DNA of 45,784 bases, from the NCBI GenBank assembly GCA_031316315.1, contig JADBEO010000035.1, positions 1 to 45,784 on the forward strand, read 5' to 3'. The notes beneath the pieces are model-generated. The model did no database searches. It worked only from the letters and a program-made list of their open reading frames with translations, and was not told the DNA's origin. The position numbers and the translations under genes are program-made. Positions 1-45,784 of the stretch are shown one piece after another. Source of the stretch: Chelatococcus sambhunathii (GTDB lineage: Bacteria > Pseudomonadota > Alphaproteobacteria > Rhizobiales > Methylopilaceae). How positions within the stretch are numbered: position 1 is the first letter of the stretch; each line of letters opens with the position of its first letter.

Positions 1-2693
1 GGCTGGGGGGCGGGCGCTGGGGCCGCAGCCGTCCGCTGGCGCTGGTTCGCGAGCACGTGCCGGATCTTCCGCGCCAGCGCCTCGCGGGCATAGGGCTTCG
101 ACAGAAGCTCGACTCCTGCGTCGAGCTTGCCGCCATGGACGATGGAGTTCTCGGTGTAGCCGGAGGTGAACAGCACGGCGATCCCGGGCAGGCGTTCGCG
201 CGCCTTGCGCGCGAGCTCCGGGCTTTTCAGCTGGCCGGGCATCACCACGTCGGTGAACAAGACATCGATCGGTATGCCGCTCTCGATGACGTTGAGCGCG
301 CTCGCCGCGTCCACGGCCTTCAGCACGCGGTAGCCGAGTTCGGACAGCATCGACACGGCGGTCTCGCGGACCTCGTCGTCGTCCTCGACCACGAGCACGG
401 TCTCGGTGCCTCCGGACGGAGGACCGGCGTCGACCGCGACCTCCACGTCCTCGGGCTCCATCGCGCGCGGCAGATAGATCCGGATGGTCGTGCCGTGGCC
501 GACCTCGGAGTAGATCTTCACGTGTCCGCCGGACTGCTTGACGAAGCCGTAGACCATCGAGAGGCCGAGGCCGGAGCCTTTGCCTTCCGCCTTGGTGGAG
601 AAGAACGGCTCGAAAACCTGCTCGATGATCTCCTCCGGCATGCCGCAGCCGGTGTCGCTGACCGCCAGCATCACATACTGACCGGCCGTGACCTCGTCAT
701 GCGAGCGCGCATAGTCGTCGTCGAGATAGGCGTTGGCCAGTTCGATGGTCAGCTTGCCGTTCCCGGCCATCGCGTCACGCGCGTTGATCGCGAGATTGAG
801 GATCGCGTTCTCGATCTGCGTCGGGTCGGCGAAGGTGTTCCAGAGCCCGCCGCCGAACACTGTCTCGATCTCGATCGCCTCGCCGATCGCGCGGCGGAGC
901 ATGTCCTCCATGTCGCGGACGAAGCGGGCGACGTTCACGACCTTCGGCTCGAGCGCCTGACGCCGTCCGAAGGCGAGCAGCTGCGAGGCGAGCTTCGCGC
1001 CGCGCGACACGCCGGACATCGCGTTCGCGATGCGGCGCTCGGCGCGCTCGTTGCCGGCGACGTCCTTGGCCAGCAGCTGGAGATTGCCGGAGACGACCTG
1101 CAGCAGATTATTGAAATCGTGCGCGACGCCCCCGGTCAGCTTGCCGATGGTCTCCATCTTCTGTGACTGGACGAGCTTGGCCTCGGCCCGGCGGCGCTCC
1201 TCGATCTCGGAGATGACGCGGGCTTCCAGCGTCTCGTTGAGCTGCCGCAGCTGGTCCTCGACCCGCTCCCTGTGCCGAACCTCGCGCGTGAGATTGGCGG
1301 CGTGCTCGCGAAGCGCGTCCTCGGCGGCGCGCTGATGCGTGATGTCGGAGTGGACGCCGACCCACTCCGTGATCTCGCCCGCTTCATCGAGGATGGGGAG
1401 CGCGCGGATGGCGAAGGTCCGCCACGCGCCGTCATGGCGACGGACGCGATGCTCGAACACATACATGCTCTTGGCGGCGACCGCCTCGTTCCAACTCGCG
1501 ACGCTCGGGCCGCGGTCGTCCGGATGGACCGCTCCGGCCCAGCCGAAGCCTTGATATTCGTCGATCGTCTGTCCGGTGAGGGCCGCCCAGCCGGGCTGCT
1601 CGCCGAGCATCCGGCCGTCGGCGCTGTTGGTCCACAAGACGCCGTGCATGGCGTCCATCGCGGTGCGGAAGCGACGGTCGCTCGCCTGGACTTTCGCCTC
1701 GCGCTCCGCGCGGTCCTGCAGGTCGACGACGAGGATGTAAGCGCCGGGAACCGAGCCGTCCGGCTTAACGTCGGGCACGTAGCGGATCTCGCAGGCGCGC
1801 TCGCTCCCGTCCTTATGGGTCAGAGTTGCCTCGCAGCGCAGCGGCTCGCCGGCGAGCGCCTGCTCGATCCAGCCCTTGCGGCTCTCGAAGAAAGCCTCGC
1901 CGAGCACCTCCCTGACCGTCCGTCCCACCATGTCCTCGGGCGCGACGCCGAGCCAGTCCTCGTAGGCGTGGTTGGCGAAGCGGTAGACGAAGTCGCGGTC
2001 GACATAGGCGACCAGCATGGGCAGGGCGTCGGTGACGCGGCGCAGGTCCGCCTCGCGTTCGGCGAGCAACCGCTCGGTCTCGAGACGCGCGGTGTTGTCC
2101 ACCGTGGTGCACATCACCCCGCCGACGCTGCCGTCGGCCTCGTAGACCGGGGTGTAGAACAGGTCGAAGAAGAACGTGGTCTCCCTGCCGTTCCTGTGCA
2201 GCGTCATCGACCGGTCGTGGAAGGAGGACAGCTCGCCGCGGAAGCCGGCCTCGAGCATCGTCCGGTTCCAGTCCCAGATCTCAGGCCAGACCTGGTCGAC
2301 CGGACGGCCGAGCGCGTCCGGATGCTTGTCGCCCGCGATCGCGGCGTAGGCGTCGTTGTAGATCATGATGTGGGCGGGGCCCCACATCAGCACCTTGGCG
2401 ACGGGCGAATTCACGATGTTCGCCACGGTCGCGCGCAGCTCGAGCGTCCACCCGTCGACCGGGCCGAGCGGGCTGTGGGCCCAGTCGCGGCCGCGGATCA
2501 GCGCGCCGCAGTCGCCGCCGCCACGCGGCCAGTCCTTGAGGCTCGGCCGTGCGTTCCGTCGGCCGTCCTGGAGCGCTCGAAGGCCGGCCCGCACGACCTC
2601 GTCCGCATTGGCGTAGTCGCCGGATGCGAGGCTGTCGGCGACGAAGGCTTCGAGCTCTGACGTCAGGGAGACGCGGATCTGGGAGCTCGACAT
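1..2693 (-). CDS. Hybrid sensor histidine kinase with ParD-like N-terminus (3' end outside window)
   Basis: Cytoplasmic-looking hybrid kinase, at least 897 residues; the reading frame is still open at the left edge. Domains in order: residues 1-43 resemble a ParD/RHH antitoxin ([13 protein letters not shown], then [17 protein letters not shown]); three PAS-like regions (about 60-480); HisKA with [11 protein letters not shown] (His near 524); HATPase_c with [17 protein letters not shown] and [10 protein letters not shown]; and a receiver domain from about 760 (VVEDDDE, phospho-acceptor Asp in FTDVVMPG near 812, Lys in SKPYA). After the receiver the sequence becomes Ala/Pro-rich (AAAPAPAP). The start at 2693 is supported by AGGAAG about 5 nt upstream. 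No transmembrane segment is evident, so it probably senses a cytosolic signal through PAS. The kinase and receiver motifs are clear; whether the ParD-like segment binds DNA is unknown. Confidence 0.9.
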
Positions 2694-2816
2694 GACGCTT
2701 CCTGAGGCGTTCGCCGGACCTTGTCAATCAATGTCAAACACCGGCGAACTCAGTGGAAATCGCCCTCGGCGCAAAAAGGATCGCCGGCGCGTGCGGACGG
2801 CTCGGGTCGCGAAAGG

Positions 2817-3470
2817 TCAGACCGGCTTCGGGGCGCCGGGCTGCCGGAGGGGCTGGGCCGCTGCGAAGGCCTCGATGGCGAGGCAGGATTCCGCGATCCG
2901 GGTTGCGGTCGGAAAGGCCGAGGTCTCGACGCTGAAAACCTTCGCGGCCATGAAATGGCTGATGAAGCAGAGGTCCGCCAGCGTCGGCGTGTCGCCGTGG
3001 CAGAAGCGGCCGGTCTGCGGATCGCCCGACAGCCGCGCCTCGGCGATCCTCAGGCCTTCGCCCAGCCAATGACGCACCCAGTCGAGCCGCTGCGCCTCGT
3101 CGAGCCCCGCTTTGTCGCCGAGATACTTGCGCACGCGCGGGACGATCAGCGGGTGGTGGTCGGCCGCGAACAGGAGCGCGATAGCGCGCACCCGGGCCCG
3201 CTCGCGCGCATCCTTCGGCATCAGCGGGGGCTCGGGATGGGTCTCGTCGAGATACTCGAGCACCGAGAAGGACTGGGTGAGCGGAGGGCCGTCGTCGACG
3301 AACACCGCCGGCACAGCGCCCTGCGGATTCTTCGCGAGGAAGTCCGGCGTGAACTGCTCGCCGGCGTCGATGTCGACCATGCGCTCCTCGTAGGGCAGGC
3401 CCTTGAGGTTTAGCGCGATCCGCACCCGGAAGGCCGCGGTCGAGCGCCAGAAGCCGTACATCGTGATCAT
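2817..3470 (-). CDS. maiA: Maleylacetoacetate isomerase / zeta-class glutathione S-transferase
   Basis: A 217-residue protein with the zeta-GST layout. The N-terminal thioredoxin-like domain holds FWRSTAAFRVRIALNLKGL (zeta active-site region, Ser/Thr followed by RVRIALN) and the glutathione-binding NPQGAVPAV. An all-helical C-terminal domain follows, with DTPTLADLCFISH. The family isomerises maleylacetoacetate to fumarylacetoacetate in tyrosine or homogentisate breakdown. No hmgA or fahA neighbour is visible here, so the substrate could differ from the classical one. It is transcribed away from the deletion scar at 3569-4311 and ends about 120 bp upstream of the hybrid kinase on the same strand. 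Confidence 0.85.
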   Translation of the reverse strand: MITMYGFWRSTAAFRVRIALNLKGLPYEERMVDIDAGEQFTPDFLAKNPQGAVPAVFVDDGPPLTQSFSVLEYLDETHPEPPLMPKDARERARVRAIALLFAADHHPLIVPRVRKYLGDKAGLDEAQRLDWVRHWLGEGLRIAEARLSGDPQTGRFCHGDTPTLADLCFISHFMAAKVFSVETSAFPTATRIAESCLAIEAFAAAQPLRQPGAPKPV

Positions 3471-3568
3471 GTCAGATCCCTCCGAAGGCGGGGATTATAG
3501 AGCGCGGCTCGCCACGACGGCGTCTTGCGCCATCTCCTCGCATGCAAGCGGAGAGGATACGGGACGCC

Positions 3569-3655
3569 ATGACCGCAAGCGACGCCGCGAAGACCTCCGA
3601 AACCGTCGCGATCGAGGATACGAGCCTCGCGGCCTTCTACCGCGACATGATGGGG
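3569..3655 (+). pseudogene. 5' fragment of a possible TPP-dependent dehydrogenase E1-alpha gene
   Basis: The ATG at 3569 has a GGAGAGG about 12 nt upstream. It opens a frame whose product reads MTASDAAKTSETVAIEDT then SLAAFYRDMM. That resembles the N-terminus of pyruvate/branched-chain E1-alpha subunits, which usually continue as (L/F)YR-M-x-(I/L)R-x-FE. After about residue 28 the similarity stops and the frame terminates within about 15 codons. Beyond about 3652 the DNA codes for an amidohydrolase in the next frame. The E1-alpha identity rests on a short match and is tentative; that this is a short broken start is clearer. Confidence 0.4.
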
Positions 3656-4311
3656 TCCTGGTCCAGGTCAGCGTCCACGGCGTCGACAACCGGCTGATGC
3701 TGGAGACGCTGCGCGCGCATCGTGAGCGTCTGCGCGGCGTCGCGGTGATCGAGCCGGACGCATCCGAGGCGACGTTGCGCGCGCTCGACGAAGCCGGGGT
3801 CCGCGCGCTGCGGCTCAACGTGCTGTTCGGCGGCGGGATCGGCTTCGAAAAGCTCGAGCGGTTGGCCTCCATCGCGCGAGAAATGGGATGGCATCTCGAA
3901 TTCTTGATCGACGCCAAGGATTTGGTCGAACTTGCTCCAAGGTTGCGCAAGTCGCCGGCGCGCTTCGTCATCGACCACATGGGCCACTTCCCGACGAGCC
4001 GCGGGCTTGACGATCCGGGGTTCCGGACACTGCTCGGCTTCGTCGGCGACGGCGCGTGGGTGAAGCTGTCCGGCGCCTATCGCACCTCGGTCGCCGGAAC
4101 GCCGTATGAAGACGTCATTCCCTTCGCGCGCGCGCTGCTGAAGGCGGCTCCCGACCGATGCGTATGGGGCTCGGACTGGCCGCATGTCGCGCACTGGCCA
4201 GGACCGCTCAACGCGGGCGACCTGCTCGACGGCTTGGCCGACTGGGCGCCGGCCGACGAAGACCGCCAGCGCGTGCTCGTGCGAAACCCGGCTCATCTCT
4301 ACGGCTTCTAG
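3652..4311 (+). pseudogene. 5'-truncated amidohydrolase (2-pyrone-4,6-dicarboxylate hydrolase-like)
   Basis: From GVLVQVSVHGVDN onward the frame matches the TIM-barrel amidohydrolase family PF04909: a VIDHMGH strand, WVKLSGAYR, the catalytic-type WGSDWPH, and a terminal LVRNPAHLYGF. Family members start about 50 residues earlier with a metal-site HxH motif (DxHxH). That part is absent, and the open frame upstream reads Arg-rich nonsense. The enzyme is therefore probably dead. Such hydrolases often sit beside Tct-type transporters, as here (tctC starts at 4523), so it was likely part of that catabolic unit before the loss. Confidence 0.75.
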
Positions 4312-4522
4312 ACGTGCGCGATCACAACCGACGCGTGCTACGTACTTGCCCCTATGCACATCCTTTCAGCGCTGCCGCTGTTGCGCTCGCGGGGCCTATG
4401 ACTGATAAGCGAGGGACAACGCCCGCGAGCTTAATCGCGGCGATCAGTTCGGGTCGGCGGAAAGTCATACTCGCCTCGACGCGGGTCAACCGCCTCGCCG
4501 GCCGGCGTCAGGGAGGACTGGA

Positions 4523-5500
4523 ATGCTGAAGTCGTTCGCCGCCGCCGCTGCGGCGCTCATCGTCGCGTCCGGCTTCGGACAAGCACAAGCGCAGGATTAT
4601 CCTTCCAGGCCGATCACGATGATCGTGCCCTTCTCCGCCGGCGGTCCCACGGACACGGTCACCCGTCTCGTCGCGGAGGCGATGGGCAAGGATCTCGGCC
4701 AGCAGATCGTCGTCGAGAACGTCGGCGGGGCAGGCGGCACGCTCGGCGCGGGCCGCGTCGCGAAGGCCGACAAGGACGGCTACACGCTCCTGCTGCATCA
4801 CATCGGCATGGCCACGAGCGCCACGCTGTACCGCAAGCTGCCCTACGACACGCTGAACGCCTTCGACTATGTCGGTCTCGTCACCGACGTGCCGATGACT
4901 CTGGTCGCCCGCTCCGATTTCGAGCCGAAGGACCTCAAGGGTCTGATCGAGTACGTCAAGACCAACAAGGACAAGGTGACCTACGCCAACGCGGGCGTCG
5001 GCGCGGCGAGCCATCTGTGCGGCATGCTGTTCATGTCGAAGATCGAGACGCCGCTGACCACCGTCCCTTACAAGGGCACCGGCCCCGCGATGACGGATCT
5101 GGTCGGCAAGCAGGTCGACTTCATGTGCGACCAGACGACCAACACGACCAACCAGATCAAGTCGGGCAAGATCAAGGCCTACGTCACGACGACCAAGCAG
5201 CGCGTCGCCTCGCTGCCGGACATTCCGACCGCCGAGGAGGCGGGCCTGCCGGGCTTCGAGGTCGGCATCTGGCACGGAATCTACGCGCCGAAGGGGACTT
5301 CGCCGGAGATCATCAAGAAGCTGACGGCTTCGCTTCAAAAGGCCCTGAAGGATCCGACGGTCGTGCAGCGCTTCGCCGACCTCGGCACCCAGCCGTCGAG
5401 CGAGGCGGACGCGACGCCCGACGCGCTCAAGGCGAAGCTGACCTCCGAAATCGACCGTTGGGCCCCCGTCATCAAGGCGGCTGGGGTCTACGCGGACTGA
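4523..5500 (+). CDS. tctC: Tripartite tricarboxylate transporter, periplasmic binding protein (TctC/Bug family)
   Basis: A 325-residue secreted binding protein. The signal peptide ends around AQAQA, followed by the Bug-family opening YPSRPITMIVPFSAGGPTD, then NVGGAGGTLGAG, LPYDTLNAFDYVGLV and TNTTNQIKSGKIKAY. The start at 4523 has GGAGGA 6-12 nt upstream. Bug proteins bind carboxylates or other small acids in the periplasm and deliver them to TctA/TctB, which follow directly. The ligand cannot be read from sequence; the broken amidohydrolase upstream hints at an aromatic-derived acid, but that is inference. Confidence 0.93.
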   Translation: MLKSFAAAAAALIVASGFGQAQAQDYPSRPITMIVPFSAGGPTDTVTRLVAEAMGKDLGQQIVVENVGGAGGTLGAGRVAKADKDGYTLLLHHIGMATSATLYRKLPYDTLNAFDYVGLVTDVPMTLVARSDFEPKDLKGLIEYVKTNKDKVTYANAGVGAASHLCGMLFMSKIETPLTTVPYKGTGPAMTDLVGKQVDFMCDQTTNTTNQIKSGKIKAYVTTTKQRVASLPDIPTAEEAGLPGFEVGIWHGIYAPKGTSPEIIKKLTASLQKALKDPTVVQRFADLGTQPSSEADATPDALKAKLTSEIDRWAPVIKAAGVYAD

Positions 5501-5632
5501 GGCAACCGGAGCGGTCCGCCAGCCCCACGGGCCCGGCGCCCGGCGGGTCGGCGGCCGCTCTGACCCGTCCGCGCCCCGCCTCGTCGCTCGACGGGCGCCG
5601 GCTCCGGACGATCGTTTCGAGGCGCCAGCCCC

Positions 5633-6187
5633 ATGCAGATCAACGTCAAGGACGCCGCGTCAGGCGCAATCTTCATCCTGATCGCGGCCTGGTTCGCGTT
5701 CGAAACGCAGGAGCTTCAGGTCGGAACGCCGCTCCGCATGGGGCCGGGCTTCTTCCCGCTGCTGCTCGCCGGCGTGCTCGCGCTGCTCGGCGCGATCATC
5801 CTCGTCAAGGGCGTCCTCAAGGGTAAGCGGTCTGAGATGACCGGGGTGCCGTGGCGCGGCGGCTTCCTCATCCTGCTGGCGCCGATCGTCTTCGGCTTCG
5901 TGGTCCGGGGCTTCGCGCCGCTCTCGATCCCGCCGCTCGGCCTCGTGCCGGCGGTGGCGCTCGCGATCCTGATCTCCTCCTTCGCCAGCCGCCGCACCAC
6001 CGTCTTCATGGCGGTCACCATGACCGTCCTGCTGACGATCTTCTGCCTTGCGGTCTTCCAGAAACTGCTCGGGCTGCCGATCCCGCCTTTCGCGGGTCCG
6101 CTCGAATGGCTGAACCCTTACGTCGACGCCGCCTTCGCGCCTTTCGGGGCGGCCTGGGCGGCGCTCAAAAGCGTCTTCGGCGGCTGA
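5633..6187 (+). CDS. tctB: Tripartite tricarboxylate transporter small membrane subunit (TctB)
   Basis: A 184-residue protein with four hydrophobic segments: AIFILIAAWFAFE near residue 10-25, FFPLLLAGVLALLGAIIL, a long central pair, and TVFMAVTMTVLLTIFCLAVF. Family members have this size and four-helix plan, with the GPGFFPLLL-like motif after helix 1. It sits 132 bp after tctC and 15 bp before tctA, the standard order. It forms the inner-membrane complex with TctA. Confidence 0.9.
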   Translation: MQINVKDAASGAIFILIAAWFAFETQELQVGTPLRMGPGFFPLLLAGVLALLGAIILVKGVLKGKRSEMTGVPWRGGFLILLAPIVFGFVVRGFAPLSIPPLGLVPAVALAILISSFASRRTTVFMAVTMTVLLTIFCLAVFQKLLGLPIPPFAGPLEWLNPYVDAAFAPFGAAWAALKSVFGG

Positions 6188-6202
6188 GGAGCGACGCGCG
6201 CC

Positions 6203-7729
6203 ATGGATTTCCTCACCACCTTCACCGAGCTCGGCCACAATCTCGGCCTCGGCTTCTCGACGGCGGCGCTGCCCGTCAACCTTGCCTTCTGCTTCATCGG
6301 CGTGCTGCTCGGCACGCTGATCGGCGTGCTGCCGGGCATCGGCCCGACGGCGACGATCGCGATGCTGCTGCCGATCACCTTCAACTTCGAGCCGGCGACT
6401 TCGCTGATCATGCTCGCCGGCATCTACTACGGCGCGCAGTACGGCGGCTCGACCACCGCGATCCTGATCAACCTGCCGGGTGAAAGCTCCTCGGCGGTGA
6501 CGGCGATCGACGGCTACCAGATGGCCAAGCAGGGCAGGGCGGGCCCCGCGCTCGCCACCGCGGCGCTCGGCTCGTTCTTCGCCGGCACCGTCGCCACGAT
6601 CCTGATCGCGCTGTTCGCGCCGCCACTCACCGACCTCGCGCTGAAGTTCGGGCCAGCGGAATACTTCTCGCTGATGATGCTTGGCCTCGTCGCATCTGTC
6701 GCGCTCGCCTCCGGCTCGGTGCTGAAGGCGCTCGCCATGGTCGTGCTCGGGCTGCTGCTCGGCCTCATCGGGTCGGACGTTAACACCGGCGCCCAGCGCT
6801 ACACGCTCGGCTTCCTGGAGCTCGCGGACGGCCTGAACTTCGTCGCGGTCGCCGTCGGCGTGTTCGGCATCGCGGAGATTCTGCGCAACCTCGAGGACGA
6901 GAGCGACCGCGAGGTGATGGTCAAGAAGGTCACGAACCTCTGGCCGTCCAAGGAGGACTTCCGCCAGATGATCGCGCCGGTGCTGCGCGGCACCGCGCTC
7001 GGCTCGGTGCTCGGCATCCTGCCGGGCGGCGGCGCGATCCTGTCGTCCTTCGCCGCCTACACGGTGGAAAAGAAGATCTCCAAGACGCCTGAGCGCTTCG
7101 GCAAGGGCGCGATCGAGGGCGTGGCGGCGCCGGAATCGGCCAACAACGCCGGCGCCCAGACCTCCTTCATCCCGATGCTCACCCTCGGCATCCCGGCCAA
7201 CCCGGTGATGGCGCTGATGATCGGCGCGATGATCATCCAGGGCATCCAGCCCGGCCCGAACGTCGCGACCGAGAAGCCCGAACTGTTCTGGGGCGTCATC
7301 GCCTCGATGTGGATCGGCAACCTGATGCTGGTGCTGCTGAACCTGCCGCTGATCGGGCTGTGGGTGCGGCTGCTCACCGTGCCCTACACGGTGCTGTTCC
7401 CGGCGATCATCGCGTTCTGCGCCATCGGCGTCTATTCGGTGAACTCCAACAGCTTCGACCTCTATGCGGTCTCGGCCTTCGGCTTCCTCGGCTACCTGCT
7501 GGTGAAGCTCGAATGCGAGCCGGCGCCGCTGCTGCTCGGCTTCGTGCTCGGGCCGATGCTGGAGGAGAACCTGAGGCGCGCGATGACGATCTCCCGCGGC
7601 GACTGGACGGTGTTCTTCACCAAGCCGCTCAGCCTCACGCTGCTGCTGATGGCGGCCGCCGTACTCGCGATCGTGTTCCTTCCCTCGGTCCGGAAGAAGC
7701 GCGAAGAGGTGTTCGTCGAGGAGGGCTGA
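6203..7729 (+). CDS. tctA: Tripartite tricarboxylate transporter large permease (TctA)
   Basis: A 508-residue permease with about 11-12 hydrophobic segments and the TctA hallmarks: GVLPGIGPTATIAMLLP near residue 42, YYGAQYGGSTTAILINLPGE near 75, and a second GILPGGGAILSSFAAY near 270 followed by GVAAPESANNAGAQ. It is the energised channel-forming subunit, with TctC as binding partner. The length is normal and the gene looks intact. It ends the operon, followed by a rho-independent terminator. Confidence 0.95.
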   Translation: MDFLTTFTELGHNLGLGFSTAALPVNLAFCFIGVLLGTLIGVLPGIGPTATIAMLLPITFNFEPATSLIMLAGIYYGAQYGGSTTAILINLPGESSSAVTAIDGYQMAKQGRAGPALATAALGSFFAGTVATILIALFAPPLTDLALKFGPAEYFSLMMLGLVASVALASGSVLKALAMVVLGLLLGLIGSDVNTGAQRYTLGFLELADGLNFVAVAVGVFGIAEILRNLEDESDREVMVKKVTNLWPSKEDFRQMIAPVLRGTALGSVLGILPGGGAILSSFAAYTVEKKISKTPERFGKGAIEGVAAPESANNAGAQTSFIPMLTLGIPANPVMALMIGAMIIQGIQPGPNVATEKPELFWGVIASMWIGNLMLVLLNLPLIGLWVRLLTVPYTVLFPAIIAFCAIGVYSVNSNSFDLYAVSAFGFLGYLLVKLECEPAPLLLGFVLGPMLEENLRRAMTISRGDWTVFFTKPLSLTLLLMAAAVLAIVFLPSVRKKREEVFVEEG

Positions 7730-7753
7730 GACGCCCGAACTCCCGCGATCGAG

Positions 7754-7786
7754 CGGCGTCGCCGGCAAGCCCGGCGGCGCCGTTTT
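7754..7786 (+). terminator. Rho-independent terminator after tctA
   Basis: A 12-bp GC-rich stem (7754-7765 with 7771-7782, one G-T pair) and a CAAGC loop, followed by TTTT at 7783-7786. It lies 25 bp after the tctA stop and before tRNA-Lys. Confidence 0.75.
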
Positions 7787-7914
7787 CACATCCGGCGCGC
7801 TGTTAGGCGATAATCTGCGAAAAGCGTCGTTCACGGCTGGACAGCCGCCCCGGCCTTTGTTACATGGCCGGCCTCCCGCCGCCGCGCGCGGCGGCCGAAA
7901 CCTCTTGGGTTTCC

Positions 7915-7990
<76 letters not shown>

Positions 7991-8359
7991 AGAGCCTTCC
8001 GGGTTCTTGGTGTCACCCTCCGCGAACGCAACGAGGACGTGGGACTTCAGAAAGGTCCACGCGAGGCTTCTCGTTCGCGGGCCGCGCTCCGCAGCCGGAA
8101 TCGCCGGTCGCCACCGCGAAGCTTCCCCCTCCCGAGCGCCCGTTCGAGAGTTGAAACGGCGGGCCATCCCGCACGCCGGTCGGATCGCGTGGCGTGCGGC
8201 GGCGGCTTCAGCGTCGTTCGATCGTCCGGAACGTGGCGACCAATGTTTTGACGGCGGGGTAGCGCGCGACTTCGCTTCGCCATGGTTCTGGTGCATGGCC
8301 TGACGCGCCGCGGCGTCGCGCGCGGTCAATTGCGAAACCACGAGAGGCAGTTCAATCCC
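7991..8359. other. Intergenic stretch without recognisable gene
   Basis: Between tRNA-Lys and the EF-hand gene. Open frames exist on both strands but give Arg/Ala-rich products without family motifs, so none is called. No repeat or promoter stood out. Confidence 0.5.
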
Positions 8360-8902
8360 ATGATCAGACAGGTTTCGACGATCGCGGTCGCCGCCGTCGC
8401 GCTGGCTTTCGCGTCGCCCGCCTTCGCGGGCGCCGCCTCCGACAAGTCCGACGCCAAGCCGAAGGGCGGCCCGGCCAAGCAGTTCGAGCGCATGGACCGC
8501 AACAACGACGGCGCGATCGACGCCGACGAGGTCAAGCAGCAACTGTCCAAATTCATGAAGCGCGCCGACAAGAACGGCGACGGCGTGATCGACGCGGACG
8601 AGATCAAGGCGCTCAAGGAGAGAGCCGCCAAGAAGAGCGAGAAGGCGGCCGACAATGTCGAGAAGAAGCTGAAGAAGCTCGACACCGACGGCGACGGCAA
8701 GATTTCTGAGACCGAGGCCCTGACGCGCCCGGCCTGGTTCGACCGGGCCGACGCGAACAAGGACGGCAAGGTGACGAAGGCCGAGATTGACGATCTCATG
8801 GCCAAGCGCAAGGCGCGCGACGAGAAGAAGGCCGGCAAGAAGGCGAACGACGCCAAGGACACGGCGGCGGACGACGACGACGCGGGCGACGACGACGAGT
8901 GA
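8360..8902 (+). CDS. Secreted EF-hand calcium-binding protein
   Basis: A 180-residue protein: a signal peptide (MIRQVSTIAVAAVALAF...SPAFAG), then four canonical 12-residue EF loops at about 46-57 (DRNNDGAIDADE), 70-81 (DKNGDGVIDADE), 108-119 (DTDGDGKISETE) and 131-142 (DANKDGKVTKAE). The tail is Lys-rich, then strongly acidic (DDDDAGDDDE). It probably binds calcium in the periplasm or outside the cell. The start at 8360 is chosen over an in-frame ATG at 8282 because it alone gives a proper signal peptide and has GAGAGGCAG upstream. The specific role is unknown. Confidence 0.88.
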   Translation: MIRQVSTIAVAAVALAFASPAFAGAASDKSDAKPKGGPAKQFERMDRNNDGAIDADEVKQQLSKFMKRADKNGDGVIDADEIKALKERAAKKSEKAADNVEKKLKKLDTDGDGKISETEALTRPAWFDRADANKDGKVTKAEIDDLMAKRKARDEKKAGKKANDAKDTAADDDDAGDDDE

Positions 8903-8925
8903 TCGATTCCGGGCGCGGCGTCCGG

Positions 8926-8946
8926 CGGTCCGGTGAAGCCGGACCG
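8926..8946 (+). terminator. Hairpin downstream of the EF-hand gene
   Basis: CGGTCCGG (8926-8933) pairs with CCGGACCG (8939-8946) over a five-base loop, 24 bp after the stop. There is no T-run, so termination is only possible. Confidence 0.3.
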
Positions 8947-8990
8947 GCGCACGCCGCGGTCGGCTGCTTCCGGCCGGTCTAAGGTCGGTC

Positions 8991-9020
8991 TATGGTCCCG
9001 GTAGACCCGTCGGGACCATA
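8991..9020 (+). promoter_or_regulatory. Perfect 10-bp inverted repeat just before the hybrid kinase start
   Basis: TATGGTCCCG (8991-9000) and CGGGACCATA (9011-9020) form a perfect stem with a 10-nt loop, ending 5 nt before the ATG at 9026. No Shine-Dalgarno is visible between hairpin and ATG. It could be an operator for a dimeric regulator or an RNA hairpin masking the start; sequence alone does not decide. Confidence 0.5.
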
Positions 9021-9025
9021 CCTGC

Positions 9026-12000
9026 ATGCGTCTGACGCCCCCGCGCTCCGGCGCGCTCGCAAGAAGCCTGATCGGTGCCGTCCTGACGCTGGTCTGCGCA
9101 GCGCTGGCGGCGTCCGGGCTGCTCGGTCAGCTTCTCGGACTCGGCGCCTGGTCGGGCTCCGATCCCCAGCGCATGAAGGTCAACGTCGCGATCGCGCTGC
9201 TCGCGGGCTGCGGCGGCTGGCTCGCGATCCAGTCGCGGCGTCGCGCCGCGCGCGTCGCCGGATATTGCGCGGCCGCCGGGATGATCGCCATCGCCGGCGC
9301 CACGCTGCTCGAGCATCTGCTGGGCGTCGACCTGCACATCGATACCCTGGCGGCGCCGGATCTTTCGGTCCCCGTCACCGGCCGCCCCGGCCGCGCGAGC
9401 GTGGCGACGAGCGCGTCTCTGCTGCTCGCCGGCTTCGCCATCCTGCTGACGCGGGTGCGATCGGAACGAGCGGGCGATCTGCGCCAGTTCGCCCGACTGA
9501 CGGGGCTCGCCATTCCGCTGTTCGCGATCGCGCTCTACGCGTTCGATCCGAACGCGCTCAATGTGATCGACGGGTTCGAGCCGACGCCGATCTCGACCTC
9601 CGTGGCTCTCGCCTGCCTCCTGCTCGCGATGGGCGTCGACCGGCGATCGGCGAGCCTGCGCTGGAACGTCGCCTTCATCGGCGTGTTCGTCATGGCGCCG
9701 CTTGTCGCCCTGACCGTGCGTTTCGCGAGCGCCGAGCGCGAGACGGCGCTCGCTGCCGCCGGGGAGAGGCTCGCCACGGTCACGCGCCTGGTCGCGGAGC
9801 GGCAGAATTCGGTCATCGAGCAGACGCGCCAGATGCTGAACTTCCTGGCGCGGTCGGAGGCGGTGCGGACGTCTTCGCGCTCCTGCGAATGGGAGTTGGC
9901 GGAATACGCCCCGGTCAATTCGTGGGTGCGCGCCCTCTATACGGTCGACGCCGACGGCGTCGTCCGCTGCGCCGACCGGCCGCCGAGCGTATCGATCTAT
10001 GTCGGCGACAGGGACTACGTGAAGCAGGCCTTCGACACCCGGCGCTTCACCATCTCGGGCTTCATCTTCGCACGGGTGACGGGCGAGCCGCGCATCGCCA
10101 TCGCGCAGCCGGTCATGGATTCCGGCGCGCGCATGCTCGTGGTCGCGTCGATCGACGTCGAGGCGCTCGCCGGCTCGATCGACGGGTTCGGCGGCGATCT
10201 CGTCGGCGGCGAGACCGTGACGCTGGTGGACAAAGCGGGACTCGTGATCGCCCGCCGGCCGACGAGAGGCGCCCAGGCCGGCGCCAATCTCAGCGACGCG
10301 ACCTTCGTCTCGGAAGCGCTCGCCGCGCCGGGCCGCACCTACGAGGCGTCCGACATCGACGGCCGCGCGTCGCTGTTCCATGCGCGACAGGTGCTCGAGG
10401 GAACGGCGACGCTGATCGTCGGGGCGGCCAAGCACGACGTCGTGCGGCCTGTCGACGTCAGGCTCAACCGCCAGCTCCAATTGATCGTGGCGATCCTGTT
10501 CGTGTCGCTGGCGCTCGGCGTCATCGGCAGCGAGACGCTGGTGGTGCGGCCGCTCAAGCGGCTCATCGACTATGCGCGGCGGCTGGAGGCCGGCGACTTC
10601 GCCGCGCGTCCCGACCTGCGCGGCACAGCCGAGCTCGGCGCCCTCGGTCGCGCCCTGTCGGTCAGCGCTGCGGCGATCGCCGACCGCGAGCGCCGGCTTG
10701 TCGAGGCCGAGGCGCTGTTTCGAGGGCTCTTCGACCATTCCCCCGACGCCAAGGCGGTCGTGCGCGTCCATCCGCAGGGCCAGTTCGCGATCGAGGCCTG
10801 GAACCCCGCCGCGGTCCGGGCCAGCGGCCTATCGACGGAAGCGGTCATCGGTCGCGCGCCGAGCGAGGTCTTTCCCGGCGCGACGGGCGAGATCGTCGAG
10901 GCGGACATGCGCCGGGCGCTCGCCCACGGCTCCGTCCTGGCCGTGGAGCGGCATCCGAGCGTGAAGCGGAGCGCGAGCGTGTACGAGATCGTCCACGTGC
11001 CCCTGCGCGGGCCGGACGGCCGGATCGAGCGCATCTTCCTGAGCGCCCGCGACATCAGCGAGCGCAAGCGCGTCGAGCGACTGAAGAACGAGTTCGTCTC
11101 GACCGTCAGCCACGAGCTGCGCACGCCGCTGACCTCGATCGCCGGTTCGCTCGGGCTGCTTTCGGGAGGGGCGGCGGGGGCGCTCAGCGAGCGGGCGAAG
11201 CATCTGGTCTCAATCGCTCACTCCAACAGCCTGCGGCTGGTGCGCCTGATCAACGAAATCCTCGACATCGAGAAGATCGAAGCCGGCCGCATGACTTTCG
11301 ATCTGAAGTCGCTCGCCGTTCGCGACGTCGTTCTCCGCGCGATCGGCGATCTGCGAAGCTACGCCGACGACTTCGACGTCAGGATCGAGCTCGATGACGG
11401 CGGCGAAGGGCTGATGGTCTACGGCGACGAGGACCGTCTCACGCAGGTGATGATCAACCTGCTCTCGAACGCGGTGAAGTTCTCGCCGCGAGGCGAGACG
11501 GTCGTGGTTGGCGTATCGGCTGAGGGCGAGGCGGCCTCGATCCGGGTGGCCGACCGGGGCGCGGGCGTCCCGGAGAGCTTCCGGGCCCGCATGTTCACAA
11601 AGTTCGCGCAGGCCGACGGTTCGGACAACCGCAGCAAGGGCGGCACCGGCCTCGGCCTTGCGATCGTACGCGAGATCGTGGAGCGACACGCCGGCGCCGT
11701 CAGCTATCGGACGGAACTCGGCCACGGCACGGAGTTCGAGGTGCGGCTGCCGCGCCATCTCGTGCGGGAGCGCGGCGTCGCGGCCTTTGGAACGGTCGAG
11801 CGGCGGTCCGACCCGAAGATTCTGGTGTGCGAGGACGACGCGCTGGTAGCCGCAATCCTCGCCGAACAGATGCGGGACGCGGGGTTCGAGCCCCTGACGG
11901 CCGGCACAGTCAAGGCTGCCTTGAAGCTGGTCGAGACTCACGTCTTCGCAGCCGTCCTGCTCGATCTTCATCTGCCTGACGGTTCCGGGCTCGGCTTCGT

Positions 12001-12577
12001 TCAGGACTTGAGGTCGCGCCCCAACGGCAAGGATGTGCCGGTGATTGTGGTATCGGCGAGCGCCGAACGCGGGCGCGTCGACGCCCGGGCCGAAGGTCTG
12101 GGCGTCGCGGCCTGGGTCGCAAAGCCGGTCGACGCCACGCGTCTCACGCGGATCATCCGGCAGGAGATCGCTCGGCCCGCCTCGAGACCGTGCATCCTGC
12201 ATGTCGAAGACGACGCCGACCTCTGCAATGTCGTCCGCGCCGCGTTGGCGCCGGTTGCGGACGTGACTTCCGTCGGAACTCTCGCGGCCGCTCGCCGCGC
12301 TCTGTCCGAGACGAGGTTCGACCTCGCCATTCTCGACGTCGCGCTTGAGGATGGCTCCGGCCTGGACCTGGTGACGAGCCTGGAACAGGAGCCGACGCCG
12401 ATCGTCGTCTTCTCGGCGCTCGACGTCGACCGCGACGCGGCCAATTCCGACGTCACGCTGACGAAGGCGCGTGACTCCGTCGACGAACTTGTCGATCAGG
12501 TGGTGTCGCTGCTGGGCGACCGCGCGAGGACGCCGGAGCGGCGCGACGCCTCGCAAGAGGTCAGCGCGGCCACCTGA
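9026..12577 (+). CDS. Membrane hybrid sensor histidine kinase with extracytoplasmic sensor and two receiver domains
   Basis: An 1183-residue inner-membrane kinase. Residues 1-225 hold several hydrophobic helices (MASE-like). From about 228 to 490 a dCache-like periplasmic region follows (WVRALYTVDADGVVRCADR, VGDRDYVKQAFDTRRFTISG, GEPRIAIAQPV). Then come a transmembrane helix, HAMP (VVRPLKRLIDYARRLEAGDF), PAS (about 565-690) and HisKA with VSHELRTPL (His696). HATPase_c shows NLLSNAVKFSP, DRGAGVP and KGGTGLGLAIV. Receiver 1 has Asp980 (LLDLHLPDGSG) and Lys in AKPVD; receiver 2 has Asp1104 (ILDVALEDGSG). The dCache fold usually binds small molecules such as amino or organic acids; the ligand is unknown. 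It converges with the DUF883-like gene 35 bp downstream. Confidence 0.93.
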   Translation: MRLTPPRSGALARSLIGAVLTLVCAALAASGLLGQLLGLGAWSGSDPQRMKVNVAIALLAGCGGWLAIQSRRRAARVAGYCAAAGMIAIAGATLLEHLLGVDLHIDTLAAPDLSVPVTGRPGRASVATSASLLLAGFAILLTRVRSERAGDLRQFARLTGLAIPLFAIALYAFDPNALNVIDGFEPTPISTSVALACLLLAMGVDRRSASLRWNVAFIGVFVMAPLVALTVRFASAERETALAAAGERLATVTRLVAERQNSVIEQTRQMLNFLARSEAVRTSSRSCEWELAEYAPVNSWVRALYTVDADGVVRCADRPPSVSIYVGDRDYVKQAFDTRRFTISGFIFARVTGEPRIAIAQPVMDSGARMLVVASIDVEALAGSIDGFGGDLVGGETVTLVDKAGLVIARRPTRGAQAGANLSDATFVSEALAAPGRTYEASDIDGRASLFHARQVLEGTATLIVGAAKHDVVRPVDVRLNRQLQLIVAILFVSLALGVIGSETLVVRPLKRLIDYARRLEAGDFAARPDLRGTAELGALGRALSVSAAAIADRERRLVEAEALFRGLFDHSPDAKAVVRVHPQGQFAIEAWNPAAVRASGLSTEAVIGRAPSEVFPGATGEIVEADMRRALAHGSVLAVERHPSVKRSASVYEIVHVPLRGPDGRIERIFLSARDISERKRVERLKNEFVSTVSHELRTPLTSIAGSLGLLSGGAAGALSERAKHLVSIAHSNSLRLVRLINEILDIEKIEAGRMTFDLKSLAVRDVVLRAIGDLRSYADDFDVRIELDDGGEGLMVYGDEDRLTQVMINLLSNAVKFSPRGETVVVGVSAEGEAASIRVADRGAGVPESFRARMFTKFAQADGSDNRSKGGTGLGLAIVREIVERHAGAVSYRTELGHGTEFEVRLPRHLVRERGVAAFGTVERRSDPKILVCEDDALVAAILAEQMRDAGFEPLTAGTVKAALKLVETHVFAAVLLDLHLPDGSGLGFVQDLRSRPNGKDVPVIVVSASAERGRVDARAEGLGVAAWVAKPVDATRLTRIIRQEIARPASRPCILHVEDDADLCNVVRAALAPVADVTSVGTLAAARRALSETRFDLAILDVALEDGSGLDLVTSLEQEPTPIVVFSALDVDRDAANSDVTLTKARDSVDELVDQVVSLLGDRARTPERRDASQEVSAAT

Positions 12578-12611
12578 TTTCAGCGATCGCCTGCGGGCGG
12601 CGTCCTGCCGC

Positions 12612-12920
12612 TTACAGGAAGAACCGGCCGAGCACGACGCCGATCAGCAGCGCGGCGCCGGCGGCGGCGAGCGGGTTGCGGCGGATCGCGTCTTCGAGCG
12701 ACTCGGCTCGGCCATCGAACTCGACAGCCGCTGCGTCATGCGCGGCGACGGTCTTGCGCGCCGCCCGCCGGACGCCGCCGGCGCCGGCGTTGGCGGTCCG
12801 ATCGATCGTGTCGCCGAGATCTGCTCCGGCGTGGCGGGCCTGCGCGCCGGCGCGGTGACCTGTCGAGGCGGCTGCATCCGCGACGTCGTCGGCGATGTCG
12901 GTCGTCTTGCTGGTCGCCAT
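12612..12920 (-). CDS. DUF883 (ElaB/YqjD-like) membrane-anchored protein
   Basis: 102 residues: an Ala-rich helical, charged N-terminus (KTTDIADDVADAAASTG, then amphipathic stretches), SLEDAIRRNPLAAAGAA, and one C-terminal hydrophobic segment LLIGVVLGRFFL. This matches the DUF883 plan, where the C-terminal helix anchors the protein in the inner membrane; E. coli relatives bind ribosomes in stationary phase. An EcfG-type promoter match lies about 57 bp upstream, which fits a general-stress gene. The function in this organism is not established. Confidence 0.72.
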   Translation of the reverse strand: MATSKTTDIADDVADAAASTGHRAGAQARHAGADLGDTIDRTANAGAGGVRRAARKTVAAHDAAAVEFDGRAESLEDAIRRNPLAAAGAALLIGVVLGRFFL

Positions 12921-12976
12921 CGTGTGTGATCTCTCCGTTCTCCGCGGGTCTTTCGCTGCCCCGCGCCTTGGCGCTC

Positions 12977-13001
12977 AACGTTCTCGGATCAAAGCGGTTC
13001 C
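12977..13001 (-). promoter_or_regulatory. EcfG-type (general stress sigma) promoter of the DUF883-like gene
   Basis: Read on the minus strand: GGAAC, 16 bp, CGTT. This is the alphaproteobacterial EcfG consensus with correct spacing. The -10 end lies 57 bp before the start codon at 12920. Confidence 0.65.
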
Positions 13002-13063
13002 GGCGCGCAGATGTCCGCTTGCGGAGCGCAATCGCGCCCCCTATAAGGGCCGCCGGTCGGCTT

Positions 13064-13140
13064 CGGAGTGTGGCGCAGCCTGGTAGCGCACCTCGTTCGG
13101 GACGAGGGGGTCGCAGGTTCGAATCCTGCCACTCCGACCA
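13064..13140 (+). tRNA. tRNA-Pro (anticodon CGG)
   Basis: A 77-nt cloverleaf with acceptor CGGAGTG/CACTCCG, anticodon stem CCTCG/CGAGG and loop TTCGGGA (anticodon CGG). The T-arm is GCAGG-TTCGAAT-CCTGC, and the encoded end is ACCA. Confidence 0.97.
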
Positions 13141-13282
13141 GCCGCCGCCGTCAGGTCCATCTGGACGCCGCCCCGCGCAGAGCCGCGAACCCGCGGGAGC
13201 GGATCTTGCCTGACCGAAGCTCCGTTCATCGCCAGGCCGTCCCGAAGCTCGTCGACCGGGCGGCCGTGAGCGCCGTGCGCGG

Positions 13283-14671
13283 ATGACCGATTTGGACGCG
13301 AAGGTCGACGACGCCCCTCATGAGCCGCCGGCCCTCGCCATGCCCTCGCGGCCGGCGAAGCCGCTGTCGGCGCTCGAGGTGCTGAAGACCATCCCGGACA
13401 ATTCGCTGGGCGTCTTCGATGACGAGCTCTACGAGAACCTTTTCGTCACCCGCCGCTACAGCCTCGTCACGGCCTGCTTCATCAGCGACCCGGCCGGCGT
13501 GAAGCAGGTGCTGGTCGACAATTTCGACAACTATCCGCGCGTGCCCACCATCCGCCGCCTGTTCGAGGCCGAGATCGGGACGGGCACGCTCGCGAGCGAA
13601 GGCGAGACCTGGCGCCGCCATCGCCGGATCGCGACGCCAGCCATCGATCGCCGCGCCGTTGAGCCGGACGGGCCGGCGTTGATCCGCGTCGCCGAGCGAC
13701 GCGCCAAGGACCTCGCGCGGCGCGCGGCGGCCGGCAAGCCGATCGACATGGAGCGCGTCGCGGCCGACATGCTCGCGCGCATGCTCAACCACATCTCGAC
13801 CGGCGGCGACGACAGCGCGCTGCCGATGCTGCGCTGGCTGTCGACGGTGCCGCGCAAGCCGCGCTCGATCGACATGGTGCCGAAGCCGGAATGGGTGTCA
13901 AAATTCCTGGTCCGCCGCCGGCTGGAGGACTGGAAGGCCGAGGGCGACCGCAAGCTGCGCGCGCTGATCGCGGAGCGCCGCGATCCGGACTGGAAGGGCG
14001 GGCAGGACCTGCTGTGGCGCCTCGCCCACGCGCGCGACCGCCAGACCGGCGAGCCGCTCAGCCCCGAGGAGACGCGCGACGAGGCGGCCTCGATCATCGC
14101 GGCGGGCGACGCCACCATCCGGGCGCTGACCTGGATCTGGTACCTGCTCGACCTCCATCCGCACGTCGAGGCGCGCATGCACGCCGAACTGGACGAGGTC
14201 CTGGGCGACAGGAAGCTCACGCCCGAGGACGTGGCGCGCGTGCCCTACACCAAGCGGGTGCTGGACGAGGTGATGCGGCTCTATCCGCCGATCCCGGTCA
14301 TCGTGCGCAAGGCCGTGAAGGCCGACGTCGTCTGCGGCCGCAAGGTGCCGCGCGGCGCGATCGTCACCGTCGCGCCCTTCATCATCCACAGACATCGCCA
14401 GCTCTGGGAGCGTCCCGACGTGTTCGACCCCGACCGCTTCGAGGACGAGAACCGCCGCAAGGTGGCGCGCTTCGCCTACATCCCCTTCGCAGCCGGCCCG
14501 CGCGTGTGCCCCGGCGCGAGCGCCTCGACCGCGAACCTGATGTTCTCGATCATCACGCTCGCGCGCCAGTTCCGGTTCCGGCTGGCGACCACCGGGCCGA
14601 TCACGCCGTTCGGCGGGATCTCGCTGCAGCCCAAGGGCGGGCTGCCGATGTGGGTGGAGAAGCGGAAGTAG
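13283..14671 (+). CDS. Cytochrome P450
   Basis: A 462-residue haem-thiolate monooxygenase. The haem-binding loop FAAGPRVCPGA places the Cys ligand at residue 409. The K-helix ExxR is Glu329-Arg332 (EVMR), followed by LYPPIPVIVRKA. The I-helix reads IIAAGDATIRAL, a variant of AGxDT. FDPDRFEDEN precedes the haem loop. There is no N-terminal membrane anchor, so it is probably a soluble class I enzyme needing a ferredoxin and reductase; no redox partner is encoded nearby. The substrate cannot be inferred. It converges with the Rrf2 gene, 7 bp apart. Confidence 0.94.
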   Translation: MTDLDAKVDDAPHEPPALAMPSRPAKPLSALEVLKTIPDNSLGVFDDELYENLFVTRRYSLVTACFISDPAGVKQVLVDNFDNYPRVPTIRRLFEAEIGTGTLASEGETWRRHRRIATPAIDRRAVEPDGPALIRVAERRAKDLARRAAAGKPIDMERVAADMLARMLNHISTGGDDSALPMLRWLSTVPRKPRSIDMVPKPEWVSKFLVRRRLEDWKAEGDRKLRALIAERRDPDWKGGQDLLWRLAHARDRQTGEPLSPEETRDEAASIIAAGDATIRALTWIWYLLDLHPHVEARMHAELDEVLGDRKLTPEDVARVPYTKRVLDEVMRLYPPIPVIVRKAVKADVVCGRKVPRGAIVTVAPFIIHRHRQLWERPDVFDPDRFEDENRRKVARFAYIPFAAGPRVCPGASASTANLMFSIITLARQFRFRLATTGPITPFGGISLQPKGGLPMWVEKRK

Positions 14672-14678
14672 GGGCGGA

Positions 14679-15131
14679 TCAGATCTGGTAGGCGAAGCTG
14701 CCCATCGCGTCGTGGCCGCCGATGTCGCGCAGCTCGGCCAGGCTCTGCTGATCGAGAATCTTCGAGATCGCGTCGCGCACGTCGGTCATCATCAGGCGGA
14801 TCTGGCAGGCGCGGACGTCGCGGCAGTCGTCACACGGCACATAGGCGGAGCGGCTCGCGCAGGCGATCGGGGCGAGCGGACCGTCGAGCGTGCGCACGAT
14901 CATCCCAACCGTGATCTGCTCGGCCGGCCGCGCCAGCATGTAGCCGCCCGCCTTGCCCTTCTTGCTCGACAGCAGGCCGGCGTTGCGCAGTTCGCCCAGA
15001 ATCGCGTCGAGGAACTTCTTCGGAATCGCATTGCGCTCGGCGACGTCGGCCACAAATGCGGACCTGCCGGCGTCCAGTCCGGCTAGATCGACCATGGCCT
15101 TGAGGCCGTATTTGGCTTTCTTCGTCAGCAT
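14679..15131 (-). CDS. Rrf2-family transcriptional regulator
   Basis: 150 residues. The winged-helix start is MLTKKAKYGLKAMVDLA, with recognition region IPKKFLDAILGELRNAGLLSSKKGKAGGY and GGYMLARP, as in IscR/NsrR/RirA-type repressors. Four cysteines cluster in CASRSAYVPCDDCRDVRAC near residues 95-113, which could ligate an Fe-S cluster. The spacing (C-x8-C-x2-C-x5-C) differs from classical IscR and NsrR. The ATG at 15131 is preferred over a longer frame because family members begin with this motif and GAAGAG lies just upstream. Its target is unknown; it may act on itself or on the facing P450. Confidence 0.88.
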   Translation of the reverse strand: MLTKKAKYGLKAMVDLAGLDAGRSAFVADVAERNAIPKKFLDAILGELRNAGLLSSKKGKAGGYMLARPAEQITVGMIVRTLDGPLAPIACASRSAYVPCDDCRDVRACQIRLMMTDVRDAISKILDQQSLAELRDIGGHDAMGSFAYQI

Positions 15132-15227
15132 CTCTTCAGCGCGTGCGCCCCGATACCGAGCGTTACGCGAGAGGCGACCGCCGGACAATAGAACCTTACT
15201 CTTCCCATCGAGATAGTCACAGCCAGC

Positions 15228-15653
15228 TTAATCGTCGAGTATCTTCCAGACGCCGGTCGCCATCGCGGTCGGGCGCTCCCCGACCTTGACCGTGCCGCGC
15301 AGGAAGACGAGCGAGCGGGTTCGCCGCACCAGCTCCGGCGCGATCTGCGCGAACTCGCCCATCTTCACGGCGGACAGGAACTGCATGTCCATCTGGATCG
15401 TGACGCAGGGGCCGCCCGCCGAATCCCAGGCGCCGACGCCCAGCGCGCGGTCGGCGAGCGTCATCAGCATGCCGCCATGGACGAGGCCGATCAGGTTGGC
15501 GTGCTTCTCCGTCGCGACGAAGCCGAACGCGCGCAGGCCGTCCTCCCCGCGCCGGCAGTAGAGCGGCCCGACGAGATCGACGAAGCCCTTGCCGTCGAAG
15601 GGCTCCCAGCCGGCGGGAACGTCGGCGGATGATGTCGGGATCGGGTCGCTCAT
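15228..15653 (-). CDS. PaaI-family hotdog thioesterase
   Basis: 141 residues with the PaaI/4HBT signature NLIGLVHGGMLMTLADRALG (about residues 53-72), then VTIQMDMQFLSAVKMGEF and RTRSLVFLRGTVKVGERPTAMATGVWKIL. Such enzymes hydrolyse acyl- or aryl-CoA thioesters in the cytosol. The length is normal. It is transcribed divergently from the SbcD-like gene. The CoA substrate is unknown. Confidence 0.9.
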   Translation of the reverse strand: MSDPIPTSSADVPAGWEPFDGKGFVDLVGPLYCRRGEDGLRAFGFVATEKHANLIGLVHGGMLMTLADRALGVGAWDSAGGPCVTIQMDMQFLSAVKMGEFAQIAPELVRRTRSLVFLRGTVKVGERPTAMATGVWKILDD

Positions 15654-15760
15654 GGCCCGTGACAGGTGCAGCGTCGGCGCGTTCCGGTCAATGCGCGGAG
15701 TTGGCGAATCGGCTCCCCGCCTGCGAGGATCACAGGTCCCGCTTCCCTAGCGCTTCAATC

Positions 15761-16885
15761 ATGTTCTCCTTCATCCATTCCAGCGATCTGCATCTCGGAA
15801 AGCGGTTCGGCGCTTTTTCCGGCGATCTACCCGGCCGCCTCCGCGAAGCGCGGCGCGCCGTCATCGGGCGGCTCGCCGCGCATGCGCGGCTGTCGGGCGC
15901 GGGCGTGGTCTTGCTCGCGGGCGACACGTTCGACACCGAGACGCCCGCGCCGGAGATCCGCCGACAGGTCTTCGCGGAGATGCGCGACCATGCGCCGATC
16001 CGGTGGGTGATTCTGCCGGGCAACCACGACTCGCTGCAGGCGACGCAGCTCTGGTCGAGCCTCGCGACGGAGGCCCCGCCCAACGTCACGCTCGCCGTCG
16101 AGCCAAGACCGCTGGAGCTCGCCGACAACGTCGTGCTGCTGCCAGCGCCCTGTCGGGTGCGCCGCCCTGGCCGCGACCAGACCGAATGGATGGACGGCGC
16201 CGCGACCCCGGACGGCGCGATCAGGATCGGCCTTGCTCACGGCCCGATCCAGAGCTTTTCGGAGGAGGCGACGGCGACGGACGTCATCGCGCCCGACCGG
16301 GCCCGCCGGGCCGGGCTTTCCTATCTCGCGCTCGGAGATTGGCACGGCCCGCTCGAGGTGGATCCTCGCACACGCTACAGCGGCGCGCCGGAGCCCGACA
16401 GGTTCAAGCACGACCGGCCGGGCGAGGCGCTGCTCGTGAGGCTCACGGGCGCCGCAGCGCCGGCCGAAGCGACCTCGTTCGAGACTGCGAGCTTCGCATG
16501 GCGGACGCTCGCTCTCCATTTGATCGACGGCGGCCAACCGGCGGCCGCCCTCGACGCCCTGCTGCCGGAGCCGAGGCTGCGCCGCCATACGATCGCCCGG
16601 GTGGTGGCGACCGGCCGCTGCCGTCTGTCGGGGCGCGCGGCGCTGTCCGCCGCGATCGAGCACGTCGGGCCGGACTTCGCATATCTCGAACTCGACGAGA
16701 GCGCGCTCGCGACCGACTGCGACGTCGGCGATCTCGACCTCATCGACCGCGCCGGCGCGCTTCGCGAGGCGGCGGACGCGCTGCTGGCCGAAAGCGCGGA
16801 CGAGCGTCTGTCCGCCGTCGAACGCGACCTCGCGCGGGCGGCGCTCGGCCGGCTGTTTTCGATGTCGCAGACCACCGCGCCATGA
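15761..16885 (+). CDS. SbcD/YhaO-like DNA repair metallophosphoesterase
   Basis: 374 residues. The calcineurin-like metal motifs appear in order: HSSDLHLGKRF (residues 6-16), LLAGDTFDTE, PGNHDS near 88, GLAHGPIQSF, and GDWHGP with SGAPEPDRF. These are the nuclease motifs of SbcD/Mre11 and the related YhaO family. The stop overlaps the ATG of the next gene (ATGA), so it is translationally coupled to the ATPase partner. A longer frame starting at 15629 is rejected because conserved sequence begins with MFSFIHSSDLHLG. The likely role is processing DNA ends together with the neighbouring ATPase. Confidence 0.88.
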   Translation: MFSFIHSSDLHLGKRFGAFSGDLPGRLREARRAVIGRLAAHARLSGAGVVLLAGDTFDTETPAPEIRRQVFAEMRDHAPIRWVILPGNHDSLQATQLWSSLATEAPPNVTLAVEPRPLELADNVVLLPAPCRVRRPGRDQTEWMDGAATPDGAIRIGLAHGPIQSFSEEATATDVIAPDRARRAGLSYLALGDWHGPLEVDPRTRYSGAPEPDRFKHDRPGEALLVRLTGAAAPAEATSFETASFAWRTLALHLIDGGQPAAALDALLPEPRLRRHTIARVVATGRCRLSGRAALSAAIEHVGPDFAYLELDESALATDCDVGDLDLIDRAGALREAADALLAESADERLSAVERDLARAALGRLFSMSQTTAP

Positions 16886-19506
16886 GGATCGAGGCGCTAC
16901 GCCTGTTCAACGTGAGGCGCTTCGCCGACAGCGGCGTCGCGATCGAGGACATCGGCGATGGCGTCAACGTGCTGTGCGCCGCGAACGAGTTCGGCAAGTC
17001 GACCAGCTTCGAGGCGCTGCACGCGCTGTTCTTTCAGCCCTATTCCGGAACGCCGGGCGAGGTGCAGAAGCTGAGGCCCTACAGCGGCGGCAGTCCGATC
17101 GTCGAGGCGGACATTTCGACCGGGGCCGGCCGCTTCCGGATCACCAAGCAGTATTACGCCGGCCGATCCGCCCGAGTCGTCGATCTCGGATCGGGCCGCC
17201 TCGTGGCTCAGGCGGACGAGGCGGAGAGCTTCATCGCCGCGCTCGTCCGTGGCGGCGCGGCGGGGCCCGCCGGCCTGCTCTGGGTGCGGCAGGGGATCAC
17301 CGGGCTCGAAAAGCGCGGCGGCGCGCAGGAGGAGAACGAGAAGCAGGTCCGGGCGAGCCTGCTCGAATCCGTGCAGGGCGAGGTGGAAGCCGTCACCGGA
17401 GGCCGTCGCATGGCCGAGATCGTGGCCGCCACGCGGAGCGCGCTGGCCGAGCTCGTGACGGCGACGGGGCGTCCGAAGACTGGCGGCCGCTACGCCGCTG
17501 CGCTCGACGCGCGCGACCAGCTCGTGAGCGCGGAAGCCAAGCTGCGCGAAGACGTGCAGGCGTTGCGAGACGCGCTCGAACGGCGGGCGGCCGCAACGAA
17601 GCGGCTCGCGGAGCTTGAAAAGCCCGACGACCGCCAGGAGCGGCGCAAGGCCGTCGAGACCGCCGAAGCCAGGCTCGCCGCTGCGAAAGCGCAGAGCGAG
17701 ATGCTGAAAGCCGCCGAGGCCGAGCTGACGCTCGCGCGCGAACGCCGCCAGATCGCAGACCGAGCCCTGAAGGGCTTTCGGGACGCGCTAGCCAAGGATC
17801 AGGAGCTTCGGGAGAAGCTGCGGCAGGCAGAGGAGAAGCGCGGCGCTGCGACCGGCCGACGGAGGGACGCCGCAAGCGCGATCGACACGGCGCGGGCCGC
17901 GGCCGACGCAGCGGAGGCCGAGGCGCAAGCCTCGCGCGCGCTTCTCGATCGACTCGAAAAGGCGTTGAGGGCGCGTGAGGCGTCCGAGCGCCTCGTGGCG
18001 CTTAATGCGCGCCTGGCCGAGGCGGAGGCGGCCCGGCAGTCCCTCGAGCAGGCCGAGGCGGAACTCGCCCGGGCGAGGATCCCGGCGAAAGCCGTCGACG
18101 ACCTGCAGACGCTCGAGACCGAGATCGTTCGGCTGCGCGCGATCGAAGAGGCCGCGCGCCCGACGGTGTCGATCGCCTACGAAGCCGCGCGGACCGGCGA
18201 CGTGATGATGGACGGCGCAGCGTTGGCCGATGGCGAGGAACGTGGCTACGCGAGACAAGCGCGGCTCGTCGCGCCCGGTATCGGCGTCATCACGCTTCGG
18301 TCGAACCGCCCGGGCGCCGGGGACGGGCGCCTGAAGGAGGCGGAGACGGCGCGTCGCGCGCTGCTCGAGTCCATGGGCGTCCCCGACCTCAAGGCCGCGC
18401 GGGCGCGTCAGTCGCGGGCGCAGGAGCTCGACGGCGTGGCGAGGGAGGCCCGCAGCCGGTTGTCCGTGCTGGCGCCGGACGGCCTGCAGACGCTCCGCGA
18501 GGAGGTGGCGGCGGTCGGCGCGATCGATCCCGACGCCCTCGAATTCAAGGCCGACCCGGTCGAGGTGCGGGACGCCTGCGCCGCGGCGGACGAGCGATGG
18601 AAGTCTGCGCGGCTTGCGCTTCGTGAGGTCGAGCCGCTGCAAGCGCGCGCGAACGACGACTTCGTCGTCGCCGAAAAAACCCTGGCCTCGCTCGGCGGCG
18701 AGCGCGCTCAGATCGACGCCGCGCTCGGCCCCGAAGATGAGCGCGGTGAACGCGAGCGGGAGTTGCGCGAAGCGCTCGACGCATTGGACACGACCGTCGG
18801 GAAGGCCGAGCAGCTCGTGGACAAGCTGCGCGCCGCGGCGCTCGATCTCGACTCCGTCGAAGCCGCCCTGAGGCGCGCCCGCTCGGTCGAGGACGCGGCC
18901 AACAGAATGATGGGCGAGCTGCGCGAGGAGATCGCGGGGCTCAACGCTGAGATCCGCGCCCGCTCCGACGAGGCCGTCGAGGAGACGTGGCGAGAGACAA
19001 GCGAGACGCTCGGGGCCGCGACCGTCCGCGCCGACGCTTTTGCGCGCGAGGTCGCCGTCCTGCAGCGGCTTGTCGGGGCGCTCGAAGCCGCGCGCTCGAA
19101 CGCCCGGGACCTCTACCTCAAGCCGGTCATCAGCGAGCTGAAGCCGCTGCTCGGCCTGTTGTTCGACGACGTCTCCATCAGCTTCGACGACAAGACGCTG
19201 CTGCCGGACAAGATCCTGCGCAACGGCCAGGAGGAGGAGGTCGAGAGGCTGAGCGGCGGCATGCGCGAGCAGCTTTCCGTGCTCACCCGGCTCGCCTTCG
19301 CACGGCTGCTCGCTCGCGACGGTCGGCCGGCGCCGGTGATCCTCGACGACGCGCTGGTCTATTCGGACGACGACCGGATCGAGCGGATGTTCGACGCCCT
19401 GCACCGCCTGTCGCGCGATCAGCAGATCATCGTGTTCTCGTGTCGCCAGCGGGCCTTCGCGAAGCTCGGCGGGAACGTGCTCGCCGCCAGGGACTGGCGT
19501 CCCTGA
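16882..19506 (+). CDS. SbcC/YhaN-like coiled-coil ATPase (AAA_27 type)
   Basis: 874 residues. The N-terminal MRIEALRLFNVRRFADSG contains Walker A ANEFGKST at 34-41. The middle is a very long Ala/Glu/Arg-rich coiled coil (about 190-770), broken around residues 410-500 by a non-helical insert. The C-terminal half-site has signature LSGGMREQLSVLTRLAFARLL near 787 and Walker B PVILDDALVYSDDDR near 820. This is the SMC/Rad50 plan. There is no CxxC zinc hook (only isolated Cys), which points to the YhaN branch rather than true SbcC. It forms a complex with the nuclease encoded immediately upstream. The 3' end overlaps the convergent membrane-protein gene by 80 bp. Confidence 0.87.
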   Translation: MRIEALRLFNVRRFADSGVAIEDIGDGVNVLCAANEFGKSTSFEALHALFFQPYSGTPGEVQKLRPYSGGSPIVEADISTGAGRFRITKQYYAGRSARVVDLGSGRLVAQADEAESFIAALVRGGAAGPAGLLWVRQGITGLEKRGGAQEENEKQVRASLLESVQGEVEAVTGGRRMAEIVAATRSALAELVTATGRPKTGGRYAAALDARDQLVSAEAKLREDVQALRDALERRAAATKRLAELEKPDDRQERRKAVETAEARLAAAKAQSEMLKAAEAELTLARERRQIADRALKGFRDALAKDQELREKLRQAEEKRGAATGRRRDAASAIDTARAAADAAEAEAQASRALLDRLEKALRAREASERLVALNARLAEAEAARQSLEQAEAELARARIPAKAVDDLQTLETEIVRLRAIEEAARPTVSIAYEAARTGDVMMDGAALADGEERGYARQARLVAPGIGVITLRSNRPGAGDGRLKEAETARRALLESMGVPDLKAARARQSRAQELDGVAREARSRLSVLAPDGLQTLREEVAAVGAIDPDALEFKADPVEVRDACAAADERWKSARLALREVEPLQARANDDFVVAEKTLASLGGERAQIDAALGPEDERGERERELREALDALDTTVGKAEQLVDKLRAAALDLDSVEAALRRARSVEDAANRMMGELREEIAGLNAEIRARSDEAVEETWRETSETLGAATVRADAFAREVAVLQRLVGALEAARSNARDLYLKPVISELKPLLGLLFDDVSISFDDKTLLPDKILRNGQEEEVERLSGGMREQLSVLTRLAFARLLARDGRPAPVILDDALVYSDDDRIERMFDALHRLSRDQQIIVFSCRQRAFAKLGGNVLAARDWRP

Positions 19507-19969
19507 TCCGAACGGCCAGAGCCGCGCAGGCGCGCCAGACTTCCGTCGAGCGCAGCCACGCCAGAGCGCGATCGCGGATGCGGGGCAGCGCGCGATACCC
19601 GCGGGCGAACCAGCCGATCGTCATGAGCTTCGGCTTGGCGGCGTGGAAGATTCGCTCGCAGATTAAGAGGCTCGCGAGGTGTGCGAGGGCGAGGGCGATC
19701 AGCCCCGTCGCCGCGTGGCCCTGGGCGAGCCACCAGAGCGCGAGAAACTTGAAAGGCTCGATGATCGCGAACGGCACGGCGAGCACGACCAGCGCGCCAT
19801 AGGGCGGCAGCGCCGCGATGGCGCGCCCGAGCCGCGCGATCAGCGCGAGCGAGCCGAGCCATGCGACGACGGGCCGGACCGCCGGCCCGAAGACTGCGCT
19901 CAGCGCGTCGTAGGCCAGCAGGACGACGGCGAGGGGGAGGGAGAGCGCGCGCTTGAGCGTTTCGATCAT
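19427..19969 (-). CDS. Conserved small membrane protein, function unknown
   Basis: 180 residues. It starts MIETLKRALSLPLAVVLLAYDALSAVFG and has hydrophobic segments LAVVLLAYDALSAVFG, ALVVLAVPFAIIEPFKFLALWWLA and GLIALALAHLASLLICERIF, then an Arg-rich C-terminus. I recall similar unnamed proteins in Hyphomicrobiales but cannot assign a family with certainty. Its last 80 bp overlap the convergent SbcC-like gene, so the Arg-rich tail (after about WRACAAL) is constrained by the other frame. The start was chosen for the hydrophobic N-terminus; upstream codons run into the palindromic repeat at 20065. Confidence 0.65.
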   Translation of the reverse strand: MIETLKRALSLPLAVVLLAYDALSAVFGPAVRPVVAWLGSLALIARLGRAIAALPPYGALVVLAVPFAIIEPFKFLALWWLAQGHAATGLIALALAHLASLLICERIFHAAKPKLMTIGWFARGYRALPRIRDRALAWLRSTEVWRACAALAVRIRDASPWRRARSRRASRRPAGDTRTR

Positions 19970-20064
19970 CGCGCAGGATTTGCCGCGCCGCGCGGCGAAT
20001 TGAGGGCGGGCGCACACGGCGAAGGCCATCGGGATCTGGGAAGAGAAGACCTGGGACCGACGGG

Positions 20065-20186
20065 CTGCGTGCTTCGAGACGCACGCTGGAGCGGGCTCCT
20101 CAGCATGAGGCGTGCCGAGGACGCCAAGGCGCCGACGCGCCTCATGCTGAGGAGCCGTCCGCAGGACGGCGTCTCGAAGCACGCAG
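20065..20186. repeat. Palindromic intergenic repeat, type A (copy 1)
   Basis: Outer arms CTGCGTGCTTCGAGACGC (20065-20082) and its exact reverse complement (20169-20186) enclose a second inverted pair around GGCTCCTCAGCATGAGGCG / CGCCTCATGCTGAGGAGCC. A related copy lies at 25763-25876. It sits between a membrane-protein gene and the 3' end of the amino-acid ABC operon. Confidence 0.85.
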
Positions 20187-20224
20187 TTCGCTGTCGTCAG
20201 CGAACGTCGATCGTCGGAGCGTCC

Positions 20225-20998
20225 TTACAGGATCTGACCCAAGAACGTCTTCGTGCGCTCGTCCCGCGGGTTCTCGAAGAACTCGGCCGGCGGGGCGTGC
20301 TCGACGATCACGCCCTTGTCGGTGAAGTAGATGTGGTCGGCGACGTCGCGGGCGAACTTCATCTCGTGGGTGACGAGGATGCAGGTCATGCCCTCTTCCG
20401 CGAGCTCGCGAATGGTGAAGAGCACCTCCTTCACCGTCTCCGGATCGAGCGCGGCGGTCACCTCGTCGAACAGCATGATGTCGGGACGCATGGCGAGCGA
20501 ACGGGCGATGGCGACGCGCTGCTGCTGGCCGCCGGAGAGCTCGCCCGGATAGTTGTTCTCCTTGCCGGTCAGCCGCACCTTGGCGATCAGCTTGCGGGCG
20601 CGGTCCTCGACCTTGGCCTTGTCCTCCTTGAGCACGTTGATCGGCGCCATCATGACGTTCTGCAGCGCGGTCTTGTGCGGGAACAGGTTGTACTGCTGGA
20701 ACACCATGCCGACCTTGCGGCGCAGCTTCAGCTTGTCGAGCTTCGGGTCGTTGACCTCCTGCCCCTCGACCTTGATCGAGCCGCCGTCGATGTCGACCAG
20801 CGCGTTGATGCAGCGGATCAGCGTCGACTTGCCGGAGCCGGAAGGGCCGATGATGCAGATCGTCTCGCCCTTGGCGACGTCCATCGAGACGCCTTTCAGC
20901 ACCTCGAAGGCGCCGAAGGACTTGCGCACGTCCTTGACGCAGACCATCGGCTGATCGGGCGTCCAGGAAGGGGCGGTCGTGGCGGCGGCGGTGGCCAA
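20225..20998 (-). CDS. Polar amino-acid ABC transporter ATP-binding protein (GlnQ/AapP-like)
   Basis: 257 residues. Walker A is GPSGSGKST; Q-loop VFQQYNLFPHKT; signature LSGGQQQRVAIARSLA; Walker B IMLFDEVTAALDP; switch His in LVTHEMKFA. These are typical of the PAAT family ATPase. I start it at the TTG at 20998, which has GAGGAG 7 nt upstream and lies 12 bp after the permease stop; an ATG at 20947 is the alternative and would lose 17 non-conserved residues. It powers the importer encoded by the three upstream genes. Confidence 0.92.
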   Translation of the reverse strand: MATAAATTAPSWTPDQPMVCVKDVRKSFGAFEVLKGVSMDVAKGETICIIGPSGSGKSTLIRCINALVDIDGGSIKVEGQEVNDPKLDKLKLRRKVGMVFQQYNLFPHKTALQNVMMAPINVLKEDKAKVEDRARKLIAKVRLTGKENNYPGELSGGQQQRVAIARSLAMRPDIMLFDEVTAALDPETVKEVLFTIRELAEEGMTCILVTHEMKFARDVADHIYFTDKGVIVEHAPPAEFFENPRDERTKTFLGQIL

Positions 20999-21012
20999 AA
21001 CGCGTCTCCTCG

Positions 21013-21924
21013 TCAGGTCTTCACGTTGTAGCGGCGCTCGAGCCGCTGCGTGAGCTTCGAGATCGGATAGCAGTACAGGAAGAAGCAGAGCCCCGCGAAG
21101 CCGTAGAGCGGAGCGAACAGCTCCGGCCGGCCGCCCTCGGCGGCGTGAACCTGCGCGGTCAGCGTCAGCATCTCGCCGACGCCGACGATCGAGGCGAGCA
21201 CCGTCGCCATGGTGATCAGCGAATAGAGGTTCATCCACGGCGGCAGCATGCGCTTCACGCATTGCGGCAGGATGATCTGCCAGATCGTCTTGGTGCGGCT
21301 GAAGGCGAGCGACTCGGCCGCCTCCCACTGGCCGCTCGGGATCGAGCGGATGGCGCCGCGCAGCAGCTCCGAGACGTTCGCCATGACCGGGAGCGCGAAG
21401 CCGACGATCGCCTTCATCCAATCCGGCAGCGGGATCGTGGTCCCGAAGATCCGGACCTGGAACGGGATCATGAACATCGCGAAGAACAGCAGCACCAGCC
21501 AGGGCGAGTTGCGGAAGAACTGCGTGAAGAACCACGACAGCCTGCGCACGATCGTGTTCTGGCTGATCTGGCCGAGGCCGAGCATGAGGCCCGTGATCGT
21601 GCCGAGCGTCATCGCCGCGACCGAGATGACGATGTTGAAGATGAAGCCCTTCAGCAGCAGCGGCGCCCATTTGACGACGACCGAGAGCGGCGTCGCAGGC
21701 GCCGTGGTGAGGGCCTCGGAGGCGGGCGCAGGCGGCGCGTCGGGCGCCTGGGCGAAGGCGGCGCCGGCGGCGACGAGAACGAGCGCCGCGAACAGCAAAG
21801 CGTGGCGCGTCGTGAGCTTCGGCCAGCCGAACCTCTCGCGCGGGCGGGGCGGCAGAAGCACGGGTAGGTCCGTCGTCGGCGAGCGCTCGAACGGTACGTC
21901 GCGGGCGAACATGGCGGAGCTCAT
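21013..21924 (-). CDS. Polar amino-acid ABC transporter permease 2
   Basis: 303 residues. The HisM-type permease core runs from about residue 85 (LLLKGFIFNIVISVAAMTLGTI) with FTQFFRNSPWLVLLFF and the EAA loop EAAESLAFSRTKTIWQIILPQ. Unusually, about 85 extra residues precede it: a polar Pro-rich stretch, a hydrophobic segment (HALLFAALVLVAAGAAFAQ) and an Ala/Pro linker. The ATG overlaps the stop of the previous permease gene (ATGA). It pairs with the permease at 21921-22700. Confidence 0.92.
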   Translation of the reverse strand: MSSAMFARDVPFERSPTTDLPVLLPPRPRERFGWPKLTTRHALLFAALVLVAAGAAFAQAPDAPPAPASEALTTAPATPLSVVVKWAPLLLKGFIFNIVISVAAMTLGTITGLMLGLGQISQNTIVRRLSWFFTQFFRNSPWLVLLFFAMFMIPFQVRIFGTTIPLPDWMKAIVGFALPVMANVSELLRGAIRSIPSGQWEAAESLAFSRTKTIWQIILPQCVKRMLPPWMNLYSLITMATVLASIVGVGEMLTLTAQVHAAEGGRPELFAPLYGFAGLCFFLYCYPISKLTQRLERRYNVKT

Positions 21925-22700
21925 CGGCCGCGCCCCTGTCCGAAGCCAGGGATCGCCATCGAGCGCTCCCAGGAGTTCATCGCCCACACCAGCACGCCGA
22001 CGAGCGCGACATAGGTGAGCAGCAGCACCACCATCATGGTCGGCACGTTCTGCGCGTCGGTCCAGATGTTCTTGGAGGCGTAGAGCAGCTCGGGCACGGC
22101 GATGGCGTAGGCGAGCGACGTCGTCTTCAGCAGGTTGACGAGGTTGTTGTTCAGCGCCGGCAGACAGACCCGGATCGCCAGCGGCAGCACGACATGGAGG
22201 TAGGTGCCGAGCCGCGTATAGCCGAGCGCGGAGGCGGCCTCTTTGGTGGAGTTCGGCACCGCCTCGATGCCGGAGCGGAAGATCTCGATGTTGAAGGCGC
22301 CGGCGAACAGCGAGAGCGAGAAGATCGCCCACTGAACGTTCGTCAGCAGCGGCTGGCGCATGCCGACGTCGTCCTCGACCGCCGGGAGGAGGTTCGAGAC
22401 GCCGAAGTAGAAGAAGAAGATCTGAACGAGCGGCGGGGTGTTCCGGAAGACGACGATGAAGCCGTTGATCAGCCACCGGATCCATTTGTAGTCGGACCCT
22501 TGAGCCCAGGCGCCGACCACGCCGATGATCAGGCTGAAGAACAGGCTGACCACGCTGAGCCAGATGGTCATCCCGATGCCGGAGATGAAACGGCTCCGGT
22601 CGAAGGGATCGTGGAGGATCGTCAGGTTGACGCCGGCGTTGGCCTGTATCCAGCAGCCGACCGCGGCGATCGCGTCCGGTGGCGCGACGTCACAAGCCAT
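21921..22700 (-). CDS. Polar amino-acid ABC transporter permease 1
   Basis: 259 residues. Shows ISGIGMTIWLSVVSLFFSLIIGVVGAW, FIVVFRNTPPLVQIFFFYFG (the RNTP motif of the HisM family) and the EAA loop KEAASALGYTRLGTYLHVVLPLA, with about five transmembrane helices. The RNTPP/RNSPW pair in the two permeases is typical of glutamate/aspartate or general L-amino-acid importers. It is translationally coupled to permease 2 and separated from the binding-protein gene by a terminator-like hairpin. Confidence 0.93.
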   Translation of the reverse strand: MACDVAPPDAIAAVGCWIQANAGVNLTILHDPFDRSRFISGIGMTIWLSVVSLFFSLIIGVVGAWAQGSDYKWIRWLINGFIVVFRNTPPLVQIFFFYFGVSNLLPAVEDDVGMRQPLLTNVQWAIFSLSLFAGAFNIEIFRSGIEAVPNSTKEAASALGYTRLGTYLHVVLPLAIRVCLPALNNNLVNLLKTTSLAYAIAVPELLYASKNIWTDAQNVPTMMVVLLLTYVALVGVLVWAMNSWERSMAIPGFGQGRGR

Positions 22701-22807
22701 CGATGCGCGTCTCCGCCTGCCTACGCCGAAACTCGCGGCGATACGCCGTCATCTTTCCCCGTTCCCCGTCGGAAGAAGCGACCGGCCGAATGGCCGGCCT
22801 CAGGATA

Positions 22808-22842
22808 GAAAACGGGCCCGTCGAGGGATCCCGACCGGCCCG
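22808..22842 (-). terminator. Intra-operon terminator/attenuator after the binding-protein gene
   Basis: The stem 22813-22842 (CGGGCC...GGCCCG arms with two internal mismatches) is followed on the minus strand by TTTTC (22812-22808). It lies directly after the binding-protein stop at 22849. It should reduce transcription into the permease genes and so give more binding protein than membrane subunits. Confidence 0.7.
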
Positions 22843-22848
22843 TGGAAC

Positions 22849-23652
22849 TCAGCTGCCCTTGGCCTGCTCGTGCATCCGCTTCGAGTAGTCCGTGGACTGG
22901 ATGCCCCACTTCTTCTCTTCCTCGATGATGGTCCCCTGCTTGAACCAGTCCTTGGTCGTGTCGCTGAGAAACTTGGCGAACGCGTCCTCGCCGGTCTTCA
23001 CGCCCATGATCCACGGGGTCTCCAGGATGCCCGGAAGCGGCATGTGGTAGGAGGCCTTCCACTCCTCGTCGAGCAGTTTGCCCTGCACGAAGGTCTGGTC
23101 GTAGAGATAGCCGATGCACTCACCCTGCTTGAGGGCGAAGAGCGGCTTCTCCGAGCCGTCGAACGCCTTGATCGTGACGCCGTACTTGGACTCGACCTCC
23201 TTGTTGTAGAACGAGCCCGAAGTCGCGCAGAGCGTCCTGCCCTTCAGGTCTTCCCAGGTCGCGAACTTCGCCTTCTGGGTCATCAGCACGTTGACGGCGT
23301 CCGAGTAGTACTGCGGATCGATTGCGAGCACCGACTTACGGCGCTCCGGCTTGTCGGACATCGTGGCGATGACGACGTCGATCTTGCCCTGGTTGACGAA
23401 TTCGATGCGGTTGGAGGCGACGACCGGCACCAGCTCGAGCTTTACGCCGAGACGCTTGGCGAGGTCGGCGGCGAGGTCGGGCTCGATGCCGACGATCTGG
23501 CCGGACGGATCGCGGAAGCCGAAGGGCTTGTAGTCGGCCTTCACGCCGACCACGAGCGTTCCGCGGGACTTGATGTCGGAGAGCACGTCGGCGGCGGCGG
23601 GGGCGGCGCCGGCGATCAGAAGCGCGGCTGACGCCAGGATGATTTTTTTCAT
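22849..23652 (-). CDS. Polar amino-acid ABC transporter periplasmic binding protein
   Basis: 267 residues: a signal peptide (MKKIILASAALLIAGAAPAAA), then the SBP_bac_3 fold with GTLVVGVKADYKPFGFRDPSG, GIEPDLAADLAKRLGVKLELV, RIEFVNQGKIDVVIATM and TPWIMGVKTGED. This is the first gene of the four-gene importer. Its 5' region has a TTGAC on the minus strand near 23755 that could be a housekeeping -35, with no convincing -10. The ligand is probably glutamate/aspartate or another polar amino acid, by family. Confidence 0.92.
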   Translation of the reverse strand: MKKIILASAALLIAGAAPAAADVLSDIKSRGTLVVGVKADYKPFGFRDPSGQIVGIEPDLAADLAKRLGVKLELVPVVASNRIEFVNQGKIDVVIATMSDKPERRKSVLAIDPQYYSDAVNVLMTQKAKFATWEDLKGRTLCATSGSFYNKEVESKYGVTIKAFDGSEKPLFALKQGECIGYLYDQTFVQGKLLDEEWKASYHMPLPGILETPWIMGVKTGEDAFAKFLSDTTKDWFKQGTIIEEEKKWGIQSTDYSKRMHEQAKGS

Positions 23653-23837
23653 TGACCTTGTCCTCGGAGCGACTTCGCGAACGGACGCCCGCCGCGCCCC
23701 GCCCGCGGGCATTCCGTCCTCGGGACAATGGCGCATCAAAGCCGCGGCGTCGTCAAGCCGAGGCCGCCACTTTTTGTGCAGTGCGAAATATTTGTGCGGC
23801 GACGCCGCCGTGTTGGGCGAGGCGCCGGCCAGGCGGA

Positions 23838-23969
23838 TCACTGGAAGCCGCGGGCGGCGAGCAGGGCTACGATCGACGGTACGATCGCGAGCGTTCCGGT
23901 CAGCCCAAGACCGAGAGCCATGTAGGCGAGCGCCGCTCGGAAACCTCCGATGATGCGTTCAGACGCCAT
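23838..23969 (-). CDS. Possible 43-residue single-pass membrane protein
   Basis: Short frame: MASERIIGGFRAALAYMALG then LGLTGTLAIVPSIVALLAARG, giving a hydrophobic segment of about 25 residues. It lies alone in the 507-bp gap between the amino-acid operon and the DUF6600 gene. The Shine-Dalgarno is weak. No family is recognised; composition is the only support. Confidence 0.3.
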   Translation of the reverse strand: MASERIIGGFRAALAYMALGLGLTGTLAIVPSIVALLAARGFQ

Positions 23970-24105
23970 GACTTCGGCTCTGTAGTGCGTGTCGAGATGC
24001 ATCGGGCGTCGCTCCCAGCCGATTCGACATCGTTAAGGGAACGTTGACGCTTCGCCATACGCACTACTACGCACGGACCCGATTTTCAGCAAAGCCAAGG
24101 CCTGA

Positions 24106-24131
24106 CCCGACGGGCATGGTGTCCCGCCGGG
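24106..24131 (-). terminator. Hairpin after the DUF6600 gene
   Basis: CCCGACGGG (24106-24114) and CCCGCCGGG (24123-24131) can pair with one mismatch, about 30 bp after the stop. There is no T-run; support is weak. Confidence 0.3.
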
Positions 24132-24159
24132 CACAGGTTTCCCGAGCGTGTTCGCCGCC

Positions 24160-25497
24160 TCAGTTGCGGTCGCGGAACCCGCCGCGGAACGAGCGGGGGC
24201 CGCCTTCGAAGCGGGCCGGCCCGCCATCGAAACGCTGCGCAGCCTCACGCTGACCCCTCAAGCCACGGCCGCCGAAGTCCTGCGCCGACCGACCGAAGTC
24301 GCCCGGCTGGCGGTGCGAGACGCCAGGGTCGCGGCGAACCGGCCCGGCGTCGCGCCGGAACTTGACGAAGGGCTGCCGCCCGAGGCCGGGATCGGCCTGA
24401 ACGTCGCCGCGGCCACGGCCCGGATCGCGAAGCTTGAGAGGCTGGCGCCCCGGAAGGCGGTCATGCACGACGACGTCGTCAGGCTGCGGTTCGAAGGTCT
24501 TGACCGTGCGGCGGCCGGGATCGCGCCCGCCGTCGAGCCGGACCCGGTCGGGCTGGCGGGGCTGCAGGCCCCCCGGTCCCTTGAGGCCCGGCGCAGGCGG
24601 CGGGTTGTCGCCGAACTGCTTCATGCGCGGCTTCGGGTTGACCGGATCGCGCGGATCGCGCGGGTCGTTCGGGTTCTGCGGATACTTCGGGTCCTGGGGA
24701 TCCTTCGGCGTGCACTGGTTGATCACGACGTTGATGTCGACGTCGTTGAAGATGTTGGTCCAGTTGTTGATCCAGGTCCCGATGAACGTCGGGTTCCACG
24801 GCGCGAAGACGTCGATGTCGATGTTCACCTCCGGACCCTTGATCTTGGGCGGCAGGACGAACACCGCGACGCCGCCGACGAAGCGGATGTCGGTCACGAA
24901 TGCGGTCGAGGCGTAGAGGTCGCCGTACTGCGCGACGGTCGGGCCGCCCCCGCAGGTCGAGCCGAACTTCTTCGCGTCCATGAAGGTCCAGAGCTTGTCG
25001 TCGTTGAACGCCTCCATCTTCGCCGGCGTCAGCTCGGCGTCCGGCGGCGTCGGCGCCCAGCCGACCCATTCATCGCTCGTGCGCCAGACGACCCAGCCGG
25101 GGCTGAACTCCGCGCCCGGAACCCACAGCCAGCCGCGGTCCGCCTCGTGGATCCAGCGGCCGTAGTGATGGACAATCGCGCCCCATGGCGTCTTGTCGGA
25201 GAAGTACCAGCCGTAGGTCTTGGTGAAGACCCAGTCGCAGGCCGGGTAGGGATGCCAGCCGCGCGGGGTGACGGTCGGCCGCCAGACGTCGCCGTATTTC
25301 TCATGCGTGACGAACTCGCCGTACTGGCCGAGCGTCTGCTTCATGGCCTCGAGCGTCGGCGCCGTCTGGGCGTGCGCAACGCCGGGAGCGACGAAGACCG
25401 CGCCGGCGAAAGCGAGCGGGGCGGCCGCCAGTCCGAAGGCGAGCGCGGCGGTTCTGAAGCTGGTCCGGATGTTCTGGTTCCAGGAGATCGGGTTCAT
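24160..25497 (-). CDS. Secreted DUF6600 (WxxGxW-repeat-like) protein
   Basis: 445 residues. A signal peptide ends near GVAHAQ. From about 60 to 150 a tryptophan-rich repeat region follows (WRPTVTPRGWHPYPACDWVF, TYGWYFSDKTPWGAIVHHYG, GRWIHEADRGWLWVPGAEF, GWVVWRTSDEWVGWAPTPP). This is the DUF6600/WxxGxW pattern. It is followed by PKDPQDPKYPQNPNDPRDPR, a Asp-Pro tandem stretch near 270-295, and a long Arg/Gly/Asp-rich disordered tail (GGPARFEGGPRSFRGGFRDRN). The start at 25497 has GGAGGA 6 nt upstream; an earlier ATG at 25509 contains that site and is rejected. It is divergent from the small Gly-rich gene, and both carry the putative ECF promoter, so it is probably an envelope protein of this sigma regulon. 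The biochemical role is unknown. Confidence 0.8.
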   Translation of the reverse strand: MNPISWNQNIRTSFRTAALAFGLAAAPLAFAGAVFVAPGVAHAQTAPTLEAMKQTLGQYGEFVTHEKYGDVWRPTVTPRGWHPYPACDWVFTKTYGWYFSDKTPWGAIVHHYGRWIHEADRGWLWVPGAEFSPGWVVWRTSDEWVGWAPTPPDAELTPAKMEAFNDDKLWTFMDAKKFGSTCGGGPTVAQYGDLYASTAFVTDIRFVGGVAVFVLPPKIKGPEVNIDIDVFAPWNPTFIGTWINNWTNIFNDVDINVVINQCTPKDPQDPKYPQNPNDPRDPRDPVNPKPRMKQFGDNPPPAPGLKGPGGLQPRQPDRVRLDGGRDPGRRTVKTFEPQPDDVVVHDRLPGRQPLKLRDPGRGRGDVQADPGLGRQPFVKFRRDAGPVRRDPGVSHRQPGDFGRSAQDFGGRGLRGQREAAQRFDGGPARFEGGPRSFRGGFRDRN

Positions 25498-25621
25498 GGT
25501 GTCCTCCATGGGCGGCTACGGACGGCGAGGAGGCGCGGGCGGCATGCGCCGGGGCGCTGTCCCGATCGTCAGGGGCTCCCTTGTCTGCGGGGCCGCGCCA
25601 TGCGGCCCCTGCGCTCGCTGG

Positions 25622-25648
25622 GTCGTGAGACGGAGGCGAAAGGTTCAA
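25622..25648 (-). promoter_or_regulatory. Putative ECF sigma promoter (DUF6600 gene)
   Basis: Minus-strand TTGAACC (25648-25642), 14 bp, CACGAC (25627-25622), about 125 bp before the DUF6600 start. Same motif and spacing as at 25910 and 28455. Confidence 0.7.
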
Positions 25649-25762
25649 GACGGGCAGGGAACGGCGGGTTTTCTCGCGGCCTGCTCGCGCGCGTGCGCAA
25701 ACCTGGACTAAGCCGTCGGGCCTCGGCGCGGGCCGCCGACGGCCGCAGCCCGCTGAACCGGA

Positions 25763-25876
25763 CTGCATGCTTCGACGGCGCTGACGCGCCTCCTCAGCAT
25801 GAGGAAGGTTCCGGGAGCTGAAACGCGCGTCATGCTGAGGAGCGGCGGCGAAGCCGGCGCGTCTCGAAGCACGCAG
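25763..25876. repeat. Palindromic intergenic repeat, type A (copy 2, diverged)
   Basis: Left arm CTGCATGCTTCGACGGCG, right arm GCGTCTCGAAGCACGCAG, inner pair CCTCCTCAGCATGAGG / TCATGCTGAGGAGC. It is the same family as 20065-20186 with substitutions in the left arm. It lies between two divergent ECF-type promoters. Confidence 0.8.
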
Positions 25877-25909
25877 TCGGCCTCCGCTGGAAAAAAGTTT
25901 CGGACCCCT

Positions 25910-25936
25910 TTGAACCGTCGCCGCGGACGTCGCGAC
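25910..25936 (+). promoter_or_regulatory. Putative ECF sigma promoter (small Gly-rich secreted gene)
   Basis: TTGAACC (25910-25916), 14 bp, CGCGAC (25931-25936), 57 bp before the ATG at 25994. Same motif and spacing as two other sites in this locus. Confidence 0.72.
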
Positions 25937-25993
25937 AGACGGTCATCGGGGCCGCGACGGGCGGCCTCCCAAAAATCTCAAGGGGATGCCGCC

Positions 25994-26281
25994 ATGTCCA
26001 ACCTGACCCTCGCTTCCAAGCTCTTCGCCGGCCGCAAGGCCCTGTCCGCCCTCGCTGTCGTCGGCGTCGCGCTCTCGCCGGCCGCAGCCTCCGCCAAGGG
26101 CTGGGGCCATCACCACGGCGGCTACGGCGCCGCGGTCGCCGGCGGCCTCATCCTCGGCGCGATCGTCGCCGACGCCGCCTACGCCGACAGCTACGACGCC
26201 CCCGCCTGCTGGACCGAAAAGCGCGTCCGCTACGGCGCCTATGGCGAACGCTACGTCACCCGGGTCCGGGTCTGCGACTGA
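25994..26281 (+). CDS. Small secreted Gly-zipper protein
   Basis: 95 residues: a signal peptide ending around AAASAK, a His/Gly-rich stretch (GWGHHHGGYG), a short glycine-zipper hydrophobic run (AAVAGGLILGAIVADAAY) and a C-terminal part with two Cys (PACWTEKRVR ... VRVCD) that could form a disulphide. Similar short GHHHGG...AGGLILGA proteins are common and unnamed in Hyphomicrobiales. The start at 25994 has AAGGGGATG upstream. It carries the ECF-type promoter and precedes the subtilase, whose N-terminus shares the Gly-zipper pattern. Confidence 0.75.
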   Translation: MSNLTLASKLFAGRKALSALAVVGVALSPAAASAKGWGHHHGGYGAAVAGGLILGAIVADAAYADSYDAPACWTEKRVRYGAYGERYVTRVRVCD

Positions 26282-26315
26282 TCCTCGTCATCCCCGATCG
26301 TCGCACGATCCGACA

Positions 26316-26347
26316 GGGCGGAGCCTCTTGGGGGAGAGGCTCCGCCC
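26316..26347 (+). terminator. Strong hairpin between the Gly-zipper gene and the subtilase gene
   Basis: A perfect 13-bp stem GGGCGGAGCCTCT / AGAGGCTCCGCCC with a six-base loop, 35 bp after the stop. There is no T-run after it, so it may be a stabilising or attenuating hairpin rather than a full terminator. Confidence 0.45.
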
Positions 26348-26517
26348 ACCTGCGCTGAGGGAGCAGCGAGCTCCTCAGGATTCCTTGCGTTGACGGGCGC
26401 CCGCCGTGCGGACAAGATCGCGCCGCCGGCTTGACCCGATCGCAGGCTGATATCGAAGGCCCCCGAGGCCGAACAGTCATCGCGGTTCGACAGCAAACCA
26501 CCGACAGGAAGACGGCC

Positions 26518-28377
26518 ATGAGCGCTCCCAGTGGTCCGAAGTCCCGCAGCGCCGCTGCGCGCCGCCTGCGTCTTGCGTTCGCTCTGCCGCTCGGCGCGGT
26601 TCTCGTCTTCGGCAGCGTCGCGGCCGAAGCGCAGGACTATTCGCGCGGCTACGGCGGCGGCGGCGGGAAGGACTACAAGTGGCGCGGTGGGCGCGGCCAT
26701 GGGGGCGGAGGCGGCGGCGCGGCCATCGCAGGCGGCCTGATCGGGCTCGGCGCCGGCCTCGCCATCGGCGCGGCCACGGCCGAGCGCCGCAGGGTACGCG
26801 AAGAAACCGTCATCGAGGAATACGAGGTCCGTCCGGCCCGCAGGCCCGTCAAGGCGCGGCGCGCGCCGGTCGAGGTCGTCGAGGAGCAGCCCTACTACGA
26901 ACCGAGCCGGCCGAAGCGCTGGAAGCCGCGCCGTCCAGATGTCGAAGCGTACGAAGAGGCGCCGCCGCCGCGCCGCCGCCCGGCGCAACCGCAGAAGCCG
27001 AAGGTCGCCAAGGCCGCGCCGGCGAAGCCGAGGGACAGGCTCGAACCGCAGGCGGCGCCCGTCGCAGCTCCCGCGATGGCCGCGCCGATCAACCCGCCGC
27101 CCCCGGCGGCGCCGTTTGCGCAGCAGCCGCCGCAGCCGGCGCTCGTCGCCTCCGGAGGGCCGGACGAGGTTCCGGGCGAGGTCCTGATCGAGGTCGGCTC
27201 CAACCTGACCGACGCGCAGGTGGACGACCTCGCGGCTCGGCAGCGGCTCGAGCGGCTGGAGTCCCACAAGCTCGAACTGACCGGCACGACCGTGTTCCGC
27301 TGGCGCATCCCGGACGGCCGCAGCGTCGACCAGGTGGTCGACGCGCTGAGGGCCGATCCGCTCGTGCGCTCGGCGCAGCCGAACCACATCTTCGAGCTCA
27401 GCGACGCGCGCCCGAGCGAGCTCGCGGCGAGCCAGTACGCCGTCGCCAAGATGCGGGTTGACGAGGCCCAGGCCTCCGCCACCGGCAAGGGCGTGCGGAT
27501 CGCCGTCATCGACTCCGCGGTCGATCCCACCCATCCGGCGCTCAAGGGCGCGGTCGTGGAGAGCTTCGATCCGATCGGCGGCGAGGTCGCCCCGCATCCG
27601 CACGGCACGGCGGTCGCGGCCCTGGCGGCCGGCCGCGGCGAGCTCGCGAGCCCGGCGCCGGACGCCGAGATCTTCGCCGTCCGCGCCTTCGCGCCGGAGC
27701 GCAAGTCGAAGCTCGGCGCGCAGGGCACCACCATGCTGATCCTGCGCGGCCTCGACTGGGCGTCGAGCCGGGGCGTGCGGGTCGTCAATATGAGTTTCGC
27801 CGGGCCGAAGGATTCCAAGATTTCCGAGGCGATCGCCGCCGGCGCCGCCAAGGGGACGATCTATGTCGCCGCCGCCGGCAACGCTGGCCCGTCCTCGCCG
27901 CCGCTCTTCCCGGCCGCGGACCGCAACGTGATCGCGGTCACCGCGACCGACGCCGAGGACCGGATCCTGCCGGTCGCCAATCGCGGCGACCACCTCAGCG
28001 TCGCGGCGCCGGGCGTTGACGTGCTGGTCGCCTCGCCGGGCGGCGGCTTCGGCTTCATGTCCGGCACCTCCATGGCCTCGGCCGAGGTCGCCGGCGTGAT
28101 CGCCACGATGGCGGAGGCCGATCCGGGCCTGCCGGCCTGGCGGGCGCGCGCCGCGCTGACCGGCTCGGCCCGCGACCTCGGCGCGCCGGGGCCGGACGCC
28201 GAGTTCGGGGCGGGGGCGGTCGACGCCGTCGGCGCGCTCGAGGCGCTGGGCGTCGTGCGCCAGCCGCCGGTCGCAGGCGTGGAGAGCCCGGAAAGAACGG
28301 CCTCGACACGGTCGGCCTCGGCAGGCCAGCCTTCGCTCTCCGATTCCGACGTCCCGCCGGACGCCGGGGCCAGATAG
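26518..28377 (+). CDS. Subtilisin-like serine protease (S8) with Gly-zipper and Pro-rich N-terminus
   Basis: 619 residues. Signal-like segment (LRLAFALPLGAVLVFGSVAA), Gly-rich region with a glycine zipper (about 67-86, AAIAGGLIGLGAGLAIGAA), then an Arg/Pro/Ala-rich linker (90-215). A propeptide-like domain spans about 218-296 (GEVLIEVGSNLTDAQVDDLA ... AQPNHIFEL). The catalytic domain has Asp332 (AVIDSAVDPTHP), His362 (HPHGTAVAALAAG), oxyanion Asn455 (AAAGNAG) and Ser518 (FMSGTSMAS). The triad is complete, so it should be active in the periplasm or outside the cell. It precedes the ECF sigma/anti-sigma pair on the same strand. No ECF-type motif lies directly upstream, so transcription probably comes from the 25910 promoter or an unseen one. 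Confidence 0.9.
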   Translation: MSAPSGPKSRSAAARRLRLAFALPLGAVLVFGSVAAEAQDYSRGYGGGGGKDYKWRGGRGHGGGGGGAAIAGGLIGLGAGLAIGAATAERRRVREETVIEEYEVRPARRPVKARRAPVEVVEEQPYYEPSRPKRWKPRRPDVEAYEEAPPPRRRPAQPQKPKVAKAAPAKPRDRLEPQAAPVAAPAMAAPINPPPPAAPFAQQPPQPALVASGGPDEVPGEVLIEVGSNLTDAQVDDLAARQRLERLESHKLELTGTTVFRWRIPDGRSVDQVVDALRADPLVRSAQPNHIFELSDARPSELAASQYAVAKMRVDEAQASATGKGVRIAVIDSAVDPTHPALKGAVVESFDPIGGEVAPHPHGTAVAALAAGRGELASPAPDAEIFAVRAFAPERKSKLGAQGTTMLILRGLDWASSRGVRVVNMSFAGPKDSKISEAIAAGAAKGTIYVAAAGNAGPSSPPLFPAADRNVIAVTATDAEDRILPVANRGDHLSVAAPGVDVLVASPGGGFGFMSGTSMASAEVAGVIATMAEADPGLPAWRARAALTGSARDLGAPGPDAEFGAGAVDAVGALEALGVVRQPPVAGVESPERTASTRSASAGQPSLSDSDVPPDAGAR

Positions 28378-28430
28378 CTTTCGAGGCCAAGTGCTTTTCC
28401 GAGGCCAGGTGCTTTTTCGAGGCCCAAGAA
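28378..28430 (+). repeat. Three-copy short tandem repeat after the subtilase gene
   Basis: Three diverged copies of TTTTCGAGGCCAAGTGC-like units of 16-19 nt follow the subtilase stop directly, ending before the sigma-gene promoter. Confidence 0.6.
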
Positions 28431-28454
28431 TACAGCGCGAAACCGCGCGAAGCC

Positions 28455-28481
28455 TTGAACCTTTCCGCGCGCCGCCGCGAC
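28455..28481 (+). promoter_or_regulatory. Putative autoregulatory ECF sigma promoter
   Basis: TTGAACC (28455-28461), 14 bp, CGCGAC (28476-28481), 28 bp before the sigma-factor ATG. Shares bases beyond the core (TTGAACCTTTC) with the 25622-25648 site. Confidence 0.72.
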
Positions 28482-28509
28482 CCATGACCGAGAGGCCACG
28501 GACGGCGTC

Positions 28510-29070
28510 ATGACGGAGGTTTCGGACGAACTCCTCCTCGGGCGCGTCGCGGCCGGCGACCGGGCCGCGATGCGGAGCCTTTACGCGCGCCATTCCACGC
28601 GCTGTTTCAGGTTCCTGATCCGTCTCGTGCGCGACGAAGCGCGGGCGGAGGATCTGATGAACGACACCTTTTTCGACGTCTGGCGACAGGCGGAGCGGTT
28701 CGAGGGACGGTCAGCCGTGTCGACCTGGATCCTCTCGATCGCCCGCTTCAAGGCGCTGTCGTCCATGCGCCGCACGACCGAGAAGGAGCTCGAGCCGGAG
28801 GTCGCAGAGGCGGTCGAGGACGACGCCGACACGCCCGAGGTCACGGCGCAGAAGCTCAGCAAGGCGCAGGCCATGCGGCGCTGCCTCGAGATGCTCACGA
28901 CCGAGCACCGCGAGATCATCGATCTCGTCTATTACCATGAGAAGTCGGTCGAGGAGGCGAGCGAGATCCTCTCGATTCCGGCCGCGACCGTGAAGACGCG
29001 CATGTTCTACGCCCGAAAGAAGCTCGCCGAGCTGCTCTCCGCGGCCGGGATCGACAGGGGGTGGCCATGA
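28510..29070 (+). CDS. ECF-type RNA polymerase sigma factor
   Basis: 186 residues. Sigma-2 region about 15-85 (ALYARHSTRCFRFLIRLVRD, DLMNDTFFDVWRQAERFEGR, SAVSTWILSIARFKALSSMR) and sigma-4 about 120-175 (RCLEMLTTEHREIIDLVYYH, SVEEASEILSIPAATVKTRM, FYARKKLAELL). There is no sigma-3 domain, as expected for ECF factors. Its stop overlaps the anti-sigma start (ATGA), so the pair is translationally coupled. Upstream it has the same motif found before two envelope-protein genes, which suggests autoregulation and control of this locus. Confidence 0.93.
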   Translation: MTEVSDELLLGRVAAGDRAAMRSLYARHSTRCFRFLIRLVRDEARAEDLMNDTFFDVWRQAERFEGRSAVSTWILSIARFKALSSMRRTTEKELEPEVAEAVEDDADTPEVTAQKLSKAQAMRRCLEMLTTEHREIIDLVYYHEKSVEEASEILSIPAATVKTRMFYARKKLAELLSAAGIDRGWP

Positions 29071-29756
29071 GCACGGATGGCAAGGTGACCACCGGACCTG
29101 ACCACCCGCACGAGGCCGATCTGCTTGCGCCCTGGCGTGCGATCGACCGCCTCGACGCGGCCGACGCGGCAGCGCTCGAGCGCATGCTCGCGGACGATCC
29201 ATCGCTCGCGCGCAGGCTCGAGATCGCCGCCGAGGAGCGCGACGGGACCGTCGCCCTGAACGAGGCGCTGCCGGCGCCCTCGCGCGCGGCGATGGACAAG
29301 CTGTTTGCGAAGATCGAGGCGGAAGAGGCTGCGCGCGCGCCGAAAACCGCGGGCCTGATGCGCTGGCTGTCGGTCAAGCTCAGCCTCGCTTCGCCCAGCC
29401 AACTCGCCTTCGGCGCGACGGCGGCGGCGCTCGTCATCGCGCTGCAGGCGGGGCTTCTCGCCGGCGCCTATCTCGGGACGGGCGAGGGGACTTACGAAAC
29501 GGCCTCCGCGCCGAGCGCGGAGACGCCAGTCGCGCGTCCAGGCGCCACCGTGCTGGTGGCCTTCGAGCCGGGGGCGACCGCTCAGCAGATCGCGGCGGCG
29601 CTGACCGAAGCGAAGGTCGAGATCGTCGCCGGCCCCAAGCCCGGCGGCGTGTTCGTCGCCCGCGCGCTGGAGGGCAAGACGCAGGACGTCGTCGCCGCGC
29701 TGAAGGCGAAGAAGGGCGTGGTCAAGCTCGCCACGCCGGGCGACCCGGCGCCGTAG
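29067..29756 (+). CDS. Membrane anti-sigma factor with C-terminal protease-propeptide-like domain
   Basis: 229 residues. The N-terminal cytoplasmic part (LLAPWRAIDRLDAADAAALE, MLADDPSLARRLEIAAEER) has the layout of RskA-like anti-sigma factors without a zinc HxxxCxxC. One transmembrane helix lies at about 112-134 (FGATAAALVIALQAGLLAGA). The C-terminal domain, about 160-224, should be periplasmic: VLVAFEPGATAQQIAAALTE, AKVEIVAGPKPGGVFVARAL, VVAALKAKKGVVKLATPG. That pattern resembles the subtilase propeptide-like domain of the protease encoded just upstream. The start at 29067 (ATGA overlap, AGGGGG upstream) is preferred over GTG at 29061. It is expected to hold the sigma factor until the C-terminal domain receives a signal. 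Confidence 0.85.
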   Translation: MSTDGKVTTGPDHPHEADLLAPWRAIDRLDAADAAALERMLADDPSLARRLEIAAEERDGTVALNEALPAPSRAAMDKLFAKIEAEEAARAPKTAGLMRWLSVKLSLASPSQLAFGATAAALVIALQAGLLAGAYLGTGEGTYETASAPSAETPVARPGATVLVAFEPGATAQQIAAALTEAKVEIVAGPKPGGVFVARALEGKTQDVVAALKAKKGVVKLATPGDPAP

Positions 29757-29766
29757 CGCGGTCCTT

Positions 29767-29868
29767 GTCCCGGCCTCGAGCCGGGACCCATACGCGCCGA
29801 GTTCATCGAACTCGGCGCTACTGGCTTGGGAATGTTGGTGGTTCTGGGTCCCGGCTCAAGGCCGGGAC
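29767..29868. repeat. Palindromic intergenic repeat, type B, between anti-sigma and ureG 3' ends
   Basis: Outer arms GTCCCGGCC / GGCCGGGAC, with GAGCCGGGACCC / GGGTCCCGGCTC, and an internal perfect 10-bp hairpin at 29794-29818. It lies between two convergent genes and could serve as a bidirectional terminator. Confidence 0.75.
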
Positions 29869-29882
29869 GAGAAGGCTCAGCT

Positions 29883-30497
29883 CTACGCCAGCCCGCCCGC
29901 GCGCTCGATGAAGCGCGCGACCTCCTCGACCCCGTCGCCGTTCTTCACGCAGGCGAACACGTAGGGCGCGCCCTTGCGCATGCGCTGGGTGTCGCTCTCC
30001 ATCACGGAAAGGTTCGCGCCGACCAGCGGGGCGAGGTCGGTCTTGTTGACGACGAGGATGTCGGAGCGGGTGATGCCAGGCCCCCCCTTGCGCGGGATCT
30101 TCTCCCCGCCCGCGACGTCGATGACATACACGGTGATGTCCGCGAGCTCCGGCGAGAAGGTCGCCGCGAGATTGTCGCCGCCGGACTCGATCAGCACGAG
30201 GTCGAGCTTCGGGAATTTTCTGCTCATCTCGGCGATCGCAGCGAGGTTGATGGAGGCGTCCTCGCGGATCGCGGTGTGCGGGCAGCCGCCGGTCTCGACC
30301 CCCATGATCCGCTCCGCCGGCAGCGCGCCGGCCTCGACGAGGATGCGCTCGTCCTCCTTGGTGTAGATGTCGTTGGTGATGGCGCAGATGTCGTAGGTCT
30401 CGCGGAAGCGCTTGCAAAGCGCCTCCATCAGCGCCGTCTTGCCGGAGCCGACCGGGCCGCCGACGCCGACGCGCAAGGGTCCGTTTGAAGAGGTCAT
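29883..30497 (-). CDS. ureG: Urease accessory GTPase UreG
   Basis: 204 residues. P-loop GGPVGSGKT at 13-21; then [12 protein letters not shown], the metal-binding [13 protein letters not shown] (Cys-Pro-His), [19 protein letters not shown], and the guanine-specificity NKTDLA. UreG hydrolyses GTP to drive nickel delivery into apo-urease with UreD/F/E. It is the last gene of the urease operon; its start overlaps the ureF stop by 4 nt. Confidence 0.97.
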
Positions 30498-31198
30498 GAG
30501 CGAAAAAGCCTCGTATATTGAGTTTCGTGGCGGGCGGAGCCGAGGTCCAGCCTGAAGGTCGCGTTGGCGAGATCGTCAACGGCCAGTGACGCCGTTTCCT
30601 CGGCGATCTCGCGGGCGAGCGGCGCGATCCTTCCGACGATCCGCGCGCCAGACGTCTGGCCGATCGGCGCAAGGCGCACGCCGGCCGACACCAGCGCCTG
30701 CGCGATCGCGACCAGGAAGGCCGCCGCGGCTTCGGCCGCCGGCACGCCATGCGCGGCGGCGGCCGCACCGACCGCGACGGGATACGCCACAGGACCGTCG
30801 AGCGCCTCGCCAATCTCGGTCAGCCGTTCGTTCGACCAGGCGGCCAGCGCGGCGTCCAGAAAACTGCGCCCCTGCTGGCTGGTCTCGAGATGCAGCTCTT
30901 TCGTCGGCGCGAACGCGAGCGCCAGCTCGTTGATTGCAGCGAGGGAGGCGACGTCGCAGGCCGCGGCCGCCCGGTGCGCCGCCTGCAGCAAAATCGCGTC
31001 GTTGCGGCCGAAGCCGAGCGCCATGGCGTCGGCGAGCCAAGCCTCCAGCGAGGCCTCGTCCTTGACGTCGCCGTCCTCGACCGCCTGTTCGAGGCCATGG
31101 CTGTAGGCGTAGCCGCCGACAGGGAAGGCGGGGGACAGCCAGGCGAGGAGGGTGGTGACGGCCGTTCCCCGGCTTCGCGAGAGATCCTTCACCGTCAT
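30494..31198 (-). CDS. ureF: Urease accessory protein UreF
   Basis: 234 residues. Shows [53 protein letters not shown] and a terminal [11 protein letters not shown], all typical. It is all-helical and bridges UreD and UreG during urease activation. The only plausible start (31198, MTVKDLSR) lies at the edge of a palindromic repeat and has no clear Shine-Dalgarno. The normal upstream region may have been replaced when the repeat inserted; a longer in-frame start at 31276 lies wholly within the repeat. Confidence 0.93.
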
Positions 31199-31289
31199 GC
31201 CGGGCTTGTCCCGGCATCCATTACCGCCCTCGGCGCCAGACATGACGAGGCCTCGCGGCAATGGGCTCCGGGACAAGCCGGGAGCGACG
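31193..31289. repeat. Palindromic intergenic repeat, type C, between ureE and ureF
   Basis: Arms CGTCATGCCGGGCTTGTCCC and a near reverse complement ending GGGACAAGCCGGGAGCGACG, with CATCCATT / AATGGGCTC inside. It overlaps the ureF start codon. Same type as 37063-37146; related to 43919-44031. Confidence 0.8.
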
Positions 31290-31312
31290 CCCGTGTTTCG
31301 AGCGCGAGCCCC

Positions 31313-32464
31313 TCACCCATGGTCATGGCCATGATAGGCGCCCTGTTCCGGCCGGAACGGGCGCTTGACCTGCCTCGTCGCGCCGCCGAGGCCGCGGACC
31401 ATCTCGACCAGCACATGGTCCGGCGCGACGTAGATCGCCTCCTCGGTCACCTCCGCCGGCGTGTGGCGGTTGCCGAGATGCCAGGCGATTTTGGCGAGGC
31501 GCAGCGGCGTGCCGGCGGTGATCTCGATCAGCTCTTCCTCGGCCGCGCGCACTTCGACCAGGCGTCCATCATCCAGCGCCAGCGCGTCGCCGTCGGAGAG
31601 GTTCGCGGGGCGGGGGAGGTCGAGCAGGAATGCGAGCCCGCCGTCGGCCGTCATGGCGAGCCGCCGCCGCCCGCGCGCCTCGTGATCGAGCGTGATGCGG
31701 TCGGCGACGAGGGCGGCCTTAACGGCCGGGCGGCGGACGATGGAGACGGCGCGCGGGGGTGATTCTTGAGACGCAAGCATAATGCGCCAGTCTTCATCAA
31801 TTGCGGCGATTCGTTCGCTGTGAGTGGCCCCCGATAAGCGCATGTTCGTCCCGCGTCGTCCGGGATGACTGTGTGCGTAGATTTTTATCTTCCTATTTAA
31901 AATCGGATCGAAAACTACTGTTGGCTTTCGGTCGTTCAATTGGTTACGCCAGTTGCCTTTGATGCCGTATTTCTTCAAAACGAAATTGAATGATATTTTC
32001 CCGAGGCAGGCAATAATTTCGATGTTCGTCATTTTTTCAATAACAAAATTTAAAACCTTGGTGGATCCCGCCTGCCAGCCATTTGGTAATGTCTCAGAGG
32101 CGCCTGTTCCTTCCCGTAGAAAGAAGCACGCGCTCACATAAAGAGATCCGCAAACCAACCTATCCGCGCCGCTAACAGATGTCGGCTTGCCATTCGCAGT
32201 CAGCAACTCGCAAATTCTTCGATTTGTTTCAAAATTTGGATCGTGTCGGTAGGGATTGTTCTCGCCCGCCGCTATTCGACGATCTATAACATCGTCTGGA
32301 GCAAAGTGTTCTGCAACGATAAGTAGAGTTCCGCGCCAATCGCCGCAAAGTGTTTCTGTGCCGAATAGGTTCCGTTGTCCGATGTTCCACGAGTAAATGT
32401 TTCTAAATCCTGGGGCAGCCAATGCGCGAATGTCGTCCGGAACGTCAGGTGTAAGAAACTCCAT
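31313..32464 (-). CDS. ureE: In-frame fusion: uracil-DNA-glycosylase-like N-terminus + urease nickel chaperone UreE
   Basis: A 383-codon frame. Residues 229-383 are a normal 155-residue UreE: VRRPAVKAALVADRITLDHE, DLPRPANLSDGDALALDDGR, IAWHLGNRHTPAEV (metal His) and a short His tail HGHDHG. Residues 1-228 are unrelated to urease and resemble a uracil-DNA-glycosylase-superfamily fold (GDWRGTLLIVAEHFAPDD, IIACLGKISFNFVL, YAHSHPGRRGTNMR near 197-209); that call is tentative. This part is strikingly AT-rich compared with its flanks. No stop separates the parts. UreE may be made as a fusion or from an internal ATG at 31780, which has only a poor ribosome site. The frame opens 3 nt after the ureC stop. 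Confidence 0.8.
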   Translation of the reverse strand: MEFLTPDVPDDIRALAAPGFRNIYSWNIGQRNLFGTETLCGDWRGTLLIVAEHFAPDDVIDRRIAAGENNPYRHDPNFETNRRICELLTANGKPTSVSGADRLVCGSLYVSACFFLREGTGASETLPNGWQAGSTKVLNFVIEKMTNIEIIACLGKISFNFVLKKYGIKGNWRNQLNDRKPTVVFDPILNRKIKIYAHSHPGRRGTNMRLSGATHSERIAAIDEDWRIMLASQESPPRAVSIVRRPAVKAALVADRITLDHEARGRRRLAMTADGGLAFLLDLPRPANLSDGDALALDDGRLVEVRAAEEELIEITAGTPLRLAKIAWHLGNRHTPAEVTEEAIYVAPDHVLVEMVRGLGGATRQVKRPFRPEQGAYHGHDHG

Positions 32465-32467
32465 CGT

Positions 32468-34180
<1,713 letters not shown>

Positions 34181-34197
34181 GGGTCGGCTCCGGGCGG

Positions 34198-34596
34198 TCA
34201 GCGAAGCAGTTGGAAAGGCTCTCTGGCGGCGGCTTTTTTGTCGATGGTCATCGTCGTCGCCGCGCCTGCGTCAGTGTTCAGTTCGGCGATGAAATAGTCG
34301 ACGAAGCCTGCGCCGCCGGCCCGATATGCATTGAGCGCGCGCGTGACCGCCTCAGACTCTCCGATCACCATTTTCTCGAACGCCAGCAGCCCCTCGATCA
34401 CCTCGCAGAGAGCCTCGCGGTCATAGCGGGCGTGCCGGCGAAGGCTCCACACGACCTCAACGAGCGTAATCGGATTGACGTAGCCAGGCTCGTCGACGCT
34501 GAGCTTTGACTCGATGAAGGTCTCGACTGCCGGCGACCAGACGGGATCGTCTTCGAGAAAGTACCGGAGCAGAATGTTCGCATCGATCCCAATCAA
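34198..34596 (-). CDS. vapC: VapC-type PIN-domain toxin
   Basis: 132 residues. PIN acidic residues: Asp5 ([12 protein letters not shown]), Glu47 (TLVEVVWSL), Asp100 (FVDYFIAEL) and Asp119 (TIDKK), the expected tetrad. PIN toxins cleave RNA and are blocked by the cognate antitoxin. Its start overlaps the vapB stop (4 nt). It sits inside the urease operon, 17 bp before ureC, on the same strand. Confidence 0.92.
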
Positions 34597-34859
34597 GGAT
34601 CGAGCTCTGTGCGGTTGGGGTCTGTACGCCTGCGAACCGTCTCCGCAATCGCTTCATCCTCGTTAAAAGCCGCCTGGTTCGGCCCGAAGATTTTTTTAAG
34701 ATGGCGCATTGTCGTCGTCTTGGCGATCAGCCGCACTCCGCCGGTCTCGTCAGTGATGAACTGGACACGTCCGCCCGGCTGAAGGCCCAGCGCGCGCCGG
34801 ACCTCAACCGGAATGGTCGTCTGGCCCTTCAAGGACGTCTTCGCGTCGAACCTACCCAT
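34593..34859 (-). CDS. vapB: VapB/AbrB-type antitoxin
   Basis: 88 residues. SpoVT-AbrB swapped-hairpin domain at 1-50 (TSLKGQTTIPVEVRRALGLQ, PGGRVQFITDETGGVRLIAK), then a C-terminal toxin-binding tail. GGAGG lies 6 nt before the ATG. It pairs with the PIN toxin downstream, and such antitoxins usually repress their own operon. It begins 55 bp after the ureAB stop. Confidence 0.9.
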   Translation of the reverse strand: MGRFDAKTSLKGQTTIPVEVRRALGLQPGGRVQFITDETGGVRLIAKTTTMRHLKKIFGPNQAAFNEDEAIAETVRRRTDPNRTELDP

Positions 34860-34914
34860 GAAGCGCCTCCGTACCTTTCGTCGGCCTTCCTACGTATCAC
34901 CAGAAGCAGGCGAA

Positions 34915-35535
34915 CTACAGATCTCCCATGACGTCCTGCCGGAAGCCGTAGACCTTCCGGTCGCCCGTCAGCGGCACGAGCGTCACGGTGCGCGTCTGGC
35001 CCGGCTCGAACCGCACGGCGGTCCCGGAGGCGATGTCGAGGCGCATGCCGCGTGCGGCCGCGCGGTCGAACTCAAGCGCCGGGTTCGTCTCGAAGAAGTG
35101 GTAGTGACTGCCGACCTGGATCGGCCGGTCTCCGGTGTTGGCGACGGTGACCGTCACGGTCGCGGCGCCGGCGTTGAGCTCGATCTCGCCGTCGCCTGCC
35201 AGCACCTCGCCCGGCAGCGTCTGCGAGGGCTTTCCGCGGACCGGGTGATGGACGGTGACGAGCTTCGTGCCGTCCGGAAAGGTCGCCTCGACCTGGATGT
35301 CGTGGATCATCTCCGGCACGCCGTCCATGACCTGATCGGCGGTCACCACATGGGCGCCGGCCTCCATCAGCTCGGCGACCGATTTGCCGTCTCGGGCGCC
35401 CTCGACGACGAAGTCCGTTATCAGCGCGACCGCCTCGGGATGGTTGAGCTTCACCCCCCGGGCGAGGCGGTTCTTCGCCACGATCGCGGCCATGGCGACC
35501 AGAAGCTTGTCCTTTTCGCGGGGCGTGAGGTTCAT
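34915..35535 (-). CDS. ureAB: Urease gamma-beta fusion subunit
   Basis: 206 residues. Positions 1-100 are the gamma subunit ([60 protein letters not shown]) and 105-206 the beta subunit ([76 protein letters not shown]). In many bacteria ureA and ureB are separate; here they are one reading frame, as in Helicobacter UreA. It starts 4 nt after the ureD stop. Confidence 0.96.
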
Positions 35536-35539
35536 GGGC

Positions 35540-36376
35540 TCAACAGGTCCAGACGCGGGGCAGGGGGCGGCCGAGGAGGATCGGCAGGGCGGCGCGGGCG
35601 GCGTCGCGAAGGCGTTCGGCCGAGGCCGACAGGATACGCGCGACCAGCATGCCGTTCCAGGCCGTGACCCCAGCCTCGACGTCGTGCGCGGCCAGCGCTT
35701 GGCGGACGGCGTCGACATGGGCTTCGGCGCTTGGCGTGACATGGAGGACCGTGGCGAGCGAGGTCATCCCGGCCGCGACAGTCTTGCGCCCGAGCATCTC
35801 ATGTACGGGACCGTCCAGGCGAAGCGTCTCGGCGAAGACGAGCTTTCCATCCCGCTTCACGCGCCAGCGATCTTCGAGCAGGCCCTCGGAGACGGTCTCA
35901 CCGCGCGCCTGGCGGCCGAAGCTCACCCCCTCGTAGACGGTGAGACGGGCGTCCGCCGCGATCTCGGCGTCGAGCCGCCTGACAAGCCGCGCCCGGTCGA
36001 ACAGGATCGTCTCCTGAGGAACCCAGGCGAGGCGCGCGCCCGGCCCGGCCGTCAGGCGCGTTACGATCTCGGCGCTCAGACCGTCGGAACGGTAGATGCG
36101 TTCCGCCCCGGGCGTCGGCAGGGCGATCCCGGCGCCGGCGCCGACGTCCGCCGCGACTTCCATGCGGTCGCCGCAGGCGATGCCGCCGGCGATGTTGAGG
36201 AGCACCCCGTCGAGCCCGTAGGCCGACCGAGGCAGGCGCAGCCGCGAGGACCCCGATTCCGCAACCCGGACCACGCGCGACACGCCGCCGAGCGCCTCGA
36301 CCCGGACGGCGATCCGCCCTTCCGCCCGCTGGCGGCGCGGGGCGGCGGCCTCAGAAATGCAGGCGGTTGCGGACAT
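35540..36376 (-). CDS. ureD: Urease accessory protein UreD (UreH)
   Basis: 278 residues. Shows [59 protein letters not shown] and a typical C-terminus ([16 protein letters not shown]). UreD scaffolds the UreDFG activation complex on apo-urease and conducts nickel. The start at 36376 overlaps the urtE 3' end by 26 bp, consistent with one transcript joining urea import to urease. Confidence 0.94.
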
Positions 36377-37046
36377 CGTCCCCCTCGAGCGCCTTGGCGT
36401 CGCCGCGCTCGACGACCTCGCCGCGCTCCATGACGATGAACCGGTCGGCGAGTTCCTGCGCGAAGTCAAAGTACTGTTCGACGAGCACGATCGCCATCGT
36501 GCCCTTGTCGCGCAGATATTTGATGGCGCGGCCGATGTCCTTGATGATCGACGGCTGGATGCCCTCGGTCGGCTCGTCGAGGATGAGCAGCTTCGGCCGG
36601 GTGACGAGCGCGCGGCCGATGGCGAGTTGCTGCTGCTGGCCGCCCGACAGGTCGCCGCCGCGCCGGTGCAGCATCGACTTCAGCATCGGGAACAGCTCGA
36701 ACACCTCCGTGGGGATCGAGCGATCCCGGCGCTTCAGCGGCGCGAAGCCGGTCTCGAGGTTTTCCTTCACGGTGAGCAGCGGGAAGATCTCGCGGCCCTG
36801 AGGGACGTAGGCGACGCCGAGGCTGGCGCGGTCGTAGGGGCGCATGCCGGAGATCGACTTGCCCTCGAGCGTGATGTCGCCGGCGGAGATCGGCCGCTGG
36901 CCGGAGATCGCGCGCAGAAGGGAGCTTTTCCCGACGCCGTTGCGGCCGAGCACGCAGGTGACCTCGCCCGCCGCCGCCGTCACCGACACGCCGCGCAGCG
37001 CGCGGGAGGAGCCGTAATAGAGCGAGATGTCGTCGACGCTCAGCAT
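36351..37046 (-). CDS. urtE: Urea ABC transporter ATP-binding protein UrtE
   Basis: 231 residues of the LivF type. Walker A is GRNGVGKSS; then YVPQGREIFPLLTVKENLETG, signature LSGGQQQQLAIGRALV, Walker B LLILDEPTEGIQPSI and LVEQYFDFAQELADRFIVME. The TEGIQPSII and QYFDFA wording is characteristic of UrtE rather than generic LivF. It is the second ATPase of the urea importer. Confidence 0.96.
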   Translation of the reverse strand: MLSVDDISLYYGSSRALRGVSVTAAAGEVTCVLGRNGVGKSSLLRAISGQRPISAGDITLEGKSISGMRPYDRASLGVAYVPQGREIFPLLTVKENLETGFAPLKRRDRSIPTEVFELFPMLKSMLHRRGGDLSGGQQQQLAIGRALVTRPKLLILDEPTEGIQPSIIKDIGRAIKYLRDKGTMAIVLVEQYFDFAQELADRFIVMERGEVVERGDAKALEGDDVRNRLHF

Positions 37047-37062
37047 GGGATCGCCCGCTCCC

Positions 37063-37146
37063 CGTCATGCCCGGGCTCGACCCGGGCATCCATCCACAGC
37101 GCCGACTCCTTGCCGATGGATCCCCGGGTCAAGCCCGGGGATGACG
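37063..37146. repeat. Palindromic intergenic repeat, type C, between urtD and urtE
   Basis: Arms CGTCATGCCCGGGCTCGACC and the near reverse complement ending AAGCCCGGGGATGACG, with CATCCATC / GATGGATCC inside. It fills most of the urtD-urtE spacer, so it will be folded in the operon mRNA. Confidence 0.82.
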
Positions 37147-37173
37147 GCCGCGGCAGTTCGTCAGCCGTCATCC

Positions 37174-37938
37174 TCACCGCCCCAGATACACTTCAATGAC
37201 GCGCTCGTTCGACGACACCGCGTCGAGCGAGCCTTCCGCCAGCACCGAGCCTTCGTGCAGGCAGGTGACCTTCACGCCGAGGTCGCGGACGAAGACCATG
37301 TCGTGTTCGACCACGACCACCGAGGCGGTCTTGGCGATCTCGCGCAGGAGGTCGGCGGTGTCGGCGGTCTCCTGGTCGGTCATGCCCGCGGCCGGCTCGT
37401 CGACCAGCAGGAGCTTCGGCTCCTGCGCGAGCAGCATGCCGATCTCGAGCCACTGCTTCTGGCCATGGGAGAGCTCTCCGGCCTTGCGGTGGCGGCTGCC
37501 GGTCAGCCGCACGCGCTCCAGCAGGGCGTCGACGCGCTCTCTCTCCTGCGCCGTGCGCTTGGAGAACAGGACGGGGAAGGGGCGCCGGTCGGTCTTCAGC
37601 GCAAGCAGGATGTTGTCCTCGACGGTGTGCATCTCGAACACCGTCGGGGTCTGGAACTTCCGCCCGATCCCAAGTTCGGCGATCGAGGCTTCGTCGAGGC
37701 GGGTCAGGTCCTTGTCGCCCTCGAATACGGCCGTGCCGACGTTCGGCCGGGTCTTGCCGGTGATGACGTCCATCATGGTCGTCTTGCCCGCGCCGTTCGG
37801 GCCGATGATGGCGCGCATCTCGTTCTGGTCGATCGAGAGCGAGAGGGAGTTCAGCGCCTTGAAGCCGTCGAAGGTGACGGAGACGCCGTCGAGATAGAGC
37901 AGGGCGTTGGTGAGCTTGCCGCCGATCGGGGTGGTCAT
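37174..37938 (-). CDS. urtD: Urea ABC transporter ATP-binding protein UrtD
   Basis: 254 residues of the LivG type. Walker A is GPNGAGKTT; then DVITGKTRPNVGTAVFEGDK, FQTPTVFEMHTVEDNILLAL, signature variant LSHGQKQWLEIGMLLA, Walker B LLLVDEPAAGMTDQE and VVEHDMVFVRDLG. LSHGQKQWLEIGMLL and PAAGMTDQET are UrtD hallmarks. The start at 37938 lies 5 bp after the urtC stop. Confidence 0.96.
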   Translation of the reverse strand: MTTPIGGKLTNALLYLDGVSVTFDGFKALNSLSLSIDQNEMRAIIGPNGAGKTTMMDVITGKTRPNVGTAVFEGDKDLTRLDEASIAELGIGRKFQTPTVFEMHTVEDNILLALKTDRRPFPVLFSKRTAQERERVDALLERVRLTGSRHRKAGELSHGQKQWLEIGMLLAQEPKLLLVDEPAAGMTDQETADTADLLREIAKTASVVVVEHDMVFVRDLGVKVTCLHEGSVLAEGSLDAVSSNERVIEVYLGR

Positions 37939-37943
37939 GGGTC

Positions 37944-39095
37944 TCACTCCGCCGGCGCGGCCGCAGGCGGCGGCGCGGGGGCTGCGGGCGGGGCGGACGG
38001 CAGTTCGCTCTTGCGGCGGAGGCCGAGCAGATCCGACACCGCGCCGACGATGCCCTTCGGCATCAGCAGCGTCGTGAGGACGAACAGCGCGCCCAGCGCG
38101 AACAGCCAGAACTCGGGCAGCACGCCCGTGAACCAGGTCTTGCCGGCGTTGACGAGGAAGGCGCCGAGCGCAGCTCCCACCAGCGTGCCGCGGCCGCCGA
38201 CCGCGACCCAGATCACCGCCTCGATCGAGTTCGCGGGCGCGAATTCGGACGGGTTGATGATGCCGACCTGCGGCACGTAGAGGGCGCCGGCGACGCCTGC
38301 GAGCATCGCGGAGAGCGTAAACACGACGAGCTTGTAGTTCTCGACCCGGTAGCCGATGAAGCGCGTGCGGCTCTCGGCGTCGCGCACCGCGACGACCACC
38401 TTGCCGAGCTTCGAGGTCACGACCCAGCGGCTGATCAGATAGGCGCCGCAGAGCGCAAGCGCGGTCAGCGCGAACAGGGCCGCGCGCGTGCCCTGCGCCT
38501 GCACGGGGAAGCCGAGGATGTCCTTGAAGTCGGTGAGGCCGTTGTTGCCGCCGAAGCCCATGTCGTTGCGGAAGAATGCGAGCATCAGCGCGAAGGTCAG
38601 CGCCTGGGTGATGATCGAGAGGTAGACGCCCGTAACGCGCGAGCGGAAGGCGAGCCAGCCGAAGCCGAAAGCCAGCAGCCCCGGCACGGCGATCACCATC
38701 ACGGCGGCGAACCAGAAATGGTCGAAGCCCAACCAGAACCATGGGAGGTCCTTGTAGTTCAGGAACACCATGAAGTCGGGGAGGATCGGGTTGCCGTAGA
38801 CGCCGCGCGGTCCGATCTGGCGCATCAGGTACATGCCCATCGCGTAGCCGCCGAGCGCGAAGAAGGCGCCGTGGCCGAGCGACAGGATTCCGCAGTAGCC
38901 CCACACCAGGTCGAGCGCGAGCGCGAGCATCGCGAAGGCGAGGTATTTGCCGAGCAGCGGGACGAGATAGTCCGGCACGTGCAGCGGATTGTCCGGCGGC
39001 AGCAGCAGGTTCGAGGCGGGAATGAGGACCGCCATGGCGAGCACGACCGCGAGGAAGATCAGCCCGGCCGTATCAAGGAAGCGGTAGCGGCTCAT
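37944..39095 (-). CDS. urtC: Urea ABC transporter permease UrtC
   Basis: 383 residues of the LivM type with about ten hydrophobic segments; LDLVWGYCGILSLGHGAFFA, FFRNDMGFGGNNGLTDFKDI, RDAESRTRFIGYRVENYKLV and AVGGRGTLVGAALGAFLVNA are typical. An Ala/Pro-rich cytoplasmic tail (PSAPPAAPAPPPAAAPAE) ends the protein. It forms the channel with UrtB. Confidence 0.96.
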   Translation of the reverse strand: MSRYRFLDTAGLIFLAVVLAMAVLIPASNLLLPPDNPLHVPDYLVPLLGKYLAFAMLALALDLVWGYCGILSLGHGAFFALGGYAMGMYLMRQIGPRGVYGNPILPDFMVFLNYKDLPWFWLGFDHFWFAAVMVIAVPGLLAFGFGWLAFRSRVTGVYLSIITQALTFALMLAFFRNDMGFGGNNGLTDFKDILGFPVQAQGTRAALFALTALALCGAYLISRWVVTSKLGKVVVAVRDAESRTRFIGYRVENYKLVVFTLSAMLAGVAGALYVPQVGIINPSEFAPANSIEAVIWVAVGGRGTLVGAALGAFLVNAGKTWFTGVLPEFWLFALGALFVLTTLLMPKGIVGAVSDLLGLRRKSELPSAPPAAPAPPPAAAPAE

Positions 39096-39114
39096 GGGCG
39101 AGACTCCGGGCCCC

Positions 39115-39282
39115 CGATCCCTCCCTCGAAGAGGGGAGGGTGGCCGAGGCGACAGCCGAGGTCGGGTGGGGTCGGTTCAGGATGAAGCGGGACAGAGACG
39201 CGGCGCTCCACGCCCCAAGTCACCACCAGACCCTTCGCTTGCGCGAAGGGCCACCCTCCCCGCTGCCGCGGGGCAGGGATCG
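39115..39282. repeat. Palindromic intergenic repeat, type D, between urtB and urtC
   Basis: Outer arms CGATCCCTCCCT / CAGGGATCG, inner arms GGGGAGGGTGGCC / GGCCACCCTCCCC, and a central GGTTCAGGAT shared with the element at 45668-45784. It fills the 217-bp spacer within the urt operon. Confidence 0.72.
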
Positions 39283-39312
39283 CCGCGCCCGATCCTGCGA
39301 CGCTTGTAATGT

Positions 39313-40941
39313 TCATGCGTCGACGAACCTTCCCTTGAGCGCGAACAGGCCGCGGGGCTTCTTCTGGATGAACAGGATGATCGCGACGAGCAGGATGATC
39401 TTGCCGAGCACCGCTCCCGCCCACGGCTCGAGCAGCTTGTTGGCGACGCCGATCGTCATGGCGCCGACCAGCGTGCCCCAGAGATTGCCGACGCCGCCAA
39501 ACACGACGACGAGGAAGCTGTCGATGATGTAGCTCTGACCGAGGTTCGGGCTGACGTTGTCGATCTGGCTAAGCGCGACGCCCGCGATGCCGGCGACGCC
39601 GGAGCCGAGGCCGAAGGTCATGGCGTCGACCCAGGGCGTCCGGATGCCCATCGAAGCCGCCATGCGCCGGTTCTGCGTCACCGCCCGAACCTTCAGCCCG
39701 AGGCTGGTGCGCTTCAGCAGCAGCAGCAGGGCGAAGAACACGCCGAGCGCGAACAGCACGATCGCGACGCGGTTCCAGTTCAGCGAGACGCCCATCAGGC
39801 TCACCGAACCCTGCAGCCACTCCGGCGTCGAGACCGCCTGATTGGTCGGGCCGAACATGGTGCGGACCGCCTGCTGCAGGATGAGGCTCACGCCCCAGGT
39901 CGCGAGCAGCGTCTCGAGCGGCCGGCCGTATAGGAAGCGGATGACGGTGCGCTCGATCAGCACGCCGACCGCGCCCGCCACGACGAAGGCCGCGGGGATC
40001 GCGATGATCAGCGAGGCGCCGTCGATCGCCGGCAGATACGAGTGGATCAGGCGCTGGGTGAGGAAGGTCGTGTAGGCCCCGATCATGACCATCTCGCCAT
40101 GGGCCATGTTGATCACGCCCATGACGCCGAAGGTGATGGCGAGTCCGATCGCCGCGAGCAGCAGCACGGAGCCCAGCGCGACACCGAAGGTCACGTCCTG
40201 GAAGGCGTTGGCGACAGAGAGCCAGCGCTCGATCGACGCGATCCCGGCGTCGGCGGCGTCCTTGACCGTCTGCGGCGAGCCGGGCGGGAGCGAGCGGAGA
40301 GCTGCAAGCGCGTCCTGGTCGCCGACGTCGGCGACGAGATCGGCGGCGGCGACGCGGTCGGCCTCCGGCGCGTCGGCCTTGCCGAGGATGATGGCGGCGC
40401 GCGCCTGCTGAAGCGCCTCCTTGGCCGCGGCGTCTTTTTCGGTCGCGAGCGCGGTCTCGATGGCCTTCAGCGCCGCGGGGTCGCGGCTCTTGAACACCGC
40501 CCGGGCGGCGTCGATGCGCTTCCTAGGGTTCGGATCCTGAAGCTCGAAGGCGCCGGAGGCGGCTTCGACGGCGCGGCGGATGCGATTGTTGGCGCGCACC
40601 GTCTTCAGCGGTCTGGAGGCGAGGTCGGCGGGCGCGGCCTCGCCGGTTTTGGCGAGGGTGAGCTTGCCGGCCGCGTCCTTGATCAGAACGGATTTGCTCT
40701 CGGGATCGAACACCAGCCGGCCGGCGGCCAGCGCTTCGAAGATCGCCTTGCCGGTCGGGGCCGCGGTCGCGACGACCCCCTGAATGGCTTTTTCGGTGTC
40801 GTCGTACTTGTCCGTCGTGAAGCCGGCCAGGGCGTCGTCGAGCGGGTCGGCGACGGCGGGCGAAATCGCGCCCCAGAATGTCAATCCGAGAAGGACGAGC
40901 AGCGCGGCGAGCGTCGAGGCGCGGTTTCTGATCGAAGCCAT
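39313..40941 (-). CDS. urtB: Urea ABC transporter permease UrtB
   Basis: 542 residues. It is longer than other LivH-type permeases because of the usual UrtB N-terminal extracytoplasmic part: a signal-like segment, then helical repeats (RAVEAASGAFELQDPNPRKR, AALKAIETALATEKDAAAKE) to about residue 240. The permease core has AIGLAITFGVMGVINMAHGE, TWGVSLILQQAVRTMFGPTN, TQNRRMAASMGI and YIIDSFLVVVFGGVGNLWGT. It is separated from urtA by a strong hairpin. Confidence 0.96.
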   Translation of the reverse strand: MASIRNRASTLAALLVLLGLTFWGAISPAVADPLDDALAGFTTDKYDDTEKAIQGVVATAAPTGKAIFEALAAGRLVFDPESKSVLIKDAAGKLTLAKTGEAAPADLASRPLKTVRANNRIRRAVEAASGAFELQDPNPRKRIDAARAVFKSRDPAALKAIETALATEKDAAAKEALQQARAAIILGKADAPEADRVAAADLVADVGDQDALAALRSLPPGSPQTVKDAADAGIASIERWLSVANAFQDVTFGVALGSVLLLAAIGLAITFGVMGVINMAHGEMVMIGAYTTFLTQRLIHSYLPAIDGASLIIAIPAAFVVAGAVGVLIERTVIRFLYGRPLETLLATWGVSLILQQAVRTMFGPTNQAVSTPEWLQGSVSLMGVSLNWNRVAIVLFALGVFFALLLLLKRTSLGLKVRAVTQNRRMAASMGIRTPWVDAMTFGLGSGVAGIAGVALSQIDNVSPNLGQSYIIDSFLVVVFGGVGNLWGTLVGAMTIGVANKLLEPWAGAVLGKIILLVAIILFIQKKPRGLFALKGRFVDA

Positions 40942-40969
40942 CGTCCAGCCGGGTGTGGGAAGAAAGGGC

Positions 40970-41005
40970 GCGAAGGGCGGCGGGGAGGAGGACGCCGCCC
41001 TTCGC
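40970..41005 (-). terminator. Attenuator-like hairpin between urtA and urtB
   Basis: A perfect 13-bp stem (40970-40982 with 40993-41005) with a 10-nt loop. On the minus strand it is followed by a weak pyrimidine tract (GCCCTTTCTTCC). The position just after urtA fits partial termination or 3'-end protection that raises binding-protein output relative to the membrane genes. Confidence 0.65.
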
Positions 41006-41048
41006 TCAGGCAGGTGCGGGCCTGAGGGTCAGGCCAAAGGGGAGGATC

Positions 41049-42338
41049 TCAGCTGCCCTGGCCGCCGCACTTGCCGGTCTTGGTGTTGAAGTTGCCGCAC
41101 TTCTTCCCGACCCAGTCGGCCTCCAGGTCCTTCGAGCCGGGGAGGAAGTCCGACCAGGCGTCGCCGGGGACGAGGTCCGGCGTCTTCTCGACGACGTCGA
41201 ACTGGCCGTCTTCCTTGATCTCGCCGATCAGCACAGGCTTGGTGATGTGGTGGTTCGGAAGCATCTTCGAGACGCCGCCGGTGAGGTTGGCCTGCTCGAC
41301 GCCGGGCAGGGCGTCGATGACCTTGTCGGGATCGGCCGACTTCGCCTTCTCGACCGCCTTCACCCACATGTTGAAGCCGATGTAGTGGGCCTCCATCGGG
41401 TCGTTGGTGACGCGCTTGGGGTTCTTGGTGAAGGCGTGCCAGGCGTCGATGAACGCCTTGTTCTCGGGGGTATCGACACTCTCGAAGTAGTTCCAGGCGG
41501 CGAGATGGCCGACGAGCGGCTTGGTGTCGATGCCCGCGAGCTCCTCCTCGCCGACCGAGAACGCCACGACCGGAATGTCGGTCGCCTTCACGCCCTGGTT
41601 GCCGAGCTCCTTGTAGAACGGCACGTTGGCGTCGCCGTTGATGGTTGAGACCACCGCCGTCTTCTTGCCGGCGGAGCCGAACTTCTTGATGTCGGACACG
41701 ATCGTCTGCCAGTCGGAATGGCCGAACGGCGTATAGTTGATCATGATGTCCTCGGCGGCGACGCCCTTGTCCTTGAGGTAGGCCTCGAGGATCTTGTTGG
41801 TCGTGCGCGGATAGACGTAGTCGGTGCCGGCGAGCACCCAGCGCTGGACGCCTTCTTCCTTCATCAGGTAGTCGACGGCCGGGATCGCCTGCTGGTTCGG
41901 GGCGGCGCCGGTGTAGAACACGTTGCGCTCGCTCTCCTCGCCCTCGTACTGCACCGGATAGAACAGGACCGAGTTCAGCTCCTTGAAGACCGGGAGCACG
42001 GACTTGCGGCTGACCGACGTCCAGCAGCCGAACACGACCGAGACCTTCTGGTTCGAGATCAGCTCGCGCGCCTTCTCGGCGAAGAGCGGCCAGTTGGAGG
42101 CGGGGTCGACCACGACCGGCTCGAGCTTCTTGCCGAGCACGCCGCCCTTCTTGTTCTGCTCGTCGATGAGCATGAGCATAGCGTCCTTCAGCGTGGTTTC
42201 GCTGATCGCCATCGTGCCAGAAAGCGAATGCAGGATGCCGACCTTGATGGTCTCCTGGGCCTGGGCGGACGCGGCGCCCGCGAAAGCCGCGGCGGCGAGC
42301 GCGCCGGCGGCGAGCGCCCCCCGAATGACGTTACGCAT
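41049..42338 (-). CDS. urtA: Urea ABC transporter periplasmic binding protein UrtA
   Basis: 429 residues: a signal peptide ending near ASAQAQ, then the UrtA pattern ETIKVGILHSLSGTMAISET, KKLEPVVVDPASNWPLFAEK, VVFGCWTSVSRKSVLPVFKE, YPVQYEGEESERNVFYTGAA and SDWQTIVSDIKKFG, with terminal CGNFNTKTGKCGG. It binds urea in the periplasm for UrtBCDE. The start at 42338 has GGGGAGA about 7 nt upstream. A sigma-54-like promoter lies at 42394-42409, consistent with nitrogen control. Confidence 0.97.
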   Translation of the reverse strand: MRNVIRGALAAGALAAAAFAGAASAQAQETIKVGILHSLSGTMAISETTLKDAMLMLIDEQNKKGGVLGKKLEPVVVDPASNWPLFAEKARELISNQKVSVVFGCWTSVSRKSVLPVFKELNSVLFYPVQYEGEESERNVFYTGAAPNQQAIPAVDYLMKEEGVQRWVLAGTDYVYPRTTNKILEAYLKDKGVAAEDIMINYTPFGHSDWQTIVSDIKKFGSAGKKTAVVSTINGDANVPFYKELGNQGVKATDIPVVAFSVGEEELAGIDTKPLVGHLAAWNYFESVDTPENKAFIDAWHAFTKNPKRVTNDPMEAHYIGFNMWVKAVEKAKSADPDKVIDALPGVEQANLTGGVSKMLPNHHITKPVLIGEIKEDGQFDVVEKTPDLVPGDAWSDFLPGSKDLEADWVGKKCGNFNTKTGKCGGQGS

Positions 42339-42393
42339 TTCCGTCTCCCCTGATGAATCTCGTGAGGCGGCTCGCGCCTCATTACGGGAAGTC

Positions 42394-42409
42394 TGCAAAG
42401 CCGGCGCCA
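42394..42409 (-). promoter_or_regulatory. Sigma-54-type promoter of the urt-ure operon
   Basis: Minus-strand TGGCGC-N5-TTGCA. The GG and GC dinucleotides have exact -24/-12 spacing; one deviation from TGGCAC. The expected start of transcription is about 45 nt before the urtA ATG. Confidence 0.6.
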
Positions 42410-42484
42410 GCCGATGAGCGGCTCGCGCCTTGAGCGCCGGAACGGTCCGCGAGGTACGACCCGCCTCGGCGTCCATGCTCAAAT

Positions 42485-42504
42485 ATTGTGCAAATTGGCC
42501 CAAT
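42485..42504. promoter_or_regulatory. Imperfect 20-bp palindrome, candidate NtrC enhancer
   Basis: ATTG...CAAT dyad with 16 of 20 positions symmetric, in an unusually AT-rich patch. It sits roughly 75-95 bp from each of the two divergent sigma-54-type promoters, a normal distance for an enhancer-binding protein site. The match to the NtrC consensus is only partial. Confidence 0.4.
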
Positions 42505-42596
42505 CGCCCGTGAGTTAGGCAGATTAACACCGAGCGAGCGGTTGCTATCGCCGCATGACCGGGTCGCCCGCGCGGCCCGGGGGCTTAGACGGAGGG

Positions 42597-42612
42597 TGGC
42601 ACGGCGATTGCT
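42597..42612 (+). promoter_or_regulatory. Sigma-54 promoter of the guanidine-type ABC operon
   Basis: TGGCACG-N4-TTGCT, a full match to the -24/-12 consensus. It ends 12 nt before the riboswitch P1 stem, so the transcript would begin at or just before the aptamer. Confidence 0.8.
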
Positions 42613-42623
42613 CTCCAGCCTGC

Positions 42624-42738
42624 GTGCAGCGCGTCTAGGGTTCCGGCCGCCTCGTTCGGCGGCGCTGGTCCGAGAGACGCGCTTCAGGCGGGCAAGCCTG
42701 AAGACACGGCGGGGCAAAATCCCGGGAGGTCACTGCAC
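42624..42738 (+). promoter_or_regulatory. Guanidine-I riboswitch (ykkC class)
   Basis: The invariant blocks occur in order: TCTAGGGTTCCGG, a variable hairpin (GCCGCC...GGCGGC), CTGGTCCGAGAGAC, a second hairpin (CTTCAGGC...GCCTGAAG), then ACACGGCGGGGCAAAATCCC and GGGAG. The closing P1 stem is GTGCAG (42624-42629) with CTGCAC (42733-42738). This aptamer binds guanidinium and usually turns on guanidine export or breakdown genes. It lies 97 nt before the binding-protein gene at 42835. Confidence 0.93.
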
Positions 42739-42740
42739 GG

Positions 42741-42783
42741 GTTCGCCGCCGCGGACCGACCTCCTGTTGCGGCGAACTCTTTG
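42741..42783 (+). terminator. Riboswitch expression-platform hairpin
   Basis: A perfect 9-bp stem GTTCGCCGC (42741-42749) / GCGGCGAAC (42769-42777) followed by TCTTTG, immediately after P1. GACCTCC in its loop (42758-42764) is complementary to GGAGGTC (42725-42731) in the aptamer's 3' part. Those alternatives cannot coexist easily, which would suit a switch. Confidence 0.55.
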
Positions 42784-42834
42784 GATCACAGGCGCGAGGC
42801 GAAGCCGCCCGCAGCCACGAACCGGGGAGTCCGC

Positions 42835-43899
42835 ATGCTGCGCCGTCTGATCGCCTCCGTCGCCGTCGCCGCCGCCCTCTCGTCCGCCGCGATCGTCGCG
42901 CCGGCCGAGGCCGCGCCGAAGAAGAGCTTCGAGATCGCCTGGACCATCTATGTCGGCTGGATGCCGTGGCCCTACGCGGCCGACGCCGGCATCGTGAAGA
43001 AGTGGGCCGACAAATACGGCATCGAGATCAAGGTCACGCAGATCAACGACTACGTGGAGTCGATCAATCAGTACACCGCCGGCAAGTTCGACGGCGTGAC
43101 GCTGACCAACATGGACGCCCTGACGATCCCGGCCGCGGGCGGCGTCGACACCACCGCGATCATCGTCGGCGACTTCTCGAACGGCAATGACGGCGTCGTC
43201 TCCAAGACCGCGAAGTCGCTGAAGGAGCTCAAGGGCAAGAGCATCAATCTCGTCGAGCTCTCCGTCTCGCACTACCTGCTCGCGCGCGGGCTGGAGGCGA
43301 ACGGGCTCTCCGAGAAGGACGTCAAGGTGGTGAACACCTCCGACGCCGACATCGTCGGCGCCTTCAAGGCGCCCGACGTCGAGCAGGTCGTTACCTGGAA
43401 CCCGCTGCTCGCCGAGGTGAAGGCCGAGCCCGGCGCGACCGAGCTGTTCGACAGCTCCAAGATTCCCGGCGAGATCATCGACACGCTCGGCGTCAACACC
43501 GAGACGCTGAAGGACAACCCGGACTTCGGCAAGGCGCTGGTCGGCATCTGGTACGACACGATGAAGGCGATGGAGGGCGACGCCGGCAAGGAGGCCCGCG
43601 AGGCGATGGCCAAGCTCTCCGGCACGGACCTCGCCGGGTTCGACGCCCAGCTCGCGGCGACCAAGCTGTTCTCCAAGGCCGGAGACGCCGTCGCCTTTGT
43701 CGAAAGCCCCGCGCTCGTGAAGACGATGGACCTCGTGCGCAGCTTCTCCTTCGAGCACGGCCTGCTCGGCGAGGGCGCGAAGTCGAAGGACGCGATCGGC
43801 GTCGGCTTCGCCGGCGGCAAAACGCTCGGCGACGAGAAGAACGTCAAGCTGCGCTTCGACCCGACCTTCATGAAGATGGCCGCCGACGGCAAGCTGTGA
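42835..43899 (+). CDS. ABC transporter periplasmic binding protein, urea/guanidine-carboxylase-associated family
   Basis: 354 residues with a signal peptide (RRLIASVAVAAALSSAAIV). The mature part carries the family wording AWTIYVGWMPWPYAADAGIV, ITQ-type QINDYVESINQYTAGKFDGV, TNMDALTIPAAGGVD, VGDFSNGND, NLVELSVSHYLLARGLEANG and KIPGEIIDTLGVNTETL. This family (TIGR03427 type, named 'putative urea ABC transporter' from its linkage to urea carboxylase) is now best viewed as guanidine-associated, because such loci carry ykkC RNAs, as here. The start at 42835 has GGGGAG upstream. The ligand, guanidinium or a derivative, is inferred from the riboswitch. Confidence 0.92.
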   Translation: MLRRLIASVAVAAALSSAAIVAPAEAAPKKSFEIAWTIYVGWMPWPYAADAGIVKKWADKYGIEIKVTQINDYVESINQYTAGKFDGVTLTNMDALTIPAAGGVDTTAIIVGDFSNGNDGVVSKTAKSLKELKGKSINLVELSVSHYLLARGLEANGLSEKDVKVVNTSDADIVGAFKAPDVEQVVTWNPLLAEVKAEPGATELFDSSKIPGEIIDTLGVNTETLKDNPDFGKALVGIWYDTMKAMEGDAGKEAREAMAKLSGTDLAGFDAQLAATKLFSKAGDAVAFVESPALVKTMDLVRSFSFEHGLLGEGAKSKDAIGVGFAGGKTLGDEKNVKLRFDPTFMKMAADGKL

Positions 43900-43918
43900 G
43901 GGCTTCCGTGGTGGGAGC

Positions 43919-44031
43919 GCGTCATCCCGGCCAAGCGAAGCGAGAGCCGGGATCGTTCTCAGGACAGGGCGTCGCCCCGTCTTGTCCGGACAGCGATCCC
44001 GGATCGGCCTTTCGGCCGTCCGGGATGACGC
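43919..44031. repeat. Palindromic intergenic repeat, type C-related, between binding protein and permease
   Basis: Arms GCGTCATCCCGG (43919-43930) and CCGGGATGACGC (44020-44031), with inner hairpins around GCCGGGATCG / CGATCCCGG and GGACAGGGCG / CGCCCCGTC. It fills the 151-bp spacer inside the operon. Confidence 0.8.
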
Positions 44032-44050
44032 CTGAACGACGGGGTCGCTG

Positions 44051-44872
44051 ATGCGTCGTGCGATGAACGTCCGGCCGCGCAGGGGCGGGCGGTTGCTTCT
44101 GGCGATCGTGCCGTTCCTGATCCTCGCCGTCGTCTACGTTTTGGGTTCTGCGGAGCGGCGCGCCGCGAACCCGAACGACAAGCTGCTGCCGCCGGTCTCC
44201 GAGATGGCGGCGACGACGTCCCGCATGGCGTTCGAGCCGGACAAGCGCACGGGCGAGATCACGTTGGTCTCCGACACGCTCGCGAGCCTGCAGCGGCTCG
44301 TGCTCGGTCTCGGCTTCGCGACGCTGACGGGTCTCGTCCTGGGCGTCGCGCTCGGGATCCTTCCCGTCGTCGGGGCAGGGGGCGGCCCGCTGGTCGCGGT
44401 GATCTCGATGATCCCGCCGATGGCCATCCTGCCCATCCTGTTCATCATCTTCGGGCTCGGGGAGCTGTCGAAGGTGATCCTGATCGTGATCGGCGTCGCC
44501 CCGCCGATCGTGCGCGACATCGCCATGACCGTGCAGGCCATTCCGACCGAGCAGCTGGTGAAGGCGCAGACCCTCGGCGCCTCGACCTGGACCACGATCC
44601 TGCGCGTCGTGCTGCCCCAAGTTCTGCCGCGGCTGATCGAGCTGGTGCGGCTGCAGCTCGGCCCCGCCTTCCTGTTCCTGATCGCGGCCGAGGCCATCGC
44701 CTCGGACAGCGGGCTTGGCTACAGAATCTTCCTCGTCCGCCGCTATCTGGCGATGGACGTGATCCTTCCTTACGTCGCCTGGATCACCCTGATCGCCTTC
44801 GTGCTGGACCTGTTGCTCGCCAAGCTCTCGCGGACGGCGTTCGGCTGGGCCTATGCGGGGGAGCGGCGATGA
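44051..44872 (+). CDS. ABC transporter permease, guanidine-associated importer
   Basis: 273 residues with six hydrophobic segments and a BPD_transp_1 core: SLQRLVLGLGFATLTGLVLG, VISMIPPMAILPILFIIFGL, and the EAA-like loop KAQTLGASTWTTILRVVLPQ, as in SsuC/TauC-type permeases. There is no strong ribosome site at 44051; an in-frame ATG at 44063 is an alternative. Its stop overlaps the ATPase start (ATGA). It should work with the binding protein before it. Confidence 0.9.
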   Translation: MRRAMNVRPRRGGRLLLAIVPFLILAVVYVLGSAERRAANPNDKLLPPVSEMAATTSRMAFEPDKRTGEITLVSDTLASLQRLVLGLGFATLTGLVLGVALGILPVVGAGGGPLVAVISMIPPMAILPILFIIFGLGELSKVILIVIGVAPPIVRDIAMTVQAIPTEQLVKAQTLGASTWTTILRVVLPQVLPRLIELVRLQLGPAFLFLIAAEAIASDSGLGYRIFLVRRYLAMDVILPYVAWITLIAFVLDLLLAKLSRTAFGWAYAGERR

Positions 44873-45648
44873 GCGCGATCTCCGTCCGGAACGTGTGGGC
44901 CGAGTTCGGCGACCAGATCGTCATCGAAGACCTCAATCTCGAGATCGCCTCGGGCTCGTTCGTCTCCGTCGTCGGCCCCTCCGGCTGCGGCAAGAGCACT
45001 TTTCTCAGGATGGTGCTCGGCCAGGACCGCCCCTCACGCGGAAAACTGCTGCTCGACGGCGAGCCGTTGCCGGACGAGCCGGGATCGGACCGCGGCGTCG
45101 TGTTCCAGCGCTACTCGGTGTTTCCGCACCTCACCGTGCTCGGCAACGTGCTGCTCGCCTACGAGCTCGGACAGTCGCGGTTTCTGGGCCGCCTCTTCGG
45201 CGCGGCGCGGAAAAAAGCGATCGAGAGAAGCGAGGAGCTCGTGGCGGCCGTCGGCCTCGGTCCGCACCGCGACAAGCATCCGAGCGCGCTGTCGGGCGGC
45301 ATGCAGCAGCGCCTCGCCATCGCGCAGGCGCTCGCCAAGGATCCGAAGGTGCTGCTGCTCGACGAGCCGTTCGGCGCGCTCGATCCCGGCACCCGCGCGC
45401 AGATGCACGCGTTGCTGAAGCCGCTCTGGGAGCGGCTCGGCATGACGGTCATCATGGTCACGCACGACCTCAAGGAGGCCTTCAACCTCGGCACGCGGGT
45501 CGTCGCCTTCGACAAGGTGCGGCATGATCCGCAGGCTCCGGGCCGCTTCGGCGCCCGCGTCACCTACGACCTCGACCTCACCCGCCACGGCCCCGTGCCG
45601 GTGCTGGGCTTTCCCAGGAAACACCCCGTTCAGGCGACAGCCCCATGA
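44869..45648 (+). CDS. ABC transporter ATP-binding protein, guanidine-associated importer
   Basis: 259 residues of the SsuB/TauB class. Walker A is GPSGCGKST; Q-loop VFQRYSVFPHLTVLGNVLLA; signature LSGGMQQRLAIAQALA; Walker B VLLLDEPFGALDP; switch His in MVTHDLKEAF. A C-terminal extension after VVAFDKVRHDPQAPGRFGA is typical of the urea-carboxylase-region ATPase, which carries about 30 extra residues. It is the last gene in the window; carboxylase and allophanate hydrolase genes would be expected further right but cannot be seen. Confidence 0.93.
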   Translation: MSAISVRNVWAEFGDQIVIEDLNLEIASGSFVSVVGPSGCGKSTFLRMVLGQDRPSRGKLLLDGEPLPDEPGSDRGVVFQRYSVFPHLTVLGNVLLAYELGQSRFLGRLFGAARKKAIERSEELVAAVGLGPHRDKHPSALSGGMQQRLAIAQALAKDPKVLLLDEPFGALDPGTRAQMHALLKPLWERLGMTVIMVTHDLKEAFNLGTRVVAFDKVRHDPQAPGRFGARVTYDLDLTRHGPVPVLGFPRKHPVQATAP

Positions 45649-45667
45649 GCAGCGGACGCAACCTGTT

Positions 45668-45784
45668 CCCCTCCCCCTTGCGGGGAGGGGTTAGGGGTGG
45701 GGGTGGTTCAGGATCGAGCGCTCCCCGTACCGTCGCTCGACTCGCAACACCGCGCCCCGCTCTGAACCACCCCCACCCTTACCC
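45668..45784. repeat. Palindromic intergenic repeat, type D, running to the window end
   Basis: A short hairpin CCCCTCCCC...GGGGAGGGG (45668-45690) is followed by large arms: GGGTGGGGGTGGTTCAG and its complement CTGAACCACCCCCACCC at the end. It shares GGTTCAGGAT with the urtB-urtC element. It is probably cut by the window edge. Confidence 0.75.

Follow-up and report, generated by a model that had tools for sequence, protein, structure and literature searches.

What links a subtilase gene to the sigma factor and anti-sigma factor genes beside it in Chelatococcus sambhunathii, and does the anti-sigma factor carry a relative of the protease's own prodomain? We addressed these questions in a 45,784-nucleotide stretch of contig JADBEO010000035.1 (hereafter the window). 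The three genes that an earlier note had read here, encoding a subtilase, a sigma factor, and an anti-sigma factor, were confirmed in place, and their parts are as follows.

26518–28377, + strand: subtilase (S8) precursor, 619 aa, recognized by its Pfam match and by the triad D332/H362/S518 with N455
27139–27384, + strand: subtilase prodomain (PF22148), ending at the QPN signature, Asn289
27484–28215, + strand: subtilase catalytic domain, PF00082 in Pfam
28510–29070, + strand: ECF sigma factor, 186 aa (Sigma70_r2 and r4_2; NCBIfam PRK12515 over its cut-off)
29061–29756, + strand: anti-sigma factor, 231 aa, with a cytoplasmic helical domain, one membrane helix, a linker, and a periplasmic prodomain-like domain (predicted)
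29403–29468, + strand: membrane helix of the anti-sigma factor with the near-invariant Gln129 (helix 112–138 in the model; extent set by eye)
29493–29507, + strand: juxtamembrane motif YETAS, residues 145–149, a candidate site-1 site from its conservation and fixed spacing
29535–29753, + strand: prodomain-like C-terminal domain (CTD) of the anti-sigma factor, nearly tail-less, from profiles and the model

The window protease matches Peptidase_S8 in Pfam with an E-value of 2.1e-40 and is composed of a signal peptide, a glycine zipper with a Pro/Arg-rich stretch, the prodomain, and the catalytic domain, the signal peptide and glycine zipper being assigned by eye. Its prodomain (residues 208–289) scores 24.4 bits against PF22148, Fervidolysin_NPro-like, for which the cut-off is 21. 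Among 117 aligned subtilase rows, the catalytic residues are retained wherever the rows cover them (Asp in 116, His in 116, Ser in 109, and the oxyanion Asn in 115), and the S8 subtilase of this module, with its complete Asp-His-Ser triad and oxyanion Asn, is predicted to be active. The sigma factor possesses Sigma70 regions 2 and 4 only in Pfam, as expected of an ECF sigma factor, and its gene overlaps that of the anti-sigma factor at 29061–29070. The structure model of the anti-sigma factor predicts N-terminal helices and one membrane helix, with the prodomain-like domain probably on the periplasmic side. The window protein has no match to a Pfam anti-sigma family; its relative L289 combines zf-HC2 and a PF22148-type CTD within one 217-aa protein. 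The membrane Gln is conserved in 60 of 64 non-redundant anti-sigma sequences.

The anti-sigma CTD and the protease prodomain had been likened by eye in the earlier note. This likeness is not visible when the two window proteins are compared directly by BLASTP (best E 0.75), whereas it emerges with the profiles of their relatives. In hhalign, 40 CTDs aligned with 38 prodomains of the module at a score of 31.6 (E 7.3e-6; 100 column shuffles reached at most 20.4), and 66 CTDs aligned with 21 prodomain-type domains from outside the module at 52.0 (E 2.8e-10; 60 shuffles reached at most 13.1), the E-values applying to single comparisons. The prodomain family PF22148 is also the top Pfam match of the window CTD, though below the cut-off (12.7 bits at full length and 15.9–16.1 bits for the domain alone). 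Two orthologous anti-sigma CTDs pass it, with 24.7 bits in L289 and 21.1 bits, barely over, in L213; scans of whole genomes with PF22148 place two anti-sigma CTDs above the cut-off, and 13 of 40 order-level CTDs match the family at E ≤ 1 (best 5.4e-5). Prodomains were not reached by HMMER with the CTD profile alone, which in 20 genomes returned 20 anti-sigma factors and nothing else below E 0.04. Sequence searches of the PDB with either alignment gave nothing meaningful (best E 0.3 and 1.5), and PF05922 (Inhibitor_I9) matched in none of 96 genomes.

Within the anti-sigma model, CTD residues 163–226 adopt a β-α-β-β-α-β arrangement with a pLDDT of about 95, and the CTD model used for fold comparison has a pLDDT of 91. 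The top Foldseek matches to solved structures include subtilisin prosegments (3whi_A at rank 1 and 1spb_P at rank 3, TM 0.63/0.65), although no match reached E 0.001 and the scores of other ferredoxin-like folds are similar. The matches listed include 1itp, the structure of POIA1, which together with YIB2 belongs to family I9. As modelled, the CTD thus shows the β-α-β-β-α-β fold and lies close to solved prosegments. Overall, hhalign, the comparison with solved folds, and the two orthologues over the Pfam cut-off uphold the prodomain-like character of the CTD in both profile and fold, and the aligned families indicate that it is homologous to subtilase prodomains.

We also weighed a different identity for this domain, namely a SPOR-like or other ferredoxin-fold cell-wall sensor whose neighboring subtilase is only a co-regulated envelope protease. 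SPOR was raised by Pfam, in which 5 of 40 CTDs match it (best E 9.1e-5), and by the first hhalign run, with a score of 29.0 (31.0 after swapping query and target); moreover, one candidate target is a peptidoglycan-type gene. The broader alignment led us to reject it. With 66 CTDs, the prodomain score is 52–56, whether the 21 outside domains are used by themselves or together with those of the module, whereas SPOR (PF05036) reaches 27.7–30.0, with E 3.5e-5, 71.7%, and 51 columns versus 2.8e-10, 96.8%, and 66 columns for prodomains. In addition, no SPOR structure is present among the best 50 Foldseek rows, and it is the PF22148 scans of whole genomes that pick anti-sigma CTDs over their cut-off. 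We consider a SPOR-like sensor very improbable. HMA, taken as a control fold, was weak in hhalign.

A prodomain acts as chaperone and inhibitor of the protease to which it belongs, and its C-terminal tail enters the active site, though the tail is not essential in some subtilases (PMC10580911, available part). In the column equivalent to the QPN Asn, an assignment that depends on the alignment, Ala, Thr, or Ser is present in 99 of 134 CTDs versus Asn in 36 of 38 prodomains, and the preceding Pro is kept in 37 of 134 CTDs versus 32 of 38 prodomains. Past this column, 118 of 134 CTDs have a tail of 0–2 residues, and the window CTD has one of four. Both the QPN signature and a tail able to plug the active site therefore appear to be missing from most CTDs, and the domain resembles neither an inhibitory prodomain nor an I9-type inhibitor in these features. 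This makes classical inhibition of the protease by the anti-sigma factor, one of the roles that had been suggested for the CTD, less likely, and docking appears the likelier function. However, the docking surface may itself have changed, since the QPN residues conserved in prodomains are mostly not kept in CTDs. The stand-alone propeptide-like inhibitors POIA1 and YIB2 offer a parallel in that the prodomain fold is detached from a protease, but their C-terminal residues matter for inhibition, as far as the available part of PMC10580911 describes them, whereas the CTD is almost tail-less and fused to a membrane anti-sigma factor.

A common promoter motif connects the genes of the module and some of their neighbors. 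Three copies are listed here, and five more sites are predicted elsewhere.

28455–28484, + strand: TTGAACC-N16-CGACCCA, the conserved promoter that precedes the sigma gene
25910–25939, + strand: second copy, before a gene for a small secreted protein (25994–26281) that itself precedes the subtilase gene
25619–25648, − strand: third copy, facing a DUF6600 gene (24160–25509, − strand)

The core GAACC-N16-CGAC is present in 102 of 133 regions upstream of sigma genes (not de-duplicated), and it usually also precedes subtilase genes that lie apart, so that the subtilase appears to belong to the regulon of the sigma factor.

The co-occurrence of the sigma, anti-sigma, and S8 genes in other genomes, which the earlier note had proposed as a check, proved widespread. 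A subtilase gene stands next to the sigma/anti-sigma pair at 116 of 135 Alphaproteobacterial loci; one further locus has a relic, eight are cut by contig ends, and 10, which are uncut on the side where S8 usually lies, have none. Where S8 is present, the gap to the nearer open frame has a median of 3 bases and a maximum of 884, and gene order varies, with three layouts in addition to sigma–anti-sigma–S8. Carriers include Methylobacterium, Bradyrhizobium, Afipia, Nitrobacter, and Tardiphaga. In a class search, all 14 returned loci with a match in the CTD have an S8 gene within 1.5 kb, versus 1 of the other 14 returned loci, of which 13 match outside the CTD and one by chance. The match of L179, confined to the CTD, was discarded as a chance match in a frame that looks amidotransferase-like by eye. 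The CTD is retained at the loci that have no S8 gene nearby. We searched seven genomes with such loci: at E 1e-6, the module protease found no match in five, whereas it did in the positive control genome L101, and the other two have S8 genes elsewhere. The five comprise two isolates and three draft metagenome genomes of unstated completeness. As they keep the sigma/anti-sigma pair, CTD included, without such a subtilase, a strict dependence on the protease is argued against.

Persistence of the pair without S8 is also what would be expected if the subtilase were a mere output of the sigma factor. Its apparent place in the regulon agrees with this, as does the kinship of the CTD to prodomains, which are chaperones and inhibitors and in some subtilases do not need the tail (PMC10580911, in the part available). 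However, the CTD has mostly lost its tail and the QPN signature, and the subtilase's own prodomain bears these very features, making a second inhibitor unnecessary. We regard a role as output alone as rather unlikely.

If the protease instead acts on the anti-sigma factor, a site of cutting may be sought near the membrane. A [YF]xTAS motif is conserved inside the linker, which is modelled at low confidence. In 96 of 122 sequences, 15–17 residues separate the motif from the membrane Gln, whereas its distance to the CTD ranges from 16 to 102 residues in 125, and it is a candidate site-1 cut held at a fixed distance from the membrane. Of 117 S8-bearing loci, 15 do not fit a strict motif pattern, two of them solely through the limits of the search, and 13 of 18 loci without S8 do fit it, implying that motif and S8 do not track closely. 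Spacing fixed to the membrane and not to the CTD would also suit a receptor: on binding the subtilase, or a different protein of the periplasm, the CTD would trigger a conformational change that exposes [YF]xTAS to a site-1 protease such as signal peptidase. Signal-peptidase sites consist of small residues and usually lie nearer to the hydrophobic stretch than about 10 residues; the small residues of TAS resemble such a site, but the motif is about 10 residues past that stretch, beyond the usual distance. A precedent is RsiV, which signal peptidase cuts once lysozyme has bound to it (PMC4183432, available part). The two systems would be alike in that site-1 cutting follows when an enzyme is bound by an outer domain of the anti-sigma factor; they differ in that lysozyme and signal peptidase serve sigma-V, according to the same part of that source, whereas here the module's own protease would be bound, by a domain related to prodomains. 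The strictly kept triad, unneeded in a mere ligand, speaks against a pure RsiV-like receptor, which we consider unlikely.

We tentatively prefer, as a plausible reading, an autoregulated ECF sigma/anti-sigma/subtilase module in which the protease docks on the CTD and cuts or exposes the motif. The homology of the CTD, the conserved gene association, the intact triad, and the common promoter motif are its computed parts. The anti-sigma factor would hold the sigma factor at the membrane, and the exported subtilase, once freed of its own prodomain, would dock on the CTD via the surface that its prodomain had used. Because the CTD lacks the tail, the active site of the docked subtilase would stay open, and the protease could cut [YF]xTAS next to the membrane or expose it to another site-1 protease. 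Intramembrane cutting, for which an RseP-type second cut may well serve, would then free the sigma factor, which would raise the levels of sigma factor, anti-sigma factor, and subtilase along with a set of small secreted and envelope proteins. The signal would be the level of free mature subtilase. A fully self-contained loop, with the tail-less prodomain as receptor, free mature subtilase of the periplasm as signal, and the subtilase as sensor, site-1 protease, and regulon product in positive feedback, is possible but on the doubtful side.

In the RseA/DegS/RseP envelope-stress pathway, an ECF sigma factor is likewise held by a one-pass anti-sigma factor, and release in the window module, too, probably proceeds by stepwise proteolysis. 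However, the module encodes its own subtilase, and RseA is not known to carry a prodomain-like domain. A subtilase gene is also conserved alongside the ECF sigma gene in ECF54, for which the available part of PMC8999054 describes no anti-sigma factor and proposes proteolytic control of the sigma factor itself, whereas an anti-sigma factor is present here. Our literature search found no description of a prodomain-like anti-sigma factor or of this module, although the 2021 ECF reclassification may mention the S8 neighborhood. In many Alphaproteobacteria, a prodomain has seemingly moved onto a membrane-bound regulator and has mostly been kept with its protease. If docking holds, the anti-sigma factor would have a site-1 protease dedicated to it, the residues to test would already be at hand, and the study of a widespread sigma module could start from here.

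Three genes of the window form the module.

26518-28377, forward strand: subtilase precursor, 619 aa
28510-29070, forward strand: ECF sigma factor, 186 aa, with Pfam Sigma70 regions 2 and 4
29061-29756, forward strand: anti-sigma factor, 231 aa, its start overlapping the end of the sigma gene

Residues 323-566 of the protease match Peptidase_S8 in Pfam (E = 2.1e-40), with the triad D332, H362, and S518 plus N455, and residues 208-289 match the Fervidolysin_NPro-like prodomain at 24.4 bits (cut-off, 21). The sole Pfam match of the anti-sigma factor at E ≤ 1 is to the same prodomain, at 12.7 bits, below the cut-off. By eye, the N-terminal glycine-rich stretch of the subtilase (26518-26800, AAIAGGLIGLGAGLAIGAA) resembles the glycine zipper of the adjoining small secreted protein (25994-26281), and a strong GC-rich inverted repeat without a T run (GGCGGAGCCTCT...AGAGGCTCCGCC, 26317-26347) lies between the two genes.

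The AlphaFold2 model of the anti-sigma factor contains helices within residues 16-109, a helix at 112-138 that we take for the membrane span, low-confidence segments at 139-147 and 149-152, and a β-α-β-β-α-β domain at 163-226 with pLDDT of about 95. This C-terminal domain (CTD) reached a pLDDT of 91 when modelled alone. In a Foldseek comparison with the PDB, prosubtilisin E (3whi_A) ranks first and the subtilisin BPN′ prosegment (1spb_P; TM 0.63/0.65) third, the latter with the highest target-normalised value among the best 50 rows. The earlier note had suggested that the CTD has the fold of a protease propeptide; ranks 1 and 3 agree with this, but none of the PDB matches reached E 0.001, and the scores of other ferredoxin-like folds are close.

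The likeness between CTD and prodomain is invisible in direct BLASTP between the two window proteins, and relatives were therefore gathered. A search with the anti-sigma factor at E ≤ 0.01 matched 59 of 199 genomes of the order at 65 places, the weakest ones partial, and longer stretches were taken around 40 of these. The fetched loci and the window yielded alignments of 40 CTDs (A1), 38 prodomains of the adjoining proteases (A2), and 40 anti-sigma factors (A3); one locus, L057, is absent from A1 and A3 because the start motif used missed it. Comparison of A1 with A2 by hhalign gave a score of 31.6 over 63 columns (single-comparison E-value, 7.3e-6), whereas 100 column shuffles of the CTD alignment gave at most 20.4 against prodomains and 19.6 against SPOR. 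Among control profiles from the same class, 22 HMA domains were not close (18.8), and 30 SPOR domains were surprisingly near, at 29.0 (31.0 versus 34.1 for the prodomains with query and target swapped), so that SPOR was a serious rival identity at that stage. With class-level and named relatives added, 66 CTDs (A5) compared with 21 prodomain-type domains from outside the module scored 52.0 (96.8%, 66 columns; single-comparison E-value, 2.8e-10), whereas SPOR reached only 27.7 (71.7%, 51 columns) and was rejected. Prodomains and SPOR have no mutual likeness (0.8% and 3.7%). The likeness proposed for CTD and propeptide emerges in alignments of relatives and not in direct BLASTP of the window pair.

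In 58 genomes of the class, the Pfam prodomain model exceeded its cut-off twice, in the window protease and in an anti-sigma factor of genome G235 (21.1 bits; cut-off, 21). Across the phylum, 28 matches occurred in 23 of 299 genomes; two are anti-sigma factors (in G235 and G759), each followed by an S8 gene, and the other 26 lie inside an S8 gene or ≤1.5 kb away. The G759 protein (L289:1480-2130, 217 aa) exceeds both cut-offs (zf-HC2, 46.1 bits; prodomain, 24.7 bits) and, from these matches, is predicted to be a prodomain-bearing anti-sigma factor of the zinc type, adjoining sigma and S8 genes. At three loci of other Pseudomonadota (L291, L295, and L296), small, secreted-looking, stand-alone prodomain-like proteins adjoin S8 genes and are possible separate inhibitors.

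An S8 gene adjoins the sigma/anti-sigma pair in 37 of the 40 fetched loci, and the remaining three (L037, L056, and L057) have a contig end <1 kb away. A sigma alignment (A4, 31 sequences) was scanned against named genomes; among the best 80 of 588 relatives, whose hosts include Methylobacterium, Bradyrhizobium, Afipia, Nitrobacter, Tardiphaga, and Phreatobacter, all 80 have an anti-sigma factor, and S8 matches, including one relic, occur in 65. A class-wide anti-sigma search matched 37 of 385 genomes. Among the matches listed, S8 lies ≤1.5 kb away in 14 of 14 CTD-matching loci (L154-L167), including L164, which has no recognised sigma gene, and in 1 of 14 others (L168-L181), 13 of which match outside the CTD and one, L179, by chance. 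Pooling these (window + 40 + 80 + 14) gave 135 anti-sigma factors, 117 of which adjoin S8 sequence, L137 being a broken relic; the co-occurrence of the three genes in other genomes, raised earlier, is thereby borne out. In S8-bearing loci, the gap to the nearer open frame has a median of 3 and a maximum of 884 bases. Every S8 row that reaches the triad keeps it intact (D 116, H 116, N 115, and S 109 of 117 rows, all others gaps).

Contig ends cut off 8 of the 135 (L037, L056, L057, L095, L113, L122, L123, and L145), and 10 not so cut have no S8 alongside (L087, L089, L094, L102, L103, L104, L110, L119, L133, and L144; L104 by its downstream side only). For seven of these ten loci, the genome was searched with a Bradyrhizobium module protease. 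At E 1e-6, five gave no match, two being isolates (L119 and L133) and three metagenome drafts of unstated completeness (L094, L103, and L110); the other two had two S8 genes elsewhere, and a module-bearing positive control (L101) was matched. The five genomes without a match speak most strongly against a strict protease requirement.

The relic belongs to a Bradyrhizobium record (L137:5311-5894), and the protease gene of L065:1543-2915 is split over two frames. Many Bradyrhizobium-type loci (L039, L043, L053, L055, and others) carry a second ECF-like sigma gene in the first 1-1.7 kb, roughly 2-4 kb upstream of the module. None of the six genomes sampled from the window's genus matches the anti-sigma factor (module, 28510-29756); the distribution is therefore patchy, and the module may have been acquired by transfer.

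The usual gene order is sigma-anti-sigma-S8. S8 lies upstream in the window, L032, and five Methylobacterium loci, and is divergent in L079; L166 has a further layout, and L121 was sorted as S8-upstream solely because of an open-frame overlap. Upstream of sigma is a bipartite site; of 89 non-redundant regions, 73 contain its best pair, GAACC/GAC, versus ≤12 in ten shuffles. GAACC-N15-18-CGAC is present in 102 of 133 regions (not de-duplicated), always with 16-base spacing, and missing from 31, including L079 and several distant class loci (L159-L163 and L166). The 4.1-Mb genome contains TNGAACC-N16-CGACNNA eight times, versus none for the reversed control; three of these sites lie within 3 kb in the window.

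28455: site ahead of the sigma gene
25910: site ahead of the gene for the small secreted protein (25994-26281), which precedes the subtilase
25619, reverse strand: site facing a DUF6600 gene

Of the remaining five, one lies ahead of another copy of the small gene and one ahead of a Scaffold-domain protein that we take to be L,D-transpeptidase-like. Two more precede an MFS protein whose acyltransferase-like end scores below cut-off and an argB-like gene, named by eye and probably a chance hit, and the last precedes an indistinct stretch. Nine loci have S8 somewhere other than downstream, and in seven of them a site lies ahead of S8: before a small gene preceding it (window, L072, L073, L090, and L098), ahead of it (L075), or directly before it (L079). 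In L032 the only site faces away, and L166 has none by this pattern. The subtilase therefore appears to stay under the same sigma despite the changed order. Small secreted proteins are found repeatedly behind sigma sites, BA14K-like ones (over cut-off in L060 and L069) among them. The window's small glycine-zipper protein, ending RVRVCD, has two near-identical copies (25994-26281 and G000:C33:33172, L312), each behind an identical 30-base sigma site, and similar proteins follow the site in several Methylobacterium loci.

Among 38 prodomains, the signature is retained as Q in 27, P in 32, and N in 36. In 99 of 134 CTDs, the Asn column is occupied by A, T, or S; Pro stands just before it in 37 of 134, and ≤2 residues follow it in 118 of 134 (four in the window). 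With the signature mostly gone and the tail nearly absent, the CTD would be a poor candidate as a classical inhibitor and a fair one as a docking module; the propeptide-like inhibition entertained earlier thus becomes less likely. In a reading that rivals docking and release, the anti-sigma factor may restrain or mature the subtilase.

Although disordered in the model, the stretch joining the membrane helix to the CTD carries a conserved [YF]xTAS motif (Y/F 56, T 50, A 58, and S 48 of 64 non-redundant sequences), with information of 2.1-3.8 versus 0.5-1.3 at flanking linker positions. It lies 15-17 residues from a near-invariant membrane Gln in 96 of 122 sequences and 16-102 from the CTD. A site-1 cut is expected at a fixed height above the membrane, which this spacing fits, making [YF]xTAS a candidate. 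In the five genomes without a protease match, the motif is gone in L094 and L110, altered in L103, and kept in L119 and L133. The strict pattern occurs in 102 of 117 loci with S8 and 13 of 18 without, and erosion of the motif is therefore suggestive at most. In a second rival reading, the subtilase may act only as a ligand.

In the literature searched, which did not include the 2021 ECF classification, no description of the module or of a prodomain-like anti-sigma factor was found. ECF54 shares the subtilase gene context but is described without an anti-sigma factor (PMC8999054), and "subtilase" is absent from the main text of a class I anti-sigma coevolution study (PMC7406223). We file the module as a new variant of ECF/anti-sigma signalling, whose nearest functional analogue is RsiV with lysozyme (PMC4183432). 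In the proposed mechanism, the subtilase would dock on the CTD and cut or expose the [YF]xTAS motif, and the sigma factor would then be released, raising subtilase production.
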